64,000 nt of DNA from Picochlorum sp. 'celeri'. Its lineage: Eukaryota > Chlorophyta > Trebouxiophyceae. The notes beneath the pieces were generated by a model, which had not been told where the DNA came from, ran no database searches, and was given only the letters and a program-made list of their open reading frames with translations. The DNA lies in the NCBI GenBank assembly GCA_010909725.1, contig JAACMV010000016.1, forward strand, positions 1,031,501 through 1,095,500, given 5' to 3'. A program made the position numbers and the translations under genes. Shown piece by piece: positions 1 to 64,000 of this stretch (the stretch's first letter is position 1; every line of letters starts with the position of its first letter).

Positions 1-2020
1 ATTGGACCCTCTGGTGGAGGAGGGAGCCGAGGAGGAGGAGGAGGAGATAATGCAGGATTATGACGCCATGTTTCCCGAGGAAGAGAATCTTTTGGACGTA
101 TTGCTATCGTCGAGTGATGAAGAGGAGGACAGGGATGGCTCAGAGACATCTCCAAAGGGATCAGCAGCAACAGGTCAGCAGGGCGTGCCTGCTGGACACA
201 AGGCGGGAGAGACTCGATCGTCTCCCGCGAAACAAGTGAGCATGGATTCGTCATCACAGCCTATTGCTCGTCGAACGAGGCAGCATGAGAATTTTTCAAA
301 CATTCCAATGGATAATTTGGAAGGATTGTTAACTGTGGATGAGCAGGAGGAGCTTGGTTTTGGAAAGGTTTTTGATGATGAGGAAGAGTACCAAAAATTC
401 TTGGAGGAGTTGAATGTGGAACATGATGAAAACGCTGCTCCAGAGGATTCTGAGGATGAGGATTTTATGCAAGAACTTCGAGAGATGCTGGAGGATCAGA
501 TGGATGCTGGTATTCTGGATCAATCGTTCAATGTGTTTTCAGCTGGAAATTACACGTCTGAAATGCCCATGGAGCAGATTAGTTCCTTATTTCGAAGAAC
601 TAGGAGGAAAAAGGCGAGTGATGTGAAGAAAACAACAGCGGTGCGTCTGCATTTGAGGGTGTGTGTGTTGGTGGTTGTTTACAGCAGCAATCTTATTGAT
701 TGTGTTTGTTGCTTGTGCAGCATCCAAGGAGATCTCGGCGGATTGATAAAAATGACAAGCGATTGTATGCTGCAAAGCTTGCGGCGAGGAGAAATTATTC
801 ACACCCCAATACATCGCAGCACACGTTTTTGAAAGAATGGGATACATTGGCTGTTTTGATGATGGGGGATCCTCAAGCACGCAGTACAGTGCCATTGGAA
901 CAGACTTTCCTTCCATCGGAATTCAAGCCTGGAATGTACGAAGATCTATCTAAACAGGTCGTCTGGAGACAGCCTTTACCAAATATTGTGAGAAAATCGC
1001 ACTCAGAGTTGATTGGACGACAGAAGAAGGATGCTGAGACTGAGCCACAACAGACAATTTCCTACTTTTCAGAAGAACAAAAAATTATGCTCGCCAACCA
1101 TATCAGCGAGCATTTACAGCTGCTGGTGCAAGTATTTTTACTTGGAGCTATGCAAGGGGACGAGAATGTGGTGAAAGAATCAAAGGACATGCTCATCCAG
1201 TTTGTTGGAGAGCAAGGCTCTGAAGAGCCTCTGTACCTGAAAATTATCCGCACCCATTGGAATCGGCCAGGCAGTACTCCATGGAAGCCTTGTATCCATG
1301 AAATTCTTAGTATTGTGGAAACCCACAATTTTGAGACCCCAGACGCGGCTCGAAAACGGAAGAGCAGCAAGGCACTCTGGTCATGCTTACCATATGGACT
1401 CTTGGGGAAACTGGCAAATATTCGGCGCAACTTTTCTCCAGAGAAAGAGCCTGCTGAAATACACTGGAACAGTAGGCTGACGTTCTGTCCCTCTGAAGAT
1501 AGATTGTTAGCTTGGGGTATTCTCAAGTACGTTGTTGGACGTGTTATTATATATCTTTATAGAAGAGATTACAACAATCATGTGTGATGGTGTAGGTATG
1601 CATACGATTGGAAAAAGATACGGGACAATCTTTTGCCGACAAAGACTGTCGATCAACTCTTCATCCGTAAGAAAAACTGCGTCGGGCAGGGCAAAACTGG
1701 AATCATCAAGGTGCGTTTGACACGTCGAGACCCCTACTGTAGCATATATTGTAGATACCAAGGCATAACGTGTGATGATGCAGGATGTTGTCACCAGTAT
1801 AACCATGCCTCTAACACCGGCAGAAATCAACGTCATCAAGCAAGCGTTGTATTATTATGGTGAAAAAGTAACAGGGAGATGGGAGATTATTTGCAAAAAT
1901 CATCTTCCCTATCGACACCCAAAGTGCCTTGCAAATCTGTGGGCAGAGCATTCAAAAGCCAAACCCACAGTACCATCAAGCAAAGATTACATGATCCGAA
2001 TGGTACCCAAAAATTCATAA
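1..2020 (+). CDS. GON-4-like transcriptional regulator, 3' part (5' end outside window)
   Basis: Four exons, 1-640, 721-1526, 1596-1710 and 1784-2020, with GT-AG introns of 80, 69 and 73 bp, give about 598 residues open at the 5' edge. The N-terminal part is very acidic (runs of E and D). The middle carries a conserved block around MMGDPQARSTVPLEQTFLPS. The second intron interrupts a SANT/Myb-like module typical of GON4L: SEDRLLAWGILK joins YAYDWKKIRDNLLPTKTVDQ, followed by a charged IRKKN helix. A second helical module, LTPAEINVIKQALYYYGEK, follows in the last exon. GON4-family proteins act in nuclear transcriptional repression complexes in animals and have homeodomain-like plant relatives; the role here is inferred. 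A TGTAA polyadenylation-type motif lies at 2045-2049. The family call rests on the SANT-like block and the acidic architecture. Confidence 0.75.
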
Positions 2021-2087
2021 GCACACAGATACCTTTACATGATGTGTAAAGAAGAAATCTTCTTGCGAGTAGAAGAAATTTTTGTGA

Positions 2088-2246
2088 ATGATGTGTAAAG
2101 GGAACAAAGAAAACAAGGCCGAGAAGGCAATCTGTGTGGACCCAGCAGCAACCTGTGCAAAAGTGTGCTGTGGCAACTCAAACGCTGAAAACTGCTACAT
2201 CAAGTCCCTGACGTGCACCTCCACAGGTACCAAGTGTGAATGCTAG
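2088..2246 (+). CDS. Cysteine-rich mini-ORF (52 residues), uncertain
   Basis: An ATG-ATG start at 2088 opens a 52-codon frame ending in TAG at 2244-2246. It holds nine cysteines in a spacing that looks structured (CAKVCCGNSNAENC, then SLTC and TKCEC at the very end). No signal peptide or membrane segment is visible, so it could be the last exon of a Cys-rich secreted protein whose upstream exon I could not place, a free small peptide, or chance. It lies between the GON4-like stop and the WNK start. Unlike the rest of this spacer it has coding-like composition. I do not recognise a family. Confidence 0.3.
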   Translation: MMCKGNKENKAEKAICVDPAATCAKVCCGNSNAENCYIKSLTCTSTGTKCEC

Positions 2247-2731
2247 ACCACGATAGACATACATCGTACAATGCATCCGAGTAGAGAGTCGCAGGTCCTG
2301 CAGATGCAGGACCCCAATTTTGTAAACCCCCTTCCCATCAACGTACACATTTGAAGGGCATAACCAACTCCATGCCCTGTGACACAGCATGCGTGCATGT
2401 ATAGATTCCTCCATAATGCTAGCCTAGATACCTGTTCAAAACGTATTTTATGTCAACATATCGTCTCCGTCAGGTTGTTCCTGAGCCATTCCACCTGAGC
2501 GGCTGCTGCATTGGCATCCTTCAGGCTGGATCGACGTGTTGAAAATTTCACCATTCTGCTTGATTGAGATTGCTTTATATGATTTTTACTATTCAAATTC
2601 TGAATTGAAGTCATCAGATCAGCACAAATCCAGTTTTGAATCGATTTACAAAGGGTCGCTCGAGGGGGTCGTCTGTACGAAGACGCCAGGGTTGGATATT
2701 GAACGTCTTATAGGATATACGCATAGTTACA
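2247..2731. other. Intergenic spacer upstream of the WNK-like gene
   Basis: No convincing gene. Short open frames exist on both strands but have no recognisable protein features. It presumably holds the promoter of the WNK-like gene that starts at 2732. Confidence 0.5.
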
Positions 2732-4143
2732 ATGATTCCTAGTGACACTGAGAGTGATTTAAGGCCTAAAGTTGCCATGAACGGCAACGGAGGTCGTGCG
2801 AATACCAATGACGACGAGGACGTTGTCGTCGAACAGGATCCAGAGGGTACGTTTTCCCTTGTTCTTTGGTGTGTGTTTCAATATAAAGTGACAAAGATTG
2901 CTATGGGAGTGCAGGGAGGTTCTCTCGGTATGGAACTGTGGCTGGCTCTGGCAGATTTAAGACTGTCTACAAGGCATTCGACGAACGACGAGGGGTGGAT
3001 GTTGCGTGGAGTAAGATTGGGGCTCGGGATAACGATTTATCAGTTGATCAGACTGATAGAGTCGCTGAAGAGCTGTCCAATGGCGTAGGTTTGGATCATG
3101 CACACGTGATTAAGATGTATCGGTGTTGGTCAGATCATGAGGCTGAATGCATCAATTCAATTACAGAGTTTTTCACGTCAGGAAATCTGCGTGAATATTG
3201 TCAGAAGCATAAAAAGACCTTGGATATCAAAGCTGTGAAGAAGTGGGGGAGACAGATTCTTCAAGGCCTTTTGTATTTGCATCAACATGATCCCCCTATT
3301 GTGCATGGAGATCTCCGTACGGACAAAATCTACATTAATGGGTACACTGGGGAAATAAAAATAGGTGATTTAGGATTGGCAGAGTTAGCACCTAGAAGGT
3401 TTGAGCCGGGAGTGATGCCAGAGGGTGAGCCCTCTGATCAGTACACCGAGTCGGTTGATGTTTTTGCATTTGGTCTGGTCATGCTCGAGTTAGTGACACG
3501 TACAGTTATTGACAGACGTACTACTGTTTGGAATGATATTCTGGATGCTGTGAAGGATACAGCGGCGAAGGAATTCATCACGAGGTGTCTTGCAAAATCT
3601 GATGAACGGCCCTCTGTGAGTGATTTATTGCGAGATCCCTTCTTGGCGCCACCTGCTCGAAAGGCGACATCGGCTGATCAATTGGAATCCCATCATCCGG
3701 AGAAGCATGATATGGCCATATCTGATGATGGCGTAGCTTCAAAGTCCGAGGAGTGTTTAGGCAAACTGGAAAATACCTTTGATAGTATGGTGAAGCTGTC
3801 ACCAGTGAGGAGGAGCACCGATAAGGAGCATATACGAGCTGAAATATGTGAGGCTGGTAATATCAGGGGAGAGGATTATTTCTTCCAATTTACTGGGAAA
3901 ATCAAAGATGGGAAACTTCATTTCCGATTACATATGCAGTATGAAGGTGATGAAGAAGATGAGGAGCACCAAAATGGAACCTCCAAGACTATTGATTTTA
4001 CCTATGACCCAGAGGAGGACACTCCGGATGAGATTGCCGAAGAAATCAGCTCCGAGTTCAATTTATCGGCAACGGATCAGGATATATGCGCTGCTGCATT
4101 GAAGGAATGGCTTGCAGACCAAGGACCTGACCCTCAACGATGA
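2732..4143 (+). CDS. WNK-family protein kinase, probably catalytically impaired
   Basis: Two exons (2732-2846, 2915-4143; 68-bp intron, phase 1) encode 447 residues. Splicing restores the WNK signature entering the glycine loop, RFSRYGTVAGSGRFKTVYKA. WNKs carry the ATP-anchoring lysine in this loop (here GRFK) instead of strand beta-3 (here VDVAWSKI), and that holds. The catalytic loop reads VHGDLRTDKIYING: the Asp remains, but the HRD Arg is Gly, the loop Lys is Arg and the loop Asn is Lys. The metal Asp is kept (IGDLGLA). The activation segment lacks the GTPEFMAPE-like stretch of plant WNKs (here EPGVMPEGEPSDQYTE). A C-terminal OSR1/PF2-like domain (DYFFQFTGKI to IDFTYDPEEDTPDEIAEEI) is present. 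WNKs regulate ion transport, clock or stress signalling; this copy may be a scaffold. TGTAA follows at 4174-4178. Confidence 0.85.
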
Positions 4144-4344
4144 GGGATGTGTACATGTCCTACATACATATTTTGTAACAATACAGAATATCATTCATAA
4201 GAATAGTAAATCTTTCACAATATCCGTGACAGCATCGTTGCACGACAAAACAGCCAACTGTGTCCCTCGCGATGGACCCTCCTCATTTGTTGACAAAAAG
4301 GACACATCTGCATTCCAACACGACGAGCACCCATCAATTTTTTT

Positions 4345-5312
4345 TCAGAAATTCATCCGGGCATACATACATATAAACCTACCATTCTTCGCCGCTCCAG
4401 GATGCGTCTCCATCATAACTTCGGTTTTTCTTGCCTCTGCATTATTCTCCCCTATCGCATGCCGTACCTTTTTGGCAATCTGCTGAATCTCCTGAATCAC
4501 AATAGAATCCTGCATCTCACCAGTCCCTCTCACCAACGCATCAGCCCAATGATCAGCACGTATGACACGAAGAGCAACCTCATCACTCTCAGTCTTGAAA
4601 AAACAAGACTCCATCTCATAATACTTGTGCGCATGCACACCATAGTCCTCCACCTTTTCCACTGGAATAGACTGATCAGACAAGGACTGTTTCCTTCCCA
4701 CATGGTCCTCCGGATACGTTCTAAAACTCCCAATAGAAATCTTCCCAGTCTTGATCGTCTCGTGAGGATCAATCACCACAGCCAAGAACGGATCCTGATA
4801 CTTTTGATTCACCGTCTGTGTCGACACATCAATACCAGACAACCAACACCCATATCCAGGATGACTATGGTACCATCCAACCACACAATCACTATTTCCA
4901 GACCGCTGTAACGCCTCTAAAAACCGTACAATGTACTCATTCGCCTCCGACTGTGCATTCACCCTCGTCTCTGTCCCTTCAACAGGCAAGGGAAATACAT
5001 TCAACACATGAAACACCTCATCCTCAATCTTCCCCAGCAAGAGACCCATAACCTCCAAATTTCCGCCTGAATTCGCATGAATACCCATTTCTACTACAGC
5101 AGAAGCTGTGAAATTAACCCTGCACGTATCTCAATGATTTCATTTCATGTGTAAAATCGAAAAAAAAAAATTTTCCTTGTTCTAAACCGAGTCAATATTG
5201 CGTACCTCTTAAAGTACTCTACATCCTTTTCCCAAGACCTGTCTCTAGACGACGCTGGATTTATTGCCTGATCCGCAAAGACCCTTTCGGAGGGAGTCAG
5301 ATTCTGCTCCAT
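4345..5312 (-). CDS. CSN5: COP9 signalosome subunit 5 (JAMM deneddylase)
   Basis: Exon 1 is 5312-5206 and exon 2 is 5119-4345, with an 86-bp phase-2 intron, giving 293 residues. Exon 1 encodes an N-terminus ending SWEKDVEYFKR, as in CSN5. Exon 2 carries the full JAMM/MPN+ metalloprotease: glutamate in LEVMGLLLGK, the HSHPGYGCWLSGID zinc ligands and the VVIDPHETIKTGKISIGSFR strand. CSN5 removes NEDD8 from cullins as the catalytic subunit of the nuclear COP9 signalosome. The C-terminal region is shorter than the roughly 330-350 residues of animal and plant CSN5. The close relative RPN11 is excluded by the CSN5-type GYGCWLSGID and RTYP motifs. Its stop lies about 200 bp from the convergent WNK-like gene. 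Confidence 0.93.
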
Positions 5313-5404
5313 GTCTCGTGCCTTTTTTTGATTTTATTACCAAAACAGATACTCCTCCATTCTCTCTACACAATGGGTACTTATTATTAACTAACTAACT
5401 AATA

Positions 5405-6247
5405 TTACAAAATCTTTAAAAGCTCGATGTCGAATAGCAGGGTCTTATCCATCATTCCTCGGTTTTGAAGGACAAAATCCAACGATCTCTTCCCAGCAAA
5501 CGACCCAGGCTCTGGGTAATACCCAGAATACCCCGTCTCAGGATACCCAATCTCAGGTGGCACAATAATCCGTCGAATACCTCCAACATGCATTCCTTGC
5601 ACTGCTTCATTGAATGCAGGGATGACCTTGTCATCCCCCACTGTGAATCTAAAAAACTCCTTTTCATCCCCTGTAAATGACCCCCCCTTTGCTTTATTAC
5701 GAGCTTCAAAAATCCTTCCATAATATCCTAGTGTAACACCACTCCAATCAACCACAACCTTGCTCCCCACGGTAGCAATGTCCGCCTGTTTACCAAATAC
5801 AAGGTCCTTGTACTGCAGACCAGAGTCTGTCAAGGTAAAGTCTGGATACCTGCATGACATGGCAAGCAACAGTATGATGAAGACGACTCTTTTTCTTTTT
5901 TAATAAAAAGCAGCAGCATAGTACATACACGGTGCGCGTCTTTCCGTAATTCTTGTCTTTCAGAGCAGGCATCTGTTCCATCATCACCTGACCAGCAGAG
6001 GCAGCAGCAGGTGTCTCCTGTACGAGCAGCAGAGACAGCACTGACGATTCCATCACGAGTCGCCTCCTATATATATATAGTGTCATTAAGTACAATAGTT
6101 GATCAATTATACATCCATCTAGACATGCATGGATCCGTCAACGTACCTGGATGTGAGGTACTGGCGCTGAATTCCATCTCTGCCTTTGTTGTCATGTGTA
6201 GAAACTCTCGCGTTGCCACTCAACGCCACGATTGTCGATGTCATCAT
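5405..6247 (-). CDS. Thylakoid-lumen FKBP-type peptidyl-prolyl isomerase (FKBP18-like)
   Basis: Three exons (6247-6147, 6066-5929, 5849-5405; introns 80 and 79 bp, both phase 2) encode 227 residues. Exon 1 looks like a plastid transit peptide. Exon 2 begins with a twin-arginine-type lumen signal (SRRRLVMESSVLSLLL, then PAAASAG as the AxA cleavage region). The FKBP domain matches the plant lumenal FKBP18 type: SGLQYKDL, VVVDWSGVTLGYYGRIFEAR, VIPAFNEAVQGM, GGIRRIIVPPEIGYP and LLFDIELLKIL. These proteins isomerise prolyl bonds and assist photosynthetic complex assembly in the lumen. The second intron uses a GTATGT donor, giving KTRTVYPDFTLT at the junction. A TGTAA element overlaps the stop codon. 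Confidence 0.9.
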
Positions 6248-6298
6248 GAGAAATATATTACATCCTATAGTGGATAATTTCAAAGGAACAGATACATG

Positions 6299-6964
6299 TC
6301 AGCCAATGACTGAGATTTTGAGAATGTTGATTGGTCTTTTTTCCTTAATCTCGACCAAGGTGAGGACCGACAGGGACCATGCCTGAGGTGCTCCCATGGT
6401 GGAACACGTGAGCATTGTTCTGAATTCCACAATGTAGTACTTGATGTCATCCTTTTGGACCTGGCATGCTGTGATGACGTCGATATCCTGTACTGCCTTT
6501 TCTACTACAGGGTTGCACGCCATGATGAGTTCCTGCATCCCACTGTCTGCATTGTTTGGTATCTTGGTCACATCGGCAAAGGATGTTGTGACCAGTCCTG
6601 CTATTGTTCTTGTATCTTCGTCGTCTGGAGATAGAGTCTGGACGTTGCGATACTGTGTGCTGTTGCTACAGACGCCCATGAGTGTCTCGACAGGTGTGTT
6701 TCTGTTCAATGGAGGTGGCAATAGTGGTGGTGGGCTGCTATCAATGGTTTTGGTGCCGTTGGTCTTTGCTTCAGCGTATACTACTACTACTCCTCGTTCC
6801 ATGGTATATAGTAAAGCTATGCAGTATATTACTATTCCAAGTATACGTGCTGATGGTTGCCGAAAGCCGCATGTTCTCTGATGAGAAGAAGAAGTTGTTG
6901 TATCCTTTTGTGTTCTCATACTACTATAGTTGTTGGTCTCTATACCTTGGGTGAGATTGGCCAT
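6299..6964 (-). CDS. Single-pass membrane or secreted hypothetical protein
   Basis: About 221 residues from the first ATG (6964). A hydrophobic segment near residues 40-58 (ILGIVIYCIALLYTMER follows a basic stretch) is a probable signal anchor or signal peptide. A Pro/Ser linker (SSPPPLLPPPL) and a Cys-containing C-terminal domain follow. The latter has DEDTRTIAGLVTTSF and ITACQVQKDDIKYYIVEF, faintly recalling the strand pattern of cystatin-like folds; this is only an impression. I do not recognise a family. The start could be the later in-frame ATG that begins MRTQKDTTTSS. It lies head-to-tail downstream of the CDC14 gene on the same strand. Confidence 0.6.
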   Translation of the reverse strand: MANLTQGIETNNYSSMRTQKDTTTSSSHQRTCGFRQPSARILGIVIYCIALLYTMERGVVVVYAEAKTNGTKTIDSSPPPLLPPPLNRNTPVETLMGVCSNSTQYRNVQTLSPDDEDTRTIAGLVTTSFADVTKIPNNADSGMQELIMACNPVVEKAVQDIDVITACQVQKDDIKYYIVEFRTMLTCSTMGAPQAWSLSVLTLVEIKEKRPINILKISVIG

Positions 6965-7481
6965 ACGTTTGATGTATGTACAATAATCTGACACGCTCTT
7001 GTCCACTCTATGTATATATTCATTCTGGACGAGGTGTCGTCCGATTTTTTTTCCTCTCTCTATCTCTGTCTTGTTATTCTTCTTCTTCTGCTAGTCTTAT
7101 GCTGCTGTTTCTTCTCTACCACTACTACCACTGCTCGTTCAACTCATACTGCCAGGATAAAATATTCACAGTATCCCTATATACTGTTGATGTTCCTTGA
7201 ATGGTTGGGATTGTTTTCAATGAAGTGCGAATGACGCGGGAAAAATCACAATGTGATCATTCCAAGAATGGCCTGGGAGAAGAAGCTCTCTTTGCCATGG
7301 ATATTAATTTCGTTGTACGTTACATATCTGATAGAATATGAATGCAAGCATATGTCTTTTCCAAGACGTGATGATGGAATGGATGCTGAGGAAACAACAT
7401 TATCAGAAGAAGAAGAAAGAAGAACTAGAAGATCTGCCTAGTACACATATATAGTTGCACTATGACTACCTATACAGTATC
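6965..7481. other. Spacer between the CDC14 gene and the membrane-protein gene
   Basis: Pyrimidine-rich on the plus strand around 7040-7130. A 62-codon plus-strand frame at 7253-7441 encodes a short hydrophobic segment (LPWILISLYVTYLIEY) followed by an acidic/basic tail. It has no recognisable relatives and I do not call it a gene. The region should contain the 3' end of CDC14 and the promoter of the 6299-6964 gene. Confidence 0.4.
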
Positions 7482-9200
7482 TCATTGATGCCGTTGCTCT
7501 CTGTAGCTTGATCGATGGGCACTGACTACTGAGCGGAACGCTTCAACAAATGCATTGGCGCCTCTTCCAGCAGCTGCAGCAAAGGCTCCTACTTTGTTGG
7601 TGGCAGTAGTCGTGTTTGTGTCGAGCACCGGTTGAGCTCCGACACTCCAGTCTTCAACTGCGACAGATGCGGCGTGCTGATCCACTGATACACCACTCTT
7701 TTTCTTCTGCGACAGTGCGTCTGATGAATCCATGTCCACCAAAGCTGCCTGATCAAGGTTGACTGCCAGTGGAATCTTTCTGGGTTGTCCATTGGGAGCC
7801 AGTACTCTTTTGGTGGATGATGGAGGCACATGAGTGTTTGGAGCTGCGTGAGTTGGTGTAGTCGCAAGTGTGCTAGAGGTGTCGCTGTACTGCCGTTGCT
7901 CTGGTGAACTCTTCAATGATGGCATGGGGGCAAACGTTGCTGCTTTTTCTGGAGTAGCCAATGCTGCCTTTGCTTTTGAGGTTGCTTCCACGTGCACATG
8001 ATATTGGTTCGAACCGTCGCGTTTGCCTTGTGATTCGGACCTCATGGCTGGGATTCCTTGCGTGTTTGCTCCAGAGGCATTCACATGTCCATCTGGTCTG
8101 CGTCCCATCAGATCAATTGTTCTGGATGTCGCGACAATATTGATGACATTTGGTTTGGAGGAATTCTGAGCAGCTTGGACTATTCCACTTCGAATGATGC
8201 GGCCTTCTTGCCTCAAGAGTGCTGCTTGGTGTAACAGATAATGCTGCTGTGGGCCAATGACAGATCCAGGTCTGCAGACTCTAATATACCCCATGGCCTC
8301 CTCTGCTGTGAAGTCGTAATGCTTCATCATGTAGCAGCAAATTAAGACTCCTGTTCTTCCAAGTCCAGCTTTGCAGTGCACTGCAAGAGCACCAGGCTCG
8401 TTCTCTGCAATATGCAAGAACTTTCTGAGGATGTCATCTGATGGGCATGTGCCGTCCGGGAAATACAAATCGTGATGATTGATCCCATGGGCTGTAAATC
8501 GTGCTCCATCATACATCTTCTTATTCAATCGAACGACAGATGTGATGTTGTTCTTCTTGAAGTAGTCGATGTAGTCCTCTGGTGTGAATGTTCTCCACCC
8601 TCCAAAATACTGTGGCTCTCCATATGGGCCTGCAAAGGCGAGAAATTTGCCAGGTACGATCCAGTTCAAGTCTCCGTTTTCGACTTGCTCATAGAATTCG
8701 TATTCCTCACAGTCGAATACCTCTCCCTTGTGCCAATTGATGAATCCAACCTCCTTGGCCTTTGCCATGCCTTTCAGAATGTCTTCTACAGCAAGAGTAT
8801 ATGATGGAACCCCACACGAAGCATCTCTGAACGAACAGAATGGCTCAAGATGACGAACCACTTCATATGCTCTATCAGGACTCATATTCATGTAGATAAC
8901 CATATAGATGCCCACGAGAACGGCGGCATTGGCCCTCTTGTGAGGATGTGGTCCAACAACAAGATATGCCATTTTCCCCTCCTCTTCCGCCCTGTTCGTC
9001 AGATGATTCATTCGCTGACAAAACTTCCATGTATGAGCAAGATTGCATGGGCCAAAATCGGCGCAAAATGGCTCGTACACGAGATCATGGTCCACCCAAT
9101 AATACAGACTTCCGTCAGGTATGGTTGGAGATGGCTTTGATGGTGTTTTCGTGAAATGCAGGTGCAACAGTCCCGGAATAACTTCTGCTTCTCCGTTCAT
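7482..9200 (-). CDS. CDC14: CDC14-type dual-specificity protein phosphatase
   Basis: Intronless, 572 residues from the ATG at 9200 (MNGEAEVIPGLLHLHF). The N-terminal CDC14 domain is clear (DLVYEPFCADFGPCNLAHTW; HKRANAAVLVGIYMVIY; FEFY-type region VENGDLNWIVPGKFLAF). The catalytic domain contains the P-loop HCKAGLGRTG around residue 274, followed by CRPGSVIGPQQHYL. CDC14 removes CDK-type phosphates in cell-cycle exit, cytokinesis or flagellar and centrosome functions. CDC14 is absent from land plants but kept in many algae. The last 200 or so residues are Ser/Thr/Pro-rich and disordered, as usual for the family. Upstream sequence to 9242 is open but lacks an ATG; I tested an upstream exon and it produced a stop at the junction. 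Confidence 0.93.
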   Translation of the reverse strand: MNGEAEVIPGLLHLHFTKTPSKPSPTIPDGSLYYWVDHDLVYEPFCADFGPCNLAHTWKFCQRMNHLTNRAEEEGKMAYLVVGPHPHKRANAAVLVGIYMVIYMNMSPDRAYEVVRHLEPFCSFRDASCGVPSYTLAVEDILKGMAKAKEVGFINWHKGEVFDCEEYEFYEQVENGDLNWIVPGKFLAFAGPYGEPQYFGGWRTFTPEDYIDYFKKNNITSVVRLNKKMYDGARFTAHGINHHDLYFPDGTCPSDDILRKFLHIAENEPGALAVHCKAGLGRTGVLICCYMMKHYDFTAEEAMGYIRVCRPGSVIGPQQHYLLHQAALLRQEGRIIRSGIVQAAQNSSKPNVINIVATSRTIDLMGRRPDGHVNASGANTQGIPAMRSESQGKRDGSNQYHVHVEATSKAKAALATPEKAATFAPMPSLKSSPEQRQYSDTSSTLATTPTHAAPNTHVPPSSTKRVLAPNGQPRKIPLAVNLDQAALVDMDSSDALSQKKKSGVSVDQHAASVAVEDWSVGAQPVLDTNTTTATNKVGAFAAAAGRGANAFVEAFRSVVSAHRSSYREQRHQ

Positions 9201-10172
9201 GATTGAAATACGCGTATCTCTGCATCGGAATGTACATATCAATGGGTTAATGTTTGGGTCAGTCTCACACTTTGGACAATGTCACCATTCGTCTATCGGT
9301 GCAACGATGCATTTCCCCGATGTGGGGAAAGATAGCATCTTAGCACCCAAAAATTCAATAAAATGGGTATAATAAACTGTCAAAATGACAAGCATGCCCG
9401 AAGCAAGGCTGCAGCGCACCTTTTGGTCAATCTCTCAGAGACAGATCTCGCTTGGCAGTCAAGTATCGGATCGCACGTGCTTAACGATCCAAACCCCAAT
9501 AAAAATACTTTTTATAGTCTCAAAATATTATTTGAGGCACGAGCAAGACTATTCTGCGCAGACTGATCGACTCAACAAGCGAATCTATAGAATGCACCCA
9601 ACTGTGAACGAACTGAATCTATCTACGAACACAACAGCGGTACCTAATTATCCTCAAAATGAAATGTAATTGCACTCATATATAAGAAAGGATAATACTT
9701 AATGGATTGAGCTCGGCCCTTCTGTACATATAACGTCAAGGAGCGAATGCCAAAAATGTCGCGACTCCCGGATCGGTCCGACAATGCGGGCGCCACCGAC
9801 CCTGCAAGGGCAATACACCGCTTCCCCGGTCAGACCTCCCATTGACCGACCTATTTGTGTTCATCAGGTCATCATGTTTTTTTCTTATACCGGGACCAAA
9901 CCTTTTGCTCGCAAGTAGCGAGTAGCTATACAGAGCTCTCCTTTTGCACATTGAAATCGAAATCAGCAGCAGTATGCTATACTATATATATCTGGTGACG
10001 CGCATCTGGGGTTGACCAATACATTGTTGTAGCACCCTAGAGCACTTTTTTGATGGGTGCCATTGCTGTTCGAAAAGAGAAACGCTACTGTGATATGGAC
10101 ACAATCCATACCTAAATATATAATCCATGATACTCATAGAATATTATAGAGGAATTTTCACGCATTGACTGC
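9201..10172. other. Long divergent intergenic region, CDC14 / organellar repeat protein
   Basis: No protein gene recognised. A locally GC-rich block at about 9741-9850 stands out in AT-rich surroundings. On its minus strand a TATATATAG element lies upstream and an ATGATGA...CTGA pair occurs in 9840-9890, so a small non-coding RNA is conceivable but unproven. Both neighbouring promoters must lie here. Confidence 0.4.
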
Positions 10173-12974
10173 ATGAGCTGGCAATGTCGTGGTAGTGCAC
10201 CTGCATTTCTGACATGCAACTGTGGTGCTAGAGTCTCGTTTCGAGAGAGGGCTAATCCACTGCGTCAATTTCACAATTTTGACATCAGGAGGAGTTTATC
10301 TGGTGGATATCATGGGCCGGAAACCGCCAATAGCTCGCTTTCGAACGAGGAGCTTTACAAAACAGTGCTTGGAGATGCTTTGCAAGACAGCATTCGAGAG
10401 GTATGGCAGGCATACCGGGCTTTTCGTCTCTCACAGGACCAAGACGTGGAGGTACATCAGGTCAAGTCCATGTTAAGGGATTTTCTGAAGACAGCGTTGG
10501 AGGAATTTGGTGATCGACGAGAGGATTTGCAACAATTGTCGTGGGCGGATGTGGTCAAACTGTTTTGGCTTTCTGTGCACGCAGAACTCGGACAGATCCA
10601 GCTAGATCTCTTTCTTAGTACATTGATCCCTGTTGTGCGGGATAAAGTAGATGCAGGGGAGCGTTTGTCGCACAGGTTGTCTCTTTCACTGCTGATGGCA
10701 AGCCTGAGGCTTGATGCCACAGAAGACGTGATGAGCCTGGTGTCGTTCGAGTATAGATCTTTGAATACGGACGATATTCTTCGTCTTTGCTACATCTATG
10801 CTCAATCGAACCAGTATGAGAGTACTGATGCTTTCGGTAAGGAATTGTCTCGCAGAATCTCCTCAAATCTGCTGGAGGAAATTCGAGGTGTGGAATTTCA
10901 GGACTTCCTGGACCATGTTCCCAAAATCAAGTGGAATCCTTCGGTTAGAGAGAAAAAAGAAATATATAGGAAAGCAGAAGGATGTAGGACTCACCTGACG
11001 GCATCCAACATTGCCAGCTTGGTTCAACTGCTGAACAGGCCTCCATATTTGTCTGCAGAGGACATGCAGCAGGTTTCGTCCCTCGTGTCGTATAGACTGC
11101 ACCTATGCAGTATGAAAGAGCTGGGAATTATTGCAAAGACTTTGAGCCGTTTTCATGAGAATAGTCCTCGTCATTGGACTGCCATCATGTTTGATGACAT
11201 AGCAGCACAAGCTACAACATGTGTTGATAGTGCCGATCCAAAAGATGTCGTCAGGCTGATTCAAGCATTTCAAAATGCTCAAATAAAACCAGAGGGTTTA
11301 TTGGATGTATTGGACATATGGGCGGACAAAAGACTGGCGTCTATGAATGCGCAAGGTATCAGTTTGGCCATGGCTCATTTTGCCAGGATTGGTGAAGCAT
11401 CTCAGAGGTTGTTACACACAGCAGTCACGGTCGCTGAATCCACAATGGATCAGATGTCCTCATCAGACGCTTCGAGATTGATTTGGGCATTTGCGAGGCT
11501 GGAGTATTATCCTGGAGACAGACTGTTGCAGGAAGGGATCCAAATTTTGCAGTCTTCAACAACAGCGACAGACTTTAGCGACAGGGATACAGCAAACCTT
11601 TTCTGGGGCATTGTGAAACTTGGAAAATACCCTTCTGCGACTGAGCATTCAAAGATCGCTTCAAACTTGTATAGGACCCCAGGAAAACTTAGTGGACAAT
11701 CTGCTGCACTTTTGCTCTGGTCATTCGCCTCCTCTCAGGATGCCACTGGAAATGCTACTGCAGGGCAGAAATTTTACAGCACAATATATAGGCTGGGAAT
11801 GGAAGTTTATCGGGACATCAATCAGGTAGATTCACAGTCCATCTCAATGACTGCATGGAGTTTGGGGGTTTTGAAGGTTCCTCATAAAGAGTTTGTGTCA
11901 AGTCTGGATCAACTTGTGCTATCTAATCGGCTCAATTCTTTTGAACCACAGCATGTTTCTAATTTGTTGTGGGGTCTCGCAAAGAGTGGGGCGCATCCTA
12001 GTAAAGAATGTTTGGATAGCATCCTACAGGTGAGGATAATAACACATATCTGCATTTGATGACCACCTCTGACATGATTTGTACGTGTGCAGGTTTTGTC
12101 GGGAAACTTGCATGCATTCTCTCCGCAAGAAATATTCAATATATGTTGGAGCTATGCCACTCTAGGAGTCGCTGCATCCCCAATCGTCCCTGAAATAGTC
12201 CTTGAGCTGGAGATTCGTGGTACAGAATTCGAGGGGCTGGAATTATCTGGGCTTGCATGGTCACTGAGCAGACTGCTCCGCTTGCAACATATCCAGGACG
12301 GATATTACAATGTGGATGAGTTGCCGAAAAGGATTGTTCACGTCGTTGAGCAAGAGTTGCCAAAGCATATGCCCAGTCTTGAAGCGAGCCAGGTTGCCAT
12401 GGCTGTGGTTGGCCTTGGTAGGTTATCAGAGATGGACAAGACAATTAATATAAATCCCTCGCTGATCGACTTTTCTCTCGATACATTCCACAAAAATATC
12501 GTAGATGAAAATTTCAGCATCAGTTCAGTGAATACTGTACTGGAAGGCATCCAAATACTTGGTAGACAGCTCCCACCTGCCCTGCATGCAGCCTTGAGAA
12601 GCAACATTACTGTTTCTACACTCACACAGACACGGATCTGGGAGACCTGTGACTTATGTTACAACACATGCGCGTGCAATATGACGGATGTATCTCTAGA
12701 GATATTGGCATTCATTGATGAGCAAATTGCAGATAACCAGAGGATTACACCAAGAGCATCCATCATGTTGCTCCACACCATGTGCCAGTTGGACTCGTAT
12801 CCCACGGCCACAGTATTTCAAACGACATCGAAACTCGCGTCCCTGTCTCCCAACTATAATTTAAGTGATAAGTGGCTTTCGGTACTGGCTCAGACAAGGA
12901 AAAACCTCCCTATGCATATCAAACACATGCTTGAATTGCATCCAGAGTGGGAAGAAAAATTGCAAAACCTGTGA
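10173..12974 (+). CDS. Organellar helical-repeat (HPR/OPR-like) RNA-metabolism protein
   Basis: Exons 10173-12029 and 12093-12974 (63-bp phase-0 intron) encode 912 residues. From about residue 420 onward there are many copies of a helical repeat with a conserved Trp-Ala core: SRLIWAFARL, ANLFWGIVKLGKYPS, ALLLWSFASS, MTAWSLGVLKV, SNLLWGLAKSGAHPS, FNICWSYATLG and SGLAWSLSRL. This LWALAKL-type motif is known from heptatricopeptide and octotricopeptide (FASTK-like) proteins that bind RNA in mitochondria or plastids of algae and apicomplexans. The N-terminus (RVSFRERANPLRQFHN) is basic and could be a targeting peptide. No C-terminal RAP domain is evident. The stop lies 18 bp from the stop of convergent MED18. 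Confidence 0.7.
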
Positions 12975-12992
12975 ATCTCATTCAAATGATAT

Positions 12993-13726
12993 TTATTTAT
13001 TACGCTCTTTCATCCACTTCTTTCTATCTATAATAGGCACTAAATTCACCCCATACGACTGGAGCAGCTTGATCAGCCATGCGAGCTCTTCCAAAGCCTT
13101 CTCATGGCCATCATCTGGATGGATATCAACCCATGCCTCCACCACCTGCGTGCCTGATCCATCACAACACTCTCCCTTTGATACCGCACCATCATCTGTT
13201 TCTTGCCCTGTATATAAAGTGTATAATATCGTCTGCACTCGAGCTCCACGAGGTGATATGATATCGCTGGCAACCCCATCTTTGACAAGATGATACTGAA
13301 CCGTATACCCCACGTCTCTCCAGGCGCTTGGAGACATTTCTCTACCTTTTCCTTCGCTCGGCATGGGTACATGTTTCGACAATCGCACAGTCGCGCAGAG
13401 ACTATCAAGAACCTTGTCCCCCCAAGGTGGCTTTGAAAATTGGGAAGCGACCCACCTGCAGAATGACAGGCGTGATGAGTGAGTCCTTCAGACAAGGCAA
13501 CCCCCATTGCAGTCAGTCGGTCGTACCTCGTGCCTTCCGCATATACGCCCTTGCGTTCGTTCACACGATATCTCTGTACAACGATGTCAGATTTTGTGCC
13601 ATGTTTCATCGCAATTTCGTGGATTTCAATCGGACAAGGGGTCGCCAACCCTGACATGGCAGAGAACAACTCTTTCACGTCACTCACATTCTCAGGCCTC
13701 ACGATCCCATTCACCCGTGCCTCCAT
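12993..13726 (-). CDS. MED18: Mediator complex subunit 18 (probable)
   Basis: Exons 13726-13527 and 13455-12993 with a 71-bp phase-2 intron (donor GTACGA, acceptor TTCTGCAG) encode 220 residues. The N-terminus MEARVNGIVRPENVSDVKEL with downstream IEIHEIAMKHG matches the MED18 start (plant form: MECVVQGII...ALEILLQGLCG...IHEICLK). Later blocks, VGYTVQYHLVKDG, TILYTLYT and VEAWVDI, fit its beta-barrel strands. MED18 is a head-module subunit that bridges Mediator to RNA polymerase II and, in plants, transcription factors. The length is normal for the family. Reading through the intron gives an unrelated alternative C-terminus, which I reject because the spliced frame continues the domain. Confidence 0.7.
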
Positions 13727-13945
13727 ATCAAATCAATATTAGTTAATTAATTATCATTAATGCGATGCAATCGCATGCGCAGAAGGATTCTTTCATCATC
13801 TTGCCCATTCCTTACATACGTATTTCAAATTCGTTCTTCCTGACCTTTTCAAGGCCTTGAACTTCAAGGCTTCGGAAGCCTAGGCTTTTCACCATGCATG
13901 CATGGTGTGCAGTCGTACTACTCTAATGATGACGGTGATACCTGA

Positions 13946-15649
13946 TTACATATGTGTGTGATATGGATTCCTATGGCGTTTGATTTCATCATATGACGCA
14001 ATCAGACACCTCTTAATATCAGCATAACTGACAACCAGCATGGATGTCTCATCCCTGCTCAAAAGCATTACTTTTTCATTCAACCCAGCATCTGCCTTAT
14101 TTATTGCATCAATGGTCATTCCCCAATCATTCAATGGTTGTCCTTGGTCATCCACTTGGTGGAAAAGAAAGTCTCTGAACAATTTCAAAAGATATCTGTC
14201 GCCAGTCTCAGCCCACCGAGTATCACCCATCAATTCTGCCCTGTCCACTACGGTATTCAATTTCATCAGAAATCTCGCAATCCTTCCATTCTCAACCTCT
14301 TTCGTCATTTCCATCGCTATAGTATCAATAGATGATTGATTCGAGCCGAGTTCATCGAGCAGCCTTGGTCCAAGGGCTGCGGCAACATTTCTCCAGCTTT
14401 GAAACCCACCTTTATGGGATGCAATGAGCCCAGCAACGATATGGCACAGCTCTCTAGAGTACGAAACAATCATCTGATCCAAGCTAGGTCGTTCATTTTT
14501 CGCAGCACAGGCCAACAAGAGGATCAAGGATCCCAGCGCAGACAGATCAAGCAACTGTGCTGCCTGCACATCAACTGGCCCTTGCTGCCCGACTAGGACA
14601 TCTGCGACACCTAAAAATCCAAACCGAATTCTATCAGGAGAGCATACAAGTATTTTCGATGGATGCATGGCCACAGGGCCAACATATAATCCAGCAGAGT
14701 GGATTGCTTTCAATGCACAAACCATTTGCACCAGATACGACCATATCATCTCCTCAGACAGTTCAGGCTTTTCCTCCTGAAGACCACCATCCTTCAGTGG
14801 ATTAATGTACAGTTGCCCAAGCGTGCACGCCCCTGGATGATAGTCCGAACTGATAAACATGGATGGAGTGTCCATGAACTCTTCTGATACAAATGCCTCT
14901 CTCATCCCCACAATATTCGGATGATTTGCGACAGTGCTCCAGGTATCAATAGCCTTTTTAGCCCGCTCTAAAAGCTCAGTGGTTGGAACAAGATGTCGGC
15001 CATCGAATCGCCTCAACATGTACGCCGCCCCATCACCGTGATGAACTGCCTTCATGGCAAGCATTGGAACAGACGCAACACACGAAGGCTGCTGCATCGA
15101 CGTCCCAAAATTCTCCAACGGACATATTGAATGATACGATTGAATGGTCTCTGGAATAGATAACGAAGTCCTAGTCTCTTCATCCAGGTGAGACATGCAC
15201 AGATAATTATGTTGCTGTAATGTTTGAACCAGAGTCTCTGAAGCAAACTGACCCACCAACTGCCTCACACCCTTGTCCACCATAAAGGTGGATATCAAAG
15301 GGCGATGGACACCCGGGCCTTGTGGTCCCCTACCTCGCCCTCGACCCCTACCTCGTGACCCCCGCCTTCCACCTCGACCAACACTCTGCTGTTGATGATA
15401 GGAACCCCGTTGCACCTGTGCACGCGCATGTCCCTCTTTAGAACCGAGCATTGATGACGAACCTCCTGTATATCCCCCGGTGTCATGACCGAATGATCGT
15501 CGCTGTGTGCTTCCACCCGTCGTCTCGCCGAAAGGCTGAACAGCCCGAAACATGGCTGTCGCCTGATCCACCATACCAGAGGCACTAGGCCCCCCTGTTG
15601 AAGATGAGGATATTCCCAACGTATCGTCCCCATCTATTAACCCATCCAT
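13946..15649 (-). CDS. PAN3: PAN3, pseudokinase subunit of the PAN2-PAN3 deadenylase
   Basis: Intronless, 567 residues. The N-terminal third is Gly/Ser/Arg-rich with an RGG-like stretch (GRGGRRGSRGRGRGRGRG). The pseudokinase domain follows: PLENFG, YMLRRFDGRHLVPT, TWSTVANHPNIVGMREAFVS, DYHPGACTLGQLY and WSYLVQMVCALKAIHSAGLYVGPVAMHPSKILV. It ends in the PAN3 coiled coil and C-terminal knob domain (RDFLFHQVDDQGQPLNDWGM). PAN3 recruits PAN2 to mRNA poly(A) tails in the cytoplasm. Kinase catalytic residues are absent, as expected for the family. The N-terminal PAM2 motif of animal and fungal PAN3 is not obvious. TGTAA overlaps the stop codon on this strand. Confidence 0.9.
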   Translation of the reverse strand: MDGLIDGDDTLGISSSSTGGPSASGMVDQATAMFRAVQPFGETTGGSTQRRSFGHDTGGYTGGSSSMLGSKEGHARAQVQRGSYHQQQSVGRGGRRGSRGRGRGRGRGPQGPGVHRPLISTFMVDKGVRQLVGQFASETLVQTLQQHNYLCMSHLDEETRTSLSIPETIQSYHSICPLENFGTSMQQPSCVASVPMLAMKAVHHGDGAAYMLRRFDGRHLVPTTELLERAKKAIDTWSTVANHPNIVGMREAFVSEEFMDTPSMFISSDYHPGACTLGQLYINPLKDGGLQEEKPELSEEMIWSYLVQMVCALKAIHSAGLYVGPVAMHPSKILVCSPDRIRFGFLGVADVLVGQQGPVDVQAAQLLDLSALGSLILLLACAAKNERPSLDQMIVSYSRELCHIVAGLIASHKGGFQSWRNVAAALGPRLLDELGSNQSSIDTIAMEMTKEVENGRIARFLMKLNTVVDRAELMGDTRWAETGDRYLLKLFRDFLFHQVDDQGQPLNDWGMTIDAINKADAGLNEKVMLLSRDETSMLVVSYADIKRCLIASYDEIKRHRNPYHTHM

Positions 15650-15950
15650 ATCAATGCAGATACTGCGTCCCTGTCGCGGAGACAGCTAGTGGAAAGATAT
15701 TTGAGCAACGTGACGCTCTTGGGATCGCGAATCTTTGTATCTAACTACTTCCGAGTACTAAATAAATAGCGAATAATACAATGAGTACGATTGTCGTCCC
15801 AAAACACAAACCCGCTGTCTAAGCAACAAAAAAGACATCGATTGAGTCCGAATTAAGTACATTTAGAAATTTTAGAATCAGAAATTCTGATATCAGAGAT
15901 ACGATGATTTGTACCCTGCATTGTCATTCGTTTAGATATAAAATACCATC
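15650..15950. other. Divergent promoter region, PAN3 / aldo-keto reductase
   Basis: AT-rich 301-bp spacer between head-to-head genes. It contains a small imperfect inverted repeat around 15866-15897 (fragments of AGAAATT/AATTTCT). No gene is seen. Confidence 0.4.
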
Positions 15951-17156
15951 ATGATGGAAATTTCGGGAATCAATCGCTGTTTGGAGACATGTCACGGTGT
16001 GTGGACCCAGAAGCAGCACCCACCTGTTGCCCGACTGCGGCCTTTGAGGCACTCCACTGTATGTGCTTCATCTACTGGACACGCGTCTGAAAGGGTTCGC
16101 CTTGGCGATAGTGATATGTACGTCTCGAAATGCTGTTTGGGAACGATGACTTGGGGTCAGCAGAATACAGAGGAGGAGGCACACAAACAGCTCGATTACG
16201 CGCTCGAGCGCGGGATCAATTTTATTGATACTGCAGAAATTTACCCAGTGCCCCCGGTGAAGGAAACACAGGGCCGTACTGATAGATATATCGGGTCATG
16301 GTTCAAGTCAAGGCAGGGAGCACGAGACCAGGTTGTGCTTGCAACAAAAGTGTCAGGATATGGGCGACAGACATATTTACGGCGTGATGGATCGCTTCCT
16401 CGAGTGAACGAGAAGAATATCGTCGAGAGTGTGGATGCAAGCTTGGAGCGACTTGGTGTCGATCATGTTGACTTGTTACAAATTCATTGGCCTGATAGGT
16501 ATGTCCCTCTGTTTGGAGCACAGAGCTATGATTCATCTCAGGAAAGGCCAGACGATGTGCCTTTTGAAGAGCAGCTCATGGGATTAGAAAAGGTGATCAA
16601 GGCTGGCAAAGTATTGAACATTGGTGTTTCAAACGAAACGTCATATGGTGTCATGAAGTTTTCTGAATTGGCAGCATCTGCTGGTCTCCCAAAGATTCAA
16701 ACTATTCAGAATAGTTATTCTTTACTCGTACGAGGTTCGTTCGAGACGGATTTGGCCGAAGTATGCGCCCCTCGCCAATGCAACGTATCGCTCTTGGCCT
16801 ACTCCCCATTGGCAGGAGGTTCCCTGACAGGAAAGTACATGACAGAGGATGAATCCAAAATTGCCAAGAGTCGATTCACGTTGTTCCAGGGCTACATGAA
16901 GAGATATCAGCAATCGATCGCCAAAGAAGCCGTCGCAGAGTACTGCAAGGTTGCAGAGAGACACAACCTGTCGCCAGCTCAACTAGCCTTGGCATGGTGC
17001 CACAGCAGATGGTTTGTCGCATCCACCATCATCGGAGCCACCACCATGGATCAACTGAAAGAGAACATAGACGCATTTGATGCCACCTTATCCGACGAAT
17101 GCCTCCACGACATTGCTCAAGTCTACAAAAGGTACAGAGATCCATCCTTCAACTAA
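15951..17156 (+). CDS. Aldo/keto reductase, Tas-like, probably plastid-targeted
   Basis: Intronless, 401 residues. The first 50 or so residues are basic and Ser-rich with VCASS, like a plastid transit peptide. The AKR barrel starts at MYVSKCCLGTMTWG and includes GINFIDTAEIYPVPPVKETQ (catalytic Asp and Tyr), VVLATKVSG (Lys), VDLLQIHWPDRY (His), LNIGVSNETSYG and LLAYSPLAGGSLTGKY, then the cofactor-binding VASTIIGATTMDQLKENI. These are the motifs of the bacterial Tas/YghZ group that reduces aldehydes and ketones with NADPH. The physiological substrate is unknown. The start is the first of two adjacent ATGs. TGTAA lies at 17237-17241. Confidence 0.88.
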   Translation: MMEISGINRCLETCHGVWTQKQHPPVARLRPLRHSTVCASSTGHASERVRLGDSDMYVSKCCLGTMTWGQQNTEEEAHKQLDYALERGINFIDTAEIYPVPPVKETQGRTDRYIGSWFKSRQGARDQVVLATKVSGYGRQTYLRRDGSLPRVNEKNIVESVDASLERLGVDHVDLLQIHWPDRYVPLFGAQSYDSSQERPDDVPFEEQLMGLEKVIKAGKVLNIGVSNETSYGVMKFSELAASAGLPKIQTIQNSYSLLVRGSFETDLAEVCAPRQCNVSLLAYSPLAGGSLTGKYMTEDESKIAKSRFTLFQGYMKRYQQSIAKEAVAEYCKVAERHNLSPAQLALAWCHSRWFVASTIIGATTMDQLKENIDAFDATLSDECLHDIAQVYKRYRDPSFN

Positions 17157-17405
17157 GGAGGTTATGTAGTTGGACAATCCAAGAAGAAAATGCATTCCTT
17201 GATTGAGGTCCCGGAATCTGCTAACAACGCATTTCATGTAACACCCTATTCTGGAATTTGACATATCGCTTCATTGTAAATTACCTGGAGGATACAAACA
17301 AAAGCAAAGACTCTCTCGCCTAGACCACACGTGCAACTGGAATAGGTCACAAGCGCGTTGGGGTATTCAGAAATCGAATGCATTCCTAAACTACAAATTG
17401 AAAGA

Positions 17406-18921
17406 ATGAATTCTATAGAAAAGGATGGACAGGGCAGTGCGAATCTAGACTTTGCACTGGAGGCAGTTGGTGCTTCGGATGATGGAGAATTTTTGACTGG
17501 GGAAGAACTGACGATCGATCATATCCAACGATTATCAAGTAAGTTGAAGTTTGATTCTTGATGCCTGTAGCGTATGAGCCTGTTTGTCGGATCGCCCGGG
17601 GTGGTGTGATTCCATTGTTGTTGTTTCACTGTTTTTTACCTCTTCTTCACTGTTTTCTTCAGCTTCGACACCAGAGCTAGAGTATCAGTCGTCACCTGTG
17701 CAGAATGGGGATGGAGCATACTTGAAGGTTGATGTGGAGCCATCGTCAACGGAGGCGTCGTATTCATCAATGGGGACAGACCAGAATGTGCCTTCGCCAA
17801 CAGGGTCATCATCGAGTGGCAAGCCTTCTGTGTCTCCGTTGCCGCGGGTGAAATCACCGCGTAAAGTACCACATGATCCGCCTGTGACTCCTGGGAGTCG
17901 CTCGAAGAAAAAGTCTCCTCTGCCGCGGGTGGCCATGCTGGCACAAAACTCTGCAAAGAAACCTGCAGTTGAGCCAAAAAAGTCATCGCCCCCTCCTTTC
18001 CGTACGGGAGGCAAGGCGACAGCATTGCAAGACCCTCCCAAACGGTACACGTCAACAAGGACGTCGTCTGCGTCGTCAGTGTTGGCTAGGGACCAAAGCA
18101 GGCAGTCTAGTATGAGGAGCACTGCTGGAACAAAGTCGGCAAAGTTTGCTGAGCGTCCCCAGTGGGGAGTCAGTCATCCTCAAACATCTGTGACTCCTCC
18201 TACTAGAAAGACGCATTCGAGGACTGTCACGCCATCCTCGGGATCTAGAAGAGCAATAGCAAAGCCACCTGAGAATATAAAGCGGGCGCTTCAGGAGAGC
18301 AAGGCTCTTTCCACAATGGATTCTGTGGAATCAAAAGACGACTCGGATATGCAAAACCTAAAAGAAATTCTTCAGGATATAAAGACGATTAAATCAGAGC
18401 TCGGCGTGGAGAGCGAAACGGTGGAGAAAGAAGATGATCAGGGTGGGGAGGCCACAGCAGAGAGCGGTGCTGCAGTCTCTGAAGAGAATGGTATTGCAGC
18501 AGGGGAAGCTGCCATAGAGAATGCCAATGATGATATTTTGAAAGAAGAAAAATCAGCAGAGGAGAATGTAGGTGAAGGCGAGCCGATTGCGGTGGAAGAA
18601 GAGTGTGTGCAGGAAGGCATTCCACAGCAGACCTCTGATGATGTCCATCATGATGATGGTATGGCCAGTGCGGCGGATGAATCGAAAGACAATCAAGTTG
18701 AAGACCAAGAAAAGAACATAGTAGAAAGCCAAGAAGACGTTGACGGTGGTGATGCTTCTGCAGACGACAATGATGATGACAACAAGCCAGCAGTTCCTGA
18801 GGCTGATGTCGCTGATAACATGGCTTCGTTGCGGGTGGAGGCCTCTGAGAAACAATCCACTACCCTGGAAGTAGAACCAGAAGTGAAAGCCAAACAGTTG
18901 TGCTCTTGTTCCATCATGTAG
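17406..18921 (+). CDS. Low-complexity acidic protein ending in a CaaX box
   Basis: Exons 17406-17538 and 17663-18921, with a 124-bp phase-1 intron, encode 463 residues. The first third of exon 2 is Ser/Pro/Lys-rich (SPLPRVKSPRKVPHDPP, SRSKKKSPLPR). The second half is strongly acidic and Ala/Glu-rich, with a short predicted helix (NLKEILQDIKTIKSELGVES). It ends CSCSIM: the last four residues CSIM form a CaaX box, where terminal Met favours farnesylation, and an adjacent Cys could be palmitoylated. This suggests membrane tethering of a largely disordered protein. I recognise no family. The basic-then-acidic layout could reflect a cytoskeleton or membrane linker, which is speculation. Confidence 0.7.
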
Positions 18922-19187
18922 GCAGTATAATATATACATATTCATACATTTCTTCACCACCTTCCTTCCTTAAAAAAGAACAAAAAATAAGGGGGTCACG
19001 TGGCCCCTAACCCCAAAATGTGGTGACGTGTCCCATGTGTTGATTCCGACACGGTTCCTTCTGGACGCCGCATTCTAAATTCAACGAAAACTTTTTCTCG
19101 AAAAGATTCAGATTTCTTAGACGGAGGATCTACTGAACGAAATTTCCTTATCTGCAGAGAAGGCCCAAAACAAGTGAAACAAAGACC
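18922..19187. promoter_or_regulatory. Short spacer with G-box-like CACGTG element
   Basis: Just downstream of the CaaX gene the plus strand reads GGGGTCACGTGGCCCC (about 18992-19007), with a palindromic G-box core CACGTG, followed by GGTGACGTGTCC. It sits about 190 bp upstream of the small ORF at 19188 and may belong to its promoter. In plants G-boxes bind bZIP/bHLH factors; function here is inferred. Confidence 0.35.
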
Positions 19188-19424
19188 ATGCCACTTACAA
19201 CGCAGTTTGCACCATTATCGACAGTCTTGTCGGTGGTTGTTCCATCCATCATTGCTACCTCGGCGATCTATGAGTACTTTAGAGTCACTCACCCACCCGC
19301 TGTGAGTTTTACGTCGGCTTGGATGAGCTCCACGCATGATGCGACAGAGCACAAGCAGAGGGAGGCATCTGCTGAGGCAGTCATCATGGACCCGTTCAGG
19401 AGGGCCAGAGAACATGGCCATTAA
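19188..19424 (+). CDS. Small membrane protein, 78 residues, unknown
   Basis: An ATG-initiated frame with one hydrophobic segment (TVLSVVVPSIIATSAIYEYF) followed by a polar, His/Arg-containing tail ending MDPFRRAREHGH. The layout resembles small accessory subunits of respiratory or photosynthetic membrane complexes, but I recognise no specific family. Support for being real: clean ATG, composition unlike the flanks and a plausible upstream promoter. Confidence 0.5.
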   Translation: MPLTTQFAPLSTVLSVVVPSIIATSAIYEYFRVTHPPAVSFTSAWMSSTHDATEHKQREASAEAVIMDPFRRAREHGH

Positions 19425-20143
19425 TCATTCATTGAATTGTACTGTCTCTGGCACAAGATGGATGGATGGAATGTGCTGGTATACTGGCATTGCTATGGCA
19501 GAATACCCCTCTCTTGAGGGTGTTGACTGTGTCAACCAAGAATTTGTCATGTTTTTTTTTTTGTACCTGCGAGTACATGTTTTTATACGTATATATAGTA
19601 GCTTTGAAATACGATGTTTGATGATAGAGAATGTAATGCATATCAGGAAATTTCATCGGGTTCCATGGCATGGAAGATTCCCTTTGCAAACCCAATTCCC
19701 ATGCTCTGCAAACCAAATATGCATGGTTTCCCACATGTGCATCCTCTGCCTGCCAACGCGACTGATATGCGTGCATATAAGAGTATCTGTTGATAGTAGC
19801 GCATAGTAGTCGTGATACAAATGACCAAAAGACATGCAATATAATAGTTCTCGGACATGTCACTGTACTCTCCGCAGGAGAGATACTCTTGCTATCCGTT
19901 ATTTCCCATCAAGGCAGAATTTGATCGAGCAAGTCGTTCATCGAGCGTTAGTTCTCCGCCGTTTCTCTCAAGGCATGGAATCCAATTGTAGAGATTCCAT
20001 CACCTACCACCGCAAGTACAATATCAAAATAATAATCATAAAGTATATATATAGTTCTTCTCAGACACAGAGAAGCGTCTGTCTGAGGTCTTTCGCCCCT
20101 GAAACCAACTCAAGACGGGTGTACGAGAGTTTGAACATAACCC
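19425..20143. other. Intergenic region upstream of the TKL-like kinase
   Basis: No supported gene in 719 bp. Short overlapping frames on both strands have no domain features. A stem with arms GGAATC/GATTCC lies around 19977-19998. It includes the 3' end of the small membrane protein gene and the kinase promoter. Confidence 0.4.
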
Positions 20144-21544
20144 ATGCAAACAGACGGATTGGTGACTCGTATACATCTGAATCAAACATTTCATATGAAT
20201 AGAGAGGGAATATTGAGGGCTGACGGGGCTGCAACCCCAGGGTTTATATCAGACGTGGAGAACACGTCACCTTTTGCGTCTGAGCAACACTCCCAGGGTG
20301 AGGAGGTTTTGGAGGCGGATCACTTTGATATATTCAATACACTCTTGGATATACGTGATGCGAAGAATGTGATGAAAGATGTGCATTTGGGGCCTTTGCT
20401 TGGGAATGGTTCCTACGGAAACGTGTACCTTGGATACCACGAGGTGTTTGGCAAAGTTGCTGTCAAGGTGATTCCGATTCAGAGCTGCGCAAAGTTGAGA
20501 GAGTTCGATATGGAGGTGAAGACTGGCTTGGATATAAAGCATAGGAATGTGACTGCATTGCACGAATGGAGGGTTGTGCAGACCAAATACTATGTATCCT
20601 CTGCACTGTCTGATGATGGCCCATGTCCTACCCATGTATCATCATCTCCCTTTTGCCAGAAGGCCAGTTCAGATGGTAGCCCTAATGCCGTGTATCAGAG
20701 ATTGCAAAGCATGAGGCATCGGTTATATTCGAGCAACTGCTCTGCCGGGTTTTCTCGGATGAGTTCGAGCAACAGTATTGGCAGCAATCCCTCATCGACA
20801 CAGGGATCTCCCGTGAAAGATATGCAGGCCTCCAATGGACAGACAGAAGAAGGAAATGGCTGTCATTGTAACATATGCTCTAGCGAGTGGATTGAATTAT
20901 GGTTGATTCAGGAGCTGTGTTGTCTCGGAACTCTTTCCAAAGCTATCGAGAAGGGCTCTTTTACAGAGATTGGAAAGGATGCCAGTAAAAAGTTGCGGTT
21001 TGTGACCAAGATTGCTTTGGATATTGCCAGAGGCATCGCTGCGCTGCATGAAAGAGATGTGATTCACGGAGATTTATCGTCGAACAATGTCATGCTCGCG
21101 CGTGATGGTGATGATGAGGTGGAAGATGAGGTGTGTCTCAAACCTTGGACATTGGATGCGTCAGACCCATTGTTGATGCCTGTGGCCAAGTTGATTGATT
21201 TTGGGCGTTCGAAATCCACCGCCAGATGTACTCAACACACAGACTCCTTGAGCACGTTGGCATACATGAGTCCCGAAATGTTGAGCAATGGTACCATCAC
21301 CCCTGCGGCAGACACCTACTCCTTTGGAGTCCTCCTGTGGGAGCTTTGGATGAATGCCCTGGCATGGGACGGCCTTTTGGCCGCTCAAATTATAGTACAG
21401 CGAAGCATGGGTAAAGTTCTGGACATACCTGAGGATACACCACCTGAACTTGAACATCTCATGCGAGATTGTCTCGCTGAAGATAGGCATATGAGACCGC
21501 TCATTGGCGAGATCATCAGCAGGCTGATATCCATGCAGCCATGA
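20144..21544 (+). CDS. Protein kinase, TKL-like, with a Cys/Ser-rich insert
   Basis: Intronless, 466 residues. Kinase features in order: glycine loop LGNGSYGNVYLGY, beta-3 lysine VAVKVI, an unusually long insert of about 90 residues (Ser-rich, ending with CHCNICSSEWIELW) before the hinge, catalytic loop HGDLSSNNVML, metal motif IDFGRSK, and the activation-segment end LAYMSPEML with DTYSFGVLLWELW. All catalytic residues are present except that HRD is HGD, making it a non-RD kinase. Green algae carry large families of such TKL/MAP3K-like kinases with inserts at this position. The substrate is unknown. An earlier ATG in frame was not found; a second possible start is 51 bp downstream. Confidence 0.85.
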   Translation: MQTDGLVTRIHLNQTFHMNREGILRADGAATPGFISDVENTSPFASEQHSQGEEVLEADHFDIFNTLLDIRDAKNVMKDVHLGPLLGNGSYGNVYLGYHEVFGKVAVKVIPIQSCAKLREFDMEVKTGLDIKHRNVTALHEWRVVQTKYYVSSALSDDGPCPTHVSSSPFCQKASSDGSPNAVYQRLQSMRHRLYSSNCSAGFSRMSSSNSIGSNPSSTQGSPVKDMQASNGQTEEGNGCHCNICSSEWIELWLIQELCCLGTLSKAIEKGSFTEIGKDASKKLRFVTKIALDIARGIAALHERDVIHGDLSSNNVMLARDGDDEVEDEVCLKPWTLDASDPLLMPVAKLIDFGRSKSTARCTQHTDSLSTLAYMSPEMLSNGTITPAADTYSFGVLLWELWMNALAWDGLLAAQIIVQRSMGKVLDIPEDTPPELEHLMRDCLAEDRHMRPLIGEIISRLISMQP

Positions 21545-21974
21545 TGATGATATATGATCTGTTTCACACTGTGAGAGAGAGGAAATAAATACTGAGAGTA
21601 ACGATATTGTATGTATGCATGATATGAGAGGATTCAGTCAGGCATGGTATCGATACCCAGATGTGCCAACAAGAATGTCAAGATGTATACCAAGCATCAA
21701 TTTGATGATAGTACTGTTATATTCCGTTGATTTTGTTATTCTGTGTTCTCATCGGTTGTTTTTGAGAACGTCAAGTTCACATGTACATGTAATCAGCACT
21801 TTGTTTGTGACATTATTATTGTTTTGTTTGTTTTGGCAAATGGCCACTGAAAGAAACCTGCAGTCTTCTTCCAGAATATGAACAATATCTAATAATAATA
21901 ATAATTAATGAATTTCCACAGCGTTATAGAACCAAAGGCAGCCTGATTGAGCACAAATCAATCAAATTGTCCAC
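21545..21974. other. Intergenic region, kinase to CDC73
   Basis: AT-rich, no gene recognised. It contains (AAT)n-like sequence near 21890-21910 just upstream of CDC73 and a short TCACA-TGTGA stem about 20 bp after the kinase stop. Confidence 0.4.
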
Positions 21975-23369
21975 ATGGAAGCACTCGTTGCTGTGAGAGA
22001 GACGTTTCTCTCCAAACAACTCGACTCATTAGAAAAACATGAAGGATTATATGATTTTGGATCAAACTATGGGGCCTATCCAGAGATGTACAAGACGCCA
22101 TACAAATCCCAAGAGGGGAAGGGGGCGTTTTATACTCTCGATACAATTGTATTCTTTGCAAAGAGATTAGGCACTGGATTTAGATTTGGTGAGTATGTGC
22201 GTGCTGCGAAGGAGGCTGGGGTAGAGACGATCAAATTGATCGATAGAAAGGTGGGTGTGCTTCTTTCTTGAATACTGCCTTGTCCACTGTGCAGGAATAT
22301 CATCATGATGATGTGTATGTGCATGTAGCATTTGGAGGATTACTTGACTGGAAAGATTGATTCATCAGAATACATACTCCCGGATCAGTTGCCCCTTCAG
22401 GACACGTCTGGCACAGGCGTCTCTGAGCTGCGAGGGACAAAGAGACCTCTTGCAGCAGAGCCTGAAGCACAGGAGGAAGACGATGCGTTGAAGACAATTC
22501 TATCAAACGAGTTGAGATTGAGAAATAGAAATACAATGTTGTCGGTTCCAGGGAGGAGTTTCGATACTGTGATCACTGTATTGGAGCATGTGGCACGGGA
22601 AGAGCTTCAGCAGGCTGCCAAGGCTGGTGGCATGGCCAAGTCTGTGACGGCTCCGCGTTCATCTGGTCGTTTCCAAAGAGAGACTACGACCGATGCTGCA
22701 GTGAAGCAAATGGGAGCCGGGGCACTTGGTATCCAAAATGTTGGGTTTGGTGGTGCGCAAGCACCAAAACCAATGCGTCGGGCGCAACCAGAGGAGCATG
22801 CTGTGAAACAGCCTCTGGTGGTACCCAGGCCAATGAGCAAGGCGGCATCTCCGACCAAGCCAAAGGCTACGCCGCTAATTCTTGTACCCCCTGCGGCCAG
22901 TGCGATTTTAAACATGTATAATATCAAAGAGTTTCTGGAAAAGGGAGTGTTTGTTCCACCAGATGTGGCCAGATCCAAAGCCCCCAAGAAACCTTCATAT
23001 GAGCGATGCATGCGGTCAGAGGGTAAGAGTAAACCCGTCAAATATCATATTACGGATAAAGATCCGACAAAGAAGGAAGACTGGGATAGACTCGTTGCGG
23101 TGTGTTGTCTTGGAAAGACGTGGCAATTTAAAAAGTGGCCCTTCAAAGGGGCCTCCTCTGGAGACATGGTAGACACTTTTTTACGAGTCGCAGGCGTGTT
23201 TTTTCATTACGCGGACGAGCCTATAGATCCTCTTGTGAAGCAGTGGAACGTAAAGATGATTCCCATCAGTAGACATACGCGAGACACGGATGAGGCAGCC
23301 ATGAGAGCTTTCTGGTCACACATGGATGCCTTTTTGAGTTCGAGGCAACGATCCAACGTCTTGTTTTGA
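21975..23369 (+). CDS. CDC73: CDC73/parafibromin, PAF1 complex subunit
   Basis: Exons 21975-22250 and 22329-23369 with a 78-bp phase-0 intron encode 438 residues. The N-terminal part (AYPEMYKTPYKSQEGKGAFYTL, HLEDYLTGK) is as in parafibromin. The C-terminal Ras-like CDC73 domain is strongly conserved: PLILVPPAASAILNMYNIKE, FLEKGVFVPPDV, LVAVCCLGKTWQFKKWPFKG, FFHYADEPIDPLVKQWNVKM, and a final helix ending DAFLSSRQRSNVLF. As part of the PAF1 complex it couples RNA polymerase II elongation to histone H2B ubiquitination and H3 methylation. TGTAA lies at 23403-23407. Confidence 0.95.
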
Positions 23370-23466
23370 CCCTCTTTTTCTTTTTCTCACACACATACAC
23401 GGTGTAAAAGGAATGTTGTATTACATAGATATGTTGTGTTCATCATCAATCTCAAGCAGAAAATCC

Positions 23467-24990
23467 TCAATTCTTAAACTCGAGCATCATATTATTGTCT
23501 GGTGCAAGTCCGATGCATGCTCTGAAAATATTCTCAAGCATGGCCCTCTGCTTTGCAAGGGCATTCACGACTGGTGTTCCTTCTGGCACGAGAGGAGCCT
23601 TTGTCAGGTACGACAAGAGCACTGCCACGGGGTGGAAGTTGTGGAAATCAGCTTCGCCACCCTTCTTCACCTCAATCCTGGTCAACAACTCTGCCAAAAT
23701 CACCAAATCCAAGATGATTGGGGCAGCGAGAAGAGAATCTTCGCAGGTGTTATGCATCACAATAGTATTGCGACCGCCCATGAAAATCTCGGACGTGTAC
23801 TCGTCCATGGCTCTCTTGGAGTCACCGACATATGGAACATACTTGATCACAACAGTATGATCTGGATGCTCTCCTGGAGCGTAGAGAATCGAGTTGGAAG
23901 CAACCATATCATCCACCACATTTGATTTGGAAATTTCCTTGGATCTAAACGTCTGCGGAGCAGACAGATTCATTCCATCATTATTTCCCAGATGATTGTA
24001 TGACACAATACTGGTGGGCTTGATTCCAGCACCCACCAAAAAGTCAACCAACACGCTCTTCATCTTTGTCTGTCCACTCTTGAAATCATCCCCTCCGATC
24101 AAAACATTATTCTTCACAGCCAGCTCAATCAATCCAGGAACAAATGTATTCTGTGGAGATCCATTCACAAACGGCACACCCTCCAAGATGCATGCCACAG
24201 CATGCAATGTCGATGGAGACACCTCCTTCTCACCCTTTTCAATGGACTTGATCAAATTATCAGCTGTATCATTCACACCCTCCATCACCTCAGAGTACCT
24301 CTCGGTATTCGCAGTCCACAACACCACAATCTTATCAACCCCACGCTCCTGCTTGAACTGACGAATCTGAGCCCTCACAGCCTCCACCTGCTCATGCTTA
24401 CTTCCCTTGATCACATTCGTAGCACGCTCTGACTGATTCGCAGCAATAAACTCTGGATCGTAGATACCAGGAAGAGGCACCAAATCCTTCATGTGTGGCA
24501 CCAGCTGACGCTGCAACTCCACATCCAACACCTGAGCACGTTCCATCGCATCCGCCAAATTCAATCCAGAAATGTCCCATCCACCGAGCTCAATATCATT
24601 TGGATTCACCATTGGCAACAGACTCTTGAATGGGGTGTACACCTCCTCCCCATTCATATTCCCCACGCGGCACGTGGCAGCCTGCGTCAGCGAACCCCAG
24701 TAGTTTGGCGTCCTCAAACCTTCCTTGGTCATCCATGTAATACCATGTTTATTCGCCAAAATACCTCCTGTAACAGTAGTTCCATTGTTTCCTCCCCATC
24801 CAACAAGCATGACACCCAATTTTGGTACCCGCGTATCCGTCTTGAATTCGTATTCTGTGCTGACTGGCGTTACAGTCACAGCATCCCCGGATTGGGTCAC
24901 CTCTGTGTGTTCATACTGATATTTTGACACAATAGAGTCATTGGAATACTGAACTTTGTCAGAATTCACCTTGAAATTTTCAACCAGCAT
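23467..24990 (-). CDS. INO1: Inositol-3-phosphate synthase
   Basis: Intronless, 507 residues, the usual length. NAD-binding motif [21 protein letters not shown], then [67 protein letters not shown] and [25 protein letters not shown], all diagnostic. It isomerises glucose-6-phosphate to 1L-myo-inositol-3-phosphate, the committed step to inositol phospholipids, phytate and GPI anchors (compare GAA1 at 32805). No transit peptide, so it is the cytosolic form. A minus-strand TGTAA lies at 23421-23425. Convergent with CDC73, about 97 bp between stops. Confidence 0.97.
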
Positions 24991-25361
24991 TGTTGTCGAG
25001 TGGTTCAGCCGTCGAATGGAATGATCGAGAACAATGTATCCACAACAATGGCAGTGGGTGTCCTACAATACAAGTTTATCTTTAGAAGATTGTAAATAGA
25101 TGAATTTGGAACGGCCGAGGTTGGCGGTGGTCGGTGGACTGGACGCATTTGGCCATGTCTCACGCGATGGTTGACAATTGACAGTCAACCTCATTCTATG
25201 GATCTATATCACGATGATCCCATTGAATAGATGGGTTGACCGGAGTACTACTATTTTTTCTATAGTATTCTCCCTAATTGGCGTTGTTTCTGTGTATATT
25301 AAAGAACAGCCAATATTAGCTGGTTGTCGTGAGTATAAAAAGATATTCAAAGAAGAAATCC
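24991..25361. promoter_or_regulatory. Divergent promoter region with TTGAC inverted repeat
   Basis: This spacer lies between head-to-head INO1 and the CCHC-WW gene. It holds an inverted repeat GGTTGAC(8)GTCAACC at 25169-25190; TTGAC is the core of plant WRKY sites, but function is unproven. No gene is seen. Confidence 0.35.
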
Positions 25362-25808
25362 ATGGAGTTGCACCACAAGCTACGAAGGGATCCTTCGTGG
25401 CATCCCAATTCGTGCAATATTTGTGGTCAGCTTGGGCATCAAGCAGCGACGTGTTCAACCGGTACTGTGAATTGGAAAAATATATATGGTCCAAGGGCGT
25501 TTCTTAGACAGCCTACGGTGTTTCCGAGCGACGTGGATAGGGCCATGGAGAAGAAGAGGGTGAATATCAAGGCTTTAGAGGAGGACCTGGATAGGTATCT
25601 GCAAGGGGATGGAGGGGTGATGACGCATGCAAAGAATATTACAACAACAGTGGGACAGCGTGGTCCGCCGAGGCAGGTTCAGAGGCAGGTTGTGGAGGAG
25701 CCTGACCTGCCGGACGGGTGGGCTGCGGCAAAGGATGCGCAGGGCAAGGTGTATTATTGGCACAAGGAGACGAAACAAGTACAGTGGCAGCGACCGACAG
25801 CGGCGTGA
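25362..25808 (+). CDS. CCHC zinc-knuckle plus WW domain protein
   Basis: 148 residues from the ATG at 25362. An N-terminal CCHC knuckle is complete (CNICGQLGHQAATC) and is followed by TVNWKNIYGPRAF, a segment that accompanies this knuckle in plant zinc-knuckle proteins. After a charged linker a C-terminal WW domain has both signature tryptophans and a closing proline: LPDGWAAAKDAQGKVYYWHK then KQVQWQRP. CCHC knuckles bind RNA and WW domains bind Pro-rich ligands, so a splicing or mRNA-processing adaptor is a reasonable inference. The frame is open upstream but without ATG. Confidence 0.8.
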   Translation: MELHHKLRRDPSWHPNSCNICGQLGHQAATCSTGTVNWKNIYGPRAFLRQPTVFPSDVDRAMEKKRVNIKALEEDLDRYLQGDGGVMTHAKNITTTVGQRGPPRQVQRQVVEEPDLPDGWAAAKDAQGKVYYWHKETKQVQWQRPTAA

Positions 25809-25847
25809 CTGGAATGCATGTGTAGTAGTTGTAGTTACAAAGCAGTA

Positions 25848-25874
25848 TCCCATGAATGGGACAATCCCATTCAT
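25848..25874. terminator. Overlapping alternative hairpins 3' of the CCHC-WW gene
   Basis: About 40 nt after the stop, TCCCAT (25848-25853) can pair with ATGGGA (25856-25861). The same strand ATGAATGGGA (25852-25861) pairs perfectly over 10 bp with TCCCATTCAT (25865-25874). The two stems exclude each other. Possible 3'-end or mRNA-stability element; function not established. Confidence 0.4.
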
Positions 25875-26109
25875 CTTTATGTATTTATTTATTCAGACGT
25901 GGCAGTGAAAGTTCAAAAGATGACTGCCATAGATACAGTGTAAGAGTGAAAGAATTTCAAGCACATATATCTGTCCCAACGATGATGAGGAGAATAATAA
26001 TAATGGGTATCCATCCATCCAGGTGTCCACAATTTGCAGTATCAATGTCATGGGACTCCCTGCGGATCAATCTCGCTGCACTCCTCCTCCAACTAGTAGT
26101 AGTATATTA

Positions 26110-27226
26110 TTATTGTTGTTGTTGTTGCCCGGTAAATCCAGGCATGGCTGGCCCAGGGTAGAGTGGTTGTGGGGCACTGGGAAATGCTGCTGGGGCTGCC
26201 ATGGGCGGCATGGCATATGCATATCCCGGATGGACCGCCATTCGTGCACCCACTGCCATATTACCATTCGATGGGATACGAGGACTCTGCTTCTGCTTGT
26301 ATCCGAATGGATTCTTGCTAAACTGCACTCTGATGGCACCCCGGTCAGAAGACTCGAGAACCAGCCCCTGATGCTGTTTATGGCACTCGATAGCAGACTT
26401 TGTGTCTGCAAATTCAATAAAGGCTGATATGCCCTTTGATGTCCTTGCAATCTTGAGTTGCTGGAACCCTGGCTGCTTTCCAAACACGTGGTTCAATTCA
26501 TCTTCGCTGACACCTTCCGTCAAGTTGCCTATGAACAAGGTATTGCAAGGCGGATTATCCTTCTCTCCTTTGCCCCCAACCACTGGTCGAAACTGCAACG
26601 GTGGGGCCACAACAGCGGCACCTGGTGCAAAGGCATACGCCGGTCCACCAGGAAAGATTGGAACCTGCTGTTGCTGCTGCTGCGCATCCATCTGATCCAT
26701 CACCACACCATTCCCATTCATAGCCACATTCACATCGTGCTGATGATTGTTACTTGGCTGCAAAGACGCTTCCCCTGGTTGTTCACCAGTAGATTGATCC
26801 AGAGCTTCTTCTCCAACAACACGCGCTGTCAGGGTAACATTCTCGTCAAACTCGCACCCAGATATGCATCGTGCAGCATGTTTGGCAGAGAAGACCTCGT
26901 TGAACACCAATGTCCCCGTCACGTGGCTGTCCTTCCGTTCAACCTTGCAATCCTGTAGTAGCGTATGACCACCGTCAGAAACCACGCACTGGAATCCATC
27001 GCATGCAATAACAAAAACAAGGTCGATATAGTAGTACCTGAAAGCCAGGAAGAAAGCGAGCGAAATTTCGAATCTCCCGATCACGCACATCCACAGGAAA
27101 CCCCTCGACGACGACATCTATCGACTGTGCGAATCCTTGGTTGGGAGGATATACTGCATACGTTGCCAATGTCTCCTGAGGCAGTGCTGCAGTATACGCC
27201 ACATCGTATGGCGTCGCAAGCATCAT
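26110..27226 (-). CDS. RNA-binding protein with two RRM domains
   Basis: Exons 27226-27038 and 26988-26110 with a short 49-bp phase-0 intron encode 355 residues. RRM1 starts at SIDVVVEGFPVDVRDREIRN in exon 1 and continues across the intron (GTLVFNEVFSAKHAARCI). RRM2 is canonical: NTLFIGNLTEGVSEDELNHV as RNP2 and GISAFIEFADTKSAIECHKQ as RNP1. The linker has polyQ, and the C-terminus is Gly/Pro/Ala-rich ending in a Gln run. The architecture (two separated RRMs, Q-rich linker) resembles WHI3/Scw1 or plant Mei2-like relatives that bind mRNAs in the cytoplasm. The exact family is uncertain. The Gln-coding runs are likely length-variable. Confidence 0.82.
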
Positions 27227-27516
27227 TGTCGTTTGGGCCCTCCGGGTTCCTTCTCGTCAAAGAATCTCTTGTTGGGTTGAATATGACTCGTATAGTACAG
27301 ATATATGACAAGAAAAACTAAAATCAATTTATATAATGGCCTCCCAGGGGGGAATTCGTGGGCAAGACCTCTGCACCTGCCATGGTGCCTAGAGATGGTG
27401 GGAACATTAGTTTTTTTTCTTCTGTGGAGTGGATAGACAAGATATGAGCGAGTGAGTGATAGTGCGACCATTTACACAGTAGAGTAGGGTAGAAGAATTC
27501 AACAACAGTGTCAATC

Positions 27517-28413
27517 TTACTTGGCTGAGAAGGCTGGATGTTCAAGGATGGCCTCAAAGAGTCGAGTGCCACGGAGCGCATTGGTCAATGGCAAATGTCC
27601 CTTTGGTGCATCAGACTCGTACTTGAATTCTTGAGGCCATTTTCTGTAAACATCATTCTCTCCTTGCACCCAATCGATTGCTCTGAAGAAGCGGATCCAC
27701 TGTCTCCTATTCTGAATCCACATCTGTCTCTGCACTTTGTATCCAAACTTTCCATTGCTTGCTGCCGACCAGAGGGCATCCAAGGTGGTCATATCTTCGA
27801 CTGGAATTTTTTTCACTTCTGACCAGTACACCCAGTTTCTCTCCTGTGCTCCAGGGCCAGCAGCCTCGATGAGCTTGGCACGGGTCTCATCTTCTGCCTC
27901 CCTCCACTTTTGCTCGGCGAGCAAATCCCTCAACGCAGTGTAGTCTACACCTACTCCGCTCTTCAGCTCCACATCCTTGATATCCACTTTGGAGACGGAG
28001 CTCGAGGACGTGCGGGATGGCATGCCACCAAGCCCAGCTGGGGGAGCTGCTCCGAGGAGAGAAGATCCCGAAGCACTGCTGCTGCTACCACTTTGTTTAT
28101 TGCTATCGCTTTTAGCATCCTTTGTATTCGTTGATGAGGGCGTTGGTGTACCTCCTAACAATGAAGAACCACTACGTGGAGCACCACCCAACAGGGAGGA
28201 TCCAGACACACTGCTGCTGCTGCTGCTGCTTCCCGACGAGCCTTCTCCTTCTGCCCGCACGCACACTCGCGGATACCCAGAATGTGTTCTCTGATATGTA
28301 CTAATGGTCTTGGTTGAGGACCCATATCCCATACAGGTCGTACGGTGAGGCACTCTGCGTCCAACAAAGGGCGACGTGTTCCATCGAACACCTCCTGACT
28401 GTAACGCCTGCAT
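27517..28413 (-). CDS. GUN4: GUN4, tetrapyrrole-binding regulator of Mg-chelatase
   Basis: Intronless, 298 residues. It has an N-terminal plastid transit-like region to about residue 50, then a Ser/Gly linker with three copies of a GSSLLG motif (SGSSLLGGAPRSGSSLLGGTP and SGSSLLGAAP). The GUN4 core starts at VDYTALRDLLAEQKWREAED and includes WVYWSEVKKIPVEDMTTLD, LWSAASNGKFGYKVQRQMW and FFRAIDWV, with FKYESDAPKGHLP near the end. GUN4 binds protoporphyrin and Mg-protoporphyrin and activates the CHLH subunit in chlorophyll synthesis and plastid signalling. The core matches the cyanobacterial and plant forms; the linker repeats are unusual. A minus-strand TGTAA lies at 27472-27476. Confidence 0.95.
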   Translation of the reverse strand: MQALQSGGVRWNTSPFVGRRVPHRTTCMGYGSSTKTISTYQRTHSGYPRVCVRAEGEGSSGSSSSSSSVSGSSLLGGAPRSGSSLLGGTPTPSSTNTKDAKSDSNKQSGSSSSASGSSLLGAAPPAGLGGMPSRTSSSSVSKVDIKDVELKSGVGVDYTALRDLLAEQKWREAEDETRAKLIEAAGPGAQERNWVYWSEVKKIPVEDMTTLDALWSAASNGKFGYKVQRQMWIQNRRQWIRFFRAIDWVQGENDVYRKWPQEFKYESDAPKGHLPLTNALRGTRLFEAILEHPAFSAK

Positions 28414-28776
28414 TGATCGTGTATTGCCCTATTTGGATTACACTGGATAATGTAGTTTTTATTTCTGTCTTCGGAAGCTGCGTTTGGGGTCTCAAATAGG
28501 TGCCATTACCCAGTCTTATCTTGGTAGGAGATCGGATACAGTCATAGAGACAGACTTATTCGGTACAATGCAAACTTGTTTGCTTTCTTACTCCCTTTAC
28601 TCCATGCTTCTTGCATTTTATATACAATTTCATGTTTTTTGGGGGTATTGGAGACCGTTCGGGGTGCGCATGTTGGTAGACTGCGGCGATATACAGTTCA
28701 ATTCATGTGCATCATGAAAACGACATGATTTACGCGACATAGTAGTACAATACAGTATCGTGTCGAGGATCCAAGC
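28414..28776. other. Divergent promoter region, GUN4 / MED17
   Basis: 363-bp AT-rich spacer between head-to-head genes. Short frames have no domain features; no gene is seen. Confidence 0.4.
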
Positions 28777-30237
28777 ATGTCCTTTAGTGGATATTATCCT
28801 TTGGGGTTGAGATCGAAGGATCAGGAGGCTGCTGTGGTTGTTCCGGACTCTATTGGTCCTGAAGGGGAGGAGGTTACCACAGGCTATAGGGAGGAGAATC
28901 AATGGGGGTTGTACCAGACATGCGACAAGGTTCGAGAGAGTCATAGGAAGAAGCGTTTGGGGGATGAGGAGCAGGAGCAGGAGGAGGAGGAGCAAGGCAT
29001 GATGAGAAATCCCCAAAAGGTTATTGATGGTCTCATGGAGGTTCGGTCCGAGCTGGATATTGTGATGGATATTGTTCAGGTGGCAGAAGAGCAGCAGTTT
29101 TTGTCATTGACACATATACCTCACACGGTTGATGCGAGGGTTGCTGCGAGACAGGACATGGTGCGGCAAGGGCTCAAGAGGCAGCAATTGAAAGCTATCG
29201 CACAGAGGTTGCAGGAAGCGTCAGGGGAAATGAAAAAGTCGTACATGGATATGAGATTTTTAGATGAGGTGAGGGAGCTGAGGAAGAGGTGGCTGGTGAA
29301 GGAATATAGGGTTGCTGGGGGCAATGTGTTGAAGGAGGATTGTGTGTGTGTTGACATCTCCTTCAGCGTTGAGAGGGAGAATGAGTCAATGGTGGGCGAT
29401 AGAGATTCTTTAGGAAAGCACAAATTTGTGATTGCGGCTGGACAGGATGGAGAGGCGTGTGCTCTGCTGCCACATGTTCAGGAGGATGAGAAGGAAAATG
29501 TTGTGGTGGTTGGATGGCAACAGATTGACAAGGCGCTGCGCCGTCTACAGATGAGGAGGGCGTGGAAGTATATTAATGCGAGGCTAGAATCAGAATCGGA
29601 GAGATTGTCTCAGTCGTTGGGGATACACCCTGAAGTCCATGCTGCTGTCATGCGACTGGCTGCGCGGTCAAGCATGGATGACTGCCCCATGGACATGGAG
29701 CCGGACGGGTATCATGCGGTATCTGGGTATAAAGATGTGCACGAATTCTCCATGACTGATCTGTGCGCGTCTCTATTCAAGGAAAAGGCGCTGTCCATGT
29801 TGGCAGAAGCAATCACATGGCATAGAGTCCCTTTGATTGTTCGTCAGGCAACCCCCACGAAGCCGAAAAGCTTCCTCGAAGACATGTGTATATGGATTAC
29901 AAATGTCTCTTTGTGGCATGATGTGTCCAACCGTGTGGCAGCGGCAGGAAATCCGTCGGCGACGCTGGATGATTTTGTTCACAGGCTGTCTTCACTGTCC
30001 AAGGGTATTCGTGCTTCGGTGATGTTGTACAGTGGATCTGATTCAGAATCGTTGGTTGGATCCATTCAAATGAAAGAGAATGGTGCAATGGTGTGGGAAC
30101 CTGCCATGGATCATGATAAAAGCATCACTGGCATGCACTCTGGAATGAACATGGGTCGACTGGAAGTGACACACATTGTCCGAGAGGTCATCAAGGATGG
30201 CCCCTGTCGAATCCAGATAAACTACGGCGATGAATGA
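28777..30237 (+). CDS. MED17: Mediator complex subunit 17
   Basis: Intronless, 486 residues. The Med17 signature is the block RQDMVRQGLKRQQLKAIAQR followed by LQEASGEMKKSYMDMRFLDE and VRELRKRWLVKE, where plant and animal MED17 have a similar QLKAVGERLLEGA...LRLRQNW segment. An acidic segment (DEEQEQEEEEQG) precedes it. MED17 (yeast Srb4) is the core scaffold of the Mediator head and contacts MED18-MED20, so it would partner the MED18 encoded at 12993. The protein is shorter than plant MED17 (about 650 residues). The next gene starts within tens of bases; TGTAA at 30269-30273 lies just before that ATG. Confidence 0.82.
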   Translation: MSFSGYYPLGLRSKDQEAAVVVPDSIGPEGEEVTTGYREENQWGLYQTCDKVRESHRKKRLGDEEQEQEEEEQGMMRNPQKVIDGLMEVRSELDIVMDIVQVAEEQQFLSLTHIPHTVDARVAARQDMVRQGLKRQQLKAIAQRLQEASGEMKKSYMDMRFLDEVRELRKRWLVKEYRVAGGNVLKEDCVCVDISFSVERENESMVGDRDSLGKHKFVIAAGQDGEACALLPHVQEDEKENVVVVGWQQIDKALRRLQMRRAWKYINARLESESERLSQSLGIHPEVHAAVMRLAARSSMDDCPMDMEPDGYHAVSGYKDVHEFSMTDLCASLFKEKALSMLAEAITWHRVPLIVRQATPTKPKSFLEDMCIWITNVSLWHDVSNRVAAAGNPSATLDDFVHRLSSLSKGIRASVMLYSGSDSESLVGSIQMKENGAMVWEPAMDHDKSITGMHSGMNMGRLEVTHIVREVIKDGPCRIQINYGDE

Positions 30238-30274
30238 TAACCCCCTCTATAATAATATAAGTATTTATTGTAAG

Positions 30275-31207
30275 ATGATGAATCCAGGGTGTATGGCGGT
30301 TGGGTTTGCAGAAAGTGAGTTGACATGCAGACCAGAAAGTTCAACATCTCGCAAGGATCCTCGAGCTTTTATCCTGCTCCATAGGAACAAAATAGTATCA
30401 CATCCTTCTCAGAAATTGGAATTTTCAGCAGATGAGCTGGAAGGCCTCGGAAAGAGCAATCTTTGTGTCGAAGAAGGAGAAGAACACCACATGTATCTTG
30501 GCCATGACCATTCTGGAGTGGCGTACTTTGCCATCGACCTTGGAGATGATTATAATATCGATGAAACGTTCGAGTTACATGACATGAGGTCGTTGATGAA
30601 TGAATGCACGTCACGAGTGGCAATGTCTAGGGCTGGGCTTGCAGTGGCACTTGGTCGGTGGCACTCTAGGACGAGATTTTGTTCTCGCTGCGGCACAACA
30701 ACAATGCCTCATAAGCGAGGTACCCGTAGAATCTGTGAAAATGGCCATACTCAATATCCTAGGACGGATCCCGTCGCTATTGTTGCAGTAGAGCACCCTG
30801 AAGGCCACTCACTGTTGCTTGGTCGGAGCCAGAAAATTGTGAACAAGAATATGCTCACATGCTTGTCTGGTTTTGTCGATTTTGGTGAGACAGTTCAGCA
30901 AGCAGCTGCCAGAGAAGTTCGGGAGGAATCTGGAGTCCTTGTGGACAGAGTTGAAATGGTCTGCTCACAGCCCTGGCCACTTGGTCGTGGGGGAAACCAT
31001 GAGATTATGATTGGATGCTATGCCATTGCAACAACAACAGACATTTTCATGGATCCTGAAGAGATGGATATTGTACGTTGGGTCCACTTTCGAGACATTA
31101 AAAGGGCGATACAGGAGGAAACGACAGAGTTTCAAATTCCTCCTGCATATGCACTAGCACACTCTCTTCTCACTTGGTGGGTCGAGAAAAAGTCCTTCAA
31201 GTTGTAG
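30275..31207 (+). CDS. NADH pyrophosphatase, NudC/NUDT12 type Nudix hydrolase
   Basis: 310 residues from the ATG at 30275; an earlier ATG at 30230 overlaps the MED17 stop and is less likely. Zinc ribbon FCSRCGTTTMPHKRGTRRIC is followed by QYPRTDPVAIVAV, the NudC hallmark. The Nudix box is intact: GFVDFGETVQQAAAREVREE with SG after it. The family trait SQPWPLGRGG (SQPWPFP-like) follows. These enzymes cleave NADH, or NAD caps from RNA, to NMNH and AMP. The C-terminus ...KKSFKL ends in FKL, near the peroxisomal PTS1 consensus; plant and animal relatives are often peroxisomal. Only 38 bp separate it from MED17. Confidence 0.92.
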   Translation: MMNPGCMAVGFAESELTCRPESSTSRKDPRAFILLHRNKIVSHPSQKLEFSADELEGLGKSNLCVEEGEEHHMYLGHDHSGVAYFAIDLGDDYNIDETFELHDMRSLMNECTSRVAMSRAGLAVALGRWHSRTRFCSRCGTTTMPHKRGTRRICENGHTQYPRTDPVAIVAVEHPEGHSLLLGRSQKIVNKNMLTCLSGFVDFGETVQQAAAREVREESGVLVDRVEMVCSQPWPLGRGGNHEIMIGCYAIATTTDIFMDPEEMDIVRWVHFRDIKRAIQEETTEFQIPPAYALAHSLLTWWVEKKSFKL

Positions 31208-31260
31208 TCAATGTCAACGGAAATAAATAAATCAATAAATAAATAATCAAGTACGCAAGA

Positions 31261-31785
31261 TCATTCGTGCAGCCATAAATGATCGTGTAATTGCTGTGCA
31301 TTTGCTCCAAAAAACTGGTCCACCTTTTTCCCTCTTCTGTAGACAGCAAAGGTTGGCGTATATTCCACGCCCTGGGCACCTTCAGACAGGTAATCAACCT
31401 GTGCAACACCATATTTGAGAGAGTCGAACAACTTTGACAGGGCAATCATGTGAGGGAACATTTCATGACAGTGGGTACACCAAGATGACCCAAAGTTCAC
31501 AACAGCAGTGTCTTTCCTCGTCTTGAACAGAAACTCTTCCATATCGTCGTCAGTCCGAATACCAGACATGTTTGGAAGAATCTTTTGCAATGGACAAGCC
31601 TTCTTGACGGGCTGCGTGGTACACAAACAGTGTGTGAGAAGAGGTCAGTACCTACTAACGTTTTTTCCGCAAAGATCAGCCCAGTACTATATACTCACCT
31701 TTCTACGCGACCATGACACTGGTTTAAATCTTTTAGATGGCCGATCGGTCCTCGATGCCGCCAGCCAAGACCAGCTGTCGAGCAT
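31261..31785 (-). CDS. Thioredoxin-like protein (TRX-like 3-3 type)
   Basis: Exons 31785-31699 and 31611-31261 (87-bp phase-0 intron with GTGAGT donor) encode 145 residues. Exon 1 is basic and Trp/Arg-rich (SWSWLAASRTDRPSKRFKP). The thioredoxin fold has the active site FGSSWCTHCHEMFPHM (WCTHC, compare WCGPC), the cis-Pro in VEYTPTFAVYRRGKKVDQFF and the usual strands. The closest plant type is the thioredoxin-like 3-3 group, whose electron donor is unclear. If exon 1 is wrong, an internal ATG at 31569 gives a 103-residue form that still has the whole fold. Confidence 0.82.
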
Positions 31786-32042
31786 TTCACCGTGTTGTTG
31801 GGTTCAGGGAAAAAGCAACAAAGGCCAATCGTTTGCAACGATATCTCAATCACGGATGGATAGTAGTGTGAAGAGATACTCTACATGTTCTTTTAAGTCT
31901 TTCGAAAATCAGAGGCAAAGATCGAGATGACAAAGATTTGGGAAGAACGCCAGGTCACACATCATCGGTCATTTAAGGGATTTGATGGGTTACGATGCTC
32001 AAACTATCCTCAGCCATTCGATGGTGCATTCCGATTGATTGA

Positions 32043-32774
32043 ATGGGCGATGTGAACAATGCGCCAGTACATTTTATCATACATACCAGATTTGACTTCA
32101 AAATGAATTGCATCGGCGTGAGCAAGGCAACTCGTGGTGTTTCCGCAGCAGCCCAGTGTTGTCCAAGAGCAACCAGCGGTGCACTCCCAAGATGCCACAA
32201 TGCGACTAGATCGTTGGTGGCGAAATCATCATTCATGTCTCATGATAGCGCTAGAATGCTCCGGATGAGAAAGGTTGGTGGCCAGGCACGCCTCTCTGGC
32301 AGGACAACAGCAGTGTCTCCAAGAGCTGAAATCTCCTACATTATGATCAAACCAGATGGCGTGCAGCGCGGACTTGTCGGGGAAATCATCTCTCGTTTTG
32401 AAAAGAAAGGATTCAAGCTTATTGGATTGAAGATGATGCAGTGCACAAAGGAGATTGCAGAGGAGCATTACAAGGACTTGAGCAGCAAGCCATTTTTCCC
32501 AGCCTTGGTCGAGTACATCTTGTCTGGGCCCGTGGTGTGCATGGTGTGGGAAGGTGATGGCGTGGTAAAATCTGCAAGAAAGTTGATTGGAGCAACAAAC
32601 CCTCTGGAATCCGAGCCAGGAACCATTAGAGGTGACTTTGCCATTCAGGTGGGCAGGAACGTGGTGCACGGATCTGACAGTCCAGAGAATGGAGAGCGCG
32701 AAACCGCAATTTGGTTTGGAAACGAAGGGCTTGTGTCCTGGGAGAGCACGTTGACTCCTTGGTTGATCGAGTAA
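32043..32774 (+). CDS. NDPK: Nucleoside diphosphate kinase, probably organellar
   Basis: 243 residues from ATG 32043, or 223 from ATG 32103 ([12 protein letters not shown]). The N-terminal 70-90 residues are Ser/Ala/Arg-rich like a transit peptide. The NDPK domain begins [20 protein letters not shown] and has the active-site histidine in [16 protein letters not shown]. Ring-stacking and nucleotide residues ([30 protein letters not shown]) are present. It transfers the gamma-phosphate between NTPs and NDPs. Plastid versus mitochondrial location cannot be settled by eye; most NDPK2-type plant forms are plastid. TGTAA lies at 32786-32790. Confidence 0.95.
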
Positions 32775-32804
32775 TTTTGAAATTTTGTAACAACAAGAGC
32801 CAAA

Positions 32805-34442
32805 TCACAAAGGCACCGTTAGAGAGAGTAAGATCCATGCCAAGCTCCATCTATAGAGCAATAGACATGCGGCTAATGATGATATAAATACAGAGAAGGC
32901 AGCCTTGGTAGCACGAATGTCTCCAGCACGAGCTCGCCTACTGGTGGTTTTATCCTTGTGTGGAGCAGCCCACAACTCTGCCCAGTGTGCACAAAACTTC
33001 CACAACACAACCATGACGACAATCATCATGCATAGATTGCGAAAGACGCTCCACACTGTTCCGAAAGAGTACACTATTGTTTTTCCGTTCACAATGTACG
33101 AAACAGCCATGGCCTGTATTGCGAAATACAGGCCAAGAAGAGACATGAGAATCAGGACAGCTGCTCCTACTGCCGAATCCCAGGCAATACTCTTGTTCTT
33201 CTCTGCCATTACACGTGCCACTGAACGGTAGCTTTTCAGACACTGTGCAATGAATAGGAGTCCAGGGCACACCATGTACACTCCAATATCAATCACAGAG
33301 ACTGGACCTGCCAAAGCGTAGAGCGCTGTGGAGTGATGCAACCTCTCCTGAAGATTATTCAATGCTCGTATCATGCCTTCACACGTTTGCAACATTGATT
33401 TCATTCCTTCTATTTCTGATGAGAATTTTTTCGACGCTGCTTTTCTGGAGGATGTAAATTCCACAGTCAGGGCATCAATGCTTCTCTCGAGCAACAGAGC
33501 ATGGCCTCCATCAGACAGCCCGAACGCATGCTTCCCCACAAATCGAGCCAAAGATACAACCGAGGAATAATATCGCGACAATTCAGTCTCTTTGCCACGT
33601 GAACCCTTTTTCTCGGACCACACTGCCAGTTTTGGAGCAAAGAGTTCAATGCTCCTTCGTGCCACTAAAAACATGTCAAAATTGGGTACTTGTCCATTCC
33701 ATCCGTGCATTTTAATCGAAGAAGAATCCATCCAATCCACAGAACCATCCTGTATATCAACAATAATGGATTGTTGTATCTGTCCTACCCTCCTATCCTG
33801 AGGCATGATGGACAACAGGTCATCCATTGCCAGGTGGATACCTGCATACTTTGAAACATCCACATATGCAACAATCACATTCTTCGCCAGCCATTCCTGA
33901 TCTTGGAGATACCAAGAAAGCCCATGACCGACAGACATGGCCAGACTCGCCGCACTGGCCCCATCATCTGTACTGCACCTCATTGGGAACACGAGCAGAA
34001 TGCTCTCCGTCCCATCAGACCGAGTCCCTTCCACGACATCATACACATATGCCGTGCTATTATACCTACCATCACGATTCCATGCCAAACGATGCTGCCG
34101 ATTCCTCGCATCGCTCTTCCAATGCATGCCATCCCACAACACCCTCGCCTCATGCCCCACATCCACCACCATTCCTTTGTTCCGCCCCTGAGACAGTCTT
34201 GATGCCAACCGAGCTCGCAATGCAACAACCTCTGATGCTCTTGTCACTCCACACTGAGGATATGCTACCCCTAGCTGCAACGCCTTCTCATCAATACGGC
34301 CAGGATGAGCAGCAAAAGGCATGCTCATCAGTCCAGGTACAGAGCCACCCATGTACAACAATCCAATCACCAACAGCATATTCCTCTGCACCCAACCCCA
34401 TATCCGATGCAATTTCTCACTCTTCGTGGCCATTCTAAACAT
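32805..34442 (-). CDS. GAA1: GPI transamidase subunit GAA1
   Basis: Intronless, 545 residues. An N-terminal hydrophobic helix (MLLVIGLLYMGGSVPGLM) is followed by a lumenal domain (STAYVYDVVEG; KNVIVAYVDVSKYAGIHLA; VPNFDMFLVARRSIE) and several C-terminal membrane segments. The segment RALNNLQERLHHSTALYALA followed by SVIDIGVYMVCPGLLFIA closely matches the GAA1 region LNHLLERLHQSFF...VSIGLYMPAVGFLL. GAA1 is an M28-peptidase-like subunit of the ER GPI transamidase, thought to activate the GPI amine. Its length is near that of yeast and human proteins. The 3' end faces NDPK with about 30 bp between stops. Confidence 0.85.
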   Translation of the reverse strand: MFRMATKSEKLHRIWGWVQRNMLLVIGLLYMGGSVPGLMSMPFAAHPGRIDEKALQLGVAYPQCGVTRASEVVALRARLASRLSQGRNKGMVVDVGHEARVLWDGMHWKSDARNRQHRLAWNRDGRYNSTAYVYDVVEGTRSDGTESILLVFPMRCSTDDGASAASLAMSVGHGLSWYLQDQEWLAKNVIVAYVDVSKYAGIHLAMDDLLSIMPQDRRVGQIQQSIIVDIQDGSVDWMDSSSIKMHGWNGQVPNFDMFLVARRSIELFAPKLAVWSEKKGSRGKETELSRYYSSVVSLARFVGKHAFGLSDGGHALLLERSIDALTVEFTSSRKAASKKFSSEIEGMKSMLQTCEGMIRALNNLQERLHHSTALYALAGPVSVIDIGVYMVCPGLLFIAQCLKSYRSVARVMAEKNKSIAWDSAVGAAVLILMSLLGLYFAIQAMAVSYIVNGKTIVYSFGTVWSVFRNLCMMIVVMVVLWKFCAHWAELWAAPHKDKTTSRRARAGDIRATKAAFSVFISSLAACLLLYRWSLAWILLSLTVPL

Positions 34443-34518
34443 ACAAATGACTCATGTAACTCTCTGACGCATGTGTACCTAATTTTTTCAAAGAGTCAGA
34501 ATGTCAGTCGCGACCATC

Positions 34519-34743
34519 TCAAGCCATATCGCGCATGGATCTACCACTCTGCTGCTCCCTTGTAAATCTGAATTTTAATACATACAGCATGCGCTGAGAG
34601 ACCATGATCAACATGTACAATGTGGCAGGTGAGATACCATCATCGGTCCTTTCAAAGGCCGTCTCCAACCGATGGCCTTGTTCACGTTGCATCTTCTGAC
34701 CTTTTTTCGTCAACACGTGAATCGACAGTAGCCACAAAAGCAT
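34519..34743 (-). CDS. Small basic hypothetical protein, uncertain
   Basis: A 74-residue ATG-initiated frame between GAA1 and DPH3: an N-terminal hydrophobic stretch, then QREQGHRLETAFERTDDGIS, a hydrophobic helix (PATLYMLIMVSQRMLYVLKF) and a basic tail. AT-rich sequence with TATTTTAAATAAAA lies just upstream. It may be a real small membrane protein, an upstream exon of GAA1 that I could not join, or chance. Confidence 0.35.
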   Translation of the reverse strand: MLLWLLSIHVLTKKGQKMQREQGHRLETAFERTDDGISPATLYMLIMVSQRMLYVLKFRFTREQQSGRSMRDMA

Positions 34744-34788
34744 TCATAATATTTATTATTTTAAATAAAACTGATACATGACAGCAGG

Positions 34789-35073
34789 ATGACGCTGCAC
34801 GATGAGGTATGTGTGCCATGCATGATTGAACCAACAAACCACACAACGACCTCGTTGTAAACACAATGGGTATATATACAGGTTGATATTGAGGATATGG
34901 ACTGGAATGAAGAGTTGCAGGCCTTCACCTACCAGTGTCCGTGCGGTGACCTCTTTCAAATCACACCGGCTGAGTTGGCAGCTGGGGAGGATATCGCCAG
35001 GTGCCCATCATGTTCTTTATTTGTTGCAGTTGTATACGATCCTGAGGATTTTAAACAGAATTTCGCTTTCTAG
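34789..35073 (+). CDS. DPH3: DPH3, CSL zinc-finger protein of diphthamide synthesis
   Basis: A tiny two-exon gene: exon 1 34789-34806 (18 nt, MTLHDE) and exon 2 34882-35073, with a 75-bp phase-0 intron (GTATGT donor, TATACAG acceptor); 69 residues. The joined start MTLHDEVDIEDMDW matches the DPH3 start (MSTYDEIEIEDM). The CSL zinc ligands are present as YQCPCGDLFQI and ARCPSCSLFV, and the family ending VVYDPEDF is kept. DPH3 donates electrons and iron to the DPH1-DPH2 enzyme that modifies EF2 histidine, and also acts in Elongator-linked tRNA modification. TGTAA lies at 35110-35114. Confidence 0.93.
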
Positions 35074-35124
35074 TAATACCACTCTTTTCATATGAATGAA
35101 TATGCTTTGTGTAACATTTTGACA

Positions 35125-35724
35125 TCAATCATTTCCCAGCAGCATCTCCATGGCCTTGACCTCATTCCCACCACACCTGGACAGGGCATCCATCACGACC
35201 CGCTTATCGAAACCCATATCCGTCAGCCTCTGTACTTTTGACACATTGGATACCACCTGATCCCTATGCGCATATTCTACCGTCCACTCCTTTGCTGTCC
35301 TATCGAATGCTGCTTTATCACTCAGATACTGCTTGGCCACCACAGCATCCTGTGGGTTGTTGGGCTCAGGCGTACTCAACAACGCCTGAAGACTCAGCAG
35401 AGCCGTCTTGATCGTCAGAGCAGGAGTCCACTGATCCTTTAGGATATCCAAGCAAATAGCCCCACTCGCACTGCTAATATTAGGATGCCATACCTTGGTG
35501 ATGAACTTCATCTTGGGTGGCACAAACGGATACTGATCGTCCAATTCTATATCAACGTAGAACAAACCACCCTCATACGGCGTATCTGTAGGCCCCTCTA
35601 GACTCCCAATCATGTATTTAATGGACGAATCGCTCTTCAGCTCCACTGCCACCCCAGACACGCCCTTGTCCTTTTGTATATTCGAAATCTCCTTTTGCAC
35701 TCTACCCTGATCCGCTGGCCTCAT
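35125..35724 (-). CDS. Ubiquitin-conjugating enzyme E2 with C-terminal UBA (UBC27/UBE2K type)
   Basis: 199 residues from ATG 35724. The UBC fold is complete: GSLEGPTDTPYEGGLFYVDI, YPFVPPKMKFITKVWHPNIS and the active cysteine in SGAICLDILKDQWTPALTI. The C-terminal UBA domain (VQRLTDMGFDKRVVMDALSR then CGGNEVKAMEMLLG) marks the UBE2K/UBC27 class, which makes K48-linked chains. The region just upstream reads as a probable 47-bp intron in the 5' UTR (GTGAGC donor at 35778, CTGCAG acceptor ending 35732), so the longer upstream frame is not part of the protein. Confidence 0.94.
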   Translation of the reverse strand: MRPADQGRVQKEISNIQKDKGVSGVAVELKSDSSIKYMIGSLEGPTDTPYEGGLFYVDIELDDQYPFVPPKMKFITKVWHPNISSASGAICLDILKDQWTPALTIKTALLSLQALLSTPEPNNPQDAVVAKQYLSDKAAFDRTAKEWTVEYAHRDQVVSNVSKVQRLTDMGFDKRVVMDALSRCGGNEVKAMEMLLGND

Positions 35725-36062
35725 GGTGATACTGCAGTAGTAAAAATAGAATACAATGCAATGCCTTTCGTGGCTCACCAGGCCAAGAAGGCTGTTTTTC
35801 TTCCGTGTCTTGTTCTCTTCGAGAACGAATAAAACAAAGGGAGAGTGTGCTTGTCAGATTGAAACCCCCTTGAATCGCTCTTCACGTATACATGACGCGT
35901 GGCATTTCAATTCAATTCAACAGTAATTGTTGCAAGCAATGATATTATTGTTGGGTCGTCCTTTCTTTCCGTATATAGATAATTTAAGTCTCTGCTCGTA
36001 CTTGAACTCGTGTCGACTTCAAGCCATCCATCATACTCTGAAAACATTTTGATTGAGACATC

Positions 36063-36809
36063 ATGATGCCCACCACCGTCTCACAGCGACCAAGCGTCGC
36101 CCAGACGGGCATCTCTTCCTCCACAACCACACGACATGTCTGTAGAAATTTGTGTGGCCATGGGAGACCGAATACCACGATTGCCCTTTCTATAGGACAC
36201 GATAGAGATGGATTGAAATTCAGCGACGGCACATTGGGATCAAAGCTCGCAAAAGCTTCCATCACAGCAGCGGCCTTTCTGGCCATACAGTTCTCAACCA
36301 CAGGTGCAGAGGCCTTGGCCAGATGGGATGGCTCATCAGCAGCCATCGGATCCTGTCCCCTTGGAGAGGCAGGGGAGGAATGTAGGAGAGGAGAATTGGC
36401 CCAGGATGCCTTGCTCAACTACTCTCAGGTCAGCGGAAAGGATGCCAACTCTTCAAAGGTGAGTGGCAAAGCCACTGGCGTGCCTGTGTCAGACATGTCA
36501 ACATCCGCCTACGCCAAAGACACCAAAGCATTGGCCTCGGCGATCGAGTCGTATGTATCTCTCGACCCATACGATGAGCAGCGCGTGGAATTGGTTAAAA
36601 TGCTCAAGAAGGAAGGCCTGGAGTGGGTTTCCAAGTATGCCAGGGGTGGATCTGCTAGAAAAGTGTCCGCCAGAACGTTCTACATTGCAATTGATGCCAT
36701 CCAGGGACACGTAGCATCCAATGGGTATGCTCCATTCCCACGATCAAAAGCCACCAAAGTGTTGGCCGATGTCAACAAGGCCATGGCCTTGCTCGAGTCT
36801 GGAAAATAG
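36063..36809 (+). CDS. PSB27: Photosystem II assembly/repair factor Psb27
   Basis: Intronless, 248 residues. A bipartite plastid/lumen presequence is visible: a Ser/Thr-rich start, then hydrophobic ASITAAAFLAIQFSTTGAEALA ending in an A-x-A site. A segment with a possible disulfide pair (SCPLGEAGEECRRGELAQDA) comes before the Psb27 four-helix bundle, which covers YAKDTKALASAIESYV, ELVKMLKKEGLEWVSKYARG, ARTFYIAIDAIQGHVASNGY and a final helix ending AMALLESGK. Psb27 binds CP43 on the lumenal side during PSII assembly and repair. The approximately 60-residue Cys-containing linker is longer than usual. No TGTAA was seen close by. Confidence 0.85.
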   Translation: MMPTTVSQRPSVAQTGISSSTTTRHVCRNLCGHGRPNTTIALSIGHDRDGLKFSDGTLGSKLAKASITAAAFLAIQFSTTGAEALARWDGSSAAIGSCPLGEAGEECRRGELAQDALLNYSQVSGKDANSSKVSGKATGVPVSDMSTSAYAKDTKALASAIESYVSLDPYDEQRVELVKMLKKEGLEWVSKYARGGSARKVSARTFYIAIDAIQGHVASNGYAPFPRSKATKVLADVNKAMALLESGK

Positions 36810-37132
36810 ATGACGGACATGGGTTGGATCCAACCCGAATACTTGCATTCATCAGGTATGACTTGAATCGGGACACAGCATGTATGCAACAACGAGGAGG
36901 GAAAACGACGGAATTGGGAGTAACTAGTCTGTCCCTGACAAGGGTGTGACTGAGGCATTAAAGAGAGACTAAAGTCAGATTTGCCCGAAGTATGATTTGA
37001 AGATATTCATCATATATAATTATATATAATAATTGATTGTTAAACATCATACAACATCAGATGGGCCTGGACTCCGCAGGCAAATATGTCCTCAAGCCGT
37101 CAGATTTGGGATTTCGCGCAACCCATCACTCT

Positions 37133-37203
37133 CCCGTCCGGACGGGATCGATCCGCCTAGTGCATACGAGGCCATGCATGGCCATGGCCATGGCCATGCA
37201 TGG
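37133..37203. repeat. Cluster of perfect palindromes
   Basis: CCCGTCCGGACGGG (37133-37146) is a perfect 14-bp palindrome. At 37172-37203 a perfect 32-bp palindrome consists of CCATGCATGG, GCCATGGCC-type units and CCATGCATGG. Such dyads can mark transposon ends, recombinase sites or extrusion-prone DNA. Lying about 580 bp before the Fanzor ATG, they are candidates for element-linked sites. Confidence 0.55.
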
Positions 37204-37546
37204 AGTTGATATGCTGTGACAATTCCTGTCAGACTCGATTTTTTTTTTTTTTGTGAGAATTATCTCGTCCCAAACTGACGTTTGTCAACGGCATCTCGCG
37301 AAGAAACATAGCTTCGCTGTGGTAGGCTACTACAGTACCGATAGTATAGACTCGGACGACGACTGGCGTGGTCGTGCCTTTCCGACCCTTGTTCTCGTCG
37401 TCTCGTATTATCAAAGTAGTGGTAATTTCTATAGTAGAGTTTATCTTGAAATTATAATTCCATAAAAGGACCGCCGGTGCTGCTGCTGCTGGGCGTGCGG
37501 TTGGTTGTTGAGTGGAAACACCAGTTGTTGTTGTTGTTAGTTTTTT

Positions 37547-37584
37547 TGCACGGGCGTTGACCCAGCAGCTGCGATCAACGCCCG
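37547..37584. repeat. Stem-loop with 12-bp perfect arms upstream of Fanzor
   Basis: CACGGGCGTTGA (37547-37558) pairs perfectly with TCAACGCCCGTG (37573-37584) around a 14-nt loop. It is GC-rich, unlike the sequence before it, and about 200 bp from the Fanzor start. It could be part of an element end or a structured leader; its role is unknown. Confidence 0.5.
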
Positions 37585-37781
37585 TGGAGGCCGCGCACTG
37601 ATCAGCCGAGCCTGTTCGGACGGTTACAGAGACAACTATTGCACACACAAGGTACGAATCCCATACAGACACGAAGGACCACGTTTGATAGCAGGGGAGT
37701 TACGATCAGTTTCCTTGTGTAGGTGACAAAAGGACCGTGGCGCGTGTGTGAGGAGGAAGAGATAAAGATACGGTAGTGCCA

Positions 37782-40700
37782 ATGGAAAAAGGATTCGTTA
37801 ATCAAGGTCCTACCGTCGCAACATCGACGCCTGGAGGGGAGGCTCCCCACATGGTGTGTGATGACCCAACAGGGTCCAGACCTACAGGAGACCACAGGAA
37901 AGAGGCAAAATTCAGGACTGAAAAGTTAGGTCTCTATAGAAAAACACGGGGAAAACAGAGTAAATACGCGCAAGAAGTGAGGAAGGTGATAAAACCTGGA
38001 TCTCTGGGCGGGTATCAAGACCACAACCGAACGAACAAGGGACAGTGGAAGGGTATTGCTCGCACATCCAGAATCAAAGAGCTTCTGTATGACACGGCCA
38101 CGATGGTGGGCCACATATCCGTCGAAGCCACCCAAGCTGCTCACTACCACGTGTACCGATGCCTCGAGGAAGGTATTGATCTGGGGAAGATGGATTACAA
38201 CAATTTTTGGAACTACATCTTTGATGCCATCAAAGACCTCAGATATGGGGACGGCCTCAAACAGGACATCAGGACACCCCTGTACGACTCGCTCCGACAG
38301 TATGCAGAAGAGGCTCCACTACCTCAGGCAGGAGAGTCTCTGAGATGGGACGTTGACGGTCACACGGCCTGGCGTCGGCGTTGCCTCCTCGCTGCGGCGG
38401 ATGCAAAGGCTCAGAATTTGCACATTATTCTACACCACAATGCGTATCACAATCTTTGCAAGATTGTCAAGGTTCGGCTTGCACACACCTTTGGGGCACG
38501 ATACGCGGATGACTTTCGTTCTTTGGTGTCTGCCGTTGCCGTTGCTGTGTGGGAGGACGTGGATTTCCGTGATGTGAAGGAAGGGTACGACAGATTGAAG
38601 AATCTAACCGAGGAAGAGGTCCAAGACATCCAGGAGACGATCGTCACCCCTATTCGGGAGAAATTCCCGGATCAGGAAGGCCGAAAGGAAAATGCCAAGA
38701 TGATGGAATTCGTGCACTTTGTTGCGGGCGAGGTGATGGAATACAACCGCCACCGTTCTGAGCAGTCCGGCCCCGGGAGCCCACCACAGGACATCGAGTT
38801 AGTGAATATGTGTGTGGGAGAAAAACTGGCGGTGGCTATCGAGCGAGATTTGAGGAAAGGATCGCTCACCAAGAAGGCGTTTGTCCACCACGTGAAGCAT
38901 GCGCTGGACATATTCCGACAGTGTTCTGGTCCAGACGTGTTCACCACCCGCACAGACCAGGGACTCCGGGATGGGGACAACGGACCACGTGTCGTGGACC
39001 GAAACGACAGGTATCGGGGGCAAATTTTGTGTCTTCTGTCGGAGAGGATTCTGTACCAGAGTCAGAAGGGTGGTGCCGAATTCCTGAGCCAAGACCAAGT
39101 GGGTTGGATCGATGGCATCTCGTCTGAACTGCGCCTCCCTTCGTCCTTGGCCGACTACGACATGACCAAGAATGATTTTGCCGACTATATGGAGAGGGTC
39201 ATTCTGCCCAAGCTCCGCTCGTCGTTCTTGTTCGTTGCTCCGAGGAGAAGCAACGATGCAGAGGCCCCATGGGGAAAGCGAATCCAAGTGCCGTCCGTCC
39301 TCCCCCTGGCAAAGAAGAGGGCCTGTCATATCAGCATTCCGACTGCGGCTATCACCGGTCTCGCAGAGGGCCTGGCACAGGAGAGTAGTGACATTGCTAA
39401 AGCGATACACGGCCCCCGGGAGACACTGCGCGAGGCACGGCAAAGGGTGACATCAATCGAGTCGAGAATCGTGGACATGGACAAAGAAAACTGGTTGACC
39501 GACGAGCAACAGAAGGTTAAACAGGAACTTGAAGATAATAAGAAAAAAAGCAAGCTCGAATTTGAGCAGACCCCGACAGGAAAGCGGCACCGGTACAAGA
39601 AGTCTGACGAGGAAAAGAAGCTGTGCAAGGAATTGACAGACAGGAAGAACGCGTTATTGAATGGCAGCCAAGAGTACGTGGATGCTCGAGAAGAAGTGGA
39701 AAAGGCTGCGTTGCGGTATCAAGAGTGCTGTTGGACGGCCCTGTTCAATATCAAAGTCAGAAGGTGCCAAAACGGACACCAGTGGCTGTTTGGAGGGCAG
39801 CTGTCCACGGACGGTGTCGACGTGTCGATGCAGTATTATCGTCTGAAGACGGACGACGAAATTCGAGCCGACGAGGAGGAAAAGGAAAGGATAAAGGCCA
39901 GGGCGGCGGAGAAGGCGACGGGGTCTTCGACAGGAAAGCCGAGGAAGCGAAAACGAACGAGTAGGGCGGGGCCAGGCACCCCGCAGTCCTCGAATCTCTC
40001 CAGTCGAGGGAACCTGGACAGAGCAAAAGACCTGCTGGCCGCATCGCCCGACAACGCATGGGTCTTCGATCCAGGGCCCGATGGCCACGTGGGCATCAAG
40101 ATGGAGCAGGGCAAGATGAGGGAGCTCTGCCAGGAGAACAAGCGACACGGGGACTACGACCCGTTCGAGACGATGAGTCTGACCAACCACGAGATGCAAT
40201 CGCGTGCGGGCATCCTCAAACGAAAGGCGCTGGAACGGGCGTGGTCGCAGGCCAGGCCAGGCATCGGGGCATGGAAACAGGAGGCACCCACCAGAAAGGT
40301 CGGAACAGCAAGGGATATGCTGGCATTCTGCAGAATGACCAATAGCCACCTGAACACGGTGTATGGATTTTATTCCCAGAACTGTTTCCGGAGGCAAAGG
40401 TTCTCTGTGTACACGAGGACGCAACGAATGCTGGACTCCATGGTTGAACGGATCTGCGGGACGAAGGACAGGGAGGCTCAGAGCAAGACCGTGGTTGTGT
40501 TTGGGGACGCCTCGATCAACTCGGGGAAACACGGAAAACAGAGGATCTGCTTTCGGGCCCTCAAGGACCTGCTGCGGCAGAGGTGCTGTTTCATCGAGAT
40601 TGGCGAGTTCCGAAGTAGCCAATACTGCTGTGCCTGCCATGCCAAATTGGAGGACCCCCCCCGCGGTGGGGCTTCACAAGCGCTGGAAAGTACGCCGTTG

Positions 40701-40857
40701 TATGAACAATGGATGTGAGCGTGCTTTCTGGCAACGAGACGTGAATGCAGCCATCAATCTCGCCAAGTTTTTCCTGTGGGAAATCAACGGCGACGAGAAA
40801 CCAACAGTCTTCCAAAGGCCTCGGACACGAGCAGAGGAGGACATCCCCGACGTGTGA
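37782..40857 (+). CDS. Fanzor-family RNA-guided nuclease (eukaryotic TnpB-like) with a frame break
   Basis: Intronless. The main frame runs from ATG 37782 to a TGA at 40716-40718 (978 residues); the conserved C-terminus continues in the +1 frame to 40857. Residues 1-650 are helical and unrecognised, with a coiled region at 560-640. TDGVDVSMQYYR near 677 is a typical Fanzor strand, followed by a basic KPRKRKRTS stretch. RuvC-I is VFDPGPDGHVG (Asp 763). At the usual TnpB RuvC-II site the protein reads VVVFGDAS; the Fanzor-type relocated Glu is in IGEFRSSQYC (Glu 942). The zinc finger opens with YCCACH. After the break at the C8 run 40655-40662 the other frame supplies CMNNGC and QRDVNAAINLAKF (RuvC-III Asp, codon 40738-40740). 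Fanzors cut DNA guided by an omega-like RNA usually encoded near the gene's 3' end. As assembled it should be inactive unless a +1 shift or assembly error applies. Confidence 0.88.
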
Positions 40858-41113
40858 TACAACGGAAAACACTACAGTCACATAGCTACATGCATATGAT
40901 GTATAATATAAATATTATCATAAGGAAATAAAAAGAAAAGAAATAAAAAGAAAAAGGCAAGGAAAGACCTCATACGCTGTGTGCGGAGAGAGAAACAGAG
41001 GGACAACAACGATACCGAATCGTGTCTTGTTTCATACTCCCACAGAGTCGATCTGGTCGGTGGATAGAGTCTTTTGTATCTTATTATATTAATGTAGTGA
41101 TATTGAGAGGAAT
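40858..41113. other. Region 3' of Fanzor, candidate guide-RNA and alpha-COP promoter zone
   Basis: AT-rich and A-rich. It contains a near-palindrome ATAATATAAATATTAT in 40899-40920 and a 15-bp tandem duplication (GAAATAAAAAGAAAA twice, 40925-40954). In characterised Fanzors the guide RNA overlaps the 3' end and 3' UTR of the gene, so this is where one would be looked for. The right end of the element and the alpha-COP promoter must both fall here. Confidence 0.4.
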
Positions 41114-44100
41114 ATGGTACGTTTGTGCATGTGAGAGCGAAGGCGTTGGCCGTGATGAGTGATGGAGATCACCGCTCTGTTTGATACAATCTCACGGGGT
41201 GATGGTGGCATGGTTGCAGTTGACTAAATTTGAAACAAAGAGTAACCGAGTGAAGGGACTCAGTTTCCATCCGAAGAGGCCATGGATATTGGCCTCTCTT
41301 CACAGCGGTGTGGTTCAGTTGTGGGACTACAGGATGGGAACGTTGATTGATCGCTTCGATGAGCATGAGGGGCCTGTTCGAGGAGTGGATTTTCATCCAT
41401 CTCAGCCTCTGTTTGTGTCTGGAGGAGATGATTACAAGATCAAGGTGTGGAACTATAAGCAGAGAAGGTGCTTGTTTACGCTGCTGGGGCATTTGGATTA
41501 CATTCGCACGGTGCAGTTTCACAGCGAGTCTCCGTGGATTGTGAGTGCATCTGATGATCAGACGATTCGTGTTTGGAATTGGCAGTCGAGGACGTGTGCG
41601 GCTGTGTTGACGGGGCATAATCACTATGTGATGTGTGCTCAGTTCCACCCAAAGGAGGATTTGGTGGTTTCTGCCTCGCTGGATCAGACTGTGCGTGTGT
41701 GGGATATTAGCGCGTTGCGGAAGAAGAATGTGACCCCAGGTATGGGTCCGCGCGACGAGCTGTCGATGAGGGCGGCACAGGCGAATGCAGAATTGTTTGG
41801 CAGCGGGGATGCTGTTGTCAAGTATGTGCTGGAGGGACATGACCGTGGTGTGAATTGGGCGTCTTTCCATCCGAGTCTTCCCCTGATTGTGTCAGGAGCT
41901 GATGATAGACAGGTCAAGTTGTGGCGAATGAATGACACAAAGGCGTGGGAGGTTGATACACTGCGGGGGCATGTGAATAATGTGTCGAGTGTGCTGTTCC
42001 ATCCAAAGCAGGATCTCATCATCTCAGATTCTGAGGATAAGTCTCTTCGTGTGTGGGATATGTCCAAGAGAGTCGGTGTGCAGACATTCAGACGTGAACA
42101 TGATCGGTTCTGGATCCTTGCGGCTCATCCTAATATTAATTTGTTGGCTGCCGGGCATGATTCTGGAATGGTGGTGTTCAAATTGGAGCGGGAGAGGCCA
42201 GCCTTTGCCTCGCATGGCACGACGCTGTTCTACATCAAAGACCGGTACATCAGATCGTATGATTTTGCAACTGGAAGAGATGCGCCTTTGACGGCGTTAC
42301 GCCGCAACCCTGCTGCGCTGTACAACCAAGGTGCTCGGTCAATGTCCTACAATCCAGCAGAGAACTCTGCCTTGGTGCAATCTGATGCAGAGGGTGGTAC
42401 CTGGGAACTGTATCCACTGCCAAAAGATGGTTCATCTGTCAGAGATACTGGGGATGTCAAGCGCGGAGATGGATCTTCCACTGTCTTTATTGCTCGCAAC
42501 AGATTTGCTTCTTTTGACAAGTCAAGCAACACGATTGTCGTTCGTGATCTGAGAGGGGACATAACGAAGAAGGTAGCATCTCCATTGCCAGCCACTGAAG
42601 GTATCTTTTATGCTGGTACAGGCATGCTGTTGCTCCGCTCGGAGGAAAAGGTGGCCTTGTTTGATGTGCAGCAGCGCAATGTTGCTGCCGACATTTCTGC
42701 TCCAATGGTCAAGTATGTGGTCTGGAGCGGGGACATGGAACGGGTTGCTTTGCTCTCAAAGCACTCGATCATCATTGCTGATCGAAAGCTCCAGAATACA
42801 GTCACCATTCATGAGACGATCCGAATCAAGAGTGCAGCATGGGATGATGCAGGTGTGCTTGTCTACACCACGTTGAACCACATCAAGTACTGTCTGCCAT
42901 CTGGAGACAGCGGAGTGGTGAGAACTCTCGAATCGCCTGTATACCTTACAAAAGTGCATAATGATATGGTATATTGCTTGGATAGAGAGGCCAAGCCGCG
43001 TGTGGTGCAGATTAACAGTGCAGAATACAAGTTCAAACTTGCCCTGTCAGAGAAGAAATATGATGTTGTTCTGGGAATGATTCGTGCTGGAAAGCTGTGT
43101 GGGGAAGCAATCATTGCCTTTTTGCAGGAAAAGGGTTATCCCGAAGTGGCATTGCACTTTGTGAAGGACGAAAGGATGCGCTTCAATTTGGCCATTGAGT
43201 GTGGAAATATTGAAGTGGCTCTCGAAAGTGCCCAGGCCCTCGACACCAGGGTAATGTGGCAGCGCCTTGGTACAGAAGCTCTTCGCCAAGGAAATTTCAA
43301 GATTGTGGAGTATGCGTATCAGAAAACGAAGGATTATGAACGGCTCTCATTCCTGTATGCCATCACAGGAGACACTGACAAGCTCGCCAAGATGGGCAAG
43401 ATTGCCGAAGTCCGTGGAGACATTGCTTCGGCATTCCACAATGCACTTTATATTGGAGATGCAAAGGAACGTGTCCGCATCTTGAGGGAAGGTGGCCAGC
43501 CGTCATTGGCATATTTGACCGCCTGCACCAATGGTCTTGCAGAGGAGGTGGCAGAGTTGGAGGCTGAGATTGGAGAGGAGAATTTGCCATCCCTCCCAAA
43601 TCCTGCAAACGTTAAGCAACTGAGAATTCCAGTTCCAATCACGAAGGAGGCGAACTGGCCTCTTCTCACAGTGTCAAAGGGATTCTTTGAGAGTCTTGCG
43701 ACAAAGGATGCAGAGAAAGCCAAAGGTGTTGCACAAGCAGCAGCTGCTGTTGCAGATGAGGTTGACCTTTCGGCTGTGGCTGATGCATGGGGTGACGAAG
43801 ACGACGTGCTGGCCATTGGAGACGGTGTCGAGGAAGAAGGAGAAGGTGACATGGGCTTGGGCGAGGAAGGATCTGATGGGTGGGAGATGGAAGATCTTGA
43901 TCTGCCACCTGAGGCTCTGGCAGCTGCAGATGATGTAGGTCTTGATGGAACTGGGGAAGAGTTTGTGTCGCCAAATCCAGGGCCATCCATGGCAAACCAG
44001 TGGTCTACCAATTGCCATCTTCCAGCTGAACAGGTTGCGGCAGGAGCATTTGACACTGCCATGCGCTTGTTGCAGCGCCAGGCCGGTATTTCTCGCTTCG

Positions 44101-44912
44101 AGCCAATGAAAAAGCACTTCCTCGATGTGTTCAGATGCAGTCATGGGTGCCAGCCAGGTTTATCTGGGCTGCCATCTATGACGATTCCATTGAATAGAGG
44201 ATGGGATCCAGAGGTAGATGCACAAAACTTGTGTGCACCAGCCCTCCCACTGTCCCTCCCATTGCAGGAAGAGAGATTGGTTAAATCATACCGTTTGGTT
44301 ACGGAGGGTAAATTCGCCGATGCATTGTCATCATTTGATGAAATCCTGCACTCTATTCCATTGCTGGTGGTTGATTCCAGGAAGGAAGCAGATGAAGTCA
44401 AGGAGCTGCTGTCTATTGCTCGGGACTATAACATTGCATTGAGAGTAGAATTAAAGCGCCGAGAAGTCAAGAGCGAGCCAACAAGGGCCGCAGAGCTGGC
44501 AGCTTACTTCACACACTGCAACCTTCAAAGGGTGCATGCTGCGCTGAGTTTGAGAAGTGCAATGACGACCTTCTTCAAGCTGAAGAACTACAACACCTGT
44601 GCGACCTTCTGCAGACGGCTGTTGGAGTTACAGCCTGATGAAAAGATGGCCACACAGGCCAGACAAGTGCTGGCAGCATGTGAGAAGAATCCAGTGGATG
44701 AGGTTCAGCTGGACTATGATCCAAGAAATCCGTTTGACATATGCTCGGTCACATTCTCTCCAATATACAAAGGCAATGCATTTGTAGAGGATCCATATAC
44801 AAAAGCCAAGTTCAAGCCAGAATGTGAGGGTCAAGTTTCCCCAGTTGGCAATGTTGCTGTGATTGGGGATCAATCCTCAGGACTGGTCTTGTGCAAAGCA
44901 CAGTTGAAGTAA
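41114..44912 (+). CDS. COPA: Coatomer subunit alpha (alpha-COP)
   Basis: Exon 1 is the ATG alone (41114-41116), followed by a GTACGT donor and a 103-bp intron; exon 2 is 41220-44912. The joined start MLTKFETKSNRVKGLSFHPK is the textbook alpha-COP N-terminus, which supports this model over the alternative ATG at 41202. Total 1231 residues, normal length. Seven-blade WD40 propeller (for example WILASLHSGVVQLWDYRMGT, FVSGGDDYKIKVWNYK, IVSGADDRQVKLWRMND), second propeller and solenoid, then the C-terminal domain ending QSSGLVLCKAQLK. It binds KKXX cargo signals and forms COPI coats at the Golgi. GC is about 45% in the sampled line 41401-41460, unlike the Fanzor next door. TGTAA lies at 44924-44928. 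Confidence 0.97.
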
Positions 44913-44916
44913 GTCG

Positions 44917-44929
44917 TTTACAATGTAAA
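44917..44929. terminator. Palindromic polyadenylation signal shared by COPA and SURF6
   Basis: TTTACA-A-TGTAAA reads TGTAA on both strands. It lies 5 bp after the COPA stop (plus) and 12 bp after the SURF6 stop (minus), so a single 13-bp element could end both convergent transcripts. TGTAA is the established poly(A) signal of Chlamydomonas and related green algae. Confidence 0.65.
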
Positions 44930-44940
44930 ATCTATTGCAA

Positions 44941-45945
44941 TCATTTTTTCTTTGCACCAATAAATTCCTTCTTTCTACCCTCGAACCCTGCGCGAAGAAG
45001 TTTCTTCTCTCGTCGTTCCTTCTTTGCAGCCTTTTTCGAGTCAATCCTTGCCTGAATATTATCTCGCCTCTTCTGCTGCCGCTGACTCTGCTTTTCCTTG
45101 ACCTTTTCAGTTCTCTCTGCCCATGCCTGTGACTTTTTCTCTCGCAGCTTCTCGTCCTTTTTGATTGACTTCTTGAGCAACTTTGGATCATCCAGCACCT
45201 TTTCCCCATGAGCTCGTGCCAGAGCAGCTTTCCATGCCCTCTTCTTCTCCTCCTCTTTGCTCAAAACCTTTTCCTTATCCTTCTCCACCTTTTCCAAAAT
45301 TTCTTGCTTCGAAAGTTTGTTCTTCTTCTTGAGACCATCCTCCTGACCAAAGTCTAATTTCCCAAAGGAAAACTCAGATCCTGTGGCCTTCTTGGGAGTA
45401 TTCACCCCCTGTTGCTTCTTCTCTACCACTTTTTCTGATCCCTTCTTACTATTCTTTGCTAGCCTATCTACCTTTGAAATCTTCTGCCGAGCCTGTTTCT
45501 GCTGGACCGCAGCCTTCTTCCTACCCACCTGAAGAGCCCCATCCTTCCACTCCTTTGCCGATTTCACCTTTTCGCTATTTTCCTCCGCCTTACGCTGCAT
45601 ACGCATCTCTTCCAACTTTTTTTTCAATCGTTGTCGAAGATCCTCCTTATCAGGAAACCCATTCTGATGATGTACAGGCGCCCCTTCATCACTTGCCAGA
45701 GCCTGCTTCCTCTCCATCTCCTGCTTCTTCAGGGCCTCCACAGTACCTCCAGCCTGATCAGGATCCAACTTTACCCTCTTGTTATCCTTATGCTTTCTCT
45801 TAAACTCCTCCCGAATAGCTTCCCGCTTCGTCTTTTCCAGAAAACGCATCGCTATGGGCCCCTCCTCAGGAACCAAATAGTGCTTCGCAGGAATAAGATC
45901 CACGAGGCGGTCAAAAAAGACCGCCCGTTGGCTATATACTTCCAT
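44941..45945 (-). CDS. SURF6/Rrp14-like nucleolar ribosome-biogenesis protein
   Basis: Intronless, 334 residues, extremely Lys/Glu-rich. The N-terminus (FFDRLVDLIPAKHYL) and the C-terminal SURF6 helix region (KKRAWKAALARAHGEKVLDD, PKLLKKSIKKDEKLREKKSQ, AWAERTEKVKEKQSQRQQKR, RDNIQARIDSKK) are diagnostic: WxxAxxRAxGxKVxDDxxLLKK followed by W..R. A central SEFSFGKLDF motif is also typical. It acts in the nucleolus in pre-rRNA processing of both subunits. Convergent with COPA; stops are about 28 bp apart. Confidence 0.9.
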   Translation of the reverse strand: MEVYSQRAVFFDRLVDLIPAKHYLVPEEGPIAMRFLEKTKREAIREEFKRKHKDNKRVKLDPDQAGGTVEALKKQEMERKQALASDEGAPVHHQNGFPDKEDLRQRLKKKLEEMRMQRKAEENSEKVKSAKEWKDGALQVGRKKAAVQQKQARQKISKVDRLAKNSKKGSEKVVEKKQQGVNTPKKATGSEFSFGKLDFGQEDGLKKKNKLSKQEILEKVEKDKEKVLSKEEEKKRAWKAALARAHGEKVLDDPKLLKKSIKKDEKLREKKSQAWAERTEKVKEKQSQRQQKRRDNIQARIDSKKAAKKERREKKLLRAGFEGRKKEFIGAKKK

Positions 45946-46295
45946 CTATCTTCTACTTACGTTTTACAAACGCCTTGCACTCCAAGCTCGCTGACACGTT
46001 CCACAGAAGCGACACAATGTGGCATGCACTCTCGTCCAAAACCAAAAATATGCCCGCCAACGATATGGTTCTATGAATCAATTCAATTGATTTGATTCAT
46101 CCATGCATCGAATCTCGTCCATAATGCATCAGGACATTGTCTCATTTCCAAATTCTTCCATGTGGAAGATCTCTATATTAGTATAGAGATCTTCTCTCAG
46201 GTAGCTGAGAGAGAAAGAAAGATGTGGCTACACAGTCATGATACATTCCATGATTCTAAGCAGTCTCTCCTACATACCGTAAATTTGGAAATTAC
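45946..46295. other. Divergent spacer SURF6 / EngB
   Basis: 350 bp without a gene, containing the paired hairpins listed separately. It must carry both promoters. Confidence 0.4.
46165..46211. repeat. Two adjoining perfect hairpins
   Basis: GAAGATCTCTATA (46165-46177) pairs with TATAGAGATCTTC (46182-46194) around a 4-nt loop TTAG. Directly after it, CTCTCAG (46194-46200) pairs with CTGAGAG (46205-46211) around GTAG. They lie in the 350-bp divergent spacer between SURF6 and the EngB gene, about 85 bp before the EngB ATG. This could be a structured RNA, a MITE relic or a regulatory dyad. Confidence 0.5.
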
Positions 46296-47385
46296 ATGAC
46301 CACGCCTGCATCCATAATGCTGCAACAACGAGTCCTGTCCAGACTCTTGTTGCTCCAACAACAGTCAGAAAGGACAACTGGCTGTCACCCACGCCATTTG
46401 ATGACCCTGCTTCGCCATGAACGGAGCACCATAGCGCATTCTAGAAAGAAGAATATATTCACGGATCCAGGGCATGTGGACGATGAGCTCAAGGTACGCG
46501 AGTTCAATGCATGTACACACACATGTGCCATGTCACGAATGTGACCTACCCACGGGACGATAATTTCAATGTGGGCGCCTTCTTTTGCAGAATCTTTATA
46601 GCAGCAGTAGATTTAATGACGACGATGACGATGACGAGAGCATACACGGGACGCCTGTTCACCAGGAAGTGGATGAGAGTACCTTGTTGCAATCAACGTC
46701 CATCAGTTCCGACAATGACGGCAGTGGAGGCGGAGCAGGAGGAGCAGGAAAGATGCCAAAACCGAAACAAGCTAGGGTCAAATCTGCCGAGTTCATCAAG
46801 AGTAGCGTTCGAGTGGAGGACTGCCCACCTCCCACGTACCCAGAATTTGCAGTGATAGGAAGGAGTAACGTGGGGAAATCGTCCCTCATCAACCTGTTGA
46901 CTGGTAGGAATGCATTAGCCATGGTCTCAAAGACCCCTGGTAAAACAAAATGCATCAATCACTTTTTGATTAACAAATCATGGTACCTTGTTGATCTGCC
47001 AGGGTATGGGTATGCCCGCACCAGTAAAGAGAACATCATGGGGTGGAACAAGTTTACGCGCGAGTATTTTGCCAATAGAGAAACATTAGTATCTGTTCTC
47101 CTGCTGATTGATGCTAGCATCCCTCCCATGGATATTGACATCCAGTGTGCATCCTGGTTTGGGGAGTCAGAGATTCCTTTTACAATTGTGTACACAAAGC
47201 TGGATAAGAAGAAGAAGGGATGCCCACCCGCCGAAGAGAACATTCGAGAGTTTGAAGAGAGGCTCTTGGAGCAGTGGGAATCGCTTCCAGTGACCCTCAG
47301 GACAAGTTCCAAAGCTGGACTAGGGAAGAATGGGGTGTTGCAGCATATTGCACAACTGAGAGCTCTATACCACCAGGAGGCGTAA
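46296..47385 (+). CDS. EngB/YihA-family GTPase, organelle-targeted
   Basis: Exons 46296-46493 and 46591-47385 (97-bp phase-0 intron) encode 330 residues. The N-terminus is basic and Leu/Gln/Arg-rich (QQRVLSRLLLLQQQSERTTG), fitting mitochondrial or plastid import. An acidic stretch (six Asp) follows the intron. GTPase motifs: G1 GRSNVGKSSLIN, G2 KTPGKTKCINHF, G3 DLPGYGYA, G4 YTKLDKKKKG and G5-like RTSSKAGLGK. EngB proteins assist large ribosomal subunit assembly in bacteria and organelles. The core has the expected length of about 200 residues. A TGTAA overlaps the position right after the stop (47386-47390). Confidence 0.93.
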
Positions 47386-47415
47386 TGTAATATTTTTTAA
47401 TCGTTTAATATCAAT

Positions 47416-48774
47416 ATGAGAGTCACAGTATCGACATTTGATGATCGTTTAGTCAACGTAGAGGTGAGGAAGAAAATTTGATTTTCAAAAAATGTTACTG
47501 CATGGTACTAAGGTTGATCTGGTTCCTATAGATTGATGAAAATGAATCCCTGTCTACATTTAAAGCTATTTTGGAGGCAGAGACTGGGGTGCCGAGCGGT
47601 CAGCAGGTTTTGTACTTGGGTGGCAAGGTGTTGGTGAGTGGTCCTAGCGATACCAAGACATTGGCGGACTTGGGGTTGGCGGATGATGATGTTGTTACGT
47701 TGGAAAAGGCATTGCCTGAGGGAGAAGGACAGCGTTCTTCAGTGGCGGCTCCTAGGATGAATGCTGATGGTAGTTGTGAGAACCCTGAACAACTCATGGC
47801 ACTGTTGTCGCAAGACCCTGTGGGGTTACAAAGACTTCCGCCTTCTATTCGGGAGACGATAGAATCCAATAATGTAGAGGGTTTTCAGAGAGCATTGATT
47901 GAGTTGACAGCGGCGAGGAAAAAGGCTGCTGAAGAGGAGGCTCGATTTATGAGGTTGGCAGCAGAAGATCCCATGAACCCAGAGGTTCAGGCGAAATTAG
48001 AGGAGGCTATTCAGCAGAAGAATATCGCTGAGAATTTCGAAAATGCTATAGAGCATAACCCAGAGGCATTTGCGTCAGTAGTGATGCTGTATGTGAACAT
48101 GGAGGTGAATGGATCTCCGTTAAAGGCATTTGTTGATAGTGGTGCTCAAATGACAATCATGTGCGTCCCGGTGATGATTCCGTCTTTAAATTTTCTTGTT
48201 CTCATGAAATGTAGTTGTTATATATTCCAGGAGCAAGAGCTGTGCGGAGAAATGTGGCATTCTGAGGCTCATGGATACCAGGTTTCGAGGGACAGCTGTC
48301 GGTGTGGGCAAGGCTGAAATCTTGGGGAGAGTCCATATGGCTCCATTGAAAGCTGGAGGAGAGCATATTCCGGTCTCTATTACGGTCCTTGACCAGGAGG
48401 GAATGGATTTTTTGTTTGGCCTGGACAATTTGAAACGACACCAGTGCAATATTGATTTACAGGCCAATTGCCTCCGTTTCCCAGCGTTGAAGATTGAGCT
48501 ACCATTCTTGTCGGAACATGAAATTCCAAAGAATATTTTTACAGAAGCACAGCAGCAAGCTCAGGCAGAACAGAGCGCCCAACCTGTTCCACCACCACAG
48601 CAGCAGCGGCAGCAGCAAAGCACCCAACCTGCTGTGCCACAGCAACAGGAATTTAGTTCAGAAAAGATCAATGTATTAATGCAATTAGGATTTACGAGAG
48701 AAAAATGCATTGCAGCTCTGAGAGCGGCGGGAGGAAACGAGGAAATGGCAGCCAGCTTGCTGTTTAGCATGTGA
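47416..48774 (+). CDS. DDI1: DDI1, ubiquitin shuttle with retroviral-like aspartic protease
   Basis: Three exons (47416-47463, 47532-48160, 48231-48774; introns 68 and 70 bp, phases 0 and 2) encode 406 residues. Exon 1 plus early exon 2 form the ubiquitin-like domain (MRVTVSTFDDRLVNVEIDEN). The protease domain has the active-site motif KAFVDSGAQMT near residue 217; the second intron falls right after it, and splicing gives TIMSKSCAEKCGILRLMDTR, matching the family. A Gln-rich linker and a C-terminal UBA domain (INVLMQLGFTREKCIAALRA) follow. DDI1 cleaves heavily ubiquitinated substrates and activates proteasome-gene factors in animals. All three domains are intact. Confidence 0.95.
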
Positions 48775-48784
48775 CAGCCTGGCA

Positions 48785-48815
48785 CTGACAGGTCAGCCTG
48801 GCCTTGCTTGGCCAG
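48785..48815. terminator. Two hairpins immediately 3' of DDI1
   Basis: Starting 10 nt after the stop, CTGAC (48785-48789) pairs with GTCAG (48792-48796). CTGGCC (48798-48803) pairs with GGCCAG (48810-48815) across TTGCTT. This is the same kind of stop-proximal structure as seen near 25850 and 63480; it is a candidate mRNA 3'-end element. Confidence 0.4.
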
Positions 48816-48948
48816 TCCTAGAATTCTTCCTAGATTGCTCGCATGGTACGCATTTATCCATGGAGAACACCCATCTGCCGTCACTCGACAGTCAAAAAGA
48901 TATATATTACATTATTGTAAGAGTCATACGTACAAAACAACAGCAGGG

Positions 48949-49650
48949 ATGTCGGACGAGAAAGTGAGCCAAGGGTGTGGTGGGTTTGCCAAGAGGTTTT
49001 CCCCCAAAACCGAACCGGAAACCTCTTTAAAGCTTCGCGCAGGTGTGGCTCTCCCTCATGTTACGTTACCAACTACCGAGGTATGATACATTTGATCCAG
49101 CAAATGCCTGCTGCTCCGTACCACCTAAGACAGATCACCTTGTTCACTGCAGGGAGGCAAAGTGGAGATTGGGGCACCCACGGGGCGATGGCAGCTTGTC
49201 ATAGCGTACAGAGGCAAGCATGATTCTCTTGATCTGACATATCTCGCTGCACTTCAGCATTTGATGCCAGAGTTTGAGGAGTTGAGCGTTGATGTGGTTG
49301 CTGTGTCAGCTGATACAAGGAACAAGGCATGCTCCTTTGTGGATGACCTCCGTGGAGCCGTTCTTGCCGTGAGTCCAGATACCAAGGCGGCAAGAATCAT
49401 GTTTAAAGTTGCATACGGAATGAACGAGCAACAGATGAGGCGCTGGGGTCTCTACATCTCCAGGCCATTAAGCCCTGATGAGACGGTGAACCTCTTCAGT
49501 GAACCAGCCGTGTTTCTTGTAAACCCTGCAGGTCTCATTCACGCCATGGTCTACTCGAATGCTACCTTTGCTAGGCCAGACCTGAAACAGATCATCCAGG
49601 GAATCAAAATGGTACAAGACCAAAAGATGCCAATCAGAGGAACATTTTGA
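48949..49650 (+). CDS. Peroxiredoxin-like protein lacking the peroxidatic cysteine
   Basis: Exons 48949-49080 and 49153-49650 (72-bp phase-0 intron) encode 209 residues of AhpC/TSA-like thioredoxin fold: LRAGVALPHVTLPTTEGGKV, GRWQLVIAYRGKHDSLDLTY, VDVVAVSADTRNKACSFVDD, WGLYISRP and AVFLVNPAGLIHAMVYSNAT. In active members the segment RGKHDSLDLTYL reads roughly RGxHCPxCxxYL; here the peroxidatic Cys position is Asp and the second Cys is also absent. It is therefore unlikely to reduce peroxides and may be a sensor, a chaperone or a specialised protein. The start is chosen by the ATG before a conserved spliced frame. Confidence 0.8.
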
Positions 49651-49675
49651 GCATTTCAAACATTTACATGTACAT

Positions 49676-50509
49676 TCATGAGTGTGGAACAAATTCACTG
49701 GCTAAATGAGAGAGCTGGGTTTGATCTTCTTTTTCAAACGTCTCCATTGACTGAATCAAATGCTCTTTCAACTTGCTCACCTCGACGTGTATACTGTTTA
49801 GGATGTTTCTCTTCTTTGCCAAATCTGATGCAATGGAATCCCGCTCAGATTTCAATGCAGCCAATTCCCCCAAGCATGTTTTCCTCCTCTCAACCTCATG
49901 CTTCAATCTATCAATCATCAATTGATGCGCAGCATCCTCTACACCACTTGCAACCTCCTCTACATCCATCTCCTCCTTCCCACTCTCCCCACTCTTTCCC
50001 TCCACATCCATCACCTGCTCACCTTCCTCCACATCCTCCATCACCTCTTCTTCTTCTTCTTCCTTTACCTCGGCCTCCTTCAACGTCAGATACTCTTCCT
50101 CTGACACCAATTCCAACTCCTCAGGGGTATACTGAGACGTGTATGATCTGCATGCCTGAATTTCCCTCTGATAATGCTGCTTCTCATACAACAGATTTTG
50201 CAGATGTAGACTCGAGGTATCTAATTCAGACTTTACACCGGCAGTCTCCTCTCGAAGCCCCTCCACCACCTCACACAGGGCCCTATGGTGTCGCTTGAGA
50301 TTTAAAATCTGCACTATTCCCGCACTATACAACTCATCCGCTGACGTCGCCTCGTTAATATGAGATATCTCTTCTATTACTTTATTAATTTCCTCTACTG
50401 CAGTCCGAGCATGCTGGAACAGCTCCGCATGTTCAGTCTTCTTCAAGTCAGTCACGTCCCCCGCTCCCTCCTCCTTTTTCTGCCCCGCTTTTCTGCCTTT
50501 TGTTTTCAT
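49676..50509 (-). CDS. THOC5: THO complex subunit 5 homologue (short form)
   Basis: 277 residues from ATG 50509. A basic start (MKTKGRKAGQKKE) is followed by long helices. The THOC5 hallmark LDTSSLHLQNLLYEKQHYQR with downstream ELELVSEEEYL matches the animal and plant block (LQLQNLLYE...H.QKEI...LVSLEEF). A strongly acidic insert and a C-terminal coiled coil complete it. THOC5 belongs to the THO/TREX complex for mRNA export and R-loop avoidance. The long C-terminal part of human THOC5 (683 residues) is missing; some algal and fungal forms are short. Minus-strand TGTAA at 49664-49668 follows within 8 bp. Convergent with the peroxiredoxin-like gene. Confidence 0.8.
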   Translation of the reverse strand: MKTKGRKAGQKKEEGAGDVTDLKKTEHAELFQHARTAVEEINKVIEEISHINEATSADELYSAGIVQILNLKRHHRALCEVVEGLREETAGVKSELDTSSLHLQNLLYEKQHYQREIQACRSYTSQYTPEELELVSEEEYLTLKEAEVKEEEEEEVMEDVEEGEQVMDVEGKSGESGKEEMDVEEVASGVEDAAHQLMIDRLKHEVERRKTCLGELAALKSERDSIASDLAKKRNILNSIHVEVSKLKEHLIQSMETFEKEDQTQLSHLASEFVPHS

Positions 50510-50744
50510 GTTTTTCGCGATTGTTTTATAATTCACCCGATCCTTGGGTCAAAGCTCGATGATGCATGGATTCCTCTTTACAAATTCCCACAATGTATCT
50601 TTTTAAGGAGGCCAAGAAGCAGATCCACATAAATAACCCATGATTCTTGCATGGAATCAGATGAATGATTGTTTTATTGTTGATAAAAGAAACCAATGGG
50701 TGATAGAGATCGGTGTGTAACGCATTGACAGAATTCGTGTCAGG

Positions 50745-53278
50745 ATGAACAGACGAGCCACTGAGATTACCCGTGCATTGGAGAGGAATGACATTATTCA
50801 TAATGTAATTCACTCAATAGGTGGTGTTCATGAGATTGGACGGTGTGGATCCAGGGGAGTGGAGAGAATAGCGTCGATTACTGTGAATGGAAGTCATGCT
50901 GCAGGACGGGGATTCTCGTGCCTTGCCGTGGTTGATGAGCGATATATAGATTCTTCAGGTGGAAGAGTGGCGCAGTGCTCAAGGATGTGTTCTCCTTCAT
51001 CAGTGTTTGGTGATGGAACCAGTGTCAGTAGCAGGAGGAGGAGGGGAATACACTCAACAGAGCATGGGTATTCATTTGCGTCGCAGCCTTTTAGGATGAT
51101 GCATTCATCCGCGTGTAATATGTATTCGAGTTCGTTAGAAGGCCAGCAACAGCAGCAGCAGGGTCAGCAGCAGACAACTGGGGTTCGTGCCAGTGTTCTG
51201 GGAAGCAGCCTTGATACATCTCGGAGCGTCGTGAAATCGAATATTCCTGTAGAAGATATTTATGCGGATGCTGAGGAGTGCGATGAAGCTATAGAGGATT
51301 TGGAAAACGTGCGAAGGAGGGTGCAAAGCTGGAAAAAATTGCCTCCTGGACATGTTCCGTTGACAGTCAGGGTGAAGAACATCACCTCTGCAGTGCTCCA
51401 TGGAGCGAAGGTCGTCCTATCATTTACTATATCGATTCCTGGAAGAATATATCGCTTCTATAGTCTGCCGAGGGAGGAGCGAAAAGCGACGTATTCGAGG
51501 TGGTGGGGTGTTGTCAAGATGGAAGCCAAGCATTATTGGCTTGGACTGAAGCTGCTTGGGAAGGATACAAAGATTGCTTCTCGTCTTTTGGGAAGGGTTC
51601 TGTCGGGGAAGACGCTGTCTCGAAGGGAGCGTCAACAGTTGACACGAACGACTGCCGATATATTCAGATTGGTACCCATGATGGTGTTCTTGGTGGTGCC
51701 GTTTATGGAATTGCTGTTGCCTGTGGCTCTGAAGCTCTTCCCCAACATGCTTCCTTCAACTTTCGAGGACAAGTTGAAGAAAGAGGAAGATATGAAAAAG
51801 CGTGTTGCTGCTAGATTAGAGATTGCAAGGTTCCTGCAGGACACAGTTGCGGAAATGGCTGGAGACATGACTGCACACCGCAGCGGTGACACGAGGACTT
51901 CGGCAGCAGAGCTGTATAGTTTCATGCAGCGTGTGCGAGCTGGAGAAAATGTTGATACATCCGAGCTGCTCAAGTTTGCAAAGCTGTTCAATGATGAATT
52001 GACCTTGGATAATTTGGAGAGGGTGCAGCTGGTGAGTTTGTGCAGGTTTGTTGGCATCAGTCCGTTTGGCACAGATGCCTTCCTCAAAACAAGACTCCGC
52101 AGTCACTTGATTGAAATAAAATCAGATGATCAAGAGATCCAGGAGGAAGGTATAGAAAACCTGACAGAGGATGAACTCAGGCAGGCGTGTAGGGCTCGTG
52201 GCATGAGGGCTCCATTTGGGGAGGGAGCTGTGAAATTCATGCGTCAGCAGCTCGAGGAATGGCTTGATTGGAGTTTGAACAGATCCCTTCCATCGTCACT
52301 ATTGCTCTTGTCACGGGCATTCACGGTGACATCTCCGGTCGGTCAGCCTAGCTCAGTGGATGTGACATCCATCCGCGAAACCTTGTCAACCATGCCAGAG
52401 GAAGTGGTCGAGGATGTGGAGCTTTTCGCAACCAGCAGTGCTGATAAATCAGATGCGTACGAAAGAAAGCTCGAGCTCTTGGAGCGTGAGGAAGAACTTA
52501 TTAGAGAGGAGCAGGAATGTGAAATGGATTTGAACCTCCCTGCCATGTCCACCACTGGCTCTGCTGCAGAAAAGGCAGCCACAGCCGCCGCTGCTGCGGT
52601 CGTCAAGGAAGCCGCAGCTTCGTCTCTGGCCGATGTTTTAGATAGGGAGTCTGCAGAGGAAAAGAGTTTCAAGGCAGCTGCAGCAAAGCAAGCAAAGATG
52701 CAAAAGATTCTGAATGCATTAGCAGCATTGGCATCATCAAGTGGCGTGATTTCAGAAAGAGAGGCCTTCATGGATCTTGTAGAGAATGAAATCTCACGTT
52801 TACAGGCCAGTATGGGAAATCAAGGAACCGGCATGGTCTTCACCAAGGGCCAGCTGAATGTCGACAGAAGCAGAATTGAGGAAGCACTCGGACAGCGACG
52901 GTTGGAGGATAGAGTCACAAACATCCTCAAGCGGGTGGAGAAAGAGTTGGATATGGTTGAATCGAAAATTGGAAATAAATTCAGAGTGTTGGATGTTGAT
53001 AACGATGGAGTGGTATGTTGCATTTGTTCAAATATACATCGAATTTACTTGAATCTTTTTCCCTCATACATGTACACCTATGTATCCTGCAGATTTCCGA
53101 GGAAGAAATGAAGCTTGCTATGACATTTTTGAAAGAGCAATTGGGCGAGGAAGAACTCAAAGCCATGCTTGAGCAGCTTCAAATGGAAGGATCCGGCGGT
53201 ATTGATGTGAAAACTCTCATGAGACATGGCCTGCCAGACGATGATGATGATGAGAGCAGCAAGAGTCACCAGTCATGA
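50745..53278 (+). CDS. LETM1: LETM1-family mitochondrial inner-membrane protein with EF-hand
   Basis: Exons 50745-53012 and 53093-53278 (80-bp phase-0 intron) encode 817 residues. A long Ser/Arg-rich N-terminal region precedes the LETM1 domain: YWLGLKLLGKDTKIASRLLG, LSRRERQQLTRTTADIFRLV, then the membrane helix VPMMVFLVVPFMELLLPVAL, KLFPNMLPSTFEDK, SLCRFVGISPFGTDAFLKTR and LRQACRARGMRAPFG. The intron splits an EF-hand precisely: DVDNDGV joins ISEEE, giving a complete calcium loop. LETM1 mediates potassium/proton or calcium/proton exchange across the mitochondrial inner membrane and supports ribosome binding. The far C-terminus is acidic. TGTAA lies at 53279-53283, directly after the stop. Confidence 0.95.
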
Positions 53279-53287
53279 TGTAACCAA

Positions 53288-54134
53288 TCAACTATTCTTC
53301 TTCTTCCTCAAAAACAGAGAGGATATCAACGCGATACCCGTGGCAATGACAGCAATAGCAGCCTTGGGATTCAACTTGCCAGCCCTCTTACAGACAAGAA
53401 ACCCATGCGTCTTCCTTCCCCCATGCACTCCTGCATCATGCTCCGCTACTGTTCCGTTTTGATGCAATTCCATAAGCTGCATTTGGTGCATACCCATCGC
53501 AAAAGACAGTAACCTCGCGTCCACCTCGACACCTTCCCTGCGCTTCCTCTCCAACAACCACGGTAACAAATCATTCCACGGTGCAAATTCTACAGAAATA
53601 AACTCCCCATCGTGCAGCTCCTGACTCACATTCCTATTCTCCTCCGAATCCAGATCAATCTCAACCACAGCCATCATCATATTCGCATTCGTTATCCCAG
53701 GATCATTGAAACACACTGGTGTCACTGTGAGAATTTTACCATGATACCCAGTCTCCTCTTTTAATTCCCTGATCGCTGCAACCCCCGCATCCTCCCCTTC
53801 ATCAATCAACCCCGCAGGCATTTCTAAACAATTGCTCCCCACCGCTGGCCGATACTGCGAGATCACCAACGCCTGAGGCTCCTTGTTTTTCTGCACTGCT
53901 CTAGCAACCACAGCAACGGCGTCCACACCACTAGACGCCGTTGTTCGACGCTCCACGCTCTCCCAAAATCGACTTCGACCAACAGGATCAACCCACTACA
54001 CACCAATCTCCCCCATAAGGCGCAATCACAAGGGTTTCGTTACACAATTGTCGCACCTCGATCCGCTTCAGAGTCAACCAACTGAACCCATGAGGTCCGA
54101 AATCTTGTTTCGTTTTAATATATGGTTTCGACAT
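53288..54134 (-). CDS. Nudix ADP-ribose pyrophosphatase (NUDT5-like) with C-terminal membrane anchor
   Basis: Exons 54134-54057 and 53995-53288 (61-bp phase-0 intron) encode 261 residues. The junction restores WLTLKRIEWVDPVGRSRFWE, the NUDT5-type pre-Nudix strand. QYRPAVGSNCLEMPAGLIDE and the Nudix box GLIDEGEDAGVAAIRELKEE with TG after it are complete, followed by DPGITNANMMMAVVEI. NUDT5 relatives hydrolyse ADP-ribose to AMP and ribose-5-phosphate. Unlike NUDT5 the C-terminus has a hydrophobic helix AAIAVIATGIALISSLFL followed by RKKKNS, a tail-anchor topology. Stops of LETM1 and this gene are about 10 bp apart. Confidence 0.9.
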
Positions 54135-54303
54135 TGTGGTAGATTGACACGGTATTCCGATTGTAAAAAAATTTCGGTATGTATAACACGAGTGGGTCGA
54201 CTGGACTTGTTTCATTTTGAAAACAAAATTGATTCTTGTCCATGCGTGAATCCATCACCTAGATCCGCCATGCAATAACAGAGAAATCATCAACGTAACA
54301 GAT

Positions 54304-55752
54304 ATGGCTCAAGTAATGCGCCAGGGGCTTGGCAGGCAGTGGTGGTGGAAGAGAGTGTTGGGAACACAGAGTATATCTGGAGGTGGGATTCTTGCTCAAG
54401 AGGACAGAGATGATGACCATCGCACGGTGTCCATTGATCGCTCTGGGCTTATTCTACCGAATCGATCGGAGGACAAGGACAGCAACGCTGCGCAACACAA
54501 GGTGGACAAGGAACAGGAGACTGAATTAGTCAAGCATCTCCAGTCTCTTATACAGGTAGGGCAATGCGCTGTGTTATGTATGCATTCTCATTCTTAGAGA
54601 CAAACCATCTCCTCTCGTAATCCTGTGCAGTTTCGAGGAGGACCGCTCACCATTGCAGAGTACATGTCAGAGGTGTTGACACACCCCACAGAGGGATATT
54701 ATACGACGAGAGAGCACGTGTTTGGGTCGTCTGGGGATTTTGTCACATCTCCAGATATTTCACAAATGTTTGGAGAAATGATTGGGATTTGGTGCGTGGC
54801 CATGTGGCAGCAGTTGGGGTGTCCCAAGAAGCTCATGCTTGCAGAGTTGGGCCCAGGGAAGGGAACCTTGATGGCAGACGTCCTTCGCGGCACTGCTCCA
54901 TTCAAGGATTTTAATAGAGCATTAGAAGTTCACCTTGTTGAGGTGAGCCCACGGTTGAGATCGCTGCAGGCTGAATCCCTGGGATGCCAGGCCCCATCGT
55001 CCTCATCCTCGTATGGACCCACTGTGACCTGGTGGAGTACTCTGGATGACGTGCCTTCGCCGCCTGATACACCCGTCCTATACATTGGCCATGAGTTTTT
55101 AGACGCTTTGCCCGTCCATCAATTCGTCAAAAAGCCGAATGGGTCGTGGCATGAGGTTGTTGTGGATATATGCAAGGAAGCACACGATCCAAAGCACTTT
55201 CGCTTAGTCTTATCTCCTCATGACACGTTTGCATCCAAAACTGTTCTTCCATCACGACTTCAGGACATTGATCGCGAGCGCATACAGCAATTAGACTCGA
55301 TCGAAATCAGCCCAGCATGCATTGGCCTTGCTGATGGGTTGGCAACCAGAGTTGCACAGCAGGGCGGTGCCGCCCTCCTCATCGACTACGGACAAGACGG
55401 ACCGTACGAAAATAGCATTGTAGCCATCAAGAACCACAAATTCGTAGACCTACTCTCCCATCCGGGCCAGGCAGATGTCAGTGCATATGTAGACTTTGAT
55501 GCCATGAGGACTGCTGTGAAGAGCAACCCATACAATGCCATCGTCGACATGCATGGCCCCATCGATCAATCTGTATTCTTAAAGTCCTTGGGTATAGACT
55601 CGAGGCTACAATCTCTGATGGAGGTGGCAGATGCCAAGCAACAACAGGCACTGCTGGATGGGTATAAAAGGCTCATTGGCAGTCCTGGCATGGGAGATCG
55701 ATACAAGGCTATCTGTATAGGCAGCAAAACCACCATTCCAATCACATTTTAA
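54304..55752 (+). CDS. NDUFAF7: NDUFAF7/MidA-like protein arginine methyltransferase for complex I assembly
   Basis: Exons 54304-54555 and 54631-55752 (75-bp phase-0 intron) encode 457 residues. The N-terminus is basic and Trp/Arg-rich, fitting mitochondrial import. The family block spans the intron: LQSLIQFRGGPLTIAEYMSE, GYYTTREHVFGSSGDFVTSP, DISQMFGEMIGIWCV, then SAM-binding AELGPGKGTLMADVLR and VLYIGHEFLDALPVHQF, GGAALLIDYGQDGP and GQADVSAYVDFDAMR. In animals the enzyme dimethylates an arginine of NDUFS2 early in complex I assembly. All SAM-binding motifs are intact. TGTAA lies at 55767-55771. Confidence 0.95.
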
Positions 55753-55812
55753 TTAAACCTCTGGAATGTAATAGAGGAGGATCGAGTCAGAACAGAAACG
55801 TAGGGAACAACA

Positions 55813-56769
55813 ATGTCGATACAGCATTGCTCTGCAACCACAGCAATAGATGCATGCCCTGCCATCCTTACGACACATAGATTTTCACAAAGATATCGAT
55901 CGACATATGCTCGGGGGACACGGGCGATTGGAGGTGCAAGAGAAAACGTGTCACTTGTGGGTGCCTCTTGTAGCACGAGACAGCGTCGCCGAGGTCACCA
56001 GGTACGACGATTTCACTGCGTCAGATTGATCATTCATTGAGGGTGGAATGAATGTGCCATGTAGGACAAACTAGAGGCAAGGACACATTCTTCAGCTTTA
56101 GAGTCTACAGATTTTCCATTGCAGCCTTCTGACGACGAGGAAGACGAGCAACTGCAGATTCCAGATGTTGCGAGACAGAATTTGGAGAACGCATGGAGCA
56201 TCTGCAAGCGCTATGGGTGGATATCCTTTTGGTTTCAAATGGTGTTGACAGTTGTTGCTGGCGTCATTATTCTCTTCTCCATGGCATTCACATCCCAGCA
56301 GGGCCCTCAGGTGTCGCTCTACTTGACATTATTCGGTGTTGTGACCGGATTTCTGTCTACATTTTGGTCCTTTGGCTATGTGCGACTGGCCAGGAAATTG
56401 CGAACCTTTCTTGATTCTGATGGTGCTGGGAATGCCCCTCGAGTCAGGCGTAGTGATGTCATCAACATGCTAGAAAAGGGGGCTATTATCAACATACTTG
56501 GAGCGGGTGCTTCGGTGATTGGTCTCCAAGCGACCATTGGCCTCTTGGTGGCGAAAACCCTCACAACAGCCACAGTCAACCCATTCCTGGCCTCCAACAC
56601 AAACACATGGAACCCAGTGCTGGCATTTGATGTATTCAATGTCCAAGCAACCACCAACACCCTCCTCTCTCACTTCTTCTCGCTGATAGTGTCGCTATGG
56701 CTGCTTAGGAGAATAGCAAATCGACCATCCGCAGCTCGTGTCGTCATCAAAAAGACCCCCTTGGTGTGA
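55813..56769 (+). CDS. DUF3611 family plastid membrane protein
   Basis: Exons 55813-56001 and 56065-56769 (63-bp phase-0 intron) encode 297 residues. A transit-peptide-like N-terminus (Ser/Thr/Arg-rich) is followed by an acidic segment (PSDDEEDEQLQ) and four membrane helices: GWISFWFQMVLTVVAGVIIL, VSLYLTLFGVVTGFLSTFWS, MLEKGAIINILGAGASVIGL and TTNTLLSHFFSLIVSLWLLR. The pattern VARQNLENAWSICKRYGWIS with FGYVRLARKLR is characteristic of the DUF3611 family of cyanobacteria and plastids. The biochemical role is unknown. The second helix group resembles Tic20-like topology only superficially. Confidence 0.85.
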
Positions 56770-56859
56770 CGACAAGACGTAGGTATTTTTATATTTTTTT
56801 GCATTGTCGTATTTGAATAGTATACAAGGATAATAGACATTTACATCGACACATAAAAT

Positions 56860-57822
56860 ATGGTGAAAAACGTACTGATCATCGGTGGAAGCGGATACTT
56901 GGGTCGATTTCTGGTGGGTCATTTTCAGAACAATCCCTCAGTATGCGTCGGATACACATCGCACTCGACTTCTCAGGCATTACATTTTGACAATCAATCA
57001 GTAATTCATCATAGGATTGATCTAGAGACTGGGGATGGACTAGAAGACTGTATGACAACTGTCAAGCCAGATGTTGTCATACATTGTGCTGCCATCTCGT
57101 CGCCAAAGGCCTGCGAGGAGAATCCAGAGCATGCAGAGGCGATCAATGTGCCAACCCATCTTATATCATGCTTGAAATCGATGGATAGTACGCCGCTGCT
57201 CATTCATCTATCGACAGATCAGGTGTATGGAGGGTCCTTGGCCAATTCTTCAGAGACGGATCCGATCGACCCAAAGAATACCTATGCTCTGTCGAAATAC
57301 AAGGGTGAAGAGTATATTCGACAGAATTGGGACAACTACGTGATACTTCGATCGAGCATCATATACGGTCCAGAGATTCCTCCTGGTGCATCTCATGGAG
57401 TCGGAAGGCCACTCTTTGTCCAATTCGTGCAACAATGCCTCGAGAAACGACAGCCTACCACATTTTTCACCGACGAATGGCGAAACCCTGTATATGTGGG
57501 AGATATTGTAGACGCTTGCGCCTATTTTGCGAGAAAGGCAGGGGAAGGTAAGAGGCAGGAGGTGTACAATTGTGGGGGCCCAGACAGACTATCTAGATTT
57601 GACATGGCCATGGCCATCGCAACGAGGTATTGCATCTCGACGGCAGTCGTATCAGAAGAAGAAAAAGAGCGAATACAGCAATGTATTGTTCCTGCGTCTA
57701 CACAGGATGTCACAAACAGAGGATACACATCTCCACCCGATATCTCCATGGTGTCCACCAAGTTGGAACATGAAATTGGCAAAGGCATGACCAGTTTCTG
57801 TGATGGCATCACACTGCTATGA
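56860..57822 (+). CDS. RmlD/MAT2B-like NAD(P)-dependent sugar-nucleotide reductase
   Basis: Intronless, 320 residues. Rossmann motif VLIIGGSGYLGRFLVGHF, DVVIHCAAISSPKACEENPE, LIHLSTDQVYGG and the catalytic YxxxK in NTYALSKYKGEEYI identify an extended SDR of the dTDP-4-dehydrorhamnose reductase/MAT2B group. Substrate candidates are dTDP- or UDP-4-keto sugars for cell wall or glycan synthesis, or it may be a methionine adenosyltransferase regulatory subunit; the sequence alone does not decide. No targeting peptide, so cytosolic. It follows DUF3611 by 90 bp on the same strand. Confidence 0.88.
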   Translation: MVKNVLIIGGSGYLGRFLVGHFQNNPSVCVGYTSHSTSQALHFDNQSVIHHRIDLETGDGLEDCMTTVKPDVVIHCAAISSPKACEENPEHAEAINVPTHLISCLKSMDSTPLLIHLSTDQVYGGSLANSSETDPIDPKNTYALSKYKGEEYIRQNWDNYVILRSSIIYGPEIPPGASHGVGRPLFVQFVQQCLEKRQPTTFFTDEWRNPVYVGDIVDACAYFARKAGEGKRQEVYNCGGPDRLSRFDMAMAIATRYCISTAVVSEEEKERIQQCIVPASTQDVTNRGYTSPPDISMVSTKLEHEIGKGMTSFCDGITLL

Positions 57823-57877
57823 GTATTTTCATTCATTCATTCATTTATTCATTCATGTAGTATATACACCCCCCATT

Positions 57878-58327
57878 TCATGATGGCTTGCTTGCAGGAG
57901 CCATAGAAGAAGAAGGCAATTTCAGTTTCAACTTCTTCTTGGCCATGGCACCCACCTTCAAACTAATCTTCGTCTTGCTCTTCTCTCCCTCCTCCTTTTT
58001 CTTCTGTCGCTTCTCTGTAGGAGGCTGCCCAAGCATGCTCGTATCCATGAGCACACCACCCCCCACCTCTGCCTGACCACCACCCCGCAGGGTGTTTAGC
58101 AACGCAGCATTGTCAGACTCTGTCAACAAGGCAAAGCTTGGCGCAGCCTGAGAAGGAAACTTCTCAGCAAGAGGTCCAAGATCAAACCTACTCTTCTCTC
58201 TCCGAAGAGGTTCATAGAATGGTATGTTCTGCAAGTAATCTCCCCGAGTGAAATCCTCTCCAAGAACATGACGCATTAACGACGTCAGTCCATGCGACTC
58301 TACTGGATCCATATGGATGGATGCCAT
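57878..58327 (-). CDS. Lys-rich nuclear-type protein, unknown (possible MED19-like)
   Basis: 149 residues. The N-terminal half is globular (HGLTSLMRHVLGEDFTRGDY, SRFDLGPLAEKFPSQAAPSF) and the C-terminal half is Lys-rich and basic (TEKRQKKKEEGEKSK, AKKKLKLKLP). The layout, a short conserved region with a Pro/Ser/Phe segment then a lysine tail, resembles MED19, but I cannot match MED19 motifs with confidence. Other options are ribosome-biogenesis or chromatin proteins. The gene is convergent with the RmlD-like gene. Confidence 0.5.
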   Translation of the reverse strand: MASIHMDPVESHGLTSLMRHVLGEDFTRGDYLQNIPFYEPLRREKSRFDLGPLAEKFPSQAAPSFALLTESDNAALLNTLRGGGQAEVGGGVLMDTSMLGQPPTEKRQKKKEEGEKSKTKISLKVGAMAKKKLKLKLPSSSMAPASKPS

Positions 58328-58581
58328 ATATGAATGTCAATAATTAATAATTATTCAGGAAGGGGTGGAATTTATGCGCATTTGTATTTTTTTGAAAGGG
58401 AGTCCCGAATTAATTAGTCCGATGTCCGAGTCGGATTGAGCGTTGACTTTTCTTTCGAAGAATTCTTCGCTCGTGTACCGGATTGTTCAACATCTGCGTA
58501 CATGATACAATTGTCCCAATATTCGTACTTTTCATACAAATAGCAGTCTATGACATTGAAATTCAGGACCATTGAGCCATC

Positions 58582-59661
58582 ATGATGTACGCTTCTGCTG
58601 TTCGGGTCAGAGGGTCCAGGTTGCGTAACAACCTCGCAATTTTGGTTCTCTCCCTGCATGTGATGGTACTTTGCGTGAGTGGAAATGGGATAGAAGACAC
58701 ATATGTTATGCCTGACACGATGGGGGCACTATACGGGTATGGCTATGACTTGGCAACAATGCCACAAGGGGAGTATGCTGTTCAGCAGCCTCTTACTGCT
58801 GAGACACGGCAGGAAATGAAACGTCTGAATCAATGTGGACAGGGCCCGGAATGCGATGCGAAGAAGTTTGAGTTCTTATTGAGAATGGCTGGATTGAAGA
58901 TTGTGAAGAACAAGATTGATGACAGGATTCCTCCGTTGAGTCCACCACCAGTTGGACCCCCGCCACCGGTTGGCTTGCTTCCTAGGTGTAATTCAAGCCC
59001 TTGTGGGGCGATTGTGGATGGAGCGATACGGTTTGGGAGATGTGCGACAGGTGTAGGTGGTCCAACTGTTGTGTGCAATAGGAATGGGTTTAAACCGTTT
59101 CCAGAGAATTCTGTCCCAATTGGCTGTGGAGGGCCCTATGGCGAGTATTGTCACTGCTGTGATACCTCTGAGCCCGTTCCAATTCCACCGCCACCACCGT
59201 CACCACCCCCAACTCCACCACCTCCTCCTCCAGTGAGTCCACCACCTCCGTTGAGCCCACCGCCCCCGTTGATTCCTGGCGACTGTGGCCTTGGGTTTTG
59301 CGCTGTTCAAGTCGATGGTGATATCCTCTTTGGTGGATGCTATCGTGGATCTGTCGGAGATCCAGTCGCAACATGCGCAAAAGAAGGTGGCATTCCCGCC
59401 CTGCAAGGTATTGGATGTGGCAGGGAACGAGGATGTGTGTGTTGCATCAACAGTGAAAGCCTGTGTAATGGAGGAGACGGGGGCTGCAATGGATATTGTG
59501 GATGTATCATCACCGGAGGAGGAGCAAACTGCAATAACCCCGAGTATCCAAGCTATGATCCTCCCCCTGGCAATGGTGGAGGGTGCCAAGAGAATCAGTG
59601 CAATGCTTTGGCTGCACAAAATGGCATGTCTGCTGCTTGTTGTCCATTCTGCCTGCCATGA
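58582..59661 (+). CDS. Pherophorin-like secreted protein with duplicated Cys module
   Basis: 359 residues. A signal peptide (NLAILVLSLHVMVLCVSG) is followed by an alpha-helical pro-region, a short PPP linker, a first Cys-rich module (CNSSPCGAIVDGAIRFGRCA to GEYCHCC), a long SPPPP rod, a second module (CGLGFCAVQVDGDILFGGCY to RGCVCC) and a third Cys-rich tail. The two modules share VDGxIxFGxCxxG, V/TVxTC-type spacing and a closing CxCC, showing internal duplication. Hyp-rich rods between Cys domains are typical of volvocine pherophorins and algal cell-wall glycoproteins, but these modules do not match the classic pherophorin domain that I know. It probably acts in the extracellular matrix or cell wall. 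Confidence 0.8.
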   Translation: MMYASAVRVRGSRLRNNLAILVLSLHVMVLCVSGNGIEDTYVMPDTMGALYGYGYDLATMPQGEYAVQQPLTAETRQEMKRLNQCGQGPECDAKKFEFLLRMAGLKIVKNKIDDRIPPLSPPPVGPPPPVGLLPRCNSSPCGAIVDGAIRFGRCATGVGGPTVVCNRNGFKPFPENSVPIGCGGPYGEYCHCCDTSEPVPIPPPPPSPPPTPPPPPPVSPPPPLSPPPPLIPGDCGLGFCAVQVDGDILFGGCYRGSVGDPVATCAKEGGIPALQGIGCGRERGCVCCINSESLCNGGDGGCNGYCGCIITGGGANCNNPEYPSYDPPPGNGGGCQENQCNALAAQNGMSAACCPFCLP

Positions 59662-60044
59662 GACAGATATGATGCCTGTTGTTGTAAATATGCTTGCTAG
59701 CACTCTCTTTTCTCTGCTTGCTTGATTTGCTTTCTTCCTTGCTTGAAGAAGAAGAAGAATGGCATTGTAATCATTTTGATCGAACATCTGCCTGTACATA
59801 GAAAGATGTAAGACTGGAAAATAAAATAGAATTTATACATACCTCTTGAGATTATTTTGATAATCGCTTGGCCCAGTTGAGACATTTTTTCGTTGATATC
59901 ATGGAAGATAATAGGAGCAAGGGCACATGCGAAATATAACTCGCTTTAGCTTGCAAGTGCGGTTCTTCATGTGACAAAATCGCGAGAATCTTGTTTCATT
60001 TCTGATTGTAAATCCATTGTATCAGCGATTTAGGAGCTCAGAAG
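59662..60044. other. Spacer, pherophorin-like to SWIM/KDZ-like gene
   Basis: No gene recognised in 383 bp. A TTCTTC(7)GAAGAA stem lies about 70 bp after the pherophorin-like stop, and TGTAA elements occur in the same 3' region. Confidence 0.4.
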
Positions 60045-61976
60045 ATGGCCCTCCCTTTACACGAGCTGTACAAAGACAGAGATGTCTGGGAGTTTTGGAG
60101 GGAGACTGGGGCGTTTTCGGACGCTATTCCCCGTATCTGTGACCACATAGAGACTTTAATTCTACGCTACGGGGCATTGTACGGCTTGGTGGTGTGGCTG
60201 GGGACCGATGGGAAGATGTATATGGTTTCCAGCAGGAACTTGGGGCTTGCCTTTAGGGTCATACCCTTGAGGCTTTTGAAGCAAGGTCTGAGGCCCTATG
60301 TCGCCGAGATCCTCGGATATCGACCCCATTGGGTTGATTGTATCAAAGTGAAGAATATATATGGACGAGGGAGCCAGGATAAGACGGGAAATAGCAAAGG
60401 ATATCACAATAAGAAGGCTGCTTTCTCCCTGCTGCAGAAGAGGCTAGCAAAGTCGCAGGACTTGCCTGTTCTGGCTGTAGTATATGCAAACGATAAATAT
60501 CTAACGCTTTGTCACCCTCAAAAAGACACTGCGATGCAGAATTTAATGGACAAGGTGATACATTACTACTCATCTTTGTCAACTCAAATCAAGCCTAATT
60601 TCTCCTTTTTCCCTCCCTCTTGGCAGATTGACAGCACTCAGGGCCCTAAAAGAGCACCAAATACAGCTTGTGGCACGAATTCAACGAAAAAGAAGCCCAA
60701 AACAGGGTGTGACCAGCCTTCAGGAGATGAGGCTATGGAGTCTGTGCCTCCCTCAGGCTCGCTGGAGTGGTATTGCCGCGCGATCGAGAGTCCTAATGGT
60801 ACAGGAGTTACTCCTCTAATCAAAACAGGAAGGATCTATGAATGGGCGCTCGCAGATGCGCGAATTCACGGGACTGGGGTAGATATGAAGGTCCATCACA
60901 ACATGCTCGTTGTGGTGGAGTCTGGACATGACGTTACGGAGCACATGCGCTGCTCTTGTGCTGTATTTCGTAATCAGTTTGAGCCTAAGCGATGTGTGCA
61001 TACGTTGTATGTACGTGCGAACTGGGAGCATCTGCGCAGCATGGCATTTGCAAAGGGAGATGATGTGGTGACCATCAAAAAAAATAACTCCAGCACTGTT
61101 TGCTACTATGTGGATGGCTGCTTCGTCAGAACTCAAGGAAATAAGGGTCTGCGCTGTGACTCAGATAAATCATATAATTGCCACCATATCGCTCGAGTGC
61201 GGGAGGCATTGCACCTAGTGGTGGAGACTGGAGAGGAAGAGAGTGCATGCACACCTGATTCCTATGCTTTCTCCTCTGATGATGACGGGGCAGAAGTCCT
61301 ATCCATAAATCCATGGATATCGAAGATAGCAAAAACAATTCAACAAATTCATTATCCCTATCGCGACGAAGTGAAGCGGGGAGTGATGGAACGGCTGCTG
61401 TTTGGCTTTTCAAGAGACAAGGAAGGAACTCCACTTGGGCCCCTGCAGCCACGTATTCCCATTTCGATCAAGTGCAAGTGTGGCCTTTCTTACAATAGGA
61501 GGGGCTTTAAAGAGACAGATCCTGTCACGGTCTACATGAGAGCGCCACACTGTGCCCAATCACTGCCTTGCATGGTGTTGCAGTGCCAGAGAGCTGAACC
61601 AGAATGCACCCTGCACTATACAGGCTTGGAGGACGGCCTGTGGCGGGCCTCCAAGACAGTGGCGATAGAGCTAGACTTGCTAGTACGATGTGCAAGAGAT
61701 TCCGTTAGATTTGATGGGCAGTCGCTTACGGCACACCGAGACAGCATCAGTGACATGTATGATCTGGTCTCTAACAGCATCCCTACTGTGAGTTTCCTAG
61801 AGGCCAGTGCGTTCAGAGAGGCAGTGTACGGCATTGATCGCTGTCTACATCATGATTGTTTCCTATCTGTGAGGACACTATATGCTGCAATTTCATCAAG
61901 TGCCCATGTTGTCTTGTGCTGTTCGATCAAATGGTCACGTTCATGGGACCATCACCTTCTTCTTCTTCTTGTTTAA
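60045..61976 (+). CDS. SWIM zinc-finger protein resembling the N-terminal half of a KDZ transposase
   Basis: Intronless, 643 residues. The N-terminal 200 residues are unrecognised (WVDCIKVKNIYGRGSQDKTG). A canonical SWIM finger CSCAVFRNQFEPKRCVH (CxCx12CxH) lies near residue 303, followed by another Cys/His cluster (CYYVDGCFVRTQ, CDSDKSYNCHHI). Later segments HYTGLEDGLWRASKTVAIEL, DSISDMYDLVSNSIPTVSFL and a C-x-C cluster (IKCKCGLSYNRRGF) recall the Cys-cluster regions that precede the catalytic domain in Kyakuja-Dileera-Zisupton transposases. The frame ends in a low-complexity LLLLLV tail, and just before the end another frame reads FIKCPCC, the kind of motif expected next. It may therefore be a truncated transposase relic. 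The family assignment is tentative. Confidence 0.55.
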   Translation: MALPLHELYKDRDVWEFWRETGAFSDAIPRICDHIETLILRYGALYGLVVWLGTDGKMYMVSSRNLGLAFRVIPLRLLKQGLRPYVAEILGYRPHWVDCIKVKNIYGRGSQDKTGNSKGYHNKKAAFSLLQKRLAKSQDLPVLAVVYANDKYLTLCHPQKDTAMQNLMDKVIHYYSSLSTQIKPNFSFFPPSWQIDSTQGPKRAPNTACGTNSTKKKPKTGCDQPSGDEAMESVPPSGSLEWYCRAIESPNGTGVTPLIKTGRIYEWALADARIHGTGVDMKVHHNMLVVVESGHDVTEHMRCSCAVFRNQFEPKRCVHTLYVRANWEHLRSMAFAKGDDVVTIKKNNSSTVCYYVDGCFVRTQGNKGLRCDSDKSYNCHHIARVREALHLVVETGEEESACTPDSYAFSSDDDGAEVLSINPWISKIAKTIQQIHYPYRDEVKRGVMERLLFGFSRDKEGTPLGPLQPRIPISIKCKCGLSYNRRGFKETDPVTVYMRAPHCAQSLPCMVLQCQRAEPECTLHYTGLEDGLWRASKTVAIELDLLVRCARDSVRFDGQSLTAHRDSISDMYDLVSNSIPTVSFLEASAFREAVYGIDRCLHHDCFLSVRTLYAAISSSAHVVLCCSIKWSRSWDHHLLLLLV

Positions 61977-62069
61977 AGATCCCTTGGCTTGTATGACAAA
62001 CCTGGTACGATTCTCTCCGAAACATTCCTATTTCACCAGGAATGGCCGATCAATCCATAGAGTTTCATT

Positions 62070-63449
62070 ATGGAAGGCTTTTATATTGTTTTATTCCTAG
62101 TCCAAGCTGTTTTGGCTGGATATTTGGAATCTCATAATGTAGCACGAAAGGAGAGCAAGCATGGGGATGCTCCGAAGGATTTTGTTCAATTTAAGAATAA
62201 CTATTTACTTGTATATTCGATGATGATGGCAGGGGACTGGTTGCAGGGCCCCTACGTCTACGCTTTGTACGAGCATTACGGATTTGGTCGAGGAGACATT
62301 GGTCGCTTGTTTATCGCTGGGTTTGGCTCATCGATGATTTTTGGGACCATTGTGGGAAGTCTGGCAGACAATCATGGGAGGAAGAGGGCTGCGTTGACAT
62401 ATGTGGTGTCGTATATGCTTGGATGCTTTACCAAGCATGTCAACTCGTTCTGGGTGCTCTTCATGGGGCGCGTATTCTGTGGTGTGGCCACGTCTCTGTT
62501 GTACTCTGCTTTCGAGTCATGGCTGGTTGGAGAACATTTCAAAAGAAACTACGAGGCTGATTGGCTGGGTGGTATTTTCTCTCAGGCAGTGTTCTTGGGC
62601 AATGGGTTGATGGCCATTGTGAGTGGGCTGTTTGCCCACTCCCTTGTGGAGACGTTTGCGCTGGGCCCGGTGGCGCCGTTTGATGCTGCTGCTCTCGTGC
62701 TTGGTATCGGAGGAATCATCATTTTCAGCACATGGTCGGAGAATTATGGGGATGCTTCCCATAGGAACAAGAATCAGCAGGAAATTTTCAAAAAGGCTGC
62801 TGGGGTAATCATGGCAGACCCCAAGATTGCGCTGCTCGGCGTCATGCAGGCCTTGTTCGAGGGTTCCATGTATACGTTTGTGTTTTTATGGACACCAGCG
62901 CTGAGCCCGAATGGAGAGCATATCCCCCATGGCATGGTGTTTGCATGCTTCATGGTGTCCTGCATGGTTGGATCGGCATTCACAGGAAAGCTCCTTTCCA
63001 AATCCAGCACCATCCCTCCAGAGAAGTATATGCAGCTTGTGTTTGGGCTCGCATCCGCCTGCCTTGCGGTACCGGTTCTCTTTGCTGGATCCGACTCGAG
63101 CAGCATGATGAGCGAGGGCATTTCTTGGAATGGGAAAATCCAACTGATTGCCTTTTGCTGTTTTGAAGGCCTTGTTGGTATCTTCTGGCCCTCCATGATG
63201 ACCCTTCGATCTCAGTACGTTCCAGAAGACCTCCGCTCTACCATTATCAACTTTTTCAGGATCCCATTGAATCTGTTTGTCTGCGTGGTTCTGTACAATG
63301 TCAGCAGCCTACCATTGTCAGCCATGTTTGGCATGTGCTCCTTCTTCCTGCTGGTATGCATGGTGTGCCAAAACCGCTTTGCAAACATTGTTGCGCAGCA
63401 TAAGAATGATGAACCCCAGTCAAAAGATCTCTTGGCGAATGCCACCTGA
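62070..63449 (+). CDS. Major facilitator transporter, MFSD5/MOT2 (molybdate) family
   Basis: Intronless, 459 residues with about 12 membrane segments. Characteristic: YSMMMAGDWLQGPYVYALYE, the MFS signature GSLADNHGRKRAALTYV, YMLGCFTKHVNSFWVLFMGR, STSLL-type LLYSAFESWLVGEH, GGIFSQAVFLGNGLMAIVSG, and PSMMTLRSQYVPEDLRSTII with FRIPLNLFV. This set matches the molybdate-anion transporter family of Chlamydomonas MOT2 and human MFSD5, so it probably imports molybdate for molybdenum cofactor synthesis. A short N-terminal hydrophobic segment could be a signal anchor. Palindromes follow the stop; TGTAA lies at 63639-63643. Confidence 0.92.
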   Translation: MEGFYIVLFLVQAVLAGYLESHNVARKESKHGDAPKDFVQFKNNYLLVYSMMMAGDWLQGPYVYALYEHYGFGRGDIGRLFIAGFGSSMIFGTIVGSLADNHGRKRAALTYVVSYMLGCFTKHVNSFWVLFMGRVFCGVATSLLYSAFESWLVGEHFKRNYEADWLGGIFSQAVFLGNGLMAIVSGLFAHSLVETFALGPVAPFDAAALVLGIGGIIIFSTWSENYGDASHRNKNQQEIFKKAAGVIMADPKIALLGVMQALFEGSMYTFVFLWTPALSPNGEHIPHGMVFACFMVSCMVGSAFTGKLLSKSSTIPPEKYMQLVFGLASACLAVPVLFAGSDSSSMMSEGISWNGKIQLIAFCCFEGLVGIFWPSMMTLRSQYVPEDLRSTIINFFRIPLNLFVCVVLYNVSSLPLSAMFGMCSFFLLVCMVCQNRFANIVAQHKNDEPQSKDLLANAT

Positions 63450-63468
63450 TCCCGTTGCATCATCAGGT

Positions 63469-63516
63469 GATCTGCAGATCCAGCTGGATCTGGATCTTGC
63501 AAGATCCAATTGGATC
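63469..63516. repeat. Overlapping GATC-rich palindromes after the MFS gene
   Basis: Within 48 bp: GATCTGCAGATC (63469-63480), AGATCCAGCTGGATCT (63476-63491), TGGATCTTGCAAGATCCA (63491-63508) and GATCCAATTGGATC (63503-63516), all perfect and overlapping. They begin 20 bp after the stop. Several alternative hairpins are possible; this could be a 3'-processing element or a collapsed repeat. Confidence 0.5.
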
Positions 63517-63730
63517 CAGACAGAGATGATTTGCTTTGACAACAACAAGGAGATGACTCGCGATGCAACCCAATAGCATGTCCATAGTTCTAGTATATCA
63601 TATATAAATTAGGGAATACGATTGTCCATACGAATCCTTGTAACAGTTTGCCGACATGTTCCGAGACATGTTCCGAATTGTGTCGTAGTATAGTTTGCAT
63701 CAGTCTGGGCGCATTCAATTGTAATAGGGT

Positions 63731-64000
63731 ATGGTGTCAAGATCGTTATCATCCCCCAATATGGGCGAGTTGATCCCCCAGCAAGGCGTATGCGGGGAAG
63801 ATGACCATCTCATGGTCGAGTTGATGGCTGCTCAGAGGGATGCTGAGCGCATGGAAGAAGCCGTTGCACACAGGGATGCAGTCATATCGAAGATGTCTAG
63901 TCTGAGGAGGGCAGAGAAGGAAGGGTTTGAGGAAACCAAGCATAATCTCTTGGCTGAGGTGGCCCTCCTGCAAGGCACGATACACAAGTTGCGATTGAGA
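63731..64000 (+). CDS. Coiled-coil protein, 5' part (runs off window)
   Basis: Open from ATG 63731 to the window edge, 90 residues. After a short Ser-rich start the sequence is continuous helix (AAQRDAERMEEAVAHRDAVI, RRAEKEGFEETKHNLLAEVA) with heptad-like hydrophobic spacing. No family is recognised because the rest lies outside. Confidence 0.5.
   Translation, partial: MVSRSLSSPNMGELIPQQGVCGEDDHLMVELMAAQRDAERMEEAVAHRDAVISKMSSLRRAEKEGFEETKHNLLAEVALLQGTIHKLRLR

Follow-up and report, generated by a model that had tools for sequence, protein, structure and literature searches.

A long, divergent Fanzor1-like gene with a candidate 3'-end omega RNA in a repeated unit of a Picochlorum genome

Fanzors are RNA-guided DNA cutters of eukaryotes and often travel on mobile DNA. 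Fanzor1 proteins are mostly 600-700 residues long, and in three Fanzor1 omega RNAs the first of the stem loops is seven pairs long (PMC11423790). Solved structures are those of SpuFz1 from Spizellomyces punctatus (PDB 8gkh, 9ceu), GtFz1 from Guillardia theta (PDB 9cer) and PpFz1 from Parasitella parasitica (PDB 9cf1). TnpB and Fanzor proteins share the motif D-X(125,275)-[TS][TS]-XX-C4 zinc finger-X(5,50)-RD (Bao and Jurka 2013, PMC3627910). A DPG together with an alternative Glu is the fingerprint of Fanzors and occurs in less than 1% of TnpB-family proteins (PMC10711439). The role of Fanzors, either for their hosts or for the elements that carry them, is still an open question in the field. 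As far as their accessible text goes, PMC12636532 and PMC10820777 name no Picochlorum Fanzor, and an entry in the supplements of the Fanzor surveys is possible.

The stretch analysed here (the window, 64,000 nucleotides of Picochlorum DNA) contains on its forward strand a Fanzor-type gene at 37782-40857 that is split over two frames by one shift (Table 1). The unit carrying it is flanked by a Psb27 gene (36057-36809) and a COPI alpha-subunit gene (41196-44912), each of which is one uninterrupted frame; these neighbours make the green-algal setting proposed in the initial annotation plausible, and the closest named protein is likewise from Picochlorum (sp. BPE23). Between Psb27 and the unit, positions 36874-36996 have many partial matches in the genome, and a 42-base piece of them recurs in the manner of a tandem array, at a spacing of about 790-800 bases, on C28 and C6. 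The gene and its copies elsewhere in the genome (27,412,692 bases searched, 30 contigs) are referred to as family A. The window copy (C16) has an allele, C10, with 99% identical DNA; the gene is uninterrupted at C19 and C11 (1,024 aa each), and a more distant copy, C14, is also uninterrupted (990 aa, C14:383833).

Table 1. Positions of the features of the family-A unit in the window.
Feature	Position	Strand	Remarks
Repeated unit with gene, left end ATGGAGTTGATATG..., right end ...CTACATGCATAT	37200..40897	+	Also at the C19/C11 locus
Main frame, 978 aa, Fanzor-like protein	37782..40718	+	ATG 37782, stop 40716-40718; contains REC/WED part, RuvC-I, RuvC-II region and first Cys pair
TDGVDVS strand	39807..39827	+	Aligned with TDGVSIS (GtFz1) and TDGASVS (SpuFz1)
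RuvC-I Asp763, DPG motif	40068..40070	+	Catalytic by homology
Alternative RuvC-II Glu942	40605..40607	+	Six residues before CxxC; aligned with SpuFz1 Glu541
First zinc-finger pair, Cys949/952 (CxxC)	40626/40635	+	
8-C run where the frame is lost	40655..40662	+	One unit longer than in C10, C19 and C11
Second-frame C-terminal continuation	40663..40857	+	Second Cys pair, RDVNAAIN (RuvC-III), stop 40855-40857
Second zinc-finger pair, Cys973/978 (CxxxxC)	40699/40714	+	C4 zinc finger with Cys949/952
RuvC-III Asp986 (RDVNAAIN)	40738..40740	+	Aligned with SpuFz1 Asp606
5' arm GTGTGAT of predicted 7-bp hairpin	40852..40858	+	Overlaps the stop codon; putative omega-RNA stem
Right-end motif AGTCACATAGCTACATGCATAT	40876..40897	+	Includes hairpin 3' arm 40877-40883; 13 genome sites

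The motifs by which the gene was initially recognised (TDGVDVS, the RuvC-I Asp, the relocated Glu, the Cys pairs and RDVNAAIN) were found again where they had been placed. TDGV is invariant among the aligned proteins of family A and of a second Fanzor family of the same genome (family B, see below); the DPG at D763 is present in the window copy and in its uninterrupted relatives, which also have the RDVNAAIN of the second frame, and the alternative Glu opens the sequence EFRSSQYCCAC at residue 942, six residues upstream of the zinc finger. Shuffling the uninterrupted C19 protein 20,000 times never reproduced the ordered motif. Of 19 proteins compared (six from the genome, 13 from the database), 15 carry the relaxed Fanzor fingerprint, including all three uninterrupted family-A proteins; the four that do not are the window frame taken alone (cut by the shift), P0001, P0013 and P0003. 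P0001 (M9434_000408 of Picochlorum sp. BPE23) was deposited as a hypothetical protein of 759 aa, without the alternative Glu, the zinc finger and the RuvC-III region. The Bao-Jurka motif, slightly loosened (CxxC as the first Cys pair, with RD 5-60 residues further on), is present in 16 of the 19, again with all three uninterrupted family-A proteins; it is missing from P0001, from P0013 and from the 978-aa frame of the window taken by itself, which the shift cuts short. The strict pattern of Yoon et al. 2023 (second CxxC, x(12,18) between the Cys pairs), used there in a search for Fanzor-related TnpBs (PMC10711439), matches none of the 19, family B included; family A falls outside it because its second pair is CxxxxC and its spacer is longer. 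In an ordinary TnpB the RuvC-II Glu stands at its canonical place some 50 residues ahead of the zinc finger, and RuvC-I reads D-hydrophobic-G; the window gene differs by its relocated Glu, by FGDASIN in the strand region of RuvC-II and by a DPG at RuvC-I. The GD of FGDASIN, initially noted in place of the RuvC-II Glu, is not conserved: the C14 relative has FGN. DPG and alternative Glu alone do not separate Fanzor1 from Fanzor2.

Family B is a 783-aa Fanzor with 13 full-length, stop-free matches in the diploid assembly, besides broken ones; several copies lie near contig ends, and an 809-aa relative on C20 is 50% identical. Its element measures about 2.57 kb (e.g. L039:2464-5035; L033-L040), with bounds that were sharp throughout a comparison of eight copies, the left side of C11 excepted, and has inverted ends CMGTAAAA...TTTCGTTT that match in 21 of 24 letters (counted by eye) and lie next to TA. 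Family B thus sits in a Tc1/mariner-like element, a pattern described for Fanzor1 (PMC3627910). A clean empty site was not found for a family-B copy when C27 was compared with C15, as the left flank does not align. Two further matches (C20:47376-48233 and C5:47520-48377) are 39% identical to family B, belong to open frames of 1,025 aa and 862 aa with one internal stop and may represent a third Fanzor subfamily.

Taken by itself, the window ORF has no significant or useful match in Pfam, NCBIfam, PHROGs or PDB; the Pfam TNB domain on its C-terminal piece reaches 12 bits (E 0.25). In a six-frame scan of the genome, 25 of 26 matches to this domain (PF07282) exceeded the curated cut-off of 26.3 bits, four of them being other family-A copies (27.7-31.9 bits), and the sole match under the cut-off is a family-A fragment on C4. 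Scanned as single proteins, C19 (23.1 bits) and C14 (25.4 bits) stay just below the cut-off. The profiles of families A and B match each other in hhalign at 99.6% (E 2.1e-23). A profile of both families, run against the 177,635 sequences of the PDB, had GtFz1 (E 1.4e-4) and SpuFz1 (E 0.021), in this order, as its two best matches; from E 0.11 onwards the matches are unrelated except for the transposase 9j09 (E 0.18, in the TNB region). The profile of family B alone also has GtFz1 as its top match (E 0.0011), while that of family A alone gave no significant Fanzor match in PDB (GtFz1 at rank 11, E 1.8); the sequence link from family A to the solved Fanzors therefore runs through family B. In the two-family alignment Glu942 and Asp986 fall on SpuFz1 residues that are 65 apart, and the catalytic E541 and D606 of SpuFz1 are likewise 65 apart (PMC11423790). 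Fanzor identity, as first annotated, is borne out by (i) the fingerprint; (ii) PF07282 in four other family-A copies; (iii) the match between the A and B profiles and (iv) the PDB matches of the two-family profile.

The frame shift of the window gene is possibly an artefact of assembly, since the genome agrees with the Picochlorum celeri assembly, a phased diploid of 27.43 Mbp in 2 x 15 scaffolds that was polished with long reads only (PMC7225527). The C-run is one unit shorter in the C10 allele and in the C19/C11 copies, all three of which are in frame at that point, and C10 is broken elsewhere, where an A-run near codon 53 differs by one unit. That the two alleles carry different single-unit breaks, and that truncated or decayed family-A copies are found on C3, C23, C4, C27, C18 and C14, could mean that the shift is real and the window copy a dead remnant that makes no working protein, so that only the C19/C11 and C14 copies matter. 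We hold this to be a serious possibility, if somewhat less than an even one. Both breaks, however, are one-unit homopolymer differences in a genome that fits an assembly with long-read-only polishing, and the window copy has no stop apart from the frame break and keeps all three catalytic residues. Over residues 1-957, C16 and C19 differ by 36.5 synonymous and 40.5 non-synonymous changes (dN/dS 0.31), fewer non-synonymous changes than expected under neutrality (p 6e-7, counts rounded to 37 and 40). Family A has been under purifying selection since the window and C19/C11 loci parted; this also speaks against a dead window copy, although the ratio is averaged over the whole of that time. Against the open part of its C10 allele, the window copy shows one synonymous and five non-synonymous changes, too few to judge.

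The gene is part of a unit of about 3.7 kb that is about 96% identical to those at C19 and C11, the similarity extending from 37189-37199 to near 40922; the flanks of the window and C19/C11 loci are unrelated. In the genome searched, the left-end motif occurs at C16, C10, C19 and C11 only. The right-end pattern AGTCACATNGCTANATGCATAT has 13 sites (11 exact, two with one mismatch) and its reversed control none; nine sites are at family-A copies or remnants, two (C8/C17) are beside decayed fragments and two (C2/C22) lack a gene remnant. At the last two (L046:589-610 and L047:573-594) the exact 22-bp motif lies downstream of an unrelated reading frame, the similarity covers about 24-43 bp and no Fanzor gene remnant was found, hence a possible "ghost" right end. 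The two C19/C11 haplotypes differ by an inversion of about 1.7 kb (L021:1489-3172 against L022), one breakpoint of which lies right at the left end of the unit.

We can only infer that the family-A unit is mobile, because inverted repeats are not above chance (the best local alignment score, 17, is reached by 22% of shuffles), no target duplication was found for the unit and no DDE_3 transposase, the only transposase family searched for, is present in the genome. No clean empty site was found for the C14 copy, the C18 allele being occupied by a decayed or different version; in this allele (L042, L043) the last 74 bases of the gene are kept at 97%, and the interior is shorter and different. The lack of inverted repeats above chance, of a target duplication and of a DDE_3 transposase would suit a Fanzor adopted by the host, the nuclease fold of which is kept for a cellular job such as regulation and not for spreading its own unit. 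The purifying selection would fit such a role, as would the occupation of both window alleles and the presence in Picochlorum sp. BPE23 of a counterpart of the C14 copy (P0001, 96% identical over 76% of the length of C14). Against this, family A looks like a mobile family in having two loci with unrelated flanks, common end motifs and truncated or decayed copies, and its catalytic triad is intact; we consider host adoption unlikely.

At the right end, a predicted 7-bp stem (GUGUGAU/GUCACAU) ends 14 nt before the end of the unit. The last 100 nt fold somewhat better than shuffled sequences in the three copies tested (z -2.16, -2.08 and -1.85). The best fold contains the stem in the window and C14 copies but lacks it in the C27 copy; all seven pairs are kept in seven of eight aligned copies, C27 being one pair short, and the hairpin is absent at the C2/C22 right ends. 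This conservation proves little, because the 5' arm is partly coding; a two-sided change was seen at one of 36 predicted pairs of the right-end alignment, which is not convincing covariation. Rfam has no match for the candidate RNA region. The seven-pair stem is to be read as a parallel to the described Fanzor1 omega RNAs, not as evidence of an RNA.

The N-terminal region, about 650 residues long, had been put forward initially as a possible new accessory module fused to the Fanzor. It has no sequence match in Pfam or PDB, and two aligned family-B proteins have nothing that corresponds to residues 294-345 or, with the exception of one residue, to 356-503; these stretches fall within some 200 inserted residues (294-503) in the N-terminal lobe of family A. 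In a low-confidence model (alignment including family B), however, the seven best structural matches over residues ~63-697, the REC/WED part, were all solved Fanzor1s, and the structural alignments pair residues 63-697 of this model with the N-terminal part of SpuFz1 (296 residues), PpFz1 (292) and GtFz1 (309). Fanzor N-termini are also known to be highly variable (PMC3627910). A fused new module is thus quite improbable, and the region is better read as an enlarged REC/WED lobe. The C-terminal model has a mean pLDDT of 47, and the RuvC part was modelled at pLDDT about 20-60, so that the clustering of the D-E-D residues was examined on low-confidence models. A Fanzor2 or TnpB is very unlikely, considering that the best two-family profile matches and all top structural matches are Fanzor1s, that 990-1,024 aa suits Fanzor1, described as "considerably larger" (PMC11423790), and that the alternative Glu position and the DPG at RuvC-I differ from an ordinary TnpB as defined in PMC10711439. 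Profile and predicted fold together support the assignment of the window gene as a Fanzor, more precisely as Fanzor1-like.

Taken jointly, the evidence makes it likely that the gene encodes a large and divergent Fanzor1, which by homology would be an RNA-guided DNA endonuclease. Guide-RNA binding and DNA cleavage by family A are inferred from homology. In the proposed protein, an insertion of about 200 residues enlarges the REC/WED lobe at the N-terminus, and the RuvC/TNB lobe at the C-terminus carries the relocated Glu. Like SpuFz1 and GtFz1, the protein would bind an omega RNA, here a putative transcript of the 3' end of the unit itself. The conserved right end may mark the boundary between scaffold and guide; the guide would pair with DNA matching the sequence beyond the right end, and the D-E-D triad would cut both strands. 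Cutting might help the unit to persist or to copy itself, as proposed for TnpB and Fanzor.

A bolder version, which we regard as a doubtful speculation, sees family A as a Fanzor1 free of transposase and inverted repeats that spreads by its own nuclease: the omega RNA guides cutting and repair copies the unit, in a homing-like manner. If so, the omega RNA would end at the conserved right end, its 7-bp stem overlapping the stop codon, and would direct the cutting of unoccupied sites; the roughly 200 residues inserted into the REC lobe would form a new part for target recognition, and the gene-less right ends at C2/C22 would be guide-only loci.

The setting is a tiny marine green alga whose small, phased diploid genome has two Fanzor1-type families, a large and divergent one (A) and one with many near-identical copies (B). 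Cas9 editing (PMC10820777) and Cre-lox have been reported in Picochlorum celeri; both families could therefore be deleted and tracked in their native host. The value of the finding lies in this small, editable native host with two Fanzor families, and the surprise is moderate.

Family A belongs, at a distance, to the known Fanzor family; it is a new Fanzor1 of unusual length that, among the sequences searched, is restricted to Picochlorum. Among 5.8 billion proteins, P0001, which is 52% identical to the window ORF, was the only family-A homologue at E <= 10 (one of 7,993 and one of 7,046 scored candidates), while a search led by family B returned 12 homologues; a short-pattern search of IMG/VR viral contigs, by single protein or by the A2 profile, gave no family-A relative and hence no sign that viruses carry the gene. 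Compared with family A, family B has the same fingerprint at 22% identity, is shorter and lies in an element with terminal inverted repeats. The structure chain of GtFz1, at 609 residues, is also much shorter than the 990-1,024 aa of family A, to which it is 13% identical over the structural alignment, and in SpuFz1 about 600 residues are resolved, some 400 fewer than in family A. Comparison with PpFz1 places the main insertion of family A in the N-terminal lobe and not in RuvC, and with this enlarged lobe family A widens the size range of Fanzor1 proteins.
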